DNA of 64,000 bases. Source: Eremomyces bilateralis CBS 781.70. Taxonomy: Eukaryota; Ascomycota; Dothideomycetes; Eremomycetales; Eremomycetaceae. The notes under the pieces are model-generated. The model was given only the letters and a program-made list of their open reading frames with translations, searched no databases and was not told where the DNA came from. Shown here in pieces: positions 1-64,000 of this stretch (its first letter is position 1; every line of letters starts with the position of its first letter). The stretch spans positions 273,514 to 337,513 of the forward strand of contig NW_022985067.1 in assembly GCF_010015585.1 (NCBI RefSeq). Reading direction: 5' to 3'. A program made the translations under genes and the position numbers.

Positions 1-354
1 TTCCCGTTCCCCCTCCCCGCGGTCCGTTTCGCCGTGCTATCTCCAGTTTCTCCACCGTGAAAGAGTAGTGTCGGCGCGGGTCCGCTCGACACCCAATCAG
101 CACGACGGATGGGGATCGAGACGTTTCGGTGCCGACGATCGGCAGTGGGGACTCCACTTGGGTGACTGGTCAGTTGCTTGATAAAATCGAGGTCGGTCGT
201 GTTCTTGCACATTGCATCTAGCTACGGTTTTACTCGTTTCTGGTCTTTGCGGAATTGTTGGGGGAGAGTATTAATTAGTCGCTGTTGTCGTTCAATGCGG
301 GTTGATTGATTGCTGTGCGATACCTTGGTCGATCGCCTTGCTGCTCTCGAAGCC
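1..354. promoter_or_regulatory. upstream region of the MFS gene
   Basis: No gene is visible here. The stretch should hold the promoter of the downstream MFS gene. The reading frame of that gene stays open back to a TTG at 310, but eukaryotic starts need ATG, and the first in-frame ATG is at 355. Confidence 0.4.
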
Positions 355-2064
355 ATGATCGAGCCGACGGAGAAATTCGGTCGAGGATCCGGGGATAATG
401 CGGGAATAAACCCCCCTGGTTCGGCCATCAAAGATGTTGGCATGTCGGACGAGAAGAAGTTGGACGATGGCATCGCGTCAATCAAAGAAGAGCAAGGCAC
501 CCAAGACAACGGATCGGAGCAACCGATCGTATACCACTACCTCACCTTCGAGACCGATCTCCCCTTTCCACATCAACCCACCCCATCTCACGATGCACCC
601 CCTCCCCCCAACCTCGCCCCCTTCGTCTCCCCCTTCCTATGGTCCCCCTCCCGCAAATACATCATCCTCACCATGTCCTGCCTCGCCACCGGCCTCGCCG
701 CCTTCAACGCCTCCTCCTATAGCCCCGCCCTGACCCAACTGACCGCCGAGTGGTCCATCAGCCCGGTCGCCGCCTACGTCGGGCTGACCGTCTTCACCGC
801 GGGCTTCGGCATCGCGCCGATGGTGCTCGCGCCCTTCTCGGAGATCAACGGGCGCAAACCCGTGTTCGTCGCGTCGGGTGTGCTGTTTGTTGCGAGTCAG
901 ATCTGGTGCGGGCGAACGGGGTCATTCGGGGGGATGTTAGCTGCGCGGTTCCTGGCGGGGGTGGGGGGGTCGACGTTCTCGACGATGGTGGGGGGAGTGG
1001 TGAGTGATATCTATCATGCAGAGGAGCGGAATACGGGGATGTCGTTGTTTTCGGGGGCGGCGTTGTTTGGGACAGGGTTCGGGCCGGTGGTGGGCGGTTG
1101 GATTGCGGAGAATACGACCTGGAGGTGGATTTTCTATGTACAGGCGATTGTGGATGGGGCGGTGATTATCGGGGTTATCATTGTGTTTAAGGAGACGAGG
1201 GGGAGTGTGTTGTTGAGCCGGAAGGCGGCGGCGTTGAATAAGTGGTATGCTGCGAGAGAAGGCGTTGGGCTCTACTACGTTTCGATGCCGTCCAACTCCG
1301 AACCTTCGATACGAATCCCACAGCGCATTCGATGGAAGGTCAAATCTGACGAAGAGCGCACCTCTATCCTCAAGATGATCTCCATCTCCCTCTACCGCCC
1401 CTTCCACCTCCTCACCACCGAACCAGTCGTCTTCTTCTTCGCCCTCTGGGTCGCCTTCGCCTGGGCGGTCCTCTACCTCACGCTCGCCGCCATCCCCCTC
1501 GTCTTCGCCACGAACCACGGCTTCTCCGTCGCCCAATGTGGCGCCGTCTTTACTTCCATGTGCGTCGGCTCTATCCTCTGCACGGTCCTTAGCATATATC
1601 AAGAAAAGCTCGCCAAGCGCTACGGGAAGATGCTCAACACACCCGAAGGCCGCCTCTATTTCAGCTGCGTCGAGTCAGCCCTCCTCCCCATCGGTCTGTT
1701 CATGTTTGGCTGGACCTCCTTCGCCTCCATCCACTGGATTGTCCCCACCATTGCCATCGGCCTCGCCACCATGGGCATCTTCTCGATCTACCTCGCCGTG
1801 TTCAACTACCTCGCTGACACGTATCATCGGTACGCCAGCTCGGCGATCGCGGCGCAGAGTTTCTGTCGGAATATGCTAGGCGGCGCGTTCCCACTGATCA
1901 CGGCGCAGATGTATAAGAAGCTGACGTACGGCGGCGCGTCGAGCTTCCTGGGCGGGTTCGCGGCGTTGTTGACGATCGTGCCATGGGTGCTCGTGTTTTG
2001 GGGTCCGAACATCCGAGCGAGGAGTAAGTTTGCGAGCGAGATTATGGAACATGCTTCGGCTTGA
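355..2064 (+). CDS. MFS multidrug/polyamine-type exporter (DHA1 family)
   Basis: Predicted 569-residue plasma-membrane carrier, proton-driven by family analogy, with no visible intron. A hydrophilic N-terminus of about 90 residues precedes the first membrane helix after FLWSPSRKYIIL. The first half carries the MFS loop signature EINGRKPVF, the ARFLAGVGGS helix and the WRWIFYVQ segment that typifies drug:H+ antiporters of the Tpo1/Flr1 type. A cytosolic loop of about 80 residues (near RIPQRIRWKVKSDEERTS) separates the two six-helix halves, and the second half contains the aromatic stretch FFFALWVAFAW. The protein ends shortly after the last helix with a basic tail. The start is the first in-frame ATG. 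Substrate cannot be read from sequence; fungal relatives export toxins, azoles or polyamines. No biosynthetic partner lies beside it, so a general detoxification role is as likely as a cluster role. Confidence 0.9.
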   Translation: MIEPTEKFGRGSGDNAGINPPGSAIKDVGMSDEKKLDDGIASIKEEQGTQDNGSEQPIVYHYLTFETDLPFPHQPTPSHDAPPPPNLAPFVSPFLWSPSRKYIILTMSCLATGLAAFNASSYSPALTQLTAEWSISPVAAYVGLTVFTAGFGIAPMVLAPFSEINGRKPVFVASGVLFVASQIWCGRTGSFGGMLAARFLAGVGGSTFSTMVGGVVSDIYHAEERNTGMSLFSGAALFGTGFGPVVGGWIAENTTWRWIFYVQAIVDGAVIIGVIIVFKETRGSVLLSRKAAALNKWYAAREGVGLYYVSMPSNSEPSIRIPQRIRWKVKSDEERTSILKMISISLYRPFHLLTTEPVVFFFALWVAFAWAVLYLTLAAIPLVFATNHGFSVAQCGAVFTSMCVGSILCTVLSIYQEKLAKRYGKMLNTPEGRLYFSCVESALLPIGLFMFGWTSFASIHWIVPTIAIGLATMGIFSIYLAVFNYLADTYHRYASSAIAAQSFCRNMLGGAFPLITAQMYKKLTYGGASSFLGGFAALLTIVPWVLVFWGPNIRARSKFASEIMEHASA

Positions 2065-4809
2065 GATCTGCATAAAGAGGTTGGATTAGTTGAATACATC
2101 ATATTTTTAATATATTTATTTTGATCGTTCCCTTGGTCCATCATCTTCCGTCATACACCGGGTTAGGCTTTTGCTTCTTTGATCTTGACTGTCAGCAACC
2201 CCACTTTGATACATGAAGGGCGCATATATGGGAAGGTCTGGGGTGTCGCACCGATTTGTCCCCGTTGTTGACCGACCAACTTTTCTTGCCTTGCCTTTTC
2301 TGCCTAGTCCCAATACAGTTAGTGCCACTATTCCCACACTTCAATATGGACCATGACATATATCTCGATGCGTCCTTGCTTTTCTTCTCCTTCCACAACC
2401 ACTGACCAGTGTGCCCAAAGCAGGCTTTGAGCTACGCTGGTCCTTAGGCAAGATCTCATGCCAACTTCAACGTTACCGCTCTAAAATCCATTGCCAGTGC
2501 TCAACCTGCTATACCAGATGGAGTACTGATCTCTTGTCTACTGATCGTGTGAAGCTCAAACTTTGGGACCACGCCTAGTCCTTTCAACCCCTCTCATCGT
2601 GCCCCTGGCACTCCACTGTCCTCTGGTGAAGGGAACTACCCTCATCTCATCTTTTTTATTTGTCGTTCCGTCTTGTGTCCAATCCTTACATAGAAGGGCC
2701 CTTTGGCAGCCAAAAACTGCAATGGTAATGATATTTTTTAAACCTGCCGGCATGACACCCGCATTGCCTTCAGTCTATCATGCCTATCCGCTATCTTCTT
2801 AGCCTACAGCCTGCCTCATGCGATCTCTGGAGGAAGAGAGCGTGCTTCATCGATGTGGCTGTCAGGAACTGAACTTGAACCACGGCAGGCAAACGACTCC
2901 CTGCTCAAGCATATAAATACTTCTCCCTACGTCTATGCCTCTACTTTCTTTCCTTCTTCTACGTCCAGTGCTTCAGAAGACAGCCGTGCCTGACAACACG
3001 AGTGGAACCTCGTGCTATCGCCAGCGAGGAAGTTCGCTTAGGAATCGTATTCCGCAATACCCGTGTCCAAAGCCTTCTGAAGCGAACTACTCGCAGTGCA
3101 ACTGCAAATGGCAAGGAAACCTTTGGAAACATCGGCTTGACACTAATATCTCACTACCTTCGGTCCATTATGCTTATGCTACACCTTTTCATTCATTGGC
3201 CCACCTTCCGCGGGCATTGAAGGGAGCTGGATTTCTGCTATGTTCTATCTATTATACTGCCTGTTTGCTACTTGAAAACAGGAATGTGGGAGACTCGAGT
3301 CGCAGCACACGCTTAAAGAAACCCCTTGCCGTGCCCCTATCTCTAGATCTTGTCATTGTTCTCGATCTTTCCTGTGAGCTATCTTCAGGGAGGCAGCTTG
3401 CAGCAGGCACCCTCGTCATACCACCACAAAAGTAGTCATTAGAATCCATGATAGCCTCGTCCAAGGGCTTTACTGCCAAACCTGTTGTGATCTGGCTGCT
3501 ATGATGATACATGTTTGAAACCACATGCCACTGATATCTCGCTACATTGAGTCCGTTCTACACATGTTTTCATTCACTGCTTCAACTTTGTGTGGGTAGT
3601 GAAGGAATAGGGTGCCCTCTATGGATACGGGTCAGTTAACGCATTCCCATTTCATTCCCTGACATAATTACTTAGATTTCACTCTGTGTGGAAAGAGGCC
3701 CGAGCACTTGCGCGCATCCTCGCGCGAGCATAAATCGCACTTCTTCCCACTCATTATCTCTTCTCTCTTTCCTTCTTCTTCATCCCACGAGAAAGGAACC
3801 ACGACATACGGTGGGGTGGAGAGTCATGTTTGAACCACTGCCGTCCCTGTGTGAATACTCGTACTATCACCAGCTCGGAAGCAAGTCATGGCGATTCTAT
3901 TTCGAACCAAAACTTCCACTGAGGGGGGACTCTGTGGCGTCAAATGAGAACGTTCAATCGCTTAACCGGGTATTTGAGCAGCAAATCTGCGAATATAATC
4001 CCTTGACGGGGTTTTTTGGGCTACAAATCTCCAGCTGCAAAGAGGTGGTGAAGTTTTTGAGAAGAAGGGGATGGCACCGATATATTCACTGTGTTTGATC
4101 TGTCGTCCTTACTGTTTCTTTTCTTTTCCTGCTTACACCTTGTGTGGGCGTTGAGGGAAGAGATCGTTGGCTACCTGTTATCACATCCCTAGATTCCCGT
4201 TGTACTTGCTACACACTACATTTTTCCTAGCGTGGAAATGAATCACACGTGAAATGAATCATGGCGTCTACTTAAAGCACTTTTTTCCACTTCTTCCCTC
4301 TCTCCTCTTTCTTTCTTCATATTCCCGCAGGCTAGGACGCGATCCTCAGCTCGGGGAGCCGGCCAGTTGGAACCACAGAGGGACCCCGGCCCGAATGTCC
4401 TCGTGGTTATCACCAGCTAGGAATTTCATAGCCGGGGAAAACCAATCGTCCAATTTCTGAACAGGGAGTCTTGTGGCTTCTAGTGCCCCCGAGGGCGAAA
4501 TGTCTTCCTCGCGGTATGGAACCTCCGACGGTGATAAAAATCTTTGAAGCCAAGGACATGACACATATACTCTCACTATCTTCAGTCGTTGTCCCTACAA
4601 TATCTTTTCACTCTCTGGTCTGCCTTGTATGGGCATCGAGGGAAGAGAGTCTCACTACCACCATCGGCTGCTAGACACCGTTCCGTTGACTGACTGATTG
4701 TAGCTTTAGTGGTCTCAAACATCCACAGCCCGTGATTGTCTCCCAAGCTTGCAAAGTTGTTCTTCTCGCCCTATCCTCCACTTTGTTGTCTTCTTCTACC
4801 TCACGAGAA

Positions 4810-4950
4810 GTCTGGCCCTTGTTGGATATCAACCATCCTCTCTAGAGGTTGGGAGTCAGGCGACATCCCAATACGGCTAGTATCGTATGAAGTCACCTCC
4901 TATTCCTCCGGTTCTCCCATACTCCTAGATAGATCAATCACGTATTCATA
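4810..4950 (+). repeat. dispersed repeat segment, inverted partner of 25.79-25.92 kb
   Basis: This part of the worn array (GGATATCAACCATCCTCT, then CATCCCAATACGGCTAGTAT, then CTCCTAGATAGATCAATCA) matches the reverse complement of 25785-25922 at what I estimate by eye as 85-90 percent. It shows that the array unit is a dispersed family and not a purely local duplication. Confidence 0.75.
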
Positions 4951-5688
4951 CTTCTACAGCCCTCAGCTTCATTGTCGATGAGCTACACAACATGGATGCT
5001 CTCATCCGTAGTACAAGCGAGGACCCCCCTGACCGTGGTAGCTTTATCCACTTTCTAAGGTCATTTTGGCAGCCAAACCAAGAGCGAGCACATTCAGTTC
5101 CTGAGCCAGGTATTTTGGAAGGCAATAGAAACCTTGCAAGCGGTGATCAAATTTTGAAACCCACGGCATGACACTGATATCTTCCCTGACTTCAGTCGGC
5201 CGTCCTTACAATCTATACTTTTCAGTCTATAGTCCGCCTTGTGTGAGCTTCGGAGGAAGGGAGCAGTACCGAGATAGCGGGAATCGGTTCGCTGATGCCA
5301 GTTGTTTTGATTGAGTGCAGTGCCTACGTGCTTGTTGTCACAGAATATCTGTATTTCTTGGCGTTTCCCCACGGCTTCATTCCGTATTCAATTCTATACC
5401 CCTATTCTTTCCCTTTATAGGGAATAGATCACCATTGTAAACCATATAAAGTAGCTGCAGGAACAGCCTGTTTTCGTACGGTTCCTGTTGGAAAGGCCTG
5501 GCGGAAGTTTGTGTTTCCAGAATAGTCTGGCATACCTTTGTACTAAGAAGAAAGAACACGGCAGTGTTAGGAACGCCTTTAAGACCGTGGTTACTCTGTA
5601 TTCTAATCTTGCTTTTCTATAGCTATCTCAATCTAAATGAGTTTGGTTCGGAGAAGCTTATGGTCCGTTAGTTCAACAGTTCCTGCTC

Positions 5689-5797
5689 TTCAGGATCAAG
5701 ATCAATCTATCTACGCTCTTTTGGAATCTAACGGTGTTTTCCCACTGTGTCGCTGCATTAATCACCTGATTGAGCGAAACCGCTATTTATCTCACAC
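5689..5797 (+). repeat. about 112-base segment shared with the 5' leader of the MULE at 54.55 kb
   Basis: From CAGGATCAAGATCAATCTAT to CCGCTATTTATCTCAC this matches 54551-54663 with only about six differences, nearly all transitions. In the MULE the segment lies just before the transposase ATG. Here it is embedded in the worn array with no transposase and no terminal inverted repeats. A short open frame crosses it but has no recognisable domain. Confidence 0.8.
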
Positions 5798-6856
5798 TTG
5801 TCTGCGTAGAGAAAGTCATATCACGTGAGTGTTGCCCATCTTGCGCACACATCCACTTTTCTCAATGTCTACAGCTCTGCTTCTTCTCCTTCTCCTTCTT
5901 CTCCATCTACATCTACCCCAAGGAAGTTGGCCCGGGTGCCTATCCCTAATACCAGAGGGACACTCTCATGGAGTATCACCAGCGAGCAAGCCCTGACCAG
6001 ATGTAACCTTGTCCAACCCCTGAGAATGGGCTTTGAGCCACCAGAAGCGCTCTGGAACGGTGACGAAAAATTTTGTAACCAGCGGCATGACACTGATCCC
6101 TTCAATGCCTTCACTCCGTCGTGCCCACTATTTATTTTCAGCCTACAGCCAGCCTTGTGTAGGATTTGGAAGGGAGTGCCCCCTTCCGCATGCCTATCAT
6201 CAGTGGATGGGTATCCCGTTCTTTGAGCGCGTTGTCGTAGAACTGTGGGAAACAATTATCATGGTGTATGTGTGGAAGCGCTCAGCATCAAACCCATCTT
6301 CCATTTTCTCTTCGCTTCTTTTCCTCTTCCTGTATCATCATAACCGGTCCGTCGTTTGGCGACCATGTGGGACACCCTCGTTTTGACACCAACTAGGAAG
6401 CCTCGTTTGGATGCACTGTCCAATGCCTCGATTGGAATTCTGCAATTGAAACAATGTGCAAATGGTGGCACAACTTTGGCATGGCATGACGGTGATACTG
6501 CACTATTTTCAGTTCGTCGTGCCCAAATCTTTTCATTCACAGTTCACCTTGTGTGGGCATTGGAGGAAGAGATTATCTCTGGAAAGTTTGAGGTTGGTCC
6601 TTTACGGGAAGATTGATTGCCGTTCACTTTTGACCGTTAAAAGTCATCTTTCCCTCCATCCAGCTTCGCCACGAAATCACCAATATCGATGGCTCTACCG
6701 GTGTGAGTTCCATGTTCCATCCCACACTGGATGTTACATAGCCATTCCTTTGTCCTACCACCACCTGTGGACATTCCTTCACTTCAACAAAACTCTCCAC
6801 CGCGCCCATCACTCTTTCTGGGACAGGAATGAGCACTATCTACTTATCCCCTATCA

Positions 6857-7342
6857 ATGGCTGGTTTTCCAATGGAACGGCTTCCTCAGGAGTGAGTACG
6901 GCCTTGGTTATCGTTCGTGCCATTTGTCATCGTACTGATATTCCATAGAGTCGCTGACCCTCTCACATTCAAGCGCCTCTCCAGGGTCATATTTGGAGAA
7001 ACTCAATGTTTCCTCTGGGATTTCGAACGTTATGTGGACACAGCATTCCGACTGAACACCGACCAGTCGCTGAACGAGATGCTCGTTATCTCATCTCCTA
7101 CCATCGATCCTATCGAGCGCTCTCCTACCCCCCTGACTGTGACATCTCCTCGTTCACTGCCAATTACATCCCCCGTTCCCCCGTCGATCACGCCTCCACG
7201 AACGATCACTCCTTCGATCATAGATCCGGCCGAGCACATGCCCGAGCGACGAGACCGAAAACATCCGAGTCTTCGAAAGTCGATCAAGAAACTGTTTAGC
7301 TTTCGAAGGAAAGATCGTCGACTCTCCAACCCTTTCTTCTAG
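6857..7342 (+). CDS. small basic proline-rich protein of unknown function
   Basis: Predicted 142 residues in two exons, 6857-6891 and 6949-7342. The 57-base intron has a GTGAGT donor, a TACTGAT branch-like word and a CATAG acceptor, and joins MAGFPMERLPQE to VADPLTFKRL in frame. The N-terminal third is mixed (LSRVIFGETQCFLWDFERY). The middle is a low-complexity run of Pro, Ser, Thr and Ile resembling repeats of SPxxIxP. The C-terminus is strongly basic (SIKKLFSFRRKDRR) and ends NPFF, suggesting nuclear localisation or membrane/nucleic-acid contact. No signal peptide or membrane segment is seen. I do not recognise the family. It lies directly beside the worn repeat array, so it may be a fast-evolving or orphan gene. 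Confidence 0.5.
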
Positions 7343-8230
7343 TCCGAAGATCCATGTTCTTGCTGCGAATGTTGGGCATCCGTAGCAGGAACGTTGGGTC
7401 GAGTCTCGGCAGGAAGATGGACACGGCCCAGGAAATCTTTATCTCAAGCTGAAAGATTTTATGGCGCCGTTCGTCATCATGTTGGTATGGCCCAGCATCA
7501 TATGCAGGTTCCGCAGTACTGATGATTCGAAATTAGGTGAAGAGGGAGGTGGTTTCTGCGACGGCGTCTGGGCTCTTGATTCACTACCATCCTTTGAACT
7601 GCAGAGCTCTCTGTGATGGGCAACTGAACATCAATTTCACTAAGGGGATGTTCGCTTTGACGCTCGATTGAAGCGCTTTCGTGTATATATCATTCGGAAG
7701 AATAAAGATCCCTCAACCCATTGCATCAACTATAACGTTTCTAATTGATTCAATGTCAGCATCCGTAGTAGAATTGCTAAATTTTCTTTATTAGTTAGTT
7801 CATGCCGTTAAACTCTGCCACTTGGCCATCATTCCGTAATCCAATTCATACATTCTGGTCTTCATTGCCCATCTCTCTCGTATATAGCTGTTTTGAAAGC
7901 AACCGCATATCGTAACCTTATATAGCCAAGAATATTCCGTTTAATAGATGTCGAATAGGGAAACCAGTGTTGAATTCCAGAACTCTACTGTCTCTCTACC
8001 AGCATCATTCATTTAAGGAGTTGAGGGCTCGCGGAGGAATCGATCCACAATTGGCCACAATTCACACTTTCAGAAGACATAGGAGGTCATGTGAAAGGTA
8101 TCTCTAGTGTTATGTCTGCATGTGTGGCTGCAATAGAATTCACCATCACTTGTTGACCTTCCAGTTTGTTCACACCCCCTTTTCTTCCTCTCCTCAACTT
8201 CTTCTCATAAACAACACACATCAAACTAGA
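7343..8230. other. intergenic, AT-rich
   Basis: About 890 bases without a supportable gene. It contains the 3' region of the small upstream gene and a CT-rich tract just before the ATG at 8231 that would suit a fungal core promoter. Confidence 0.4.
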
Positions 8231-8706
8231 ATGTCTTCATCAAGCATCACCAACACTACCACCCTTGCTGAAGAAGACTCGTTTGCCTTCGGACAACCTC
8301 AATCATGGGCCGAGAAAACCCAGAAACGCGCTTACAGACTCATAAGGGGATGAGGAGGATGAGGGGGAGATGCTCATCGAGGAGGAGTGGGAGAAGGAGT
8401 TGGTAGAGGAGGAAGAGGAAGGGGAAGAGGAAGAAGAACCTGGGGCTGGCCACCCTTTCGAATCATATCCTCAGGGCCAAGGTAAGCAGCAGCCCATTAT
8501 CAAATAGACAGGATAACAGTCTTGCTTGTCGATTGGCAGGCCTCGAGGAGCAGGTTGATGCCTTCGCGGTGGAGCTGGATACTGCGTTCCAGGGGCCATT
8601 TACCGGAGTGGAAGGTTTCTCCGCGGCGTGTCAAAGCCAGGGAGAGGGGGTGTCAGAGATTGTTCAAATCGGCAAGCGCCGATCCACGCGGTTCTCCGGT
8701 CTGTGA
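8231..8706 (+). pseudogene. acidic Glu-rich protein gene with a one-base frame break
   Basis: The ATG opens a frame reading MSSSSITNTTTLAEEDSFAF and running 40 codons to a TGA at 8351. One base out of phase, from about 8349, a second frame continues directly with a very acidic tract (DEEDEGEMLIEEEWEKELVE). It crosses an intron at 8482-8539 (GTAAGC to GGCAG) and ends with QIGKRRSTRFSGL and a TGA at 8704-8706. The two halves meet at a run of four G (8346-8349), where one G fewer would join them, so this is either a sequencing error in the homopolymer or a genuine early pseudogene. The assembly is poor just downstream, which favours error slightly. The joined product would be about 135 residues, acidic in the middle and basic at the end. 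No family recognised. Confidence 0.5.
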
Positions 8707-8913
8707 AAACTGAGAGCCACCATCAAGCAGGTCTTTACGATCCGCCGTGGTTCCTAAATACGCTGATAGTCTTGCCTGGTACTCTGATATGGGTGAGTAG
8801 TGGTGGGGGGGGAAGAAGGGAAAGGAACATAGTTGTTTGTCGAAGTCGAAACACATTGCGGATGCTGAGAGGCGGATCATCTGTTGTAGTTGCTCGTGAG
8901 CTAGCTTCAAACC

Positions 8914-8930
8914 GGGGGGGGGGGGGGGGG
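8914..8930 (+). repeat. 17-base poly-G run at edge of gap
   Basis: A homopolymer of G runs straight into the Ns. Such runs often stop sequencing and assembly, so the true length is unknown. Confidence 0.9.
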
Positions 8931-9165
8931 NNNNNNNNNNNNNNNNNNNNNNNNNNNNNNNNNNNNNNNNNNNNNNNNNNNNNNNNNNNNNNNNNNNNNN
9001 NNNNNNNNNNNNNNNNNNNNNNNNNNNNNNNNNNNNNNNNNNNNNNNNNNNNNNNNNNNNNNNNNNNNNNNNNNNNNNNNNNNNNNNNNNNNNNNNNNNN
9101 NNNNNNNNNNNNNNNNNNNNNNNNNNNNNNNNNNNNNNNNNNNNNNNNNNNNNNNNNNNNNNNNN
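8931..9165. other. assembly gap (235 N)
   Basis: Unresolved bases between the poly-G run and a purine minisatellite. Open frames that cross it are artefacts. Confidence 0.99.
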
Positions 9166-9260
9166 AGGAGAAGGAGCAGAGAAGGAGAAGGAGCAGAGAA
9201 GGAGAAGGAGCAGAGAAGGAGAAGGAGCAGAGAAGGAGAAGGAGCAGAGAAGGAGAAGGA
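9166..9260 (+). repeat. 17-base purine minisatellite
   Basis: About five to six copies of the unit AAGGAGAAGGAGCAGAG in tandem, beginning inside the gap. The period is not a multiple of three, which argues against a coding repeat. The strand is almost pure purine, so triplex or slippage structure is plausible. Confidence 0.85.
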
Positions 9261-10683
9261 ACACGATGCATCAAACCGTGGCGAGGATCACAGGCAGCAT
9301 TGGTCTTCGCAAGCTAGCTTCAATCCGGAGGATCTGTGACCTCAGCACCGCTCTAGGGAATGGGCAGGTTCATTCAGGGCGGGCGAAACTTGCAATTCAT
9401 GCCGCTGTGGGAGTCTAGTAGGAGAGGAGTGGGATCCCCCCGCGCGTCGTCGCTGAGATGATACTGGTGGACGGCGGGAAAAGGCGTGTCTCCTGGACAA
9501 AGGAGTTTGTGTCTCCTGGACAGCGGAGCTAATATCTCTGGATTTAAGATGAAGCTAGATATTCGAAACCAAACCCTCGAGTCTTGCATTGGAACGACAC
9601 CCATCACTGGCTTCAGAGCACTCCCAAAGTTCGTTGACAACACCTTTTCAAAACTGCCTTTGTTGGCACCACCCGCCTTTGCAAATTACCTTTCGACAGA
9701 CAGCATCACCCATCGGTGCATTTGGATGAGGTTGAAATGAGGTTTGACAGGGATTGGCCTTGGCTCAGGGGTTGTCCCCATGTTTTCCTTGCAGCCTCAG
9801 GCGCCAACACTTGAACATCACCAGCAATCCCCAGCCTTCCTGGAGCACTACGCTCTACACGATCAATTACTGGAGCTAGATATGAGAATATGAATGATTA
9901 GGCCATTGAAAATCTCGGTCACTCCAGCGGAAAATTGAAAAATAAGCATTAGTGCGTCGATTCCGGTGAGTGACAGGGCCACATATTTGTACGAATCGGA
10001 TCGACGGGCTTGTTGTGCTGCGCTGACCGCCTTCGAGACCGGCAGACCGAACATTCTCCTAACATTACCCCGACTACAGCCTGAGTGCTCCCTGATAGGG
10101 TAGCTATGTCCAGCTTATGCCTAGAATTCATGCATGAGAACAAGAACACCAACTTTGTGGAATGTGGCCTTACTCCCGGATTTATCATGATCGCGAATTC
10201 ATCGCGATTCTTGCCTTGTTTGGATGCCTGTGACTGTTTGAGGCCTGGGTAGATGTCTGGCACTAGTGAGCATTGCCGCTCAATATCATTGAGAGAATCG
10301 GCATTAAGCGATTCCCCGTCTCATCCGCAAAGCTGCAAACAGACCAGGCATTCTAGATCACCTTTTGGCCCCCATTTAACCGGCTTACAGCTGACAGCTG
10401 CAATACCTTCCATGTTACTCCGTACAGAGCTTCGATACCTATCATTCGTCCGCCCTCACACCATGATATCTACGATGTTTCATTTGGCAATTCCAGCAAA
10501 CAAGGATGGGAAGGTCCTTCGAACAACTCGGACCAGGGAGCAGACTAGTGGGGAACATCTCGAATTCCCCATACATATGGCAAATCCACATCTGCAGGAT
10601 CCAATTTATTTAAATGGTCAGCATGTCCCCTTCTGCAGGTCGCATTTTTCGCCACCTTTTCACCTGGTTCATCTGAGTCCACA

Positions 10684-12393
10684 ATGGTGAAAGTACAGCC
10701 TTTGCTGGTTTGGTGCGCCCTAGCGATCGGTTCTTCTGCCGAGATCCAATCGGTATCGACCCCTCCAGAGGCTGTGGAATCCGAAGCTCAGAAGGTGCTA
10801 CAACAGGATGGAGCCGCGCCTTGTGCTCATGCTGTACGTTCATGGAACTCCATATCATGCTTCGATTATTGCTAACATCAAATTAAGTGTTCAAGCTTGA
10901 CCCTTGACCTTCCTCAAAAGGTCTTTTTGGGCCATGACGGAGGCTTTGCTATGTGGGATGCGAAGCAACATGAACTCGTACCCGCATGTCGGGTCGTACC
11001 AACCTCGGCCGAAGACATCGTCGCAATCATCGAGGCTGCGAAGAGCAATCAATGTCACTTTGCCATCAAGAGTGGTGGGCACAGCCGCATGGCCGGTGCA
11101 AGTAATGCGGAGGGTGGCATCACTATTGATTTAGAAAAGCTGACCAGCATCGAGCTTGCTAAAGATCAGAAGAGCGTGACCATTGGCGCGGGAGCTCGAT
11201 GGGGTGAGATATATACGACTCTTGAAAAAGAATCGCTCACTGTCATCGGAGGACGGGTGGCAGATGTTGGAATTGGCGGCCTGGTTCTTGGAGGTGAGAA
11301 ATTGTCAAATCATCACCTGAATGGTTTCTAATCAGCTTCAGGTGGGATATCGTTCTTCTCCGGCGTCCATGGCCTGGCTTGCGACAATGTCATCTCTTAT
11401 GAGATCGTGCTTCCGACAGGCAAGATTGTCAAAGTTAGCGAAAACGAAAATTCCGACCTGTTTTGGGCGCTTCGAGGCGGCGGATCGTCAAACTTCGGCG
11501 TTGTGACATCTTTTGTCCTAGAGACCAAGGAGCTACTAAATCCGAATGGCTTATGGTACTCAAACCGCATGCACACTCCTGACAAGCTACCCGACCTCAC
11601 CGCCGCTCGTCATCAGTGGATGGAAGGCCTTGGGGAGGATCAAAGGGTTGGAGGCTACGACGTGTACGCCTACAGTGGCATGCACGGCATGAGCCTCATG
11701 GCTTCGCAGCACATTCATCTTGATCACGCTGATCCGACAACGTCTCCGCCGCTATTCAACGCCTATGATCCGATCGAAGCTTTGCAAGAGGTTGATATCA
11801 CGCGAGTGATGCCAATGTCCAACATCACAAAGGAGGTTTCCGACATGAGCCCTTACAACATGCGCTACTCGTACTCCACTTTCACGCGGAAGCCAGACAT
11901 GGCGCTCGACGAAAAGATCATGGGTTATTTGGACGAGGTGGCCGAGGAAATCAAGCATATCCCTGGGGTCGTGGCCACGTTTATCATGCAGGCGCTTTCC
12001 AAGGATGCTCTATCGCACACAAAAAGGCGCGGAGGCAACAGTTTGGGGCTTCGGGAATCAGATGGCCCGCTTGCAATCAACAGCATTTCTTGGATGTGGG
12101 CCAGCGCCGAATTCGACGAGCTCATGCAATCACAGGTGCAGTCATTCGTCAGGAAGAGCGAGCAAGCGGCCAAAGACGCCGGCCTCTGGCATCCTTTCAA
12201 GTACATCAACTACGCCGAGAAGTGGCAAGAGGCCGATGTCCTAGCAGGGTTTGGCGAGACGAATCTCAAGAAGCTGCGGGGGATTCAGAGGAAGTACGAC
12301 CCGGAGGGTGTGTTTACGAAAGGTGGACTCTGTGGAGGCTATTTCATGTTCAATGAGAAATTGGGCAGGCAGGAAGTCAGGGATGAGTTGTAG
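10684..12393 (+). CDS. berberine-bridge-type FAD-linked oxidase, secreted
   Basis: Predicted 535 residues in three exons: 10684-10833, 10888-11293, 11342-12393. The introns are 54 and 48 bases (GTACGT..TTAAG; GTGAGA..TTCAG). The first 19 residues ([17 protein letters not shown]) look like a secretion signal. The FAD_binding_4 fold is clear. [13 protein letters not shown] contains the His expected to bind FAD covalently, and [16 protein letters not shown] followed by [16 protein letters not shown] is the second flavin-binding stretch. The C-terminus has the BBE-type segment KYINYAEKW with a Tyr pair typical of the family. It is known as a family of oligosaccharide, alkaloid and polyketide oxidases that pass electrons to oxygen. 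The substrate is not deducible, and no biosynthetic core gene adjoins it. Confidence 0.92.
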
Positions 12394-13082
12394 ATGTGAT
12401 ATATGGCGAGCAATTACGGTTCATCAATGGGGCCTCTTGAGTAGAGGTGGATGGATGGATGGATTGGTTAGCATTATGACTGGAAACCTTAGAGATCAGG
12501 GGACGCAATTTGGATATGAGAAAATGACGGAGCCAATTGGGCATTGATGAAAGTACTGGAAAGATCTTATGGTTGGACTGACGGTGTCGATCAATTTCAT
12601 GGACATAGCTGTTTGTGGGCATTGATGCTCCCTGCTCAAAACGCAGTCTAATACAAGCCCCGGTCCTCTTTCACACAATGTGCAGCTTCTCGACAGAAGA
12701 ATCATAGCTCCTCCGTCCCCCTTAGTCCTGCATCAGACGCCCTCTTCCAGTCCAGCCCTTCCGACTGCGCTGTCTTTTGATCCTTCGAATTCGCTGCTCT
12801 AATGACATCGTCTTGTGGCTTGGATAGTGCAGACCGTCCATCAATATATAATGCGAGGCAACTATATTCGAAGCTACGAAGGCAGAGATCCAGAGTCTCC
12901 TTCATCACACAGGTTCCGATTGGGTATCTTCTCCACTGGTGAGGCCAACCAAACGATTTCTGCTAGCGGATCGAGTTCTGGAAGGACGGGATCCTAGTGG
13001 ATATCGCTCTTGACCATTAAGAACCACTTAGTCGTTCGGGTAGTAGCACGGGTCCATGTCTAGTCGATGCATACCGGTCGAC
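12394..13082. other. intergenic, convergent 3' ends
   Basis: Lies between the end of the FAD oxidase gene (+) and the end of the membrane-protein gene (-). No supportable gene seen. Confidence 0.4.
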
Positions 13083-13839
13083 CTAATATCTCTTCGCAGG
13101 CAACTCTGCCGCATATGGAGAATTATACGTGGTTATAGGAAGTTCGGCCGTCTGTGCATGAAATCTAGGCTGCGCCTTCTTTTGCATATCCGTGCCAGCA
13201 GGGATCGTTGGTTGCATCTTCTTTGCTCGTCGTGCACTGAGACGTCCAAAGACGAACGCAGAGAGGACGATAGTGGCGAGGAATATTACCCCAAGGCCCA
13301 CACCTACTCCGATACCGACTTTCTGTTCCGTTGTGAGGCCGCCTTTCGTTTGGGCTAGCTGGTTGGCTCCAGTGGTAGCGGTAGACAGGCTCATAGAATT
13401 TTCGTCAATACCGGTTCGGGTAGTGTGGTGTGTACTGGTTGAGACTGCGGAGGTGGTCAGGTTAGTGCCTGGTTAAATTTGCAGTGCGGTTCGAGCTGAC
13501 GAAGTTGCAGTAGAGTAGGGACAGGAGGAAGGGCCGGGGTTATATTTTCTCACTTCTTGTTAATCTGGATGGGATAATTGGTATCCCACTCCCTACGAGG
13601 TTCGTTGGCACATTTGTCGGCAATCCGGAAAGCAGCTCGGAGATGAGTCCGGCTCCAAGGTCGGTTGGGGCAGGATTCGACAGCGTTCCTGTACTCAATA
13701 TACCTCCAACAAGGGCGAGCACGGAGGACTCGAGGCTTGATATATCCGCCTCTATGGCCCTAGGATGCCATTAGCCAAAGCTGGATTTCATATTGATCGT
13801 TAGGCCATACCCAAGAGTCGGTGTTGCAGCCAGGGCCAT
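13083..13839 (-). CDS. single-pass membrane protein with Ser/Thr-rich outer part
   Basis: Three exons on the minus strand, 13839-13811, 13759-13554 and 13468-13083, give 206 residues in a continuous frame. The introns are 51 bases (GTATGG..CCTAG) and 85 bases (GTGAGA..ACCAG). The N-terminal half is Ser/Thr/Gly/Leu-rich (TLSNPAPTDLGAGLISELL). It is followed by one membrane helix, VGIGVGVGLGVIFLATIVLS, immediately followed by the basic stop-transfer RLSARRAKK and a short cytosolic tail ending AELPAKRY. This layout is common in fungal wall-sensor or mucin-like proteins. The first exon is only 29 bases and lacks a real signal peptide, so the true 5' end may lie further upstream. Confidence is good for the last exon and low for the start. 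Confidence 0.55.
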
Positions 13840-14909
13840 ACTGACAATGTATATTTGCTCCGCTCTGAAGTGACGAAGGGGCAAAAGCACACTTTGCCAA
13901 GCTGGGATTGTGGGACAGTTATAAGTACATACATAGCTCGTGGCTTCACGAAATATCGTCCGAATCCGGAGTCTGGATTCAATGTGGCGTTCATCACGAT
14001 GCAGCACTATGCATGAAAATATTGACGCCACATGGCATCTATTGGTCGTCCTGATACGTAAGGCTGTGGATTTTGCTCAGATCTGTCAATCGTCACACGC
14101 TGTTCACAATTATTGGCCTAGACTGCTTTAAAACGCCAAAATAGGGTCTTGAGTCAGCGAACAAGTACATAGACGTAGCTGAGAGATGTTGGAACAGATG
14201 CTGTTGGGCTCATGTGCAGTTCTTGATCATTCGGCATCGCAGCACCAATGGCTTGCGCCCAAGGGTGCCATTTCGTAGGGGAGACCCGTACGGAATAATC
14301 CCCGTGCATAGTAGACTTGAACCAGCAGTACGGAACGAAAGACTTTGAGGAAGCACAGGACGTTGGGGGACCCATTAGCCAGTGCTTAAAAAAACCGTTA
14401 CTTCACTGATCATATTCAGTGGTGAAGTAGGCCTCACAAGTCAGTACTTGATGACAATAGAATGGGTGGATCAGAAGCCAGGTGGCTGGAGGGTTAGGAT
14501 CACCTCGTTCTACGACGACCACGGTCAGATGTAGTCATCGAATCTGACCTGGAGCCTCGTTGAAGCGACTCGGCGTTGTCGCCAACTGACGTCCACGACA
14601 GGCATACTAATGCCCTAGTGATGCTCCCCCATCGAAATTGAGGCCAAAATCCGCCTTATTATGTAGTAAAGTTAATGCCGAAAAGAAAATTGATGAGCAA
14701 AATGCGAACAAGGGCGCAATGCTTACTGATGTGGGCGTGGCCGCGTGGACACCACTAGACACGATGGGAAAAAGATGAAGCTCCCAAGGAGCCCCTTGTC
14801 CCATGGTTCATAGGATCAGATCGGCTCAGGGTAATCGGAGAAGGGGCTTGGAGCGATCCACAGAAGGAAAAGAAGATATATGCCTTCGATAAAAAACGCA
14901 AAAATATAA
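13840..14909. other. intergenic
   Basis: No supportable gene. An upstream minus-strand exon of the membrane protein could lie in the first 200 bases, because Cys-containing frames overlap there, but I could not join one convincingly. A small hairpin, TACTTCAC facing GTGAAGTA, lies at about 14399-14430. Confidence 0.35.
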
Positions 14910-15045
14910 TGCCTCAACACGGAGTTGAACCGTGGACCTCCGCATGTCTAGTCGTACTAGTGCTGTTATGATTGTTAGAGGGTGATTTGATTGGCTAATG
15001 AGTTGTGTGACATACCGACGCTCTAGCCAACTGAGCTATTAAGGC
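14910..15045 (-). tRNA. tRNA-like gene with a long intron, identity unresolved
   Basis: On the minus strand the ends pair as an acceptor stem: GCCTTAA at the 5' end and TTGAGGC plus discriminator A at the 3' end. A canonical D-arm (GCTC, loop AGTTGGCTA, GAGC) and T-arm (CACGG, loop TTCAACT, CCGTG) are present and match the internal Pol III A and B boxes. About 60 extra bases lie in the anticodon region, as in intron-bearing fungal tRNAs. The anticodon stem does not close well: TCGGT on the 5' side has no clean partner. Meanwhile GTATGTC pairs with GACATGC, as an anticodon-intron helix might. I therefore give no amino acid; it could be a tRNA pseudogene. Confidence 0.6.
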
Positions 15046-15824
15046 TGCTAGTTGATATGAGGGAATTCAACTTCTGAATATTTAATCCTATTTTAAAACT
15101 CAATTCTAGCGTCGTACATGATCAGGACTCACGGCATTATTTTCAGGTTCTATCCACCCTCCCAGTTCATATCCGGTACGGTAATGGTGCCTTCAATTCT
15201 TCCTTCTTAGTCTTGTGTGCTTGGCAGTGTATGGAGCATGTTAAGCTGGCTGTTGACCCGCAATTTCATTGGTCAATTCCATAATATCCGTCCTTGACTA
15301 GAACCTTCACTAGAGCTATAGCCGTTCAATACCAACAGCTACCTATTCGCACGCTATGTTAATTATGCCGATATTAAGAGGCACGTTACAGTATTGTCTT
15401 TCTGGAAGTCCGATATGTTGTCGTTTCCGTTGATTGTTGAATTCCCTTTCATCCGCAAATCGATCACCAGAACTCGATGGCGACTTCTGGGCATCCTATC
15501 GTATTCCTTTCCTTTTGACTCGCACGATACGAACTCCGGGAGTCGTTTCATGATTAACCGGTCCTATTCAGGAGCACCAGTGCTCTCGAATCTCAATGTT
15601 AGGTCCTATTTCGGAGCTTTCAGCTCCTGCAAGTGGAGTTCGATGCCGTAGATGCGGAGAACCTTGCCTAGGTACCTTAAGTTCTAAATGATTGACATAA
15701 ATTGACAGATAAAGAGGGGTGAGGCCAGCCGAAATCTCAAATCATAACGTCCCAAGTCCAGCAAGTTTCGCATTTCCAAGTCACCATTTCCTTCATATCC
15801 ACAAGTTTTGAGAGTAGCATATCA
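15046..15824. other. intergenic, promoter side of SDR gene
   Basis: No supportable gene between the tRNA-like locus and the SDR start. Confidence 0.4.
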
Positions 15825-16661
15825 ATGTCTTCTTCCGCTGCACCTCTCACCCCCGGCGTCGCCTTCATCACCGGCGGCGCTCGCGGCCTCGGCCACGCCA
15901 CCGCCCTCGCCTTCGCCCAACACGGCGCCCGCGCCATCGTCCTCGCCGACATCCACGACGACGCCACTATGACCGCCGCCGCACAAGCCGTCACCTCCCT
16001 CGGCGCGGCCTGCCTCCCCCTCCGCTGCGACGTCAGCCAAGAAAGCGAGGTGGCGGCCGCGATCGCCACGACGGTCGCAACGTATGGACGCATCGACTAC
16101 GCGGCGAACTTCGCGGCGATAATGGGGCCTGTCGATGGGATTGGAGGGTTGAAGTTGGAGCATTGGGAGCGGGTCATGCGGGTGAATTCGACGGGGCTGA
16201 TGCTGTGCGTGAAGCATGAGTTGGCGCAACTGATGAAGCAGGTGGAGGCGGAACAAGTGGAGGGGAAGGTGCCCGGGCGGCAGGTGGGGAGTATTGTGAA
16301 TTGCGGGTCGATTAATTCAATTCTTGGGGGGGCGAGGGCGGGGACGTATACGGTGGCGAAGCATGCGGTGTTAGGGATCACGAGGGTCGCGGCGGGAGAG
16401 GGGCGGAAACATGGGATCCGGGTCAATGCGATTGGGCCCGGGGTGGTGCATACGCAGTTCAGTGAGACGGCGATCATTGGGGGGGAGCAAGTAGCGGGAC
16501 CGACGAACCAGGGATTAACTAAGTTGCTCGAGAAGCAGGGGAGGGAGATTTTACCGGAGGAGATTGGGGAAGCGACGGTGCTTTTGTCGAGCAGTGCAAT
16601 GAGTGCGGTGAATGGGCATTTGTTGCCGTTGGATGCGGGCTTGACATCGCAAGCGGCTTGA
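15825..16661 (+). CDS. short-chain dehydrogenase/reductase
   Basis: Predicted 278 residues, no intron, classical SDR length. The cofactor-binding glycine motif TGGARGLG lies at residues 16-23, followed by an acidic LADIHDD at the end of beta-2, which suggests NAD rather than NADP. The structural motif reads NFAAI where NNAG is usual. The catalytic Ser lies in NCGSINSILGG, and the catalytic Tyr and Lys in YTVAKHA (Tyr near residue 174). The C-terminal part has IRVNAIGPGVVHT and the final GHLLPLDAG, both standard for the family. The substrate is unknown. It is very GC-rich compared with flanking DNA. It converges with tsc1, about 300 bases away. Confidence 0.92.
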   Translation: MSSSAAPLTPGVAFITGGARGLGHATALAFAQHGARAIVLADIHDDATMTAAAQAVTSLGAACLPLRCDVSQESEVAAAIATTVATYGRIDYAANFAAIMGPVDGIGGLKLEHWERVMRVNSTGLMLCVKHELAQLMKQVEAEQVEGKVPGRQVGSIVNCGSINSILGGARAGTYTVAKHAVLGITRVAAGEGRKHGIRVNAIGPGVVHTQFSETAIIGGEQVAGPTNQGLTKLLEKQGREILPEEIGEATVLLSSSAMSAVNGHLLPLDAGLTSQAA

Positions 16662-16963
16662 GGGGTATGGATTGCAATACCCGTTATATATCCAAGTTTC
16701 CTCGTAGCCCATCGAGTCTATCAAACAATGTACATCTGGAACGGCGAGTCGTTTCGTGCATCCCTTCATTCAATCCCATGGAATAGTGCGAAAGCTCCAT
16801 ATCAATGCGCCTCTAACACCGTAAAGGAGAGGATAGAAACGGATATCATGAAAGCATACTGTGCTAGACAAGAAGAACCCTCTGATCAAGATTGTCGATG
16901 CCCTGAAGAGAGAAAGACAGAAGAAGCGCTCCAATACTCGAGTAGGTCGACTGTGAAGGAGAC

Positions 16964-19900
16964 TTATAGGATACTCATCATCCCTTTAAATCCGGCTGAC
17001 TTGGCACTCGCACTGGTTGTTTTGTCCTTGTCCTTGTCCTTGTCCTTACCCTTCTTGCCCACATTTTGCGCACCGCCTAGTTGCAAGTCAGAGTCGATCC
17101 TAATGGCGCTAGAAAGCGAATCACTCACCTCTGCCGTATATCCTCGCCTTACTGCCCGTCGTCACCTTCGGCTTCTCCCCTCCATCGCCTCCACTCTTCT
17201 TACTCCCACCGCTCTCAACGCTGATCGCGCTATTGCCGCTCGCCAAAACTCCCGACTCGTTCTCCCGACCCATCCCACCTCTCTCCCGTATCGGCGAACC
17301 CATCCCGCCTGAAAACATAAATGCTCCTTCTCCAGGATACATCGGGATATGCGATCGATCGGGACTGGCCATACTTCCTCGGTACTCCGAACCAGGCCGA
17401 ACCCTTTCTTTTCCAAGGCCCTCCAACCTGCTCGACCGAATTGAATCCACGCCATCATTGCCCAACCGGGTTCTCCCCTCCTCGTACGCCGCATCGGGCG
17501 TGTTGAACGCATGATGCCTGCTCCCCCTTGGCGCAGCCGGCGCATATGTGCGGTTCGGCATCGCACGTGTCGATGAGGTGCTATACGCCGTACCCACGCC
17601 GCTTACCACCCGGCTCACCCCCTGGCCACCCCCATGCATAGGCGGCAGCGCGGCCGTCATGTTTGCCATGACCGGTGAATAATGCCCAGGGCTCACCGAC
17701 GGCTCCTCCGCGTCGCCAAAATGGAACTCCGCGAACGCGGGGCTCTTCCCGAGACCGACGGGAGAATACCCAGCCTCAAGCTCTTGGTTCCGCAGTTCCA
17801 GATCCACGCACCGGTCGTGCAGCTTCCGGTACGCTTTCTGCAACTGCGCCATGTTCGCCTGCTTCGCCGCCAGCGCGCTTTCCACGATCTGTTGCACCGC
17901 GCCTTGCCCCGCGCCGTGCGCGTTGACGTGCAGGCTCGCGTTCTGCGTTTCGGCGAGCCGCATTTCGAGGTCCGCGACAGCCCGTTCGGCGGCGTTGCGG
18001 ATCTGCTCGATTTCGCGGTCGCGGGCGAGGGCGCGGCGGGCGGCGGATTCGAGCTCGCCGCGGAGGAAGTCACGCTCGGAGCGCATGCGCTCGAAGTCGA
18101 GCTCACGGTCTTCATAGGAGGAGACGCGCTCGCGGAGCTTCTCGAGCTCTTGCTCGAGAGTGTGGAGTTGGTCGACTTCGGATTGCAGGGCGCGGACAGA
18201 CTCGTTGGCGAGCGTGCTGCGCGCCTCGGATTCTTCGAGGCGGTTCCGGAGATGGTCGCACTCGCCCTGGGCTTGTTGGCAAGTGACGCGGAGGTCCTCA
18301 AGGGCGGCGGCATCGCGGCGGTCTTCGTCGCGTTTGGCACGCACGAGGCGGACTTTGCCTTCAACTTCTTTATCCCAGGCACGGGATCCTTCGCGACGGA
18401 GGGCGACTTCTTTGCGGAGTTGCTCGTAGCGCTCTTCTTGGCGTTTGAGGCGGGATTGCAGCGTGCGGTTGGTCGATAATAACTTCTGGGTATCGGCAGC
18501 GGCGGATTCTTGAGTTAGGTCGCGGCGTTTGGCGGCACCGAGGAACGTGGCGGTTTCGGATTTGAGGTATTGTTGAAAGTGAAGCTCGTTCCGGAGGCGA
18601 AGGTTTTCGAGTTGTAGAGAGGCGATGGGGTCGGTGGATGAGGGCGGAATTTGGGTGCTGCAGGAGAAGAGTGGTGGAGGAAGGGGTTCGGTTGCGGATG
18701 CGGGTTCGCCGGGTGTGGTGGTACCGGAGCGTGGAGCACGGCGGCCGCGTTTCCGCATGGTTTCGGCGCTCGGTTTCTTCTGGATAGGAACGCTGCCGTG
18801 GGGTGGAATAGTTGGTGAATCAAGGAGAGGATGTCGTGGACGCATTTCTGTCGAAGGAGAGGCATTCTCTGAGTTGCGATGGGAATCGGGTAGAGAGGAT
18901 CCGCTGGCCGAATGAGACAGTTTTCGATCCGGTGGAGCGGTTAGGGTGGTGCTGCGGGTGTTCCGGCGAGATTCGGTCCATGAGTCGCCCGCGAATGTGG
19001 TTGAATCATCATCGTACGGCGGCTCTTGAAAGTCTGCTGGTCGAGGAGCGTTCCTGGGTAGTTCAGGTAAAGGGGATGCAGGAGGCGGTTTCAGATGGTG
19101 TAGAATCGGCCCGGAGTTGTATAGGTCTAGGCACTGAGTCACCAGCTCCGCTGGGTCAGATTTGATAAACCGAGTGTCTGACAATTCATCTTCAGGGACG
19201 GATGAATAGAACGCCTTGTGCAGAATATGGGACCGACGGTAGGTTTCCGTTCTCGACGCAACAATGCTTTGGCGGAAGTCGATCTCCTGCGCGCCAGGGA
19301 AGTTGATATTCTTGAAGTAACGACGAGGTTTGCGGAGGTAGGACGTGAAGTTTAGCGGGAAAAGTCCATATAGGAAGGTGAAGAAGTAATCCACCTTGGG
19401 GATGATTGTCTCGTCGTTGTCATATGCCAGCGTTAATTTCTCCCATGATGGATCAGCCACGAATTCGAATTGCTCATGGATAGGCGACTCATGCATGCCT
19501 AAATCATGGTCATCCTGACTTCGGCTCCGTATTTGTTCGGGATTGAGGTCCCAGCAGACGATTCTGTTGAAGATAAGGAAGAGACGTGGGAGGTAGGAAA
19601 CGAGAGAGCTCGTGATGTGAGGGATGAACATGATGAGCACAGTTAGTGCTAGGTCGACGATCGTACCCGATGTGTCAACCAGCAAACATGTGAGTAGGTG
19701 ATCGACGAGGGACGTCTCAAGGACCAGATACAGATGGGGAGGTTGGACATGTACGAAGGCACTGAGCAGACCAAGTGCTTGCGCACGATGCTCGTTCTTG
19801 ATGAACAAGTCGTCAACGGCTAGGAGTAGTTCCTGCAAACTTGTTAGTATCGAGTCCGGTAGACTCCAAGGGACGACAAACCTTCGGCCTCTTCCTCCCG

Positions 19901-20583
19901 AATGCAAGCAAGACCTTCTCCAACTCATGCGCCTTAAGTTCGTCCCCGGGGTTCTGCATCTCCATGGAATTTCTGCTTTGCACATTTGACCGCGCCATGT
20001 ACGCATCTAACAGCCACGCCGTGAAATCACGACTTAATCTAGCGTGTTGTCCATCTTCATCCGAGTCTTCGTCGTACACCAACACACTCAGCATGAACTC
20101 CCGCGCGTTGTCAATCGTTGTGCGCTTGTGTCCGATTGAGCCGATGGTGGGGCGGATGACCTTGTTCCACCACTCGTAGAGTTGAGAATCGGACGGGGTA
20201 TAGGCGGGGCGAAGAGTGCGGATAAGCGAGATAAAGGCCGCATGTTTGTCAGGGTTCGGTTGGACGTATTTCTGGAAAACGGTGTGTAACTCCTCCGCCA
20301 GCCGCTGGGAGTCGGCCGGCTCGATAGAGTCATTTGCGTCAAGAAAGGCGTTGATAGTCTCTTGGAGTTCGTCGGGAAGTGGGGGGAAGATCGAAGGGGA
20401 CGAGAAACAGGCGTCCAAGGTACGGACAACATCTTTTAAGGTTCTAACCAAGTCTGTTAGCTGAGGTTGTACCGGTGTTGCGACAATAGTTGGCTTGCGC
20501 ATTTCAAACCATTGTTTGCGATTTGACGTACCCAAAAGCCATGATAGGAAATAACCTGTCGAAACGACCCAGGCCATGCCCAT
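16964..20583 (-). CDS. tsc1: hamartin family protein, Tsc1 homologue
   Basis: Three exons, 20583-19882, 19832-17129 and 17076-16964, give 1172 residues. The introns are 49 bases (GTTTGT, ACTAAC branch, GCAG) and 52 bases (GTGAGT..ACTAG). The N-terminal 400 residues form the helical hamartin domain (ELLLAVDDLFIKNEHRAQAL, SLVDHLLTCLLVDTSGTIVD). A Ser/Pro-rich linker with a polybasic RKRGRRAPRSG follows. A long coiled coil follows from about RDLTQESAAADTQ through RLAETQ, as in animal and fission-yeast Tsc1. By family it is the scaffold partner of the Rheb GAP Tsc2 and restrains TOR signalling at the lysosome/vacuole. The last exon encodes a Lys/Asp repeat (KDKDKDKDK) from a TTGTCC hexanucleotide run. 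Exact start uncertain: ATGs at 20583, 20577 and 20496 are possible. Confidence 0.85.
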
Positions 20584-23500
20584 GCGAATACTGACAATCC
20601 TATAGCGATTTCCCAGTCGTCCTCGAATGCGCGAGTTGGGGAGGAAGGGAGAAAAATGCCCAGGAATTGGGTATTAGTGGTTCAATGGGACGATATTCGG
20701 TCTATGTCCATCAGGCAGATAGAACCAAACCACAGGTGAGTCTTAACAAAGGATTGTAAAGTCCAGGTTCTGACCGAGGGAGATGCGAAGGCAGGTACCA
20801 TCGATGTTTGGGATAGTTGTTATGTTAGTACGGAATAGAACGAGCGGAAGCATATCGATGCATCGTACATGATCTGATCCGTTTGGGTGGGAGCGTGGGA
20901 TGCGATTTTGGGAGACGTTGCTTGGCCATGGAGGGTCCAAGACTCGCAGAATCCCAGTCCCTGGCTCACACAGTAGATCAGTCTATGAAACGAACAATTC
21001 CTGGAAGAGGGGCAAATCCGTCTTAGATCCGATCATCCTCCCTTATCAGCTCCAGGAGTGGCTAACTCGCTAGGGTGTAGGCCGTAGGGACGAGTGGACG
21101 AGAAATGAATCCCGTTGGATGCCTGCCCTTGCGCACTTGGTTCCTCTGCGGCAGGGTGTCATGGACGATGGATTTTCATCACTGCCCAATCTCATCCTGT
21201 CAAAGGCTCTTGAATGCCAGCCACGGTCTCATAATCAGCATAGTACAGAGTACATAACGCCATTGTCAGCCTGGCTGTCGTTGATCTTGGAACTACCGTA
21301 AGATTGGCCCTCTTCCTTCGGGGCATCTATCACCACTCGAAAGTTATAGTTATCAGAAAATGCTTTGAAGTATAGTACGGGAAACGCGCATCAAACAGAT
21401 ATCGATCCAGTGAGGCGCTACTGCAAGGACAAGAACGTTCCGCATACGTATCCCCATCGTGCATCTATAGCACTGCTTCCGCCTTCGGTCTTTTGTCGAT
21501 ATCAATCGCATCTGATGTTGAGCATCCAGACGAGATAAAGGAGCACTATATTGCCCCTCCGTTCAAAGTTCCAAGAAATGACTGATCAGTCGGTGGCTTG
21601 CAGTTTTTCGTCAACTCACAGCCGGCATATGACGCTTATCTGTGGCGGCTTTCTTTTTGGCCGGTGGAGATTATCTCCTTACGCTTCCCTATTTGCATCC
21701 CCCTTGTTACCCAGCCCTACCGCCGCCTCCGGCCCAAGATCGACCTGGGCGCTCTATCATTTGGGACTTCTGTCCCTCTCCTGGGTCCAGATTGCCATTG
21801 AAGTATTGGAGATATCGGGAAAAATTGAAAGAAGCAAGGCAGGAATATCGACGATGTTCGAAAACATATTCACCAAAAGACCTGTGGGGGAAGAGAATTA
21901 CCTGTCATACCTCTTATTACATCGCATCATTGATCACATCATCCAGGCTCAGGTGGCTCGTCATTCGTTCGGTTCAACCCATGAGGCTTGAGAGGCGCAA
22001 CGGTTCAGCATCCAAGTCCAGCGACCTGCTTTATCACAAAGAAGGTGGTGATGAAGTATGAACAAGACGAAATAATAAGCTCTGGTCCGTCCTATTGGCT
22101 TCCCTAATCCTGTTGACCAGACTGCGACCTCTCCATAGGAATCATTTCCTGGAGATGTCGCCCAATTCGCTTCATACCACATGTGACATGCGCTCCCCAT
22201 CATCCATGATATGATGCGCACGAATCTCGTTGTGCAACGCCCAACGGTCATGGCCCGGCGCGGGCATACAGTACCCCCCCGCCCACGGCCCACGGCCCAC
22301 CAGCCACCCTTCATCGCTTCCCCTGACTAGTCCCCTTCCATCGTGTGACTAGCGTGGAGTTCGAGCGGATCGGTCGCCCCATTAATGTGCTCCACTAGTA
22401 AGCCGATCTGATAGCGAGGGATTCCTTCTGCAGAAGTGCAGGTCGGGTGTCTAGTGCTCGACCCATCATGGCCCCCACGAGGTTTTGTGATAGATTCGCG
22501 AAGGAAATTCACGGATTTGGAGATACACAACCTGATTGATATGGACGGACGGACTCGCTTGGAAAATCTAATAGTTAGAAACTATTGAATTGATAATTAT
22601 TCGGAATATCGGTTCTTCGTATGAACGATCAGTGTGATCAATGGGAATCCTATCAATTTTCATTGATCATACTATTAATGCTGACGCGACATGACTATCC
22701 AGATAACAGAATCCTGGTTTTCTTCAATTTCCCACGCTCCTCGGGAGGCAGGAGTACCCATCTGAACGGGGTTTCCCATCTGTCGTCATGTCGGGAGCAC
22801 CGCTCTAATGGTATTCGGTTTTATCTATTAGGATTGCGCCGTCTCTTTTGCATGAGAACTTGCACTTTGCATGGCCTTCGTCCCTGGTTCGCGCAGACCT
22901 GTTCATGAAACCCAACGCGGAGGATGCTACTCCAGTTGGCAGTTGGCAGTCTCGAAACCGGGGAATGCGGCATATTTGGTCGCTGACGAGGTTCACCGTT
23001 TAACATTCCCGGGGACGCTCCAGTTCAATCGTGGAGTCTCATGGCAAATTCCCAGGTTTTGCTAACCATCCTGGCTATTTCTTCAGCATCGGTACCATGG
23101 CCTCGGACTCGATCCATGTGTCGACGGCATAATGCATTGTTCCTCTCATTTGAAGTTCTAGTGTACTCCCGTCAGCACGAGTGACCTACCTAGATGGGGA
23201 TGAAATCTTCGGTTAGAACACTATCTGTACATTAGTAGGTACGTACAGTAGTACCAGGTCCTCAACCATGTGGGCTGTGTCCCGGTCGTTGCATGTGCGG
23301 ACCTGATCAGGAACAGCATGTACGTGGAGAGTTAAGGTGATGGTTAGAAAATGGAAATGGATCTGATTCTAGGGTTACAACGAGAGGGGTTCCTAACTAA
23401 GGGTGGAACACGCGGCGACAAGGATCGTTCGCTTTGAGAAGGTGGATATAAAACGGAATCGCCAATTCGATTGAAACGTTCCATCTAGAGCTCTTCGCTT

Positions 23501-23789
23501 GAAACCTAACGTAGCACCGCCAGCACGTGAAGATGCATCACAGCAGCTGGTGTTCCGGCATCCTATATCCTACCCGAGGAAGCGCAAGACCGCTTGGTCG
23601 GATGCGACCGATCAATTCAGTATCTTAACTTGAAACACGCGGACAACCGGATTTTCGGTTGGATTCCGGTTGAATTGATTGATTCATGATTTGAGGCATC
23701 CTGTTGATAAGGATGGGGATGCGTTTGGTGGTTGGAGAGGGACACTCGAAAAACACCCCAAAGCTCACTCATGCCGTAACTGGTACATA
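20584..23789. other. long intergenic region, about 3.2 kb
   Basis: No gene I can support. Several overlapping short frames at 21.55-22.06 kb lack ATG starts or recognisable domains. A tandem run of CCCACGG occurs at about 22280. An isolated TATAAAA at 23447-23453 has no coding frame after it. The first part should include the tsc1 promoter. Confidence 0.4.
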
Positions 23790-24969
23790 CTATTGACCCT
23801 GATTTATTTCTGCAACCCTCTCAAATATACCCATCGTATGCTCCCAAATCGTCGCTCCGACATTTTTCTCACGGTACTCCTGTAGCAACTTCTGTTTGCC
23901 CGTTGGTTCATCGTTCCAATTGACGAGATACGCCCCGCTGCCCGCGACCACATTGGCACCTAACATAGGCGCATGCAGGCCTTTAGGAGCAGGAACACCA
24001 GATGCCAGCGGAGAGTTCTCGGAAGGCTTTGCGGGTGGGTAGACGCCACTGGTAGCAATATACAGCTGCCTCGCACCCGTCTCCTCATTACTGACAGCAA
24101 GGTTCGACAGCGACAACAGCGGAGAGAGAACATTCATAGCCACACGAGCCCAAGCAGGTAGTTCTCTCGCGAGGCCGGTAGTAACAACCGTCGCCGGCCA
24201 CGAGTGTGCGAACGTCGTCGCAGGCTGGCGCTTCGAGAATTCCTCGGTCATGAGACTGTTCATCGTCGTAGTATGTGTCGCGCACCTCGCTGCAGAGAAT
24301 GTGTTCTTGAGCTCCAAGTCTTTGAAATTGAGCTTGCCTTCAAATCCTGCGTTGAATACACTTAGTGTCCGCGAGAAATGAGGCGGCTGAGTAGCGGCGG
24401 ATTGGAGGAGGGGGAGGAGGTTCGAGATGAAGCGCATTCGGGAGTAGTAACTGAGCGTGAACTTGCGGTCGATGCCTTCGTGGGATTCTAGTTGGAGTCA
24501 GTAAAGAGGGATTCGCGAAGCCTTTCGTATCCTAACCATCGCGACCTCGTAATGACATGTTCCCCTGGCTCTGTACTATGAGATTGATGTGCGACTCCTT
24601 CTTGGTAATCTCTGCGCATACTCGGTCGACCTCCCCGAGCTCCGACACGTCTGCTTTTAGAAACTCGATTTTCCCATCCTTGTTGAGGTCCTTGCATTCG
24701 TTGATGATGCGCTCTGCGGCCGATTCGCTGCGGCCTACGATATAGACTCGTGGGGAGAGAGCATTCTCGATGAAGGCTTTAGCTGTGTATTCCCCAATGC
24801 CCGACGTGGCACCAACTAGTATACGTTAGTTCAATAGAATGGTATTGTTAACATGCGAGGTAATATGAACTACCTTTTCGTGATAGTACTGACCGAAAAG
24901 AGCTACCAAACCAGGACCCAACTGACGAAGCTGGGCATTGGAAGCGTGAACAAGGTCGAGTGCCACCAT
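23790..24969 (-). CDS. atypical short-chain dehydrogenase-like protein
   Basis: Three exons, 24969-24894, 24815-24537 and 24487-23790, give 350 residues. The introns are 78 bases (GTCAGT, GAACTAAC branch, ACTAG) and 49 bases (GTTAGG..ACTAG). Splicing creates the Rossmann start GLVALF-VGATSGIGEYTAKAF. Further SDR landmarks are ADVSELGEVDRV and IVQSQGN in place of NNAG. Where a catalytic YxxxK is expected the sequence reads FSAARCATH, so the usual active-site Tyr and Lys are not seen. Fungal relatives of this divergent group often sit in specialised-metabolite loci, some with altered tetrads. The C-terminus (VGATIWEHTMGIFERVAE) is conserved-looking. Function could be reductase or a non-catalytic cofactor binder. 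Confidence 0.8.
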
Positions 24970-25784
24970 CTTGTGCTTTTCAGAGAGGAGCTGCTCCGTA
25001 GCTTGGATTGCGGGCTGTCTTGTTTTGCAGTGGGTTTCTGGTTGTATGACACAGCGTGAAATAATTCGACATTCTTCGGTTGAAAGAGTAGGAGCTCATT
25101 ATTTTTTATGCTTACCTTCGCCGAATTGGTCGAGTCGATGTCGCGTCTGTGTCTGCCTAGGAACCAGGATATTTGCCATCTTTAATTCTCTATTGGCTCG
25201 GCCCGCCGCCCGCACGTCCGTGCCCGCACGTCCCGCGTGCGGGGCGCGGGCGGTGCGGCTTGCGGGCTAATACCATCCAAGCCCAAGATATGTATGTACT
25301 TTGAGTATAATTAGTTAAGCATGATACACTAGGACAACTCTTGAACGAAGACCAATAACCAGATGTTATGGAGAGCTATAGCAGTGATCAAAAGCGTCAT
25401 AACGGAAATACTAAGAGACCAAAAGGGATTACCCGTCGGCGTATTTGGTATTCTATGGTTTTCTGACGCGTCGGGACTCAGGTCTTGAGACGGGGACAGC
25501 AGACGAGGTCTCGTGACTGCGCGACGATCATCATTCCTAGCCCTCCCTCGATTTGATTTCTCATTCTTCGATATGCGCCTGGCTGTGAGGAACATATAGC
25601 AAGAACAATAGAATGTGGTTTATAGGTTGCAGAACCCTTAGTTTGGCTGTGCGCCAACCTAGTCCTATCTTTTTGGTCGAGTGATTAGAGTAGGTAAGCT
25701 GGTGCGTTCTGAGTTCTGACCAAGCTTCTTACACTGACGTCCATTCATCGTTCCAATCCACAACCACGACCTTGTAGAAGTATT
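24970..25784. other. intergenic with GC-rich hairpin tract
   Basis: No supportable gene. Includes the GC-rich tract at 25200-25268 listed separately. Confidence 0.4.
25200..25268. repeat. GC-rich self-complementary tract
   Basis: Within AT-rich flanks this 69-base block is almost pure G and C. It repeats CCGCACGTCC-like words and then their complement (GCGTGCGGGGCGCGGGCGG), so it can fold on itself. It has no reading frame that I recognise. Confidence 0.6.
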
Positions 25785-25925
25785 GATACGTAACTGATTG
25801 ATCTATCTAGGAGTATGGGAGGCCTCGGAGGAATAGGAGGTAACCACACATGATACTAGCCGTATTGGGATGTCACCTGACTCCCAACCTCTAGAGGATG
25901 GTTGATATCCAACAGACCTTTGTCC
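25785..25925 (-). repeat. dispersed repeat segment, inverted copy of 4.81-4.95 kb
   Basis: Reverse complement matches the worn array at 4810-4950, including GGATATCAACCATCCTCT and CATCCCAATACGGCTAGTAT. It abuts the 3' end of a decayed minus-strand gene, suggesting that the repeat inserted into or beside that gene. Confidence 0.75.
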
Positions 25926-26630
25926 TGCTAATCTTCAACCAATGCACCAAGCCATCACCTGTCGAGTTATAGTTAATTATGCCAGGCGCACTCCCAATAG
26001 CCCAAGCACCCAAAGCAAGACCAGGGTGACTCGCGCCTCGTCCGATCTATTTAGGTTCTATTAACACAATCTTCAATAACCACCAGAAGTGATGCTTACG
26101 TTCACGGCAGTTAAGTCGCGCGGCTCTCCATTCTTCATATGGCTTGCTTAGATCTTATGAAATTGCTAACTTGGCAGTGAGATATCCAGCTACTCCCGTT
26201 CCCAAAGCGGTAGATGCTCTATGAAAGAGAATGACACTCTCAAACCAACAACCAAAGAACAATCAGTCACGACTTACAGGGACCCATGTTGTGCGATTCA
26301 GGAATCTTGAATTGGTACCAAGCACCGTGCAAAGCGTCGCACTTGCGTGCCATTATGGACTGGGGCATATGCTAAGTACCAAGCTTTGGGAGCCTTAGGC
26401 CAGCTTGACCATAGTTCCAACTAACGCCAGCGCAAAAGAGACGGCAACGAAGTTAAGCTCCCCATAAAATTTCAGGGTTATGGAAATCTCCCTAACCATA
26501 TTCAAGGACCTCCGCTTCTCATCCCTCTTTGCGGAGATGCTCATCAGGAAAATGAGGGCGGGGTTCGGCTGAGATGCAGATCCCCCGAGGCCAGTGGTAA
26601 TTATACGGTACTTCAGATACCCACTTTACC
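25926..26630 (-). pseudogene. remnant of a small membrane-protein gene
   Basis: Read on the minus strand, several peptide-like blocks follow in order. First is SASQPNPALIFLMSISAKRD ... LKFYGELNFVAVSFALALVGTM. An apparent intron at about 26425-26376 (GTCAAG..CCCAG) leads to ARKCDALHGAWYQFKIPESH and NMGP. A GTAAGT..AGAG intron then joins to STALGTGVAGYLTA, after which EEWRAARLNCRER and GLALGAWAIGSAPGIINYN appear. The later blocks are not in one frame: stops intervene and the apparent gap after GYLTA is too short (24 bases) for a normal intron. No start codon is clear. The hydrophobic blocks suggest a small multi-span membrane protein. It looks like a decaying host gene cut off by the repeat at 25.8 kb; a fast-evolving intact gene with mis-called introns is the alternative. 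Confidence 0.4.
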
Positions 26631-26760
26631 CCAGATCTCCACCTTTACCCAGGATCTCCACCTTACCCCAGATATCCTCCATTTGCCCGGATATTCTCTG
26701 TATTTCAGATATTCTTCATACCTCAGATCCTCTGTAGCACGGATATCACACTTCCCAAGC
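26620..26760 (+). promoter_or_regulatory. degenerate pyrimidine-rich direct repeats before the Dal5-type gene
   Basis: Three to five worn copies of a word like TTTACCCCAGATCTCCACC, then CCGGATATTC/CAGATATTC words, end just 30 bases before the ATG. They may be core-promoter or activator repeats, or simply a decayed minisatellite. Confidence 0.4.
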
Positions 26761-26789
26761 TTTTCAGATCACTCTCAGTCTATCCAGTC

Positions 26790-28691
26790 ATGGCCTCAGA
26801 CAAGAAGATGTTGGACAGGCCGCCTAGTGAGGACCCTTTGCAGTGCGAGACGATTGAAGACATTGGGGCGATCGAAGATGAAGCCACGGTCAAAAGAATC
26901 AACAGGAAGATTGACCGTAGAATCTGCATTGTCCTGGGCGTCCTGTACACGATTGCTGTCATAGATCGTGTTAATCTTCCAGTAGGCCATCTCTGTGTCC
27001 AGTGTTGCCTATAGATACAATTTGCTAACTTGATTATAGAATGCGTTCGTCGACCTAATCTCATTCAGTGATTTTTCCAAGATTGGATAGGGGACTGCCT
27101 GCTGATGCATAAATTCGAATAGTTACGTGGCTGGTATGGGTAGGGACCTCAAGTTAGCCGAAGGAAACGCATACGTGAGTCAGTCCCAAGTCTAATTTGG
27201 ATTTCGATGATCTAACTTCCAACCAGTCGCTTTTGATCCTTTGCTTTTTCCCGTTCTACATCGCCTTCCAGCCAGTGATGACCCCAATTTCTCGGAAGCT
27301 CCGTCCTCGTCGATTCTTATCTGGCATTGTTATATCTTGGGGCCTTGTAATGGCTGGCCATGGCCTTGTGCACGACTGGCGTGCCATGCTCGCCCTTCGC
27401 TGCTTGCTTGGAATTTTCGAAGCTGGGTTCTTTTCTACCAGTGTTTACCTCATTAGTACCTGGTACATTCGGAGTAAGCATTGCCTACTCCTTTCTATTG
27501 CAAACAAGTATAACTGATTGTATCCTAGGCGAAGTGGCAACACGAAATGCCGCCTTTTACTTGGTGGGCGTTTTCTTTGCCGGATTTGGAGGTGTTCTTG
27601 CGTACGGAGTAAGTTTGCTCATATAGCCGTCTCCCAATCTTTGAACCTACTAATTCCGTAATCCAGCTCTCGAGGATGGATGGCGTGGGAGGCTATGCTG
27701 GTTGGAGATGTAAGTGAACCTAGAGTATCTTCAGTGGAATGTCCTGACCTAAACTTATCAAATCCAGGGATTTTCATAATCGAGGGGATCATCACCATCG
27801 TCGGGGGATGCCTAGCATATATCCTTATCGTTGATTTCCCTGAACAGGCAGCTCACTCGTGGAAATTCCTCACCGAGGAAGAGGCCAGAATTATCATAGA
27901 ACGAGTTGAGCGTGACCGCGGCGACACAATCATACCGCCCTTCGAATTGTGGCCGTACCTTGCAAATGCCCTGGATTGGAAAATATGGTTCTTTGCTGCA
28001 AACTTTGGCCTCACATCAACCGTTACATATGCGACGGCGTACTTTATGCCGATCATTCTCCGTGAAGATATGGGATTCAGCGAAGTCGCAACACAGTGTC
28101 TCTCGACCCCGGTAAGTCATCAGCGTCGCCAAACAATTTGAACTTAACCTTCATGAAATTCGTGGAATTCTATCAATATTTAGCTAACTCGTTTCCGCGC
28201 TTCTTCAGGCAGTCGCCGTTGCAGCAATTCTCGGCCAGTTCGAAGCTTACCTCTCCGATCGTTTCCGTCTGCGAAGCCCGTTCATGATCTTTAACGCAGC
28301 TCTGATAATAATTGGTATTATTCTCCTTGGCTTCGTGGAAGTCACGGGGGTGCGATTCTTTGGATGTTTCCTGATCGTGGGAGGTGCAAATGCCAATATT
28401 CCTCTGACTCTGACATACCAAGCCAACAATATTGTGGGCCAATGGAAACGAGCATTCTGCTCTGCAACCCTTATCGGTGCTGGTGCCGTCGGTGGAATCA
28501 TTGGGTCTTTGACCTTCCGCAGTCAGGATGCTCCAGCTTATCGTCCAGGTCTTTATACTTGCCTAACTGCTGGAGCGCTGGTGATCCTCTCCGTTTTAAT
28601 TACAACGGCATACTTTGCCGTCTCCAATAAGAGGCAACGACAAGGGAAATTGATAATTGAGAAAATGGATGGTTTCAGGTATACTCACTAA
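26790..28691 (+). CDS. MFS anion:cation symporter, allantoate-permease (Dal5) type
   Basis: Eight exons give 481 residues: 26790-26981, 27040-27044, 27123-27174, 27227-27474, 27530-27608, 27667-27709, 27768-28111, 28209-28691. All junction phases agree. Exon 2 is a 5-base micro-exon (AATGC) needed to join VIDRVNLP to N-AYVAGMGRDLKLAEGNAY in the family's conserved first-helix region. Landmarks are GRLxxR-like segments in the family style: AGHGLVHDWRAMLALRCLLG, FEAGFFSTSVYLISTWY, GYAGWRWIFIIEGI and ANIPLTLTYQANNIVGQWKR. Family members import carboxylates, vitamins or allantoate-like anions across the plasma membrane. The substrate cannot be named. The promoter is a pyrimidine-rich run of TTACCCCAGATCTCC-like repeats (26620-26760). 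Confidence 0.88.
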
Positions 28692-28868
28692 ATGAGACGA
28701 TATTGGATGGTGGAGAGTCTAGACTGGTGTGAAGCGAATAGGTTATAAATGTAAGGCTAGACTTGGTGATAGAAAAAAACCTTGGTGTTGGAAAACGAGT
28801 ATATTCATGTTTCCGTGAAGCTGATGTGCCACCAAAACGGGATTCCAGATTGAACGGCTAGTAACTCA

Positions 28869-29532
28869 TTATCCCCTTGATTGCTGCAGTGCTCAAAGAC
28901 CGGTGACCAACCCCCGGGTGTCTTACCAGGGGTTCTAACCCCATGGCCGACCACTTTCTGCTTCGACCGCCGTTCGTTGTGTATTAACTAACTTAACTTA
29001 GTTAACGTAATCCACCAGCGAGTCGCCCATACCACCGACTCGCCCATCCCATTTCACACCAAAAATGGCAAAATCAGACATACAATATCCCAACCCAGAC
29101 ATGATGAAATTATTTAGAAATCAATAGGTAGAATCTAGTAAGCATTTTATGCATTCTATATAGATTTCGGAGAGATATATAACGTCCTTGAAGAGATATT
29201 TAAGTCCCAATTATCTCCTCATACAAAAATCTAGCCATATTATACGATCTCTACTAATAATGGGTATAACTGGCCTGACTTAATATATATCTTTAAGTAC
29301 ATGATAAAGACCTTGAGAACATACTTTTTGAATCATCCTACTCCGTTGTTGTTAAGATATTGTATGTATGATTTTGCCATTTTTGGTGTGAAATGGGATG
29401 GGCGACTCGCAGGTGGATTAACTTAACTACGTTAAGTTAGTTAGTTGTACCTTGCGCATCCAGACCGTGTCAGTGGAAACTGGGTTTTGATGAGAAGTTG
29501 AGCACTGTAGCGACGGCCATCAAGGGGATAAG
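28869..29532. repeat. outer imperfect inverted repeat enclosing the MITE-like element
   Basis: TTATCCCCTTGAT at 28869, continuing TGCAGTGCTCAA to 28896, faces its reverse complement at 29498-29532, where an extra seven or so bases lie in the middle of the arm. It may be an older element into which the inner element inserted. Confidence 0.45.
28985..29446. mobile_element. MITE-like element, about 460 bases
   Basis: Long inverted arms face each other: TAATCCACC, GCGAGTCGCCCAT, CCCATTTCACACCAAAAATG and GCAAAATCA on the left recur as reverse complement on the right (29350-29420). Beyond them TAACTAACTTAAC-like words also mirror each other, so the element probably extends to about 28985 and 29446. 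The left arm has an extra copy of CGACTCGCCCAT. The AT-rich centre has no coding frame. Non-autonomous DNA element; superfamily not assigned because the target duplication is unclear. Confidence 0.7.
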
Positions 29533-30155
29533 GTTTAAGCGCAGTGATCGTCCCGCCGCATGTTACGATTTCATTCGTCAGAAGCATAGCTTACCCTACT
29601 AATTTGAACTAACCAGATTTGGTTGCGTACGAAGAGGTGCACCACAGTCATTTACTGCTACAGCTATAATTATTGTAACAGCATTGGGTCTGTTTAGGAA
29701 CCGATGGCGATCTTGCGTTTTGCTGCTGAGCAGGTCGGACTTCAGACCGATTTGGACAGACCTAAATTCGGTCTCAGCTCGACATAGCTCTCTGACTAAT
29801 ACTAATACCTCTCGGAGCGCTCGGACAGTCTCGGTGAGTTTTAACACCGAGGCGAACCTATGAGTAAAGCAACCACTTTTTCTAGGAGTTTTAGACCCGA
29901 TTCGAACGGCGAACCTAGGGGCGACCAATTTCCTCACCAGACGAATTTATAACGAGCGGAAAGGGCCAGATGAAATCACCAAATAATGACGTCATGGAAG
30001 TTAGTCAACCTTGGTCGACGTCCCTTTCGGTCTTATATATTGTGTTTGACGTTCCCCTTTACTTCACTCACGACCTCAAATACCAATACGAGCATTGATA
30101 CTATCGCAACGACTATCAGCAAGTCCAAGCGTGTAACCCCTCCAATTTTCCGACA

Positions 30156-31168
30156 ATGGTAAAATTTATCACCGTTTTCGGTGCTACTGGCATCCAAGGA
30201 GGCTCAGTTATCAAAGCGATTCTGGGCGATGCAACTCTTGCGAAAGAGTACTCCATTCGAGGCGTGACTCGCGACACGTCCAAACCCAAGGCTCAAGCAC
30301 TGGCTCAGAAAGGTGTTGAATTGGTGACGGTATAGACGAAGTTCCGAGGCTTGGAGACTCTCTGGCTGACTGCAACTGAAGGCGAACATGGACTCCAAGG
30401 ACTCGATCGTCTCTGCGATCGAGGGTTCTGATATCATCTTCCTTGTGACCAACTACTGGGAGACTGGTGATCCTGAAGTTGAGAAAGCTCAAGGTAAAAC
30501 CGTCGCTGATGCGTCCAAAGCGGCCGGAGTCAAGCATATCATCTTCTCCTCTTTGCTCAATGTGACGAAAATTTCCGGCGGCCGGCTCCCACACGTGAAA
30601 CACTTCGATGGGAAGGCGGAAATCGAAGAATACATCCGTTCCTCAGGGATCCCGGCAACTTTTGTTCTGCCAGGTTACTATATGTCCAACTACCTGCAGA
30701 TGCTTCAGAAGGGAGATGACGGCTCCTACAGCCTTGCGTATCCAGTCAGCAAGGAGGCAAAGTTCCCCCTTTTCGATGCGGCCGAGGACATGGGTGAATA
30801 TTACTATAAACGTTTCCGCAGGGCTGAAGCACTGACACGTCGTAGGCAAATTTGTGAAGCCCGCTCTGAAGAAGCCAGAAAAATTCAATGGCAAACGGAT
30901 TCTGGCAGCGACCGACTACTATCCTGTCGCGCGCATTCTCGCTGAGTTTGAGGAGGTGACTGGGAAAAAGATCAACTTCAATCAAATTAGCGCGGATCAG
31001 TACAAGAGCTTCCTACCAGACTACATGGCGCAAGAGATGCTGGAGAACCACTTGCTGATCGAGGAGCCAGGATATTACAATGGCACGTCCTTGCAGGAGA
31101 GTCTGGATGCCTTGGAGGACAAACCAACGACTTGGAAGGAGTTTGTGAAGAAAAGTGGTTTTCGATAG
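30156..31168 (+). CDS. NmrA-like NAD(P)-binding protein
   Basis: Three exons (30156-30329, 30382-30793, 30846-31168) give 302 residues, with two 52-base introns (GTATAG..TGAAG; GTGAAT..CGTAG). The N-terminus ITVFGATGIQGGSVIKAIL is the glycine-rich dinucleotide motif of extended/atypical SDRs. GSDIIFLVTNYWE, AAGVKHIIFSSLLNVTKISG and GIPATFVLPGYYMSNYLQ are typical of NmrA-type proteins, which bind NADP but usually lack the catalytic YxxxK. A. nidulans NmrA is a redox-linked nitrogen regulator; most paralogues, like this short one, are of unknown role and may sense cofactor or act as reductases. A TATATA lies upstream. Confidence 0.87.
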
Positions 31169-32525
31169 GGTAGAGACTTGCAATCCCATTGTTTAATGAT
31201 CTGACAGACTACTGTTTACGCATAAATGCTTGCTGTGTCTAGCTGTAGTATCCCACGGTCGGCAATAATAGATATAATAATAATAATAATTCAATTCAAC
31301 GTGCTATCCGGTTCCCGTTAGGGTCTATGAACACGGTCATTTGACTATTTAGTATGTCGCGGGTAAATTTGTATAACTAGTTTCTTAATAAGACACGTTT
31401 CGATCCAACGTGGTGACACTCCGAGCAAACACAAACCACGTGACCCAACACACACTGAAGTCAGGTGACCTCCGTGTGACATCATCAATGTCATAGCTTT
31501 TGACTGATTTGCGTGTTCTTACCCAAGAAGCCGTTACGTGAGGACTGGGTTCGGCTCTTGAAAGAAGTGCATCTGTCAATAGTTCAATCTTCTTTTCCAA
31601 TTCGGAACTGTTTGGAGTTTTATGTTTGGGAGGCCCTCCCATAACGTATTCCCTAGAGCCACTTTGACAGGTCTGACATGACTGACGAGCAACGGATACA
31701 CACATCTATCTCTACTACCAACGCATGCGCGCATCCACTCCTGATTCCTTTGGATGGCTAATCTCCCAATTCTGGTATCATTGTTTCCTGGGTGACTATC
31801 AGGCGAGCTGTTGAGAGCCATGGAATCTCCTGTAGGTGGGCTGGCCTGGAATCAGGTCCAGCTGTATCCAAATGAAAACTCGAATGGAAGTCGCTGTTTA
31901 GTCGTCATCGCAGCAATTTTGTCATAAGATCAGCACGTTGGTCAATGATAATTGTAATCGATTGTTGAAGAATTGGGAGAGTGGTGAAAGTCGCTGGATG
32001 GTTCGTGAGGATGTAGCGTTTTGTACGGAATATAGACAGTGAGTTCGGGTTTCAAGTGAAAAAGTAAAGAAATGCGTGGTGGTTATGTCGCGGGATGCGT
32101 GGTGCGGGAATACTGTCGCAAGATGCCTGTTGGTTTCTACTGCCTCCTAACATTCCTTTCCCTACCCTCTACCCCTAGGCTAGGCCTAATCAGGACGCCT
32201 CAGCCTTCTCCTATGTATTTAAGTTATCTTTATCTAGCTTACTAGCTAGATCTCCTTTTCTAGACTATGGGAGTAATCAATAATTCAAAATCAATTTGCG
32301 TTATGACTAGTTATAGTAACTGAGCTTAAACAGCCACCGTGCTTAATCATCACCCCCGCGAAATGCGACAAATACGGTGTCTATCCCACCCGGAACCAGC
32401 CATACACGGGGGTCACGTGTAGGAAACTGGCAAACGGCGTAAAACAGAGATATCCTGTAAAACTGATCTCTGAGAGTAGTTAGGTCCTTCCCTGAAGATT
32501 CACTTTCACCGCAAATCATTTCGCA
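31169..32525. other. intergenic region holding a broken regulator fragment
   Basis: Apart from the Zn2Cys6 remnant no gene is seen. A short (ATA)n run lies at about 31269-31290. The last part is promoter for the hydrolase at 32526. Confidence 0.4.
31530..31820 (-). pseudogene. broken Zn2Cys6 DNA-binding domain remnant
   Basis: On the minus strand an ATG frame reads MALNSSPDSHPGNNDTRIG and then WMRACVGSRDRCV. Half a finger follows in another frame: QSCQTCQSGSREYVMGGPPK, then HKTPNSSELEKKIELLTDAL. Together these resemble a Zn2Cys6 cluster (C..C.....C, C..C......C), the GGPPKRK linker and the dimerisation coil of fungal regulators, but the frame is broken in the middle of the finger and some Cys are lost. 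Nothing resembling the rest of such a regulator follows. I read it as a dead 5' fragment. Confidence 0.5.
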
Positions 32526-33953
32526 ATGGACTCACCATTTGCTGTTCTCAAGTTTCTTATCCTTAAAACTCCGTTTATCCTGAGAACGGTGCTGTACCAT
32601 GCCCTCTCTCTGTCCCCAACTTCGTCCAAATGGGATCTCCGCACCACGCTTATAGTCAATATCGTCCGTGATATGCTAACCAACTCCCCTCCGTCCACAA
32701 TATCCAAGCAGCAAAAGGACACGTTACGGGATCCCGGAATCAAAGGCAAGATGTGGGTGAGTAAAGTTACAATGCCAGCTCCGTCGGAAGACGCAGTACG
32801 GGATTTGCTGTTCGAAACAATCGACGCGCTCAAGCAGGAAAATGAGGAATACTCCAGGCCGGCTCTCGTACCAGTCGAGGCAGAGTGGACAGGTTATCGG
32901 GCAGGTGTCGCAGACAATGCACCCGAGCTATCAATTTCCGAGGCGGAGAAGTACGAGAACTTAATGAAGGAGGTTACAAGTGATGTAACTTTGCTATATT
33001 TCCACGGCGGAGCATACTACCTGATGGACCCTTGCACTCAGAGATCAGCAACTTCAAAATACAGCAATCTCACCGGAGGTCGTGTGTTGTCGGTACGCTA
33101 TCGCCTAGCACCACAGAACCCCTTCCCGGCCGCTCTACTCGACGCTCTCGTCTCCTATCTATCCCTCCTCTATCCACCAGCAGGTGCGCTTCACAAGCCA
33201 GTTCCTGCATCGCACATTGTCATTACTGGGGATTCCGCAGGCGGAAACCTCTCCCTTGTCCTTCTGCAAGCCCTGCTCCAAATCCATCGCGCCGCGCCCG
33301 CCGGGAATGTCCCCACGGTCGTATTCCACGGCAAAGTGGTCGAGCTGCCCCTCCCCGCCGGAGTCGCACTGAGTCCCCCCTCCCTCGATCTCACGCGCTG
33401 TATGCCATCGACGGAGAACAATGCACAGTACAACTACCTCCCACCGCCTTCAATTTCCCCGACCAAATCGCCTCCCTGCACAATTTGGCCAACCGACCCA
33501 CCCCGCGCCGACCTCTTCTGCGAAGGCAGCGCGCTCTGTCATCCCCTCGTTTCTCCTCTCGCCGCAAAATCTTGGGAAGGTTCGCCGCCGATCTTCGTCG
33601 TCTGCGGCGAGGAAATGCTCACGGATGAGTGCAAAGCATTCGTACAGAAGGCCGCGAAGCAGAGGGTCAGGGCTGTCTGGGAGCAGTACGAGGCGATGCC
33701 ACACTGCTTCTCACTACTTCTTGAGGGGAACGCAGGGGGTGCAATGAGTTTCGATAGTTGGTCAGATTTTGTAAAGAGGGCGGTGCAGAGTCCGGAGGAG
33801 ATTGTGACGAGAGGAGAGTTTATCACTGCGAAGAACTTGGTTAGACGGCCAGTGGAAGTCTACAAACTGATGGATATGAGCGATGAAGATATCTTGGTGC
33901 GGATGAGAAACGCGAGGCAGAAGATGATTGAGTGCGCTGCCACGGCTTGTTAA
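32526..33953 (+). CDS. alpha/beta hydrolase, hormone-sensitive-lipase/steryl-acetyl-hydrolase type
   Basis: Single-exon 475-residue protein. The HSL-family oxyanion motif HGGAYY lies near residue 159, and the nucleophile elbow GDSAGG has Ser near 237. EEMLTDE near 366 supplies the likely acid, and MPHCF has the catalytic His near 393, so the triad is complete. The N-terminus has a hydrophobic stretch (FAVLKFLILKTPFILRTVLY) that could be a membrane anchor. A Pro/Ser-rich insertion (YLPPPSISPTKSPP) lies between Ser and Asp. Family members hydrolyse small esters such as acetylated sterols or xenobiotics. No partner genes point to one substrate. Confidence 0.9.
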   Translation: MDSPFAVLKFLILKTPFILRTVLYHALSLSPTSSKWDLRTTLIVNIVRDMLTNSPPSTISKQQKDTLRDPGIKGKMWVSKVTMPAPSEDAVRDLLFETIDALKQENEEYSRPALVPVEAEWTGYRAGVADNAPELSISEAEKYENLMKEVTSDVTLLYFHGGAYYLMDPCTQRSATSKYSNLTGGRVLSVRYRLAPQNPFPAALLDALVSYLSLLYPPAGALHKPVPASHIVITGDSAGGNLSLVLLQALLQIHRAAPAGNVPTVVFHGKVVELPLPAGVALSPPSLDLTRCMPSTENNAQYNYLPPPSISPTKSPPCTIWPTDPPRADLFCEGSALCHPLVSPLAAKSWEGSPPIFVVCGEEMLTDECKAFVQKAAKQRVRAVWEQYEAMPHCFSLLLEGNAGGAMSFDSWSDFVKRAVQSPEEIVTRGEFITAKNLVRRPVEVYKLMDMSDEDILVRMRNARQKMIECAATAC

Positions 33954-35370
33954 AGTAGCCCCCCTGCGCATTGGTGAGATCATGTTAACACTTCTCTTAT
34001 AGAGCTTGATAATATCGTTTATCGTTAGGCACATCGGCCGGATCAACTTCTGTGAAAAACCTGGGAAAGGAAACTAAGACTAGTTGTTATGATTGTTATC
34101 AGTGCATGCATCAAGGATTGATGCTACTGTAGTTAAGGCTTCAGGTTAGTGCCCGAGACACCCACAGTCATCTGTGCTTCCCTACGACCTGCGTAATAAC
34201 ATAGCCTATAACATCAATCTTCCTTCATTTTCAAACAGTTCTTGCGAAACCATAACAAATCCGGTGTCTGATCATAGACGAAAAATCTATAATCCGCCTT
34301 CGTCAGCTTTCTTATATTAATCATCATTGCCGCGAGATCTTTCCTGATCTAGAGATGCCTTTTGGTGGTCTTAGTATCCTCCTCTGTGACGATTTTCTTT
34401 CAGCTTCTGCCAGTCCTCGTAGTTGCGCTTTACAACCAAAAGAATCTTAAGTTGGATAAGATGCAGGGGCAAAATACACACTACGGATTCAATCTAACCC
34501 TCAAGCTTGACGAAGCCCTTCGGTAGCAGGGTAACGATGTCGAGTCTATTCGGTTCGTCAGGCTCTTGATCACGGCCGGATAAGCTCTGCAACACGTGGT
34601 GATTGGACACTCCTTAGTACACGAACCCAGGCTACTCTTCCGCATGAGGAGGTAGAATCATTCCGGGGCGCCCTTCGTATCTTTGGTAATAAGGCACTAG
34701 TCGCTAGGTTCAATTGCCTTCGTTTACGCGATCTCGGTTCTCCTGTTAACGTCTGTCAGGCAAATTATGGAGGAAAGAAGGCAGAGAATGTTCCTTCTGG
34801 TGAAGCAGGAGACCTCCATCGTAAGATTCCTAATATCATCAACTTCAGATCTTCCAATCTCAACAGTATACGAGGACAGTGCTCCAGGTGGTCACTTTGT
34901 GGCAGTAGAGATACAAAAAAGCCAATCTCAGTCTCTGAGAAGCTTTTCGGGGTCTGAAGAGTTTGGAAGATGCTGTGGTAGGAATAGCATTAACACAGCC
35001 GTTATCAGGTTTGTTCGCAAGGATTGAGCCCCTATTAGATAATGGTCACAATCATTCATGTTGTATCCCCATGGCCTCAGCTGGTAGCTATGCTCCAGAA
35101 ATTAGAACGGTCAACCTATTATGAAGACGTAGACAGGCCGTAGACCCTTTAAGTTAATTAGTTAACGTCAGCAAGACCCAGTTGGTTAGTTGTTCACCTT
35201 CCTTCTCCTCATCATTCCCTACGGTTTTCGTTGTTGAGAAATAGATTTCATTATGATCTTTCTTGTATCTCTCCTTGTAGTTGCTAGCGCTTAATGTCAG
35301 TAACTAGAGCAGACCTTACTAGTTAAGAGCGAGTTAACACGAAGGCTACCTAGTATTCAATAATGAATCA
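33954..35370. other. intergenic
   Basis: No supportable gene. A TTAATTAGTTAAC word at about 35152 resembles the ends of the 29 kb MITE-like element. A short hydrophobic reading MIFLVSLLVVASA at about 35253-35291 looks like a signal peptide but is followed by a stop (see the next gene). Confidence 0.4.
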
Positions 35371-36003
35371 ATGACAACAACACCTCGCCCAGAACCATCA
35401 TGTACACCTAACTGTATACAGAGCGCTCTCTACCTTGCCACTTGGGAGTGTGTGGGGTATACTATCAGTTCCATCTGTGATGGAGCGGCGCCAACTGGTA
35501 TCCCGTCGGATTGTGCAGTACCTGGTCCTGTCCTTGAATCGTGCTCTGTCCCTAGCTCTGCCCTTATCTCTGTCCCTAGTTCTGTCCTTGGATCAGGGCC
35601 AGGATCAGGCTCGGGATCAGGCTCGGCATTAGGCCCGGGAGCTGGGCAAGAGACACCGGGTATCCCAGCGAGCAGTGATAGTGGCACCAGCTGTGGGAAT
35701 CTAGGTGAAGATTCAGGAAGCAGAAGCGGGAGCGGGAGTGTAACCGGTGCAAGTAGTCCCGTGAGCGGTAGCGGCACTCAACCAGGTGGCGCGGGGCCGA
35801 CTCCGAGCACATCACACTCTGTCCTGAACGCGATCCAGTCCAGCGGAGACGGCGCGGCAACGGGAGGACTTGGTGCCCCTTCGCAATCGACCATGGCGTC
35901 AGGGACGAACCAGTCCGGTGGTGCGTCGCTGGGGGCTAGGGGGGGATACAGGGGATTTGCGTTCTCGGCTGTCATGGTGGTGTTTGGAGCCTGGCTAACT
36001 TGA
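35371..36003 (+). CDS. Cys-containing, Gly/Ser-rich probable GPI-anchored surface protein
   Basis: Open frame of 210 residues from ATG. The N-terminal 55 residues carry six Cys (CTPNC, WEC, SIC, SDC, ESC) in a spacing like small secreted fungal Cys domains. Next come about 110 residues dominated by Gly, Ser and Pro with SGSGSG repeats, which is typical of a wall spacer. The last 18 residues, GFAFSAVMVVFGAWLT, are hydrophobic and end at the stop, as in GPI-attachment signals. A secretion signal is missing from this frame. A signal-like exon lies about 100 bases upstream but is not joined by any intron I could place in phase. The gene is either 5'-incomplete as modelled or has lost its leader. 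Confidence 0.6.
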   Translation: MTTTPRPEPSCTPNCIQSALYLATWECVGYTISSICDGAAPTGIPSDCAVPGPVLESCSVPSSALISVPSSVLGSGPGSGSGSGSALGPGAGQETPGIPASSDSGTSCGNLGEDSGSRSGSGSVTGASSPVSGSGTQPGGAGPTPSTSHSVLNAIQSSGDGAATGGLGAPSQSTMASGTNQSGGASLGARGGYRGFAFSAVMVVFGAWLT

Positions 36004-36236
36004 GCCAGGTGAGATGCAAAGGAGGATTATGATAAGCTGGTTTAGTATTTCCGTTGTGAACTCAGATATTAAATAGATGGTGATTAAGGGGGCGTATTGA
36101 AGGAGTGGTTATAGATCAAGTGGCTTCCCAGGTAGGATTAGCTTGATGTAAACAGTTCTACCATTTCTATCAATTCTCTGATAAAATCAATCAACCTATC
36201 GTCGCCACCAAGACCAAAATGGATCGCACAAGAGGA

Positions 36237-37763
36237 TTAGGAAGAGTTGCTGTTGTCAGCGCAAGAGAATGCTGAACTGATCTTGCCAGTTTGATACGCG
36301 AGTATGATCTGCTGGACGACTCCATATGTGCCACCGACAGTGAGGAATAGGGCACATGTCGCCATCAAAATGTGCATTCCAAATTGCATCTTGTGGATAA
36401 TGGTGCCTTTGCGATAATCGCCGTGATCATAAAGCCAAAGCAGCGGCGGCAAGCCCATTGTCAGGGGCGCAAGGCACAAGCTGCCAGAAAGACCGACAAT
36501 ATAGTCGAAGATTGGGATGCCCGAGGCGATTAGGAAGCTGATGATGGAGAGCCCCAATGTACAGGCCACCCAAACTCCCCAATGAACGAAGGTGCCCCTC
36601 TGTAGATGGTCTGTGTTTCGGAGAAACCGAACGAACATGTACTTCGCAGCAACGTGGACGTACAACGACGCACTGATTAAAAGTCCGAACAAACCGACAC
36701 CGAAAGCCACCTTTTTCAGAACAGGTCCGGCACTGCCCAGAGACGGCGACGCGACCCATTTGCCACACCACCGATATACGACCAGGCTAAAAGCCAGGTA
36801 TGAGGATGCGATGAAGCTCATACATACCGCCAAAGCCTTGTTGAAGTCCTTAGGCCGCTTCATTTCCGAAACGACCGGAAGGAAAGCCGGTGCCGCTGCG
36901 CTGGTGCTGAAGATCGTAGCCGCTGCGGTGATGCCGGCAGCGAAGGTAGGATGTGCGACGGTGTAGTACCCTAACTCAAAGTCTCCCGTCTCTGGTGCAG
37001 CTGCAGGGCGGTCCAGAGTCGTCACTCCAACACTATTGATTCGTTAGGACCAGTGGTCATCTCTCCATATTGCTTGAGCCGTTCACTTACACAACGATGA
37101 AGATCGCAATGAATATAGAGATGAATCCGGCCCAGGTAAGCCATGCAAACTTCTCGAACTTGCGCACACTCGCAAAGGCTGCGATAGCAATTGTAGCAAC
37201 GACTGAAAAGTAGTTGGTACAGATGGCATGGTTCGAAAGTGCGTTGAGTGCGACGGACACACCCAAGACTCCGGTGGAAGCGGAGATAACGAACGACAGG
37301 AGGAAGATAGCCCCGATGATCTCTCTGAAAACTTTACCGCCGATGAGCTGAGCCATGTCTGCAACGCTGTGGCATCCAGGATGACTGTTTCTAAACCGAC
37401 CCAGCAAGAATCCACTGTAGGAATTCAATGACACAAATCCTAGGATACAAATGGCACCGGGAGCTGCACCGAGAGTGTACAGGGCAGCCGGAATGCTCAA
37501 GACACCAGTTGCGAAGATTACTGCGAGAAGACGTTAGCACCTATTTCCTTGTAGCGGCAGCATAGGAATCCACTCGACGTCTATCACTCACGCTTTATAA
37601 ATATCATTGCTGTGTGAATCCATGAGACCGTCCGAAAATCGACGACTCCCTCGACCTTCTTGAACACTTCGAAATTGTCTGTAGAGGCCTCATCTTTGTC
37701 GACTCCCTCACGACTTTCCATCATATCAGGCCTCATAACGATGGAATGCTTCTCATCTGACAT
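36237..37763 (-). CDS. amino-acid transporter of the Aa_trans/AVT family
   Basis: Three exons (37763-37592, 37520-37091, 37032-36237) give 465 residues. The introns are 71 bases (GTGAGT..CGCAG) and 58 bases (GTAAGT, CCTAAC branch, AATAG). A hydrophilic N-terminus of about 45 residues leads into the first helix with ATGVLSIPAALYTLG, the conserved unwound-helix motif of the family. About eleven membrane segments follow, including FVISASTGVLGVSVALNALS and ASLYVHVAAKYMFVRFLR. Family members move neutral amino acids with protons across plasma or vacuolar membranes. It lies next to a NodB-type hydrolase and an amidase, consistent with uptake of a nitrogenous substrate or product; that link is inferred. 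Confidence 0.9.
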
Positions 37764-38517
37764 ATTGGTAGGAAACAGATGGAAATACAAGTAGCAATAC
37801 TGATAAACGAACCGCTCAGGGCAAGTGGGCCCACCCCATGCGCTTTATACTTCTGGGCCTAATTAACCAGACTAGATGCATGTTGCTGGGAGGCGCTGTG
37901 CCTGGTCGATCCCGATTCCGAGGATAGAGTATTCGAGGGTGGGTGGAGTTTGGAGGCGCTTGGAGGCTCCCTTGGGCCAATTTGGGGTATGTTGGAGTCG
38001 GTTGCTCGGTTTGGAGTAGGTCTGGGGTAGGTCAAGGGTATGATACCGGCAGGAGGGCTCTCTATATTACCGAGCACCGTGATCGCGGAAATGCGGAGTC
38101 CCCACACTCTATGTTCAATCTCGGCGCAAGCGCACCGTTTAGCGCGGACATACTGACAAGTGAGAACTGAGTACTCCGTACTGAACCCCGTAACTTCGGG
38201 GTCCCCACACTCTGTTGACGCAAGCGCGGACATAGATGTACTATGTACGGGGGTCCAAGGTCAGGCCTGGGCTATCTTAGCAGCACTGACTGGCGCTCAC
38301 TAATTACCATAGTATGCGAACAACACATCTAGAATACCATATGCCAAACTCCACTCCTGTTGCACCCATACTGCAGCACCGCTACCAATGTGACTAGACG
38401 CAGATTGAGTCCGGGAGAGGTTCAGCACCAAGATGTACAAATTACAATATGCATATGCCTATGCAATGCTATTTCGAGATCTCGTGATAAAGTTCATACT
38501 TACAACCGCCTCTCTCT
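37764..38517. other. intergenic with degenerate local duplication
   Basis: No gene seen. A block with GTCCCCACACTCT, GCGCAAGCGC and GCGGACATA words at 38097-38155 recurs in shortened form at 38200-38235. The first 200 bases should include the promoter of the transporter gene. Confidence 0.4.
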
Positions 38518-39576
38518 TTACTTCTTTGCAAGCATTGCACCAGGAGCAGCGGGCATAAGCGCTCCCGGCGGAGGAGGATTCCGCTTCTTGAATTCGTCCG
38601 ACATCTGCTCCATGGTGACAAACTCGACACCCTCGTGTTTCTTGAAGTGCTCAATGAGTCTGTTATTGCGATGGAGATGTCAGATTGCACGAATATTTTG
38701 TTGGGTTCTCTGCTACTGAAAGAATCACGTACCTCTCATGCATAGCGATGACGTGGGGCCGACCTGACACATCGGGGTGAATCGATATTGGGAAGATGAA
38801 TTCATCGTACTCGCGGTAGAAATAGTCAAAGTGATCTCGCCAAATATCTTCGACGTCTCGAGCATTGACGAAGCCGTGGCTGTTGGGCGAGGCTTTGATG
38901 AACATCATTGGGGGCAGATCATCGATGTACCAGTTCCCAGGAATCTCGACTAGGCCAGTCTCCTGCCCTTTAACCAGCGGCTTCATCCATTCCTCGGCCT
39001 TCTTGGAATAGTCAATCTTAGTCCAAGTGTCTCCAGTGCGAAGATAATATGCCTGGCAGTCATGATGGCTCAAGCTATGATCGTACTCGATGCCATATGA
39101 GAGTAGTAGCTCCGCTCCCTCTTTGCTTGTTTCCCACCTAAAGAAGTCTGGTCAGTGGCTGCGTGTACGGCAGGGGACCGGGACAAGACGCACCACGGCG
39201 CTACGCTTCCTCGGGGAGGCTTTCCGGCAAACTCCGTCAGCATTCGATATGTCTTATCCAGCACTGTTCTCTGCTGTTCGATGGTCATGTCCTGGGGGTT
39301 CTCATGGCTATATCCATGGAGTCCAATCTCATGGCCGGCGTCTCGAACCGCAGCCATCTCCTCCGGAAAAGTCTCCAAACTGTGCCCAGGTATGAACCAC
39401 GTAGTCAGAATGTTATACTTGGCAAACATCCTAAGCAGACGCTCGGTGCCCACCGTCCCGGCAAAGATTCCTCGACTTATGTCGTTTGTGCTGTCCTCTC
39501 CGCCGTACGAGCCCAGCCATCCCGCCACCGCATCAACATCGACACCGTAAGAAATGAGAACTCGCTTCTTGCCCAT
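38518..39576 (-). CDS. polysaccharide-deacetylase (NodB) fold hydrolase, cytosolic
   Basis: Three exons (39576-39194, 39137-38733, 38659-38518) give 309 residues; both introns are in phase (GTGCGT..TTTAG, 56 bases; GTACGT..AACAG, 73 bases). NodB motifs are visible: the metal/base Asp pair in [11 protein letters not shown], and the metal His pair in [22 protein letters not shown] supplies the Arg/Trp groove, and [15 protein letters not shown] the final His. There is no signal peptide or chitin-binding module, unlike secreted chitin deacetylases. The sequence style is that of the PgdA/PuuE-like branch, which includes enzymes acting on small amides such as allantoin or cyclic imides. Divergent from the amidase gene about 1.1 kb away, so the two could act in one C-N bond hydrolysis route. 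Confidence 0.88.
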
Positions 39577-40694
39577 TGCAATTTTCTGGTTCAATACAGC
39601 TGAGACAATAAATTCTGAGGAAGAAGACTTAAAGCAATCGGTATTCAGACCGGCCCAAACGGCAGATCAGGGGAGCTGTAGATATATTTGCGACGCCGAA
39701 CACTCCACGGAGGCCCCGCAGCAGCTGGAGATAGCAGATCCCTCCACCTCGTCATTGGTATGGCACTACTAGCAGGTCAGCAGGTGATGGTCGATTCGCA
39801 TCGGCCCGAATAATGAGTGCAGGACAATCAGATCTCCTGTCACTTGTTAGTTATCACTTATTAGTCAGGCCAGTGGCCTTACACGTGGTTAGGCTTATTA
39901 TCCCCTACCCCAATGCGACTCCAACTCCTCGTAAGGTCCCCGCGTTACCCTTGCCGAGTACCGACACCTGTCATGGCAGTTTGATCGATCCCTGTCCGCG
40001 AAAGGGGCCGCGCTTGTCTGCATGATTGGGTGCCTGGGTGGAGTGGCAGGGACTGAAGTTTGGCGCGAAACCATGAACGTCCCCTGTCTCCTGGCCTCAT
40101 TGCATTGGGGGTCCTGACTCCTGAGCTGATGAAGAGTATGCAAATTCATAATTGGTAGTTGCTCCCGAAACGTACCGGTAATAGGAATGTAAGAATTATT
40201 ATTGCACGCCGATTTGCTTGGCGCAATGTTCTAAAGGTATCTACAGCCTGAAAATACTTCTTATCTAATTGAAGTTAATAGTTGGGGTCGTTTGGAGAGG
40301 ATCTTGTGGGGATCTCCAAATCTGAGGCGGCCGCTAGGTGCGGAAAGAAAGAGCGTTAACGTACCCAGTCAGCACTCAGCAGGATCTCAATTATTTTGAG
40401 ATACTATTGTCTATTGAGATACTGCGGTGAGGCTAAAATAACACCATCCTATCGAACATCGTGTTGATAGCCTCTTCGAATTCCCGCAAGATCCCCTGAG
40501 TAATCATTCACCACGTTCAGCAGCAAAGCGCCGATGACTATAGAGGTCATCTTTTATTTCCAGCTCCACCATTCGTAGGCTGGAAAATCGAGACGTCGGC
40601 CTATTGACCACGCACACATTCGACAGACCATGTCAGTCTTCTTCGATTCTCCCTTAGAGTAGGTGAAGACAAGATTAAAATCTACAGAGTTTGA
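39577..40694. promoter_or_regulatory. shared divergent promoter region
   Basis: About 1.1 kb between the NodB-fold gene (-) and the amidase gene (+) with no supportable frame. A bidirectional control region is likely by position only; I identify no specific sites. Confidence 0.4.
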
Positions 40695-42373
40695 ATGCTT
40701 ACCCTACGTAGCCCTAGTCTAATAGCGATTGAAGAGCCTAAATTGCTTCTTGAATCGATTAGCATCACTGATGGCATAACTCTGGAAGAGTCTGGAGACT
40801 ACCGCCAGCTGTTAGCGGGCGTTCATGATTGTGCAGAGAAGATCCTTCGACTGCCAGACTACCAATGCTCCTCCGACTCGCCAGCATATCCTCGAGGGAA
40901 CATTCATCGTCCGACTGATGAGGAAAATGTCCTCGGACATGCCTGGGCCCACAGGTTCCACATCAGAGGCAACCCAAGCGGTGGCCCGCTGAAGGGAAAG
41001 ACCGTCTGTCTGAAGGATTGCATCGCAGTCGCGGGAGTGCCGCAGTTCTTTGGAACCGACGCCTTTGCTCCATGGACTCCGAAAAGGGACGCCGCCGTTG
41101 TCACGCGGGCATTGGACGCTGGTGCAGAGGTAGTCGGCACTGCTACATGCGAGAACTTTTGCAATTCGACTTCGTCCTTCACAAGCGCGCAGGGCGTCGT
41201 AGAGAATCCCTTTGCAGAAGGCTATTCTTCTGGCGGCAGCACCTCCGGCGGCGCAGCCTTGGTCGGGGCAGGCCATGTTCACATTGCAATCGGCGCCGAC
41301 CAAGGTGGGAGTATCAGAATTCCAGCGGCATTCTGTGGTTGTACGTCATGGCTGTCGATTGACGTAGAGACCTTTGGCTAACGACGATGCCAGGTGTTGG
41401 ACTAAAACCGACGCATGGCTTGGTTCCCTACACCGGCGTCACTAGCGGCGATGCGATCAATGATCATGTCGGACCGATCGCGAGGACCGTGTTGGAAGTA
41501 GCATCATGCTTGGATGCGCTTAGTGGACAGGACAGGCTGGATGACCGTACCCTCGGAGCGCCCCCTCGCGGCTCGACCTCCTTTGCCAAGTCTCTGCGCC
41601 CTGCGTTGAGCAGCACTGCAGGCTTTAGGGTTGGGATACTGGTAGAGGGATTTGAGCACCAGCTGGTTGATCCCGCAATCAAGGACCTCGTCTTGCGCGC
41701 TGCACGCAGGTTCGAGACGCTCGGAGCGATCGTCGAGCAGGTCTCGGTACCATGTCATATGGAGGGACCGGCTGTTTGGACGATTCAGCAACGCATCTCA
41801 GGAGCCCTGAACCTTTTGGGGCTTCAGCACGGCCGAAGGGGTTTGTATCCGACAGAATTTGAAGAAGCGCGCCTCCCTTGGACCAATGCCAGCTTCCAAC
41901 GGCTGTTTCCTACAACAAAGAATACGATGATCAACGGACTGTACCTTGCGAAGAACTTCCCTGGTCTCTATCCAAAGACCCTTAACCTAGCGCAACAGCT
42001 GAAAGACTCGTATGAGAAACTTTTTGAGACGTACGATGTTGTTGTCATGCCCACGGTGCCTTGCATCGTGCCGAAGCATGTGGACTGGAGACAAGGAGAA
42101 TCGCCACTGAAGGCTTTGAAGCCGAGCGTGGGCCTTACCATCAACACTGCAATCTTCAACATTACGGGACATCCGGCCATGACCATTCCCGTCGGCTTCT
42201 TGCCCGCAAAGGACGACCATACAATCCAGCTGCCTGTTGGGATGCAATTGGTGGGTGGACTGTGGCAGGAGCAAAAGATTCTTGATGCCGGCCATGCATG
42301 GCAATCCACGTTTGACTGGATGAATTTCAATGCTGAGGATGCCCCGATTCAGAGACCACCGACGAGGCTTTGA
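40695..42373 (+). CDS. amidase-signature family hydrolase
   Basis: Two exons (40695-41340, 41394-42373) give 541 residues. The 53-base intron (GTACGT, GGCTAACG branch, GCCAG) restores FCG-CVGLKPTHG. The catalytic Lys is in GKTVCLKD near residue 107. The cis-Ser is in GGSTSGGAA near 183, and the nucleophile Ser is in GADQGGSIRIPA near 206, so the Ser-cisSer-Lys triad is complete. The C-terminal half includes TGHPAMTIPVG. Family members cleave amides, carbamates or allophanate-like compounds in the cytosol. The N-terminal 30 residues lack a targeting signal. Confidence 0.92.
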
Positions 42374-42941
42374 TTGCTGCCCGGTAGCATCCTGTCAACT
42401 GTCGACTGTCGAGGCTGCAACTGCGCGTGAATATTGATAGTTAGCGCGTCGCTTATGTAGCACACTCAATACTAATGAACATAGACGTGTTCTATCCCAG
42501 AATTGCTGCTAATTCGGGTCAGACTTAGGGAGGATGGTGTTGAGCTACAGTAGGCTGAATGAAGAATTGAGTGACAAGAATTGAAGATGTTTACAGCGGT
42601 TTGTCACATGGCACTCCGGGTGTGCGGGTGGCGTTTGCGTCTTCTGCCCCCATCCTTGATCGTTCAGGCGTTAAGTAATCATTGTATTAAGTTAACTAAC
42701 TAGAATGTTTCCTCTCGTTAGGTAGTTTCCATATTCCATAGTTACTCTAAAATAACCTCTTACCTTGGCTTTTCCGCGGAACGTCAGATGCATTATTAGT
42801 TCAACCTATTGTTTTGATACTAGAGCTGCTAGGATTTGGGGTGATTTGGCTGTCCTGTACCAGTTGCAGCACTTAATTGACAACCCGAGCACATCCAACT
42901 TCAGCGAAGTGCCTGATGCATACCTCTAGTCGAGACATGCG
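42374..42941. other. intergenic, promoter side of the C2H2 regulator
   Basis: No gene seen. A TTAAGTTAACTAACTAG word at about 42687-42703 resembles the ends of the 29 kb MITE-like element. Confidence 0.4.
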
Positions 42942-45573
42942 ATGATGCGAAACACTTGCAGCTACTGCCAACGTCACTTCAAGCGTGCAGAACACCTAAC
43001 GAGGCATCTTAGAATACGTCAGTAAATCACCCCATGGAGACGCCACATTCACTCCAATCAACATTATTCTCTCCCATCTCTGCCAGCCCCCTGATGTGTC
43101 TCTGCAGATACCAAGGAACGACCGTTTAGATGCGGTTGTGGAGCCACCTTCTCTCGCCGTGACCTCCTTACTCGGCACTGGCGAATCTCTAAACATGGCG
43201 ACGATGAAGTATCACCACCTGAATACGCCCGGCGTGGACCAGCGGTCGACTCCCCCGTCAACGACGGGCTTCCTGCAGAAGATGGGTTCCTCGCGCAGGC
43301 GCATTCCCTGGATATTCCAACTGGGGCCGTCATCGATAGTAAGCTTGATACGAGCATCGTCAGCCTGGTCGTGGCTGACTGTAGGCATGGCAAAAAGACC
43401 ATCATGATGATGGTCTCGAAGTCTTCTTGGAGTTTCTAAACTTTATGGACGGCGTGGGCCTTCCTGCCCATTGGTCTCCTACCCGTGGCCTTGATTTGGA
43501 TGCCGCTGGCAGCGTTCGCGACTCCGAAGGCCCGGATGCGCTCGATGCCAATGGCATTGGTACTCCTTTTAGTACCTGGCTGCCCTCCGCTCCTGCCGAG
43601 AATGAAGCAAGCTGCGCTATTCCGTTGAGAGGTACGTTTAATAGAAACCGCTTCTCCCACGACTTTGCCCTAGGTTCTTCTTTTGCCCAGGAGACTCTGA
43701 ACCTTGGACGGCAGAGGGAATGCGCCAAGACCTATGCTGAAATCTATACGGGCTAGATTCTGTCGATTCTGACACGAGCGGGCGGACGTATGTCGTCACC
43801 GAAGCTGAGCGGAGCTTACTGTTCTTGTCTCTTGAGACTTTTCGGTCATCTATTCCGGATTTTAAGCTGCCATCTCGCCACGCCCTTACGCGATACCTAA
43901 TTTCATTCTTCGAAGGGTTCCATTCACACCTCCTATTCATTCACGAACCTACCTTCAAACCATCAGGCACGCCCCTGGAGCTCACGCTGGCCATGTGCTC
44001 AGCTGGCGCGCAGTATTGCTTTGAAAGGAGAGTTGCAGAACAACTATTTCATGCAGCAAATGCAATCGTCTTTGCGAGGTTGAGATACGAAGAAACGAGC
44101 TTTGGGCCGCAGATTCGTTCCTTGATCCGCCTGCACAATTCATCTCTAAGAGAAGATGTGCCATCTGCACGACGTGGCGACCCGTGGGCTCCGCTTGACA
44201 CCATCAAGACTCTACTAATCTTGGTTGGATACGCGACCTGGGAAGTCGTCGGCTTGCTCCAGCAATCATTTGCCCTTCGACAGTTGCTCGTTCATTGCCT
44301 TCGCGACATTGGTCTTGCGGAGGAGAGTCACCAGCCCACGAGCCCTGGCTCAAACGGTTTAACATGGGAACAGTGGATAGAGAAAGAATCTGCGCGACGC
44401 TCTAAGCTGATTGCATTCTGCTACGTAAACGTGCATAGCATAGCTTACGATGTTCACCCAATGCTCTGGTGTAGCGAGCTGCACTTGCGACTGCCATGCT
44501 CTACCGACCGATGGCAAGCTCGAAGTGCCTCTCAATGGGCGAATCTCGAGCGTCAAGATGATAAGGACCAGATGCTCTTTCAGGAAGCCTTATCGCTCCT
44601 GTTGTACAGCACGGATGAAGCGATTACGATACAGCCGAATCCAAGTCCCCTTGGGAACTACGTTTTGCTGCATGCGCTCTTGCAGCGAATCCACATTGTT
44701 CGCGAGCTGTCACTCCACGCTAGCTGTGGGGCGGCAACCATGCCTGCTCCTGAGCTTCAGATTATTGGGTGAGTTAATAAACATGCCCCCAGCAGATTAT
44801 GAGCCTATGAAGGCTAATGGGTTAAGACGCGGCCTGCGCTGCTGGACTTTAATGTGGCAACAAGCTCCAGAATCGGGATTAAACCCAAACAACAAGAGCG
44901 GCCCTGTGCCATTCACATCCAGTGCGCTCCTTGGAATCGCCTACGTCCGGTTGGCGCTGAATATTGGGCCGTTCCGTCACCTCGAACTTCGCGATCCGAG
45001 TTCAATTGCCCTGGGATTAACTCGACTACCCAACATCGAGCGCAACGATAGCCTATTCTCCGCCCTGCTTTATTCCACTCACGCTCTCAGTGTCCCTGTA
45101 AGACTAGGTATAGATCGAGTAGCGCGAAGCCAGGCATTCTTCTGGAGCGTGCAACACGCTCTCTCGGGGTTTGAATGCGCAGTCTTTCTCGCCAAGTGGC
45201 TTTGTTCCTTGCACACTCCCTCTCAAAACCACACCGCAATCCGTAAGTCACACTGGCACCTTGTCGGCGATTCTACATCTGAAAGGCACAATGCCTAACT
45301 ACAACATGGTTTGCAGTATTCGAGGATCGAATTTTACTCTGGATCCGCCGCATTGTGGAAGAAGCTTACGCCGTGGTCGACTTTGACGAACCCGACCTTG
45401 AAGTGCCGACTGATCCCTTCTCTCTCGGGCTTGTTGTCCTGATGATCTGGTCTCGATTCTTTCAAGGCAACACTCAGTGGCCATTCATTGTGATCCTCGG
45501 AAAGAGTCTGCAAAAACATGGCGAATCTCTTCAAGAGCGGAGACAGTTTGAGGGTCAAAGCCTTCTTCAATGA
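42942..45573 (+). CDS. transcription factor with two C2H2 fingers and fungal-specific domain
   Basis: Six exons (42942-43017, 43108-43328, 43385-43631, 43757-44768, 44827-45242, 45317-45573) give 742 residues. Splicing of exon 1 to 2 completes two fingers: CSYCQRHFKRAEHLTRHLRI then HTKERPFRCGCGATFSRRDL with HWRISKH. The rest is the fungal-specific regulator domain: EFLNFMDGVGLPAHW, LPSRHALTRYLISFFEGFHS, QQAPESGLNPNNKSGPVPFT and RSQAFFWSVQHALSG. Splicing between exons 2 and 3 is uncertain: the in-phase donor is a weak GTCATC, whereas the stronger GTAAGC ten bases later would break the frame. Proteins of this class act in the nucleus and often control a neighbouring catabolic or metabolite locus, here possibly the amidase/NodB pair or the SDRs. 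Confidence 0.82.
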
Positions 45574-45922
45574 CTTTTCTGACCCACCCGCTGAAGGAAG
45601 TCCCATAGATTTACTCCGGCCTACAAACACGCCTAGTCACTCTCACATCCGATCCAACAGCACCACTCCGCTCTCTGCCCTCTCGCACAACGCCTAAAAT
45701 TATGTGGTCCGCAGAAAAACCGCATATCCTTGTGGAACGCCAGAAGAATAAAACCGCCAACGTGCATCTGAAGCCGCGCCTCATATCCATAGATATCAAG
45801 CCCCACTAGGCAGGGCGCATATAATCACCTCTCACATACGATAGAATACGAAGATACGCAATGCCGATTCAAGCTTCTGTTTCGGATATCGAAGAGAAGA
45901 AGATGTTAATTTCTCGACGCTT
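45574..45922. other. intergenic between convergent genes
   Basis: Holds the 3' ends of the C2H2 regulator (+) and an SDR (-). Nothing else seen. Confidence 0.4.
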
Positions 45923-46942
45923 CTACGTGACGTGCAAACCTCCGGTAATGAGCATCTCACTACCAGTCATGTACGCACTGGCGTCGCTTAGCAGGTAAAC
46001 CGCAGCCCCTTTCAAGTCGGTACGGTCCCCCATCCGCTTCATGGCTGGTGCGTTTACAAATACCTCGCCTACATCCTTCCTTTGCTCAAGAAGGGCCATA
46101 CTCATATCCGTCAAGATGTATCTACTGACGATTAGCGACTATGGGTCAACGGTTATACCGGAAAGAGGACTTGCCCTGGGGAGATACTATTCACCCTTAC
46201 ACCCATACTTGCCAGCTCAGACCCCAGCTGATGCGTCAGACCGAGGACAGCCCCCTTGCTCGAAGAATAATCGCTCGTCAGCTGGAGTTTGGGGGCTTCA
46301 TGTGCCGAGACAGAGGCAATATGGACAACCGATCCAGCGCCTGACGTTAGAGCCGAACTTCGCCTCCCCTGCTTCACCATCTGCCTCACAGCCAACTGAG
46401 TTGCAAAGTAGGTGCCGAAGACATTGATCTTGAAGGTGCGCTCCACGTCTCTCGGATCTCGATCCAAGAAGGCCTGGTCGGGGCATACGCCTGCCGCTGT
46501 GATCCTGAAAGCATGGTCAGCTTACTGTTTTCGTGAGACCTAAGATCCCATACAGGCCGTCTATTCGTCCAAAATCCTTGACAATCTTATCAAAGGTTGC
46601 CTGCAGTTTCTCATAATCGGTCACATCTGCTCTGAAAAAGGCAGACAGGTTAGCATGACCTCGGGGACCATAGCTTACTGGCCTTTTTGAGACGTACTGA
46701 TAGAACTCAGCCTTGCATATTTCTTGCAGTTTCTTGTAATGCTCGTGGGGTTGCGGCGCCGCATCGAGGATCGCAACCGATCCCCCAGCTTCTGCAACGG
46801 CAAACCCAAGAGCTAGGCCAATTCCCCGAGCACCGCCCGTGATTACGACAACACGGTCTTTCAGAGAGAAGAGGTCGAAAACAGGGTTGTGGAGATATGA
46901 ATCTGGGTTTGTTGGAACAGTAGTTTCAGATTTGGCCGCCAT
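45923..46942 (-). CDS. classical short-chain dehydrogenase/reductase with a GC-AG intron
   Basis: Four exons (46942-46698, 46631-46554, 46504-46175, 46121-45923) give 283 residues. Landmarks are [12 protein letters not shown] (cofactor loop), AILDAAP after beta-2, ITAAGV in place of [17 protein letters not shown] with the catalytic Ser, DYSSSKGA with Tyr and Lys, and RVNSISPG. The third intron begins GCAAGT rather than GT and ends GTAG; only this junction restores SPG-YILTDMS. Residues between 16 and 30 ([19 protein letters not shown]) match the pattern of fungal sorbose/mannitol-type reductases. It is divergent from a second SDR at 47597. Confidence 0.88.
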
Positions 46943-47596
46943 TTCGATCGCCTGTGACTTGCGGATGAGACCCCCGTTTCCTTGAGAGATGACACTACTT
47001 GAGAGAGAGGAAGGCCGCGATGGCTAATTTAATGACACCGGAAATGGTGTGGGAAAACTGCACGAAGAACCTCCCAAAACAGATTAAAACAAGTGCAACC
47101 ACCAACAAGTCCTTAGCTTATATACAGCCCATCTTCCGCCGCTTTTCGCTAATATACGGCCTACCCCAGCAAATGCCCCAGTCATTGGTACACCAGACAC
47201 GACCAAAATTACCCCAAAAGGGATTCACGTGTACATGATGATTGGGGAATAGGGAAGCAGAAGTGTGGGGGGACTGAGGAGGTACGTAGCTGGTCCAGCG
47301 CAGCAGCGGGTATGTTGCGGGGTCGATGCGGGGCTGCCCCCGAACAGAAGGCCTGAACGGAGGCCCCTCCTGAACCCTGATGCCCCGCCTCTGAAGTATG
47401 AACGGGAGCCCCTCTTGGGGTCCTGGTGCAGGAGACTGGGATGAGTCGCTGGGCCTGATGTCCGGGCTTGCAGCGCTGCTTGATGCAGATGCTTCGGTCG
47501 TGTTTAAATTCAATCTGGGACAGGAAAACAATAAGTGGCCTGGTCGAATATGTTCTAGAAACAAGCCAGAAGACTCAAATATTGACGTTGGCAAGC
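46943..47596. promoter_or_regulatory. divergent promoter between two SDR genes
   Basis: About 650 bases without a real gene. CTTATATA at 47117-47124 reads as TATATAAG toward the minus-strand SDR, about 175 bases from its ATG. Shared control of the pair is plausible from position. Confidence 0.45.
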
Positions 47597-48592
47597 ATGG
47601 AGCCACAATCATCGGTCCTCAAGAAGTTCTCGCTCCATAACAGATCTATTGTCATTACGGGTGCTGGCCGAGGGTTGGGCTTGAGTTTCGCGAGGGCATT
47701 GGCAGAACTCGGTGCGAATATCATAGCTATTGATGTTCATGATAAACCAGATGAAGAGTTCCACGATCTCTTGAGTTATGGGGTGAAAACAGTATATTAC
47801 AAGTGAGTTCGGTGCGGTTTGCTACCAGTGTTTCGCGACTTGTCCTTACCATGTCTAGGTGCGATGTTCGAGACCCTGCAACGCTGAAGGCGACCATCGG
47901 AGAGGCAGCAAATAAATTCGGATCCATCAATGGCTGGTATATCGCACACCCCATAGTCGTCTCCAAACATAATCTGAGTGACAAAGCATCGCAGCAGCAG
48001 CTATTATGACAGACAAACCATTCATGGAACACACCGTAGACGACATGAACGCTTCGTTCGCCGTCAATGTAAGTCCTCCTTTCAGCAATGAGATGATCTT
48101 TCTTATTGACTAGTGGGCAGGTGAACGGAATGCTCTCGACGGTACAAATCTGCGCCGAACATATGATTAAGCAAAAATCTGGAGGCACCGTCATCTGTAT
48201 ATCCTCGACGGCAGGACACAAGGCGGTATTTCCTCAAACTGCGACAGCATACGTCTGCTCCAAACATGCGGTTCTTGGTTTGGTTCGACAGGCTGCTGCA
48301 GAGCTGGCACAGCATAACATTCGCGTGAACAGTATCAGCCCTGGGTACGCTGCATCCATCTCCGGGGAAACTTCAGCGCTAACACTGAAGTAGGCCATTT
48401 TTAACGAAGATGTTGCGATCAGTGATAGCGGGCGACCCTGCGCTAGAGGAGTATTTCTCCGAGGGCAATGCAATGAAACGACTGGCGGTGCCAGAGGAGC
48501 TGGACGGAGCAGTCGGGTACTTGATGAGCGATGCTAGCAGTTTTGTGACGGGCAATAATTTCAATATCGATGGCGGATCTGGCTGCCATTGA
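47597..48592 (+). CDS. classical short-chain dehydrogenase/reductase
   Basis: Five exons (47597-47802, 47859-47936, 47987-48068, 48121-48344, 48394-48592) give 262 residues. The four introns are 49-56 bases, all GT-AG. Motifs are SIVITGAGRGLGLSF, IAIDVHD after beta-2, INGCIAAAAI in place of NNAG, ICISSTAGHKA with the catalytic Ser, AYVCSKHA with Tyr and Lys, and IRVNSISPG. The C-terminus VTGNNFNIDGGSG is standard. The similar layout of motifs and exon junctions to the minus-strand SDR suggests that the two are distant paralogues arranged back to back. Confidence 0.87.
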
Positions 48593-49040
48593 GAGCTGAA
48601 TACTATTGTTCGCCATAACCGCTCTGGAAAACGTTCAGTTGGAGTTTTATGTCCTAATCAGTCTCCAAATTCCAATCGATCCCCCGCTAATTACCCGCAT
48701 GCGGCTTTGTCATGTGCTGTGTCTACTGTATATTAGCAATGTCTGACTTGAGGAGAAACACTAACGGTGGGTGGTAGTTAGCCTTGATTACTTTGGGCCA
48801 ATTGACTTCTACGTATCCAGGTGATTGCTGAAATTGCCTCTCCCGCAGACGTAATTAATGTGCTCCATCGAATAGACAACACAACTCGGTGCTACAAATA
48901 CCAGCTCACGGAATGACTGAGAGACAAACTCTCGCCGTAGAAGGGTATACTCCAACTCTAAAAGAATTCCTTCCATGCCAGCAGCACCGGTATGGACTTT
49001 TCCATTCGCTCCTTCAGGCCAACACTGATCACAAGTGGCG
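48593..49040. other. intergenic
   Basis: No gene seen. A missing first exon of the regulator pseudogene could lie here, but none could be recognised. Confidence 0.35.
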
Positions 49041-51642
49041 ATAGGAAGAGCCTGCCCGCAAAGCATTCCACTGTGATATATGTGGGGTGAAATTGACGCT
49101 CCAGACGCATCTCCAGCGGCACCGACAACTTCATTCACGGTACTTCTCCTATGCTTCACTCGATCCATTACTGATTTTCTTGACAGTGGAGCTGGTCGAA
49201 CAGAGGGCTTCCTATGTAAACCATGCGGTAAGCTTTTCAACGGAAAAGACATACTTTTGCATCATGGCCGACTGGTTCACGGCATCACCCTACCGAATGG
49301 ACGAAAAACTTCGTGCCAGAATTGCATTTGACAGAAGCTAAAGTGTTCACGTTCACCGCCTTGCGATTCTTGCGTCACTAGAGGCACGGAATGCATTCTC
49401 CAGGATCTATCGAGCAATGCCAATTCGAATGCGACAGACTGCTCATTTTTCAAAAAGGACCCGAAACGCTGCATCTGCTCTATCCAGCAGCTCACCAACG
49501 ACCCACTACAGTCCAGAATGCTCCGCCCAAGTGTCCATATCTTCATCCCGACCGTCTGGAGATGATCGAAGCATCGATACCCAACCACCGGAGCTCCCTC
49601 TCAATAACATCCAGCACCTACCTCCAAATCTAACGAGACTGAACAGAGGCTTATATGCTCTCAGTCTTCCTCCTGAATTGCCACCACCCAGAGACATTCA
49701 TCAGCCTAAGCCAGCACGAATCAACTTGCTAGACAATAGCACCTTGATAAACCAATTAGGCGATCCAAGAAGCATATCTGACTTGGCTGTTGCCAACCTC
49801 GACTGGGACCCTTATGCTCCCCGGGGAATAGATTGTCTTGGAGTTGACTAGCAGTGCTTTTCGTTCCCACCCGAAAAGCTTGCTCAACAGACCTTTTTTG
49901 GCCAGTTGATGGATATACCAACAGCAACAGCTTTCGCGGAAGCTGCGCGCTTCGGTTCCACAGACTGTTCTCCGTTGCCATAGTTTTCAGGCTCCGCCGT
50001 TCCTTCGTCCCCTGTGAACAGACATGACATGGTGAATAACCCAACAGTTCATGGGCGAGGACTTAGTCAGTGCTCTTCGATTGCAAGTACAACACTCGCG
50101 AGCAGTATCAGCAGCGTTCTCTCCCAACCGTATCTGCCGTCAGACATCGATTCACCAGAGCATAGCGCCGCAGTTCACCATCTCAAAAAAATGGTCACAG
50201 TTTACTTTGCGGACTTCTATCGTGGGTTACCAGTCATGCTTCAACCGATATGGGACATTGCAAAATATCCCACAAACCTCGTAGCTGCCCTAGTACGTCT
50301 TGGGTCTACAAAGTGCCATAGGAAGAAGGGGCTGGACGCGGAGTCAAGCATGCTGGCCGAGATATGTTTTCAGCATTTTAACGAAGCGGTATGCTCCACC
50401 AACTTTGCGTGCTACCTAGACTCTTACTGACTGGAGTGGACTCACAGTATGCACGCGCACCTGCCGATTATCAGAATATGGAGTTAGCAGCCGCATCCTT
50501 GTATCAGCAAGTGTACTACTTGGGTGTCGCCGTTCCGTCCCTCCATGAGAGCGCCGACAAACTTCCGCATTTGCATGGCATCAGTGGCGGGCGGCTGAGA
50601 TTGCAAAGACACTCGCGTGGAGTGTTTTCAAATATGACAACAGTCTCTCGACTCTGACGACGAGGCGAGGCGTCGTGGGCTTGCAAGAACTTCCGGACAG
50701 ACTGCCTTTTGATGAGGGCCTTTGGGAGGCGCAGTCTGCCGTGGCATGGGTGTCAATGGCATCCTTAACGGAACATTCGCTCCAGGGAGCTCGTTTTCGG
50801 CCGCTTCTTCGTGAAATCTTGAATGGAAAAGTGATTTCGGACAATGTGCCATCATAGTGGAAGCGCTGTTGCGCCCAAACCATGGCTCGACTATTCTGGA
50901 ATCTAAAGGAGATGGACGACTCTATCCTAAACCTTTACGCCCTGAATTCGTTCACTGACTCTCAGAAACCTCTCAGAAAGTACCTGTTTCAGAGTCCGAA
51001 ATTGCTGCATGATTCTACCGTAAGACCATCCCGACCTCAGGACCTTGTTCATGTCAAGTAAGTATTGAAACTGTGACTAGATCGACTGGTACCTAACACT
51101 ATCTGCACAACGTGCCTTGTTTATCATAATGCGAACTTGTACAGCCAACGAGAGATGAGGAAAATGATTGTGCTCATCTGCCAGAACAGAACTAGCGCAA
51201 ACGATACGGAGTTTAATATGGCAAAGACCAGGCTGCAAATTGTACTCGCTAGTGATCCTGTCCATGCGAGACTCGTATACCACGCGGCATCCATCATGGC
51301 AATTTCTAGAGTGCACAGTCAACACCCCATGCGAGATAACGAGGGATTTTGACGCTTATGCATATGTTATTGCATTTGTCAAATTCGGCTCAGGAAAGAG
51401 GAAGACACCTGTCAATCCTAGCACTCCCGTTATGGCCAGCGGCACTTTTGCCAATGAAGCCAGCGAAAGTGAAGGTTCCGTCAGGCTCGACCGTATTCCT
51501 TGGTCTCGTACAGCCGCGCAGAATAATGCAGTTGAAATCTGGATCAGCAATAATTGTGGCTATCCTTCCATTGATGATGCATACGACATCTACGAAGCAG
51601 GCGGCTATGCAAAACTCAAGACCATTGCCCTTTAGGCTATAG
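49041..51642 (+). pseudogene. dead transcription factor with C2H2 plus Zn2Cys6 fingers
   Basis: Pieces of one large regulator follow in order. First is a C2H2 finger, FHCDICGVKLTLQTHLQRH. After an intron (GTACTT..GACAG) a second follows, CKPCGKLFNGKDILLHHGRL. Next is a Zn2Cys6 cluster, CQNCI-stop-QKLKCSRSPPC then DSCVTRGTEC. The fungal-specific regulator domain comes last (VYFADFYRGLPVMLQPIWDI, then WHQWRAAEIAKTLAWSVF). In-frame stops lie at 49329 (TGA), 49849, 49981 and 50855 (TAG). Frames also shift near 49450, 50570 and 51345. The three TAGs could each come from CAG and the TGA from CGA. No ATG precedes the first finger. The tail (YVIAFVKFGSG ... AYDIYEAGGYAKLKTIAL) is still recognisable. 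Clearly a pseudogene of a dual-finger regulator class, next to a living C2H2 regulator. Confidence 0.8.
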
Positions 51643-52438
51643 AGAGCTTGAGCGTGTGGGATTTATCACGTAGATTCTACAGCACTCTAGATAATTTAAA
51701 CTAACTTAGGTTGGATAAGTTAACTAGTTAGTTAGTGCTAAGTTAACTGATAACTAGTCACTACTGCTTTGAATGATGTATTCTCGGATACGAAATCTTT
51801 GCTCATATGCCGTCACTGGACACCATCTTGTTAGAGCCGTCGATGACCCAATGGTGCGAAGTCCGACCTGGACGAAGTGGATGAAAATGTACGGGTGGCC
51901 TTCGGCTACTGGCCTCCAAATGTCTTGCCCGCCTTATTGATACGCTCCCTCTGTCGTCTTTGCTCTCGAAGCTTCTTGACTTGATGACTATAAACCTGGT
52001 GGCTGCATGCGTTTGTTTTCGCTCTCATTTCTAACATATGACGCGCACCCAAAGATACGGTGTATGCTAGACAGGGATATGGAGATAGAGTTGGATCCAA
52101 GTATGCATGTGCGGGGGGGGGAAATAGCGCCGGAGAACCCGCAGTATGATTTTGCAGCTCCGAGAGGGAACTCCGGCGTGGTCTCCGTCTCCACATCCCC
52201 CAGAAAGACAGCAACGTGCCCCGCAACCCCCCATCCTGTCTCCACGCACATGGCCGTTGTTTCTTGTGCTGCTAGAGTAGAATCTCACAGTTGCGGGGCT
52301 AAAGAAAGAGAAGGACGTGTCTATTTGCCTATAAATGGCGTTGGGTAGAGTCGTGGTGGGCGATCGCCGTCATCATATCCCCCGCAACATCCACAAGACA
52401 GTCCATCAACCTGAAGCCAGTTGACCAACAACATCAAG
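51643..52438. promoter_or_regulatory. intergenic; promoter of the DLH-like hydrolase
   Basis: Contains several TTAACTAGTTAGTTAG-type words (51700-51755) like the ends of the 29 kb MITE-like element. A TATAAAT at 52330-52336 sits about 100 bases before the ATG, a normal distance for a fungal TATA box. Confidence 0.5.
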
Positions 52439-53511
52439 ATGCCGTGCGAAGATGTTGAGTTCAAGACGCAAGACGGTCTGACCTTGCGAGGGTTGTTTTA
52501 CACCCCAGCAACTGCCTCCAAAGGGGCCAAGCTCCCTTGCATTGTGATGAGCAATGGCTTTGGCGCGATAAAAGAGATGGGCATATTGCCTTTCGCCGAG
52601 CGGTTTCCGGCTGAGCTTCCCGTCACGGTGCTGCTTTACGACAATCGAAATCTTGGTGCGAGTGATGGAGAACCTCGACAGGAGGTCATTCCTGCTCATC
52701 AAATCGCCGACTACAGCGACGCAATCACCTATGCTCAGCTGCGACCGGACGTTGATGAGAAGAAGATCGCAGTCTGGGGCACGAGCTACAGTGCCGCTCA
52801 CGTTCTCACGGTTGCAGCCGTTGATCGCAGAGTGAAGGCGGTGATCAGCCAGGTATGCAGGATTCTATCCAAGTCCGGAACACAGCTAATTGATATGCAT
52901 CAGTTCCCTGTCACAGATGGATGGACCAATTTCCATCGGATGACCAGAAACGATTTGGTGAAGAACATGGAGGCCCTGTTTGAGAAGGGTGAGTCGTTTT
53001 CAAATCATCGGTCCAGTAGGACAATCTCTGACAAGAAATAGATCGCCAAGGACGCGCCAGAGGTGAACCGGCAATTACGATCAAGAATGTATCCAACCAA
53101 CCCGACAAGGAACTTTGCAATCTTCCGACTCCAGATAGCTACGAATATGTAACTTCATGGATGAAGAAGTACCCCGCAGTAAGGAACGAAATCACAGTCT
53201 CGAGGTGAGTAACCTAAAAATCGAGTTCACAAGCGTTCTACTGATGCAAGTATTTCAGCATCGAAGCCTTCCGAGCATACAATGCGTCCGGCTACATCCA
53301 TCACATCTCTCCCACGCCATTGCTTATGTGCGTCGCGGACAAGGATGAGCTCACACCTACCGATATTGCCATCGAATCCTACTCGCGTGCACGGGAGCCC
53401 AAGGACATCTATATCTTCCCAGGTGGTCATTACGACGGTTATTATGGAGAAACATTCGAGAAGGTCATCGCTTACCAGATTGGGTTCTGGAAGAAGCATT
53501 TTCTGGTGTAA
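52439..53511 (+). CDS. alpha/beta hydrolase, dienelactone-hydrolase-like
   Basis: Four exons (52439-52852, 52904-52988, 53042-53204, 53259-53511) give 304 residues, with introns of 51-54 bases. The fold begins FKTQDGLTLRGLFYTP. The oxyanion region is VMSNGFGAIKEM. The elbow reads VWGTSYSAAH (GxSxS, Ser where the nucleophile is expected). The acid is likely in VADKDELTP, and the His in FPGGHYDGYYG. This subgroup (GFGAIKEM ... GHYDGYYG) is widespread in filamentous fungi, often beside polyketide or alkaloid genes, where members act as esterases, thioesterases or lactonases. It closes the 36-53.5 kb neighbourhood; whether it shares a pathway is unknown. Confidence 0.9.
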
Positions 53512-54140
53512 TGCGAGTGACGGTTCTAAATGCCTGTGGTGAGAAATGTGTATCAAACAACTCGAATTCTTACTGTAGACCAATATTTTCAGTGCATCCA
53601 GTGTATCCAGTGTGATCTCAGCTTCTACTTTTGGGTACTCCCTACACACCACGCATGTCCAAGGCTCTCCACCGATCCCTCGGGCTAACACTAAGCATCC
53701 TCTACCATATTCTCATTGCACTTGGAATGTTATACGTGAATCTTTTCCTTCGATATGGTATGCAGAGGGCTCTTCGAAAATTCAGTCATCGTTTCCCTAT
53801 CATCTCGTTGGTAGTCCAACATATTAGCGAGATTCAGAGGACCGTGGACAGCTATAGCTCGATACCCTTCAACGTCACGGCACCATTGTTTGGAATACTG
53901 AATTGTATGTGCTTTGAAGGTCAGAGCCGTGAACCTGAAGAGACTGACAGGGGTCTGTAGAAAGCTGCAGAGTGTGCCTGGCCAAAATTAGATCAGTGCT
54001 GCCACTACCGGCCCCGTGGCCCATGTCGAGTACCTTCAGTCAGTTCAGTAGGAGGTTTCACTTCGCATCGTGTCTTTGCGATCAGTGATATTGAACCGAC
54101 CGATCAGAACGCAAAATTCTTGATATTAGGAGGTAAATCG
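53512..54140. other. intergenic with a weak small reading frame
   Basis: Apart from the doubtful frame at 53655-53960 nothing is seen before the MULE. Confidence 0.4.
53655..53960 (+). CDS. possible small membrane protein
   Basis: ATG-started frame of 101 residues beginning MSKALHRSLGL, with a hydrophobic helix (LTLSILYHILIALGMLYVNL), a basic stretch after it and a mixed polar tail. No family recognised, no homologue in the window. It may be a chance frame; only the ordered helix-then-basic pattern argues for it. Confidence 0.25.
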   Translation: MSKALHRSLGLTLSILYHILIALGMLYVNLFLRYGMQRALRKFSHRFPIISLVVQHISEIQRTVDSYSSIPFNVTAPLFGILNCMCFEGQSREPEETDRGL

Positions 54141-54149
54141 ATTAAATCC
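54141..54149. repeat. target-site duplication, left (ATTAAATCC)
   Basis: Nine bases identical to 57395-57403 directly flank the MULE. Nine-base duplications are typical of Mutator-like elements. Confidence 0.95.
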
Positions 54150-54320
54150 GGATGGTCCTGCGCGTACACGTAGGGTATTCTACACGTACACGCACCCAGT
54201 TTCTACGCGTACACGCACCCAATTACTAGACGTACACGTAGCCAAAAATGGTTAGCCTACTAATTTCTGTGACCACCAACTCGCTCAACGTGCAACTGCA
54301 GAACTCGCGGAAATGGTGAT
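54150..54320 (+). repeat. MULE left terminal inverted repeat
   Basis: 171 bases, 169 identical to the reverse complement of 57224-57394. It holds subterminal repeats ACACGTACACGCACCCA, GCGTACACGCACCCA and GACGTACACGTAGCC. Confidence 0.95.
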
Positions 54321-54550
54321 ATAGAAGTACTAGATATCAACTGTCAGAGATCAGAATGTCTCTGTTTTTCGGGGACCTCCAGTTTCCTACCCGTGACCCC
54401 ATATTCCTAACTATGACAACGCATCATGCATCCCGCGATGTTACCAGCCCCTCACTCTTTGCTTTTTCGCTCGTCTTGAGCAAGCCAAGGTCTCTAGGGC
54501 CATGAAATGTATACAGAACTTAAATATGGGCGTATTCCCGCAGGTTTTAT

Positions 54551-54663
54551 GCTCATCAGGATCAAGGTCAATCTATCTACGCTCTTTTGGAATCTAACGG
54601 TGTTTTCCCACTGTATCGCTGCACTAATCACCTGATTGAGCGAAACCGCCATTTATCTCACAT
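54551..54663 (+). repeat. MULE leader segment shared with 5.69 kb
   Basis: About 112 bases at roughly 95 percent identity to 5689-5797. It ends about 20 bases before the transposase ATG. It may be host DNA captured by the element, or the 5.69 kb copy may be a relic of an older relative. Confidence 0.8.
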
Positions 54664-54685
54664 CAACGCCAATCTTGTTCCGACT

Positions 54686-57173
54686 ATGGCTCTCCGCCCA
54701 ACTAATTCGTTGGGCCTAGTCCCGTATCTCGATTCGTCAGATTTTGATGGAAATGAGGAGGGAAGTGAGGAGGAAAGTGAGGCTGGAGATAGTGATATGG
54801 AGGAGAGCTTTGCGACTGCAGACGAGGAGATTAGCGATGAGGTCGACCAAGATATAGAGGACTTACCTAACTCCTTCTTCAACGACTTCCTAAATACGAT
54901 ACAGGAGGACTATATCAATCTTTCCGCCCCACCGGTCCAGCCTGATCAAGGGTGGAAAGATATCGACGATGCCTACCAATATCTCCTCCAATACGCGCGT
55001 GATCGGCATTTCGGTATCCGTAGAGGTAAGACCTTTACGGATAAGAACTGGGATGAGAAGGATCGTACCTGGTTCGAGTGCGATCGGTCCGGAAAGCCTC
55101 CAAAAATCCCGTCCTTAATCCGCAAGACTGGAAGTTCGAAAACCGGCTGTGGATGGGTGGTTAAGACCAAACTCGACCGTAATACGCGGCGTTGGGTTAT
55201 TCATACCATGGTTCTCGAGCATAACCATAGCATTGTCTCCTCGGCATCAGCTCACCGCAGCCACCGTAAATTGACTGTGGAACAGAAGCAGGAAATTGAC
55301 AAGATGACAATGGCTGGATGTACGCCAAAACAGATCTATAACGCCATCCTATCCGGCACAGATTTGATCAGGAGAGATATATATAATCGACGCGACTTTT
55401 TGAAGCTCCACCGCTTGAAAGGACAGTCCTATATTCAAGCACTTCTCCGGGAACTTAGCACGCGAACCGACCTAATCACCGGCCACCAATATGACCCAGA
55501 AACGAGGCGGATCACTCACCTTTTCTTCGCTCACCGGCGGTCCTTGGAAGTACTCCAAAACCAACATGATGTCTTGATCTTGGATTGTACGTACAAGACT
55601 AATAAGTACAAGATGCCTCTCTTCCATGCCGTTGGAGCAACGGCATCAAAGACAAACTTTGATATCGCGTTCGCCTTTATGAAGGGAGAGACCGAAGACG
55701 ACTATATTTGGGTATTAAGTCAGCTCAAAAGTGCTATAGGTATACTTCTTCCACGCCTAATACTCACGGATAGCGAGGACGCCTTGATCAATGCACTCGA
55801 GCTCGTTTTCGCCGGGATTCCGTGCCATCTATGTAATTGGCATATCTTTATGAATGTTAATACCAATCTCACGCGAAAGTTCGTACTTCCAAGACATCTT
55901 GATATCTTATATCCGACAAAGGCGCAAAGGGAGGACATGTCACAGGAAAATTACCTTAGCTATATCTGCCCTTCTACTAGCCTCCTAGTAGGGGCGTCCC
56001 TTTTTGGGGATTTAGCTTAGTTGGTTACATTTGACAGGACATGAGGAAGCTCCGTGCTCAATTTCTGAAAGATTTCAAGAAGGTAAGTGGCTCTAAAACC
56101 GCGGAGATCAAAGTGAGATCGAGCTATGAGATACGTACGTTGATATCTCTGGAAATGGCTATTTTGGAGACTCCGCGGTCCTAACACATACTTTGAGTTC
56201 GGGAATTTTGCTAACTATACGCTCACAGGTCGCTTACGCGAAAACTCCTAATGACTTCGATTCTGCGTACAATAAGCTCAAAGACGCCCACCACGACCAA
56301 CAACCCACTTTCGACTATATTGACCGATATGTCCTTCCTAAACGTGAGCGATTCGCCGCGGCGTGGACCGACCAACGAATCAATTGGGGGATACGGTCGA
56401 CACAGGGAGGAGAGAGCGCTCACGGCGTGATCAAGCAGCACGTTACAGAAGCAAATGGAGATTTGATGAATGTGACTACTCTGATACTCCAGGCGGTCGT
56501 ACAGAATGCCAATGAGTCTATTGCCGCCAACGATACGGCCTCTATTAGGACTTTAACGCGGTGGAGATGTAATTCAGTCATCTCTGACGACCTCCTCGAC
56601 AAGGTCTCCAAACCGGCCTTGAATTACCTGATGGAGCAGACTCAATTAGCTCGCGCGACTCTCCTTACCCGCCCTATACCTCTCCAGCCTTGTACAGGGA
56701 CTTTTGCTAAATCGAAGGGCCTACCGTGCTCCCATACTATTAGCGAGAACCTCCGGCGGAATAGAGACTGGCAGATTCCCCTTTCCTTGATTGATGAGCA
56801 CTGGCTATATTTCAGGAAGCCTGTCTTCGGTCCTGCACAGGATCCATTCCGCCATCTTCGAGAGCCTGCAATTCCTATCTCTCAGCGGACCGTTCGCCAG
56901 CCAGAGCTACAGGGCGTTGTCTTGGTCTCTCCATCTGGTGAACTCCAAGCCGCAGCCTCGCAGTCTACGACTACACCGCATGGCACGTCCTCTCATCGCG
57001 AAGAGGTTGGATTTGAAACCGCAGATCGAGAGGCTAATCGTGCTCCACGCCCACAGCCTATACCAAGGCAAAGGCGTGCGAGGGGAGCAAATCAAAGGCG
57101 TGGTACGGGAGCGACTCGCGGAGCGATCCAAAGGACCTCAGATGGTGGAGTTTTTATGACTCTCGACTTATGA
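54686..57173 (+). CDS. MULE transposase
   Basis: Three exons (54686-55987, 56038-56082, 56229-57173) give 763 residues. Intron 1 (50 bases, GTAGGG..GACAG) removes an in-frame TAG; intron 2 (146 bases, GTAAGT..CACAG) has a GCTAAC branch word, and all phases are 0. After an acidic N-terminus comes a FAR1/WRKY-GCM1-type zinc domain (FECDRS ... GCGWVVKT ... LEHNHSI). The MULE catalytic core follows: DDE-type Asp in LDCTYKTNK, Asp in LTDSEDALINA followed by the CNWHI CxxH element, and Glu in GGESAHGVIKQ. A SWIM-like zinc motif, CTGTFAKSKGLPCSH, follows. The tail is basic with RQRRARGANQRRG. It cuts and inserts the element using the TIRs. No disabling change seen. Confidence 0.9.
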
Positions 57174-57223
57174 TATATCTTTTATACTACACGTTCATTT
57201 CTCTATTATATATCTATCTCTAC

Positions 57224-57394
57224 ATCACCATTTCCGCGAGTTCTGCAGTTGCACGTTGAGCGAGTTGGTGGTCACAGAAATGAGTAGGCTAACCATTTTT
57301 GGCTACGTGTACGTCTAGTAATTGGGTGCGTGTACGTGTAGAAACTGGGTGCGTGTACGTGTAGAATACCCTACGTGTACGCGCAGGACCATCC
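57224..57394 (-). repeat. MULE right terminal inverted repeat
   Basis: Reverse complement of the left TIR with two mismatches; starts 50 bases after the transposase stop codon. Confidence 0.95.
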
Positions 57395-57403
57395 ATTAAA
57401 TCC
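57395..57403. repeat. target-site duplication, right (ATTAAATCC)
   Basis: Identical to 54141-54149. Confidence 0.95.
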
Positions 57404-57723
57404 CATTTCGGCCTCGGTGTTCCCAAAATTTAGACCCCGACGCTCGGGAAAAGAGCCGAAGTTTAGGGTACCGAGCCTTTTGACCGGGTTTTCTGGCCTA
57501 CTGTCCAAGCCAGGGACCGAAACTCCAAATGAACAAGATATTAATGACATTTCATGTGGGGGGACTTCCCCGGCGTCGGGCTTGATGCTATCTTTCTATT
57601 ACAAAAATGCGATTCTTTGCACCAAAATACCTCAGTATTTGGCTTTGATCTAATGGCGGGAAACAGCCAGACGTCTGTAGATATTCACGAAGGTTTCAAG
57701 ACTTACTCGTCGCGTTCAGGTTA
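57404..57723. other. intergenic between the MULE and the CoA-transferase gene
   Basis: Should hold the 3' untranslated end of the CoA-transferase gene. Nothing else seen. Confidence 0.4.
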
Positions 57724-59043
57724 CTACGAAGAATCCTCCAATCCAAAACTCTTGAAAATAGCTGCATTATGCTCGCCCACCGCTGGCACCGGGTCCATAC
57801 GCGCTCTCAAGCTGTCTTCTGTTCCATGTGACGGGACACCCGGCGGAATTAGAGCTGGAACACGGCCGATCGGAGTGTCCACCTCCGTCCAGCGGCCTCG
57901 TTCACGAAGCTGTGGATGATCCCATACTCCTTGCATGTCGTTCACGTTAGCATTGGCGATGCCCGCGCTGTCCAGCTGCGCGACCGCTTCTGCGGCTGTC
58001 AACTTCGAGAATGCGTCATAAATGATGTCTCGTAGTTCGGTGCGGTTCTCTGTGCGCTGGGAGTTGTTGCAGAAACGAGGGTCCTTGACGAGGTCGGCAT
58101 TGTCGAGTAGTTGGACGCAGAACGTAGTCCATTCTCGTTCGTTCTGGATTCCGAGCATGACAGATTGGCCATCACCTGTTTCGAATGGACCGTATGGGTA
58201 TATAGCTGCGTGGGAGGCGCCGGCGGGCGTCGGGCCAGGAGCCTTCTTGTGCGTATAGTACATGGGAAAGCCCATCCATTCCACCATGCTCTCAAGCATA
58301 GAGATATCAATCTTACAACCCTGACCCGTTTTCTGGCGTTGCAAAATCGCGGCTAGGATGTTGGTGTACGCATACATGCCAGCTGCAATATCCGCAATGG
58401 AGATGCCGACCTTTGCTGGCTCGCTCCCCGTTCCGGTGACAGAAAGCATGCCCGACTCGCTCTGAATGAGTAGGTCATAAGCTTTCTTGGTACGGTACGG
58501 GCCATCCTGCCCGTACCCGGAAATGTCGCATACGATCAACTTTGGGTTTTCGGCTCGTAGAGCTTCGTAGGAAAGTCCCATTCGCGCCGTCGCACCAGGA
58601 GCCAGATTTTGAACCAAGACATCCGCTTGTCCCAGGAGTTTCTTCAACATTCCCAGCTCTTTAGGTTTTTTCAGGTCGAGCGCTAAACTCTCCTTGGATC
58701 GATTCGTCCACACAAAATGAGAGGCCAGCCCATCCACTCGCGTATCATAGTCCCGTGCGAAATCGCCCACTCCGGGACGCTCAACTTTGATCACTCGTGC
58801 TCCCATGTCCGCCAGTTGTCTAGTGCAATATGGTGCTGCAATTGCTTGCTCGATACTAACGACTATTACACCCTCTAGAGGACGAGAGGCGCTCGACGGC
58901 TGCGATGAGTTGCTTCTTGGATGGCATGTAGATGTAAAGTGCTGAAGTCGAGTGGCGTAGCCCAGCATAGGCATTGCGGGTTGATATGCTCTTGCCTTGC
59001 CGAAAAATGTGCGCATAGCGGCAACATTCCAGGGAACGTTCAT
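57724..59043 (-). CDS. class III (CaiB/BaiF) CoA-transferase, probably mitochondrial
   Basis: Intronless frame of 439 residues from the ATG at 59043. The open frame continues upstream to a TTG, which I do not use. The first 50 residues (MNVPWNVAAMRTFFGKARAY, QPAMPMLGYATRLQHF) are basic and lack acids, like a mitochondrial presequence. The core starts LEGVIVVSIEQAIAAPYCTRQ. GARVIKVERPGVGDFARDYD, SLALDLKKPKE and SGYGQDGPYRTKKAYDLLIQ follow. KIDISMLESMVEW has the Asp expected to carry the acyl-anhydride intermediate. Family members move CoA between carboxylic acids, or racemise 2-methylacyl-CoA. SUGCT-like dicarboxylate CoA-transfer is one possibility. It shares a neighbourhood with an acyl-CoA dehydrogenase. 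Confidence 0.9.
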   Translation of the reverse strand: MNVPWNVAAMRTFFGKARAYQPAMPMLGYATRLQHFTSTCHPRSNSSQPSSASRPLEGVIVVSIEQAIAAPYCTRQLADMGARVIKVERPGVGDFARDYDTRVDGLASHFVWTNRSKESLALDLKKPKELGMLKKLLGQADVLVQNLAPGATARMGLSYEALRAENPKLIVCDISGYGQDGPYRTKKAYDLLIQSESGMLSVTGTGSEPAKVGISIADIAAGMYAYTNILAAILQRQKTGQGCKIDISMLESMVEWMGFPMYYTHKKAPGPTPAGASHAAIYPYGPFETGDGQSVMLGIQNEREWTTFCVQLLDNADLVKDPRFCNNSQRTENRTELRDIIYDAFSKLTAAEAVAQLDSAGIANANVNDMQGVWDHPQLRERGRWTEVDTPIGRVPALIPPGVPSHGTEDSLRARMDPVPAVGEHNAAIFKSFGLEDSS

Positions 59044-60704
59044 ATCTTCGACTTCTGAAGAGTCGGAGCCAGCGGCACTGGATGAGGCTGCACAACAGGT
59101 CAAAGGATTCCGGAAATGGTTTCAAACTGGAAGATAATTCTATGGCCGAAGATGGTTGGTATTGACTTCAGAGTATTGTTTCGTGATGCCTGCGACACAT
59201 AACATCGGGTTCCTAACCAAATACTATAAGGCTTTCGACCAGACTGGGATAATATATGACTGTGCACTCTGGCTGTATGGAGACTGTGGAGTAAATTACG
59301 ATCGTTAGGCTCGGAATCTTCTGAAATGCAATTTCGGATAGACGACCCGGATCCCGCAGGCAGCCGAATTGAAGGCATACAGCCGAGCGAGCCTCCGATA
59401 TGGTTCTCGCTCGCTCCTCAATCGTAACCGCATGTCAGGCATATCGGCTACCCTCGGCTATTGATATAGTGTCAGTCAACGTCAGCGGAGAGCTAGGGGG
59501 GCGGTCTTCGGAAGAGGAACGCAAGGAAGGCAGGAGTCTCGGGTTCACTAGTAAGCAGGCTATTCATCCATCATAGATTGAGACAATGCAACGTGTATTT
59601 GCGCTTTCGGAAAGCACATTGGACTGGGCCGTGGGTGTTCACCCTGGGGATATCAAGGAAAATGAACTAGGCAGAGACGCTTAGAACTTAGACGGCAAGA
59701 TGATCAACGATCCCGTAATCAAGGCTGTACGGGGCTTGATGGGCCAAGCAAAGGCATGTGAAATCGATAACGTATTCCACAAGCGAGCGGCGCATACAAG
59801 CGAGCGGCGCACCCCCTTTTACTAACAAATTCGGTTTCAATATCTCAACAACCACTGAATAATATAACCTGAAAACTTGGAATTATGCTTTCCTAGTCAT
59901 TCCTAGCTTCATATTAAAATATCAGAGCACTAGCTTGTATAGATATCGAGATACCTACTTCTTGACAAGATTTATGGGCCAAACCTCTATATCTTTATAA
60001 ATGTTCGTGCCAGAGCTCTGAAAATTCAATAGTAAGCTAGGAATGACTAGAAAAGTATGATTCCAAGTTTTCAGGTTATATTATTCAGTGGTTGTTGAGA
60101 TATTGAAACCGAATTTGTTAGTAAAAGGGGGTGCGCCGCTCGCTTGTATGCGCCGCTCGCTTGTGGAATACGTTATACATAAGTTCTATGAGAGATGGAA
60201 GGAATGATAGCTTCCCAGGAAACCAAATTCTTGGTCTGCACGTGCAGGGAAGTCTCCCAGCCAAACACACTCATGATCAGGTTACCGTTGGATGCTCTTG
60301 TATCATGTATGCTCTTACTACGTGCCTTCAAGCTCGATTGCTACATCAATTGATGGTTATGTGGAAGAAAAGTCCAGGGGTTAACAATTTAACATGAACA
60401 GGATGTGGCGGTATGGACATGCTCCGACTAGCGCACGCGAGTGGGTTTGGCCATCATCCATTCTCCGTCTCCCCTACACAGTATACACACCCCCCTCTTC
60501 GGGACAATGCGATAATACTGGATCTTTCTTGTCGGCTGCTACTATTCACAGATCTGCGAAGGTTAGGACACGTATCTTTGCCCTTTAGTCACCGTCGACA
60601 TTGAAGCATGCGCTTGCTGCATGCTCAGTAAACCCGGATATCTTGTAGAAGCCTCCGACTGCACCCAGATGTAACCAAAGCGAAATCATTCGTTGTTCAG
60701 CAGC
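59044..60704. other. intergenic region holding a palindromic MITE
   Basis: No gene seen. It lies between the divergently read CoA-transferase (-) and Zn2Cys6 regulator (+) genes, so promoters of both are expected at its ends. The MITE is listed separately. Confidence 0.45.
59771..60173. mobile_element. palindromic MITE, 403 bases, TA target duplication
   Basis: The two ends are reverse complements over about 150 bases, with the first roughly 115 bases appearing identical. Each end starts ACGTATTCC and has two direct copies of ACAAGCGAGCGGCGC. TA flanks both ends, suggesting a Tc1/mariner/pogo-type target. The AT-rich centre has no frame. It is non-autonomous, so it needs a transposase from elsewhere; no matching transposase is in the window. 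The arm identity points to recent activity or palindrome homogenisation. Confidence 0.85.
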
Positions 60705-63248
60705 ATGCCTCCAGAAAGTGCTGACACCGCGCCATCCCTGCGACGGCGGCGCGCGAAAATGGCATGTAAAACATGCAACTCGCGCCGGGTGCGCTGCAAT
60801 GTCCTCGAAATGAGACCTTGCGCCAACTGCGCAGCAGCTGATATCGCCTGCGAGCTACTACCTTCCAGGAGAGGAAAGTGGGTGCAAGAGAAGTTCGCGG
60901 ATATGAATCTAGACTCACCTTGACCTACCTATAGATACCAACGGAAGAAACCCCAGAATACATCACCATCTGTCGCCCGATCTTCCCGATCTGAAGCCCT
61001 TTCACCGAGTAGCCCACAGCCTCAGTTCTCACCTAGCGTGGGCGCGGCCGGGCTTCCGAGTATTGAGCAACGGCATTCAGTTGCCTCCCACACCGGTATC
61101 CCTTCTCCACAGGCCTCTCCACAGGCCGGCGGAATACAAACACATGACGTCGGACCGCAAGCCAACGCGTCGGAGGTCGCCCAGGCGCAAGCCGCCGAAA
61201 CGCATATCGTTCAAACGCAAACTACCGAAACGCAGGCCATGGACAGGACCTTGTTCTTTGGCGAGTCAAACTTCTTAACCTGTGTTGCCGGCGAACGATT
61301 CGGCTTGCCGCAGCCCTCCAGTGTGTCCACACAACCAAAGAACAGACTCTCCTACCCGATTTCGGATGCCATCAACCTCAAGGCTTCAAAAATGTACGCG
61401 GCCAGGAATCCCCAAATAAGCTCCTTGAGACACGAATATCTGCGCAGCGAGGGAGCTTTCACTTATCCCGAGCTACAAGATAGCTTACAAGTGCTACGAG
61501 CATATTTCCGCTGGTTTCATCCATGTTTTCCAATTCTCGACAGGTCCGAGATAGCGGGGATGGTCAAAAGTGGTGAGATATCTCCACTGCTGTACCAGGC
61601 TATCCTGTTCGTTGGAACCAGCTATTGCGACGAGGAGACTGTTCACCGTATGGGTTTTAGAGATCGCCCCGAGGCGAAAGCCAAGCTCTATAATCGGGCC
61701 AGGCTCTTGTTTGATGCCGATTGGGAGTCGAATAAGGTGGCAGTTCTCCAATCTTTGTTCTTAATGAGCTTCTGGCGAGCTGGGCCCCTCAACGAGAAGA
61801 ATTCCAGATACTGGCTTGGAGCAGCAATTGGCCTTGCTCAGACTCGCGGGTTTCATAGAGCGTAAGTTTTCGTGTGGAGCCGGTTCCCGGATATCTGTTA
61901 AGAATAAGCTGCAGGGCACAAAGTACCACAGTAGGGGCAAAGCAAGCTAAAATGCGGAGACGGATATGGTGGTCCATCTATGTATATCTCTCAACCCTCT
62001 GCATACACCTCCGGCTAACACCTTCCCCAAGGTCCGAGACCGCCAATCTTCAGCATCACTAGGCTTGCCAAGCCGAATACGAGATGAAGACTGTGATGTT
62101 CAAATGCTCAGTCCTTTGGATCTCGAGGAAGAGGAGCCCGAGGGATCCGCCTCGGATATCTTTGGCAATAACGAACCTGGCCATATTCTGTATGCCCTAG
62201 AGATGGCCAAATTGGCCAAGTTGCGTACGTGTGATGGTATTTGCCGACTCCAACACAACGATTTAACATTTGAGGACAGTCGGGAAGATCATAACCAACC
62301 AATTCACCCCTGGCGACAGCTACCTTGATAAAGACGAAAGATCGAGACTTTCCGAGGCGCTGGTACTGTGGAAGTCCGAGTTGCCAGAAAACATGCGTGA
62401 ATGCAACTCCGAAAGTAGACCTGGCATGATCTGGACCTACTTGCTCCATCTAGCATACAAGTTAGTTCCCCCTCCCCAAAACAGCCATGCTAATGACGAC
62501 ATGAAGTAACCTACATATCTACCTTCACCGACGAGCATATGTCAGACCTCTCAACGAGGGTGACACGCAGGCTGGTCAAGTCGCTCTTCAAGCGGCGCGC
62601 CGGATTACTAGAATCGTCGAAGACATGTTGTCGCAAGACTTGGTGAGGTTTGGTCAACTGCACGTGTAAGTAGCGGAGTATCCCGAGATATTATGAGGAG
62701 AATCTAACCATCTGACTAGAATCACAAGTCTATTCGCCTCCCTTTGCATCCACACCATCAGTCTCCAGCGATCCAAGGACACCACGCGGAGGCTGGCAGA
62801 GCACCGAGCTCAAATGTGCCTGCTCGGTCTAAAAGAGATCCAGAAGTACTGGGAGGTCAACAACCTCGTCCTCGAATTATTCTTCCAGTACTTGGATGAA
62901 TCAACGGCGAAGAGGCTTCGTGCATCGGAATTAGAACCCGTATCCGAAGCCGTGCCGGAAAATAATCCCGCACTCCAACCAGTTCCAAGTCAGCAATCCT
63001 TAGGACCGAACTCGTCACTCGACGAAGTAGCCGTATCGCCACTTGACCATGCTGGCCTACCTCATAACCAAGAGTTATCACTAGGCACGCATCCTGCATT
63101 CAGTGAGGATACACTATTCCTCGATATGCCACAAAACCTGTATCAAAATAGCACGGCAGATCCGTATGCGTTTTTAATGGATTCGCAAACACCCATAAAT
63201 GATGGACTCGATATGCAGGGCTTGCAGTTTCTTCAGCGCTGTCTTTGA
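60705..63248 (+). CDS. Zn2Cys6 transcription factor with fungal-specific domain
   Basis: Seven exons (60705-60877, 60935-61861, 61915-61981, 62032-62224, 62280-62460, 62507-62665, 62720-63248) give 742 residues, all phases consistent. The zinc cluster is complete: ACKTCNSRRVRCNVLEMRPC then ANCAAADIAC, with basic residues in the first loop. The linker after the first intron reads RRGKYQRKKPQNTS. A Gln/Ala/Thr-rich low-complexity stretch (QAQAAETHIVQTQTTETQA) follows. The regulator domain includes LQVLRAYFRWFHPCFPILDR, LLYQAILFVGTSYCDEETVH, SLFLMSFWRAGP, YWLGAAIGLAQTRGFHR and RRRIWWSIYVRDRQ. It resembles activators of catabolic genes such as cutinase/fatty-acid regulators. Its place between the CoA-transferase and acyl-CoA dehydrogenase genes makes it a candidate for their local regulator. 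Confidence 0.9.
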
Positions 63249-63717
63249 GACGACTGGCAGTACTCGACACACTGGAATGGAATTTTGCATGGAGCGGCAA
63301 TGGTGTGGTCAACCTTGGAAGCAACTGGAGCCACCATTACTGCCGCAGCCTTGCGCCCGAACTCGAGTAGGATAGAAGCGAGCATTGGGTTTCTACCGTT
63401 CATTGCGAAGCATTGAAATGCTTACAACTTCAGTTGGATTACCAAGTACCGCCGTCACGTGCCAAGAAACCGAGTCAAATTGGCTACTCGTTCTGGTTTT
63501 GGTGGTGGAATTCGACCTCCGGGCACTGGTGCAAGGTCCGGCTCGATCACCAGCATGTGCCAAGAGGCCGAGTCGAGTCGGCTATAAGCCCAAGGCTCTG
63601 ATGCATATATCCGGCTGTACGTACCGAAGGACATTACACTGTACGACTTATCGTTTATAATTGTCCATGTTTCGCCTTTCAACAAAGGATCGACTTTTTC
63701 AATCTCACCAAGTTATT
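63249..63717. promoter_or_regulatory. intergenic; promoter side of the acyl-CoA dehydrogenase gene
   Basis: No gene seen. A near-duplicate pair, TGCCAAGAAACCGAGTCAAA (63461) and TGCCAAGAGGCCGAGTCGAG (63557), lies about 95 bases apart within 260 bases of the ATG. Confidence 0.4.
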
Positions 63718-64000
63718 ATGTTTTCACCGACGGCGAGAAGTCTTTTGCGGCTAGGCCACTCCCAACTCTCCTCATGGCGATCTCTCCAGTCCCTTCCGGC
63801 CGGTGCTTGCCGCATGTTTTCAATTCTGACATCTCACAGGCACCTCATGGAGACCACAGGCTTCACTGAAACCCAATTGACGGTCCGGGAAGCCGTTTCA
63901 CAAGTTTGCTCTCAGTTCCCCAACACCTACTGGCAGGAACGTGACCAAACGGAGCAAGATCCTAAAGAATTCCATGCTGCCCTAGCACAGGACGGGTGGC
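63718..64000 (+). CDS. acyl-CoA dehydrogenase, N-terminal part (cut by window end)
   Basis: The ATG opens a frame that stays open to the window edge (94 codons). The first 40 residues are rich in Arg and Ser with no acids (MFSPTARSLLRLGHSQLSSW), a typical mitochondrial presequence. Then LTVREAVSQVCSQFPNTYWQ and ERDQTEQDPKEFHAALAQDG match the helical N-terminal domain of acyl-CoA dehydrogenases, where the segment normally leads into a GW..-PE motif. The FAD and active-site regions lie beyond the window. It oxidises acyl-CoA to enoyl-CoA in mitochondria or peroxisomes by family. It pairs naturally with the CoA-transferase at 57.7 kb. Confidence 0.75.
   Translation, partial: MFSPTARSLLRLGHSQLSSWRSLQSLPAGACRMFSILTSHRHLMETTGFTETQLTVREAVSQVCSQFPNTYWQERDQTEQDPKEFHAALAQDGW

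What the first reader, a model, noticed from the sequence alone, without database searches (positions are those of the whole stretch)
54150..57394. Apparently whole, recently inserted Mutator-like transposon
Seen directly: a perfect 9-base duplication, 171-base TIRs with two mismatches, and a transposase frame that is open across three exons after two in-phase introns. The DDE residues, FAR1-like zinc domain and SWIM-like motif are all visible. Most fungal MULE copies are decayed, so one with all parts may be active and could be mobilising smaller relatives in this genome.
Basis: partly seen in the sequence, partly recalled or inferred. Interest (0 to 1): 0.75.

Follow-up and report, generated by a model that had tools for sequence, protein, structure and literature searches.

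The report
Jumping gene broken by smaller one
This is a real cut-and-paste transposon of a fungus with well-kept ends, but what looked like an intron in its enzyme gene is a smaller mobile element that landed in it, so the copy probably cannot move itself.

Summary
Pfam finds MULE and FAR1 domains: a Mutator-like element. It is not whole. 'Intron 1' lies in a 99-bp solo-LTR-like insertion (55938-56036, TG...CA, 5-bp duplication GGACA). Seven near-identical copies sit elsewhere; the 6 with both flanks readable each show their own 5-bp duplication. Both MULE relatives that I could align across the site, C31 and C13, lack it. It shifts the frame between the second catalytic D and the E; as it stands the frame stops after 444 codons. 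'Intron 2' is supported: C13 has an intron at the same place. An older 321-bp LTR before the ATG is shared by three other MULE copies. No shorter two-TIR relatives were found. The 99-bp LTRs belong to a miniature family; the one paired relative shares LTR end and primer-site sequence with Copia elements of this genome. Ordinary kinds, but a useful correction.

The parts
54141..54149 (.). left 9-bp target site duplication ATTAAATCC
   Evidence: exact
54150..54325 (+). left TIR, 176 nt, with three 23-nt tandem repeats at 54178-54246
54337..54341 (.). 5-bp duplication TCAAC of the older LTR insertion
54342..54662 (+). 321-bp solo-LTR-like insertion (TGTCAGAG...TCTCACA), at the same site in three other MULE copies
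54663..54667 (.). second copy of TCAAC
54686..55937 (+). transposase, first coding stretch (FAR1, MULE domain with the two D's), up to the insertion
   Evidence: Pfam (searched as 54686-55936); homologues
55933..55937 (.). 5-bp duplication GGACA, left copy
55938..56036 (+).
   Evidence: 7 other near-identical copies, 6 of 6 with both flanks readable have their own 5-bp duplication; absent from C31 and C13 MULE copies:
56037..56041 (.). 5-bp duplication GGACA, right copy
56037..56082 (+). coding sequence that resumes after the insertion, frame shifted
   Evidence: contiguous with the preceding stretch in C31 and C13:
56083..56228 (+). probable true intron (GTAAGT...CACAG)
   Evidence: C13 relative has a GTAAGC...CTAG intron at the same place; donor 8 of 9 to the recalled CAG|GTAAGT:
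56229..57173 (+). transposase, last coding stretch (catalytic E, SWIM-like CxH)
   Evidence: open frame; homologues
57219..57394 (-). right TIR, 176 nt
57395..57403 (.). right 9-bp target site duplication ATTAAATCC

Best explanation
A Mutator-like DNA transposon (FAR1 / DDE / SWIM-like transposase, Hop-like by anatomy) integrated at ATTAAATCC. Its family had already taken up a 321-bp LTR just upstream of the transposase start and spread with it aboard. A 99-bp solo LTR, probably left by LTR-LTR recombination of a miniature Copia-dependent retroelement, came to lie between the second catalytic D and the E of this copy. It shifts the frame and leads to a stop 27 codons on. The copy is therefore most likely non-autonomous: its ends could still be moved by a transposase made elsewhere, but it probably makes none itself. 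Shown: ends, domains, insertions, duplications, empty sites. Inferred: loss of function, Copia as mover of the miniature family, whether the 99-bp LTR came before or after the MULE reached this site.
For: Ends. Domains. 99-bp unit: one search lists 22 rows = this copy, 7 near-identical copies, 2 rows that are the C31 flanks, 12 diverged relatives. Of the 7, six have both flanks readable and 6 of 6 have an exact, different 5-bp duplication; the seventh has N on one side. Of the 12 diverged ones, 7 show an exact 5-bp duplication in the printed flanks (by eye) and 5 do not. Two of two MULE relatives that I aligned across the site lack it: C31 (flanks 97-98% identical) and C13. Donor CTA|GTAGGG matches the recalled CAG|GTAAGT at 5 of 9, the real intron's at 8 of 9. 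A Helitron-type ORF runs into another 99-bp copy.
Against: No RNA data: a cryptic 50-nt splice inside the LTR would keep the frame with extra codons. dN/dS against this copy (0.56, 0.47, 0.20, 0.66) rests on 7 to 36 changes each and says little about this copy's present state. No full-length element of the 99-bp family was found, so 'solo LTR' rests on termini, duplications and relatives. 5 of 12 diverged relatives show no clean duplication. The more distant transposase places were not examined at the insertion site.
Confidence: 0.9

Rival explanations
1. One reading: a whole, possibly active MULE whose transposase is spliced at two introns, the first being a 50-nt intron at 55988-56037.
For: The frame is open under that splice model and both sites have GT and AG.
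Against: The 'intron' lies in a dispersed 99-bp mobile unit absent from both MULE relatives aligned across the site. Donor is weak and the acceptor's G belongs to the target duplication.
Confidence: 0.06
2. The 99-bp unit is an introner: a mobile element that makes introns where it lands.
For: It lies inside coding sequence here, and a Helitron-type ORF runs into another copy at C22; the copies are short and near-identical.
Against: Exact removal would need GT-AG borders 104 nt apart across the duplication and I find none at this site (read by hand). The AG is not supplied by the unit: present at the junction in 2 of 6 other copies. At the Helitron ORF it lies antisense.
Confidence: 0.02
3. 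The 99-bp unit is not an LTR remnant but an independent short mobile unit (for example a tRNA-like SINE or a MITE).
For: Short, with an A-box-like TAGCTTAGTTGG near its 3' end in 6 of 6 copies scanned; no full-length element of the 99-bp family was found.
Against: TG...CA termini with 5-bp duplications; a sister unit occurs as a pair about 300 bp apart, the first followed by a 14-mer (LTR end plus primer site) that also precedes Copia RT genes. Rfam and ARAGORN report no tRNA in the element or in the pair.
Confidence: 0.1

Closest known systems
Mutator-like elements, Hop group (group 35 in PMC6446971; passages seen)
   Same: 9-bp duplication within the 8-11 bp given for MULEs; long TIRs within the 30-220 bp listed for a sub-group of plants, Phytophthora, Puccinia and fungi; FAR1 and SWIM-type motifs listed for that sub-group; DDE transposase of the MULE Pfam family
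   Different: Transposase interrupted by a solo LTR; an older LTR carried between TIR and start codon; best long relatives only about 32-39% identical over part of the query. Placement on a tree not tested
Solo LTRs of miniature LTR retroelements (TRIMs)
   Same: TG...CA, 5-bp duplications, 85-99 bp, one paired relative with a primer-site-like sequence shared with Copia elements
   Different: No full-length copy found for the 99-bp family itself
Helenus TRIMs (PMC10886601; abstract, passages and the Results section read)
   Same: Short, 5-bp duplications in fungi, box-A-like motif in the LTR, primer site of the Copia type, solo LTRs
   Different: The LTR here has no box B; the only box B lies in the internal part of one paired relative. 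The paper's fungal families are from Pucciniales and Agaricomycetes; this host looks like an ascomycete

Membership tests
Mutator-like element (MULE) | 8-11 bp target site duplication | tested here: met
   9 bp exact
Mutator-like element (MULE) | terminal inverted repeats | tested here: met
   176 nt, 98%
Mutator-like element (MULE) | MULE-type DDE transposase domain | tested here: met
   PF10551 E 3.9e-26, cut-off passed
Mutator-like element (MULE) | uninterrupted transposase gene (autonomous copy) | tested here: not met
   99-bp insertion, frame ends after 444 codons; splicing not testable
Hop group | phylogenetic position of the transposase | not tested
   only anatomy compared
solo LTR (99-bp unit) | TG...CA termini and 5-bp duplication at many sites | tested here: met
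   6 of 6 near-identical copies with both flanks readable; this copy; 7 of 12 diverged relatives
solo LTR (99-bp unit) | full-length two-LTR element of the same family | tested here: inconclusive
   none among 22 rows; one copy borders N; a sister family has one pair
Helenus TRIM | tRNA-like box A and box B inside the LTR | tested here: not met
   box A present, box B absent in the LTR
Helenus TRIM | primer site of anticodon-loop type shared with Copia | tested here: inconclusive
   14-mer of the C21 pair shared with 3 loci upstream of Copia RT; the host's initiator tRNA was not found by recalled patterns
introner | exact splicing with one site from the unit and one from the duplication | tested here: not met
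   no GT-AG borders 104 nt apart (by hand); AG at the junction in 2 of 6 others

The most novel reading that the evidence does not exclude
The insert belongs to an ascomycete lineage of Copia-driven miniature retroelements with a split RNA polymerase III promoter (box A at the end of the LTR, box B beyond the primer site). Such solo LTRs then lack box B and are silent, while they interrupt other transposons' genes (this MULE, perhaps a Helitron) and shut them down.
Probability: 0.15. Interest if true: 0.5.

Novelty: new member of a known kind. Interest (0 to 1): 0.3.

Why it matters
It corrects an annotation trap: a recent solo LTR with a chance GT...AG can pass for an intron and make a dead transposon look alive. 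It also gives a nested series (old LTR in MULE, MULE in host, young LTR in MULE) and an in-genome link between a miniature LTR family and Copia elements in what looks like an ascomycete.

Tried and rejected
Introner reading of the 99-bp repeat: an early idea; rejected on splice borders. An 8-bp duplication (AGGACATG) was my first reading (note); comparison with other copies showed a 5-bp duplication plus chance matches. Initiator-tRNA check of the primer site by recalled patterns: 0 hits in three searches, so primer identity stays unproved. Rfam on the element and on L046: no tRNA or other convincing match; ARAGORN: none in the window or in the L046 pair. PDB search of the first coding stretch: none at E 0.001. 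The insert in C22's MULE copy was thought to be a full-length LTR element; its two end stretches share no repeat and its translations look to me like a LINE (from memory, not searched). dN/dS: six comparisons gave numbers and one (C13 last part) no alignment; C22 had no synonymous change and C13 only 42 codons aligned, so those two are not used. No structure prediction was run.

Full report
What is there. Positions 54150-57394 are bounded by 176-nt inverted repeats with three mismatches and by an exact 9-bp duplication, ATTAAATCC. A coding stretch from ATG 54686 carries Pfam FAR1 and MULE domains over their cut-offs. The protein search scored 3713 candidates and returned 69 relatives at E <= 0.001. 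The best long ones (P0001, P0002, P0008, P0012, P0017; 652-703 residues) are 32-39% identical over 48-77% of the query and are named as from Rhizophagus, Hirsutella, Fusarium, Puccinia and Metarhizium.

The first 'intron' is an insertion. A search of the genome with the whole element (40 of 77 candidates scored) showed a block at 55938-56037 that recurs at 99-100% identity elsewhere. A focused search (21 of 21 candidates scored) gave 22 rows: this copy, 7 near-identical copies on seven other contigs, 2 rows that are the flanks of the MULE copy on C31, and 12 diverged relatives at 80-90%. The unit is 99 bp, TGTCACAGG...TTTGACA. Six of the 7 near-identical copies have both flanks readable and 6 of 6 carry a different exact 5-bp duplication: GATCA, GCTGG, ATCTT, CAAAG, ATCCG, AATCG; the seventh has a run of N on one side. 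Here the duplication is GGACA. Of the 12 diverged relatives, 7 show an exact 5-bp duplication in the printed flanks (L041, L042, L044, L048, L049, L053, L054; read by eye); the other 5 (L043, L045, L046, L050, L051) do not, L043 matching at 4 of 5.

Empty sites. Of the sequences that I held, the MULE copy on C31 and the relative on C13 (55% identical in the first coding part, 45% in the last) cover this place; both lack the unit and read straight through. The more distant transposase places were not examined there. The donor CTA|GTAGGG matches the recalled consensus CAG|GTAAGT at 5 of 9 places, against 8 of 9 for the second intron and 7 of 9 for the C13 intron. Insert plus duplication is 104 bp, so the frame is shifted; read as it stands, the ATG frame ends after 444 codons, before the catalytic E and the SWIM-like motif.

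The second intron is real. In the C13 relative the coding parts on either side are likewise separated by GTAAGC...CTAG, at the same place and of a different length. That relative has one stop codon in its last stretch. In the own genome the second intron's sequence matches only this copy and the C31 copy.

An older LTR. 54342-54662 is a 321-bp TG...CA unit with TCAAC on both sides. The same insertion at the same site is in the MULE copies at C1:2283274 and C22:383429 and, cut short with only its left border, at C34: 3 of 3 other copies that cover the site. Of four full-length copies outside MULEs among the 13 loci examined, two have exact 5-bp duplications (L016, L020) and two match at 4 of 5 (L015, L017). 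The MULE family therefore moved with this LTR aboard. The first 46 codons of the ORF from 54524 are LTR sequence; the ATG lies just beyond it.

Copies and age. TIR matches occur at five loci including this one (12 of 12 candidates scored). Only this one has both TIRs in the loci compared. The other copies are about 91-98% identical over the longer stretches, 81-88% in some TIR and short pieces, and are truncated, stopped or interrupted. Counted from this copy to the others, 69 transitions are G to A or C to T and 53 the reverse, with 48 transversions (summed from the seven rows): no strong RIP-like bias, though the direction of change is unknown. dN/dS against this copy is 0.56, 0.47, 0.20 and 0.66 in four comparisons, based on 7 to 36 changes each. 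A protein search of the genome with the first coding stretch listed 33 places, this copy included; 21 of the 33 have stops in the matched stretch and 12 do not. So a transposase of some relative could still act in trans; this was not tested.

What the 99-bp unit is. Sister units of 85 and 87 bp occur about 300 bp apart on C21, 89% identical to each other. The first is followed at once by GTTATGAGCCC, which I recall as complementary to the initiator-tRNA anticodon loop, the primer type that the Helenus paper calls dominant in fungal Helenus. The 14-mer ACAGTTATGAGCCC occurs 5 times in the genome and its reversed control 0 times. Of the four places other than C21, three lie 2.9-3.4 kb upstream, on the same strand, of one of the 9 Copia reverse-transcriptase matches; the fourth (C43:32362) does not. 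The tRNA itself was not found by three recalled patterns, which counts against the primer reading or against my recall. An A-box-like motif is in 6 of 6 near-identical copies scanned and in 5 of 12 diverged ones; a B box within 260 nt follows only the first C21 unit, 75 nt on, in the internal part. The C21 pair has no clear outer duplication, and its internal part was found nowhere else among 19 rows, so it may be a lone or chance pair.

Host. A neighbouring CoA-transferase is 73-76% identical to Xylaria proteins, and the named entries that I see in the 120 listed are ascomycetes. One gene is thin evidence; the host is probably an ascomycete of unnamed species.

Verdict. A genuine MULE copy with good ends, disabled in all likelihood by a recent solo LTR that mimics an intron. 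Known kinds throughout. For the literature I ran six searches. TRIM terms occur in papers that also mention ascomycetes (listing only). Helenus with TRIM and retrotransposon occurs in one held paper. A search for solo LTR, intron, introner and fung- together gave none.

Noticed in passing
54178-54246 and 57299-57367: Three 23-nt tandem repeats inside each TIR (CTACACGTACACGCACCCA-like): possible transposase binding sites.
   Followed up: no
L034 399-1599 (C22:325683): An ORF with a Helitron_like_N domain runs, in antisense, into another 99-bp copy; whether it continues beyond was not tested.
   Followed up: partly
L046 1110-1585 (C21:299468-300038): Two LTR relatives of 85 and 87 bp about 300 bp apart with a Copia-type primer-site-like sequence and a B box: candidate miniature LTR element.
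   Followed up: partly
window 5684-5796 (L029): A 96% match to the last 113 bp of the 321-bp LTR family, for which one search lists 40 rows (40 of 47 candidates scored), this copy included.
   Followed up: partly
L013/L081/L019 (C22:383946-389728): About 5.8 kb inserted in another MULE copy with a 7-bp repeat TATGGCT at its ends; looks like a LINE (the LINE label is from memory).
   Followed up: partly
G000 C43:32362: Fifth copy of the LTR-end plus primer-site 14-mer with no Copia RT downstream on its strand.
   Followed up: no
G000 C1:2283781-2284506: A truncated MULE transposase piece lies in an open frame of 1498 codons.
   Followed up: no
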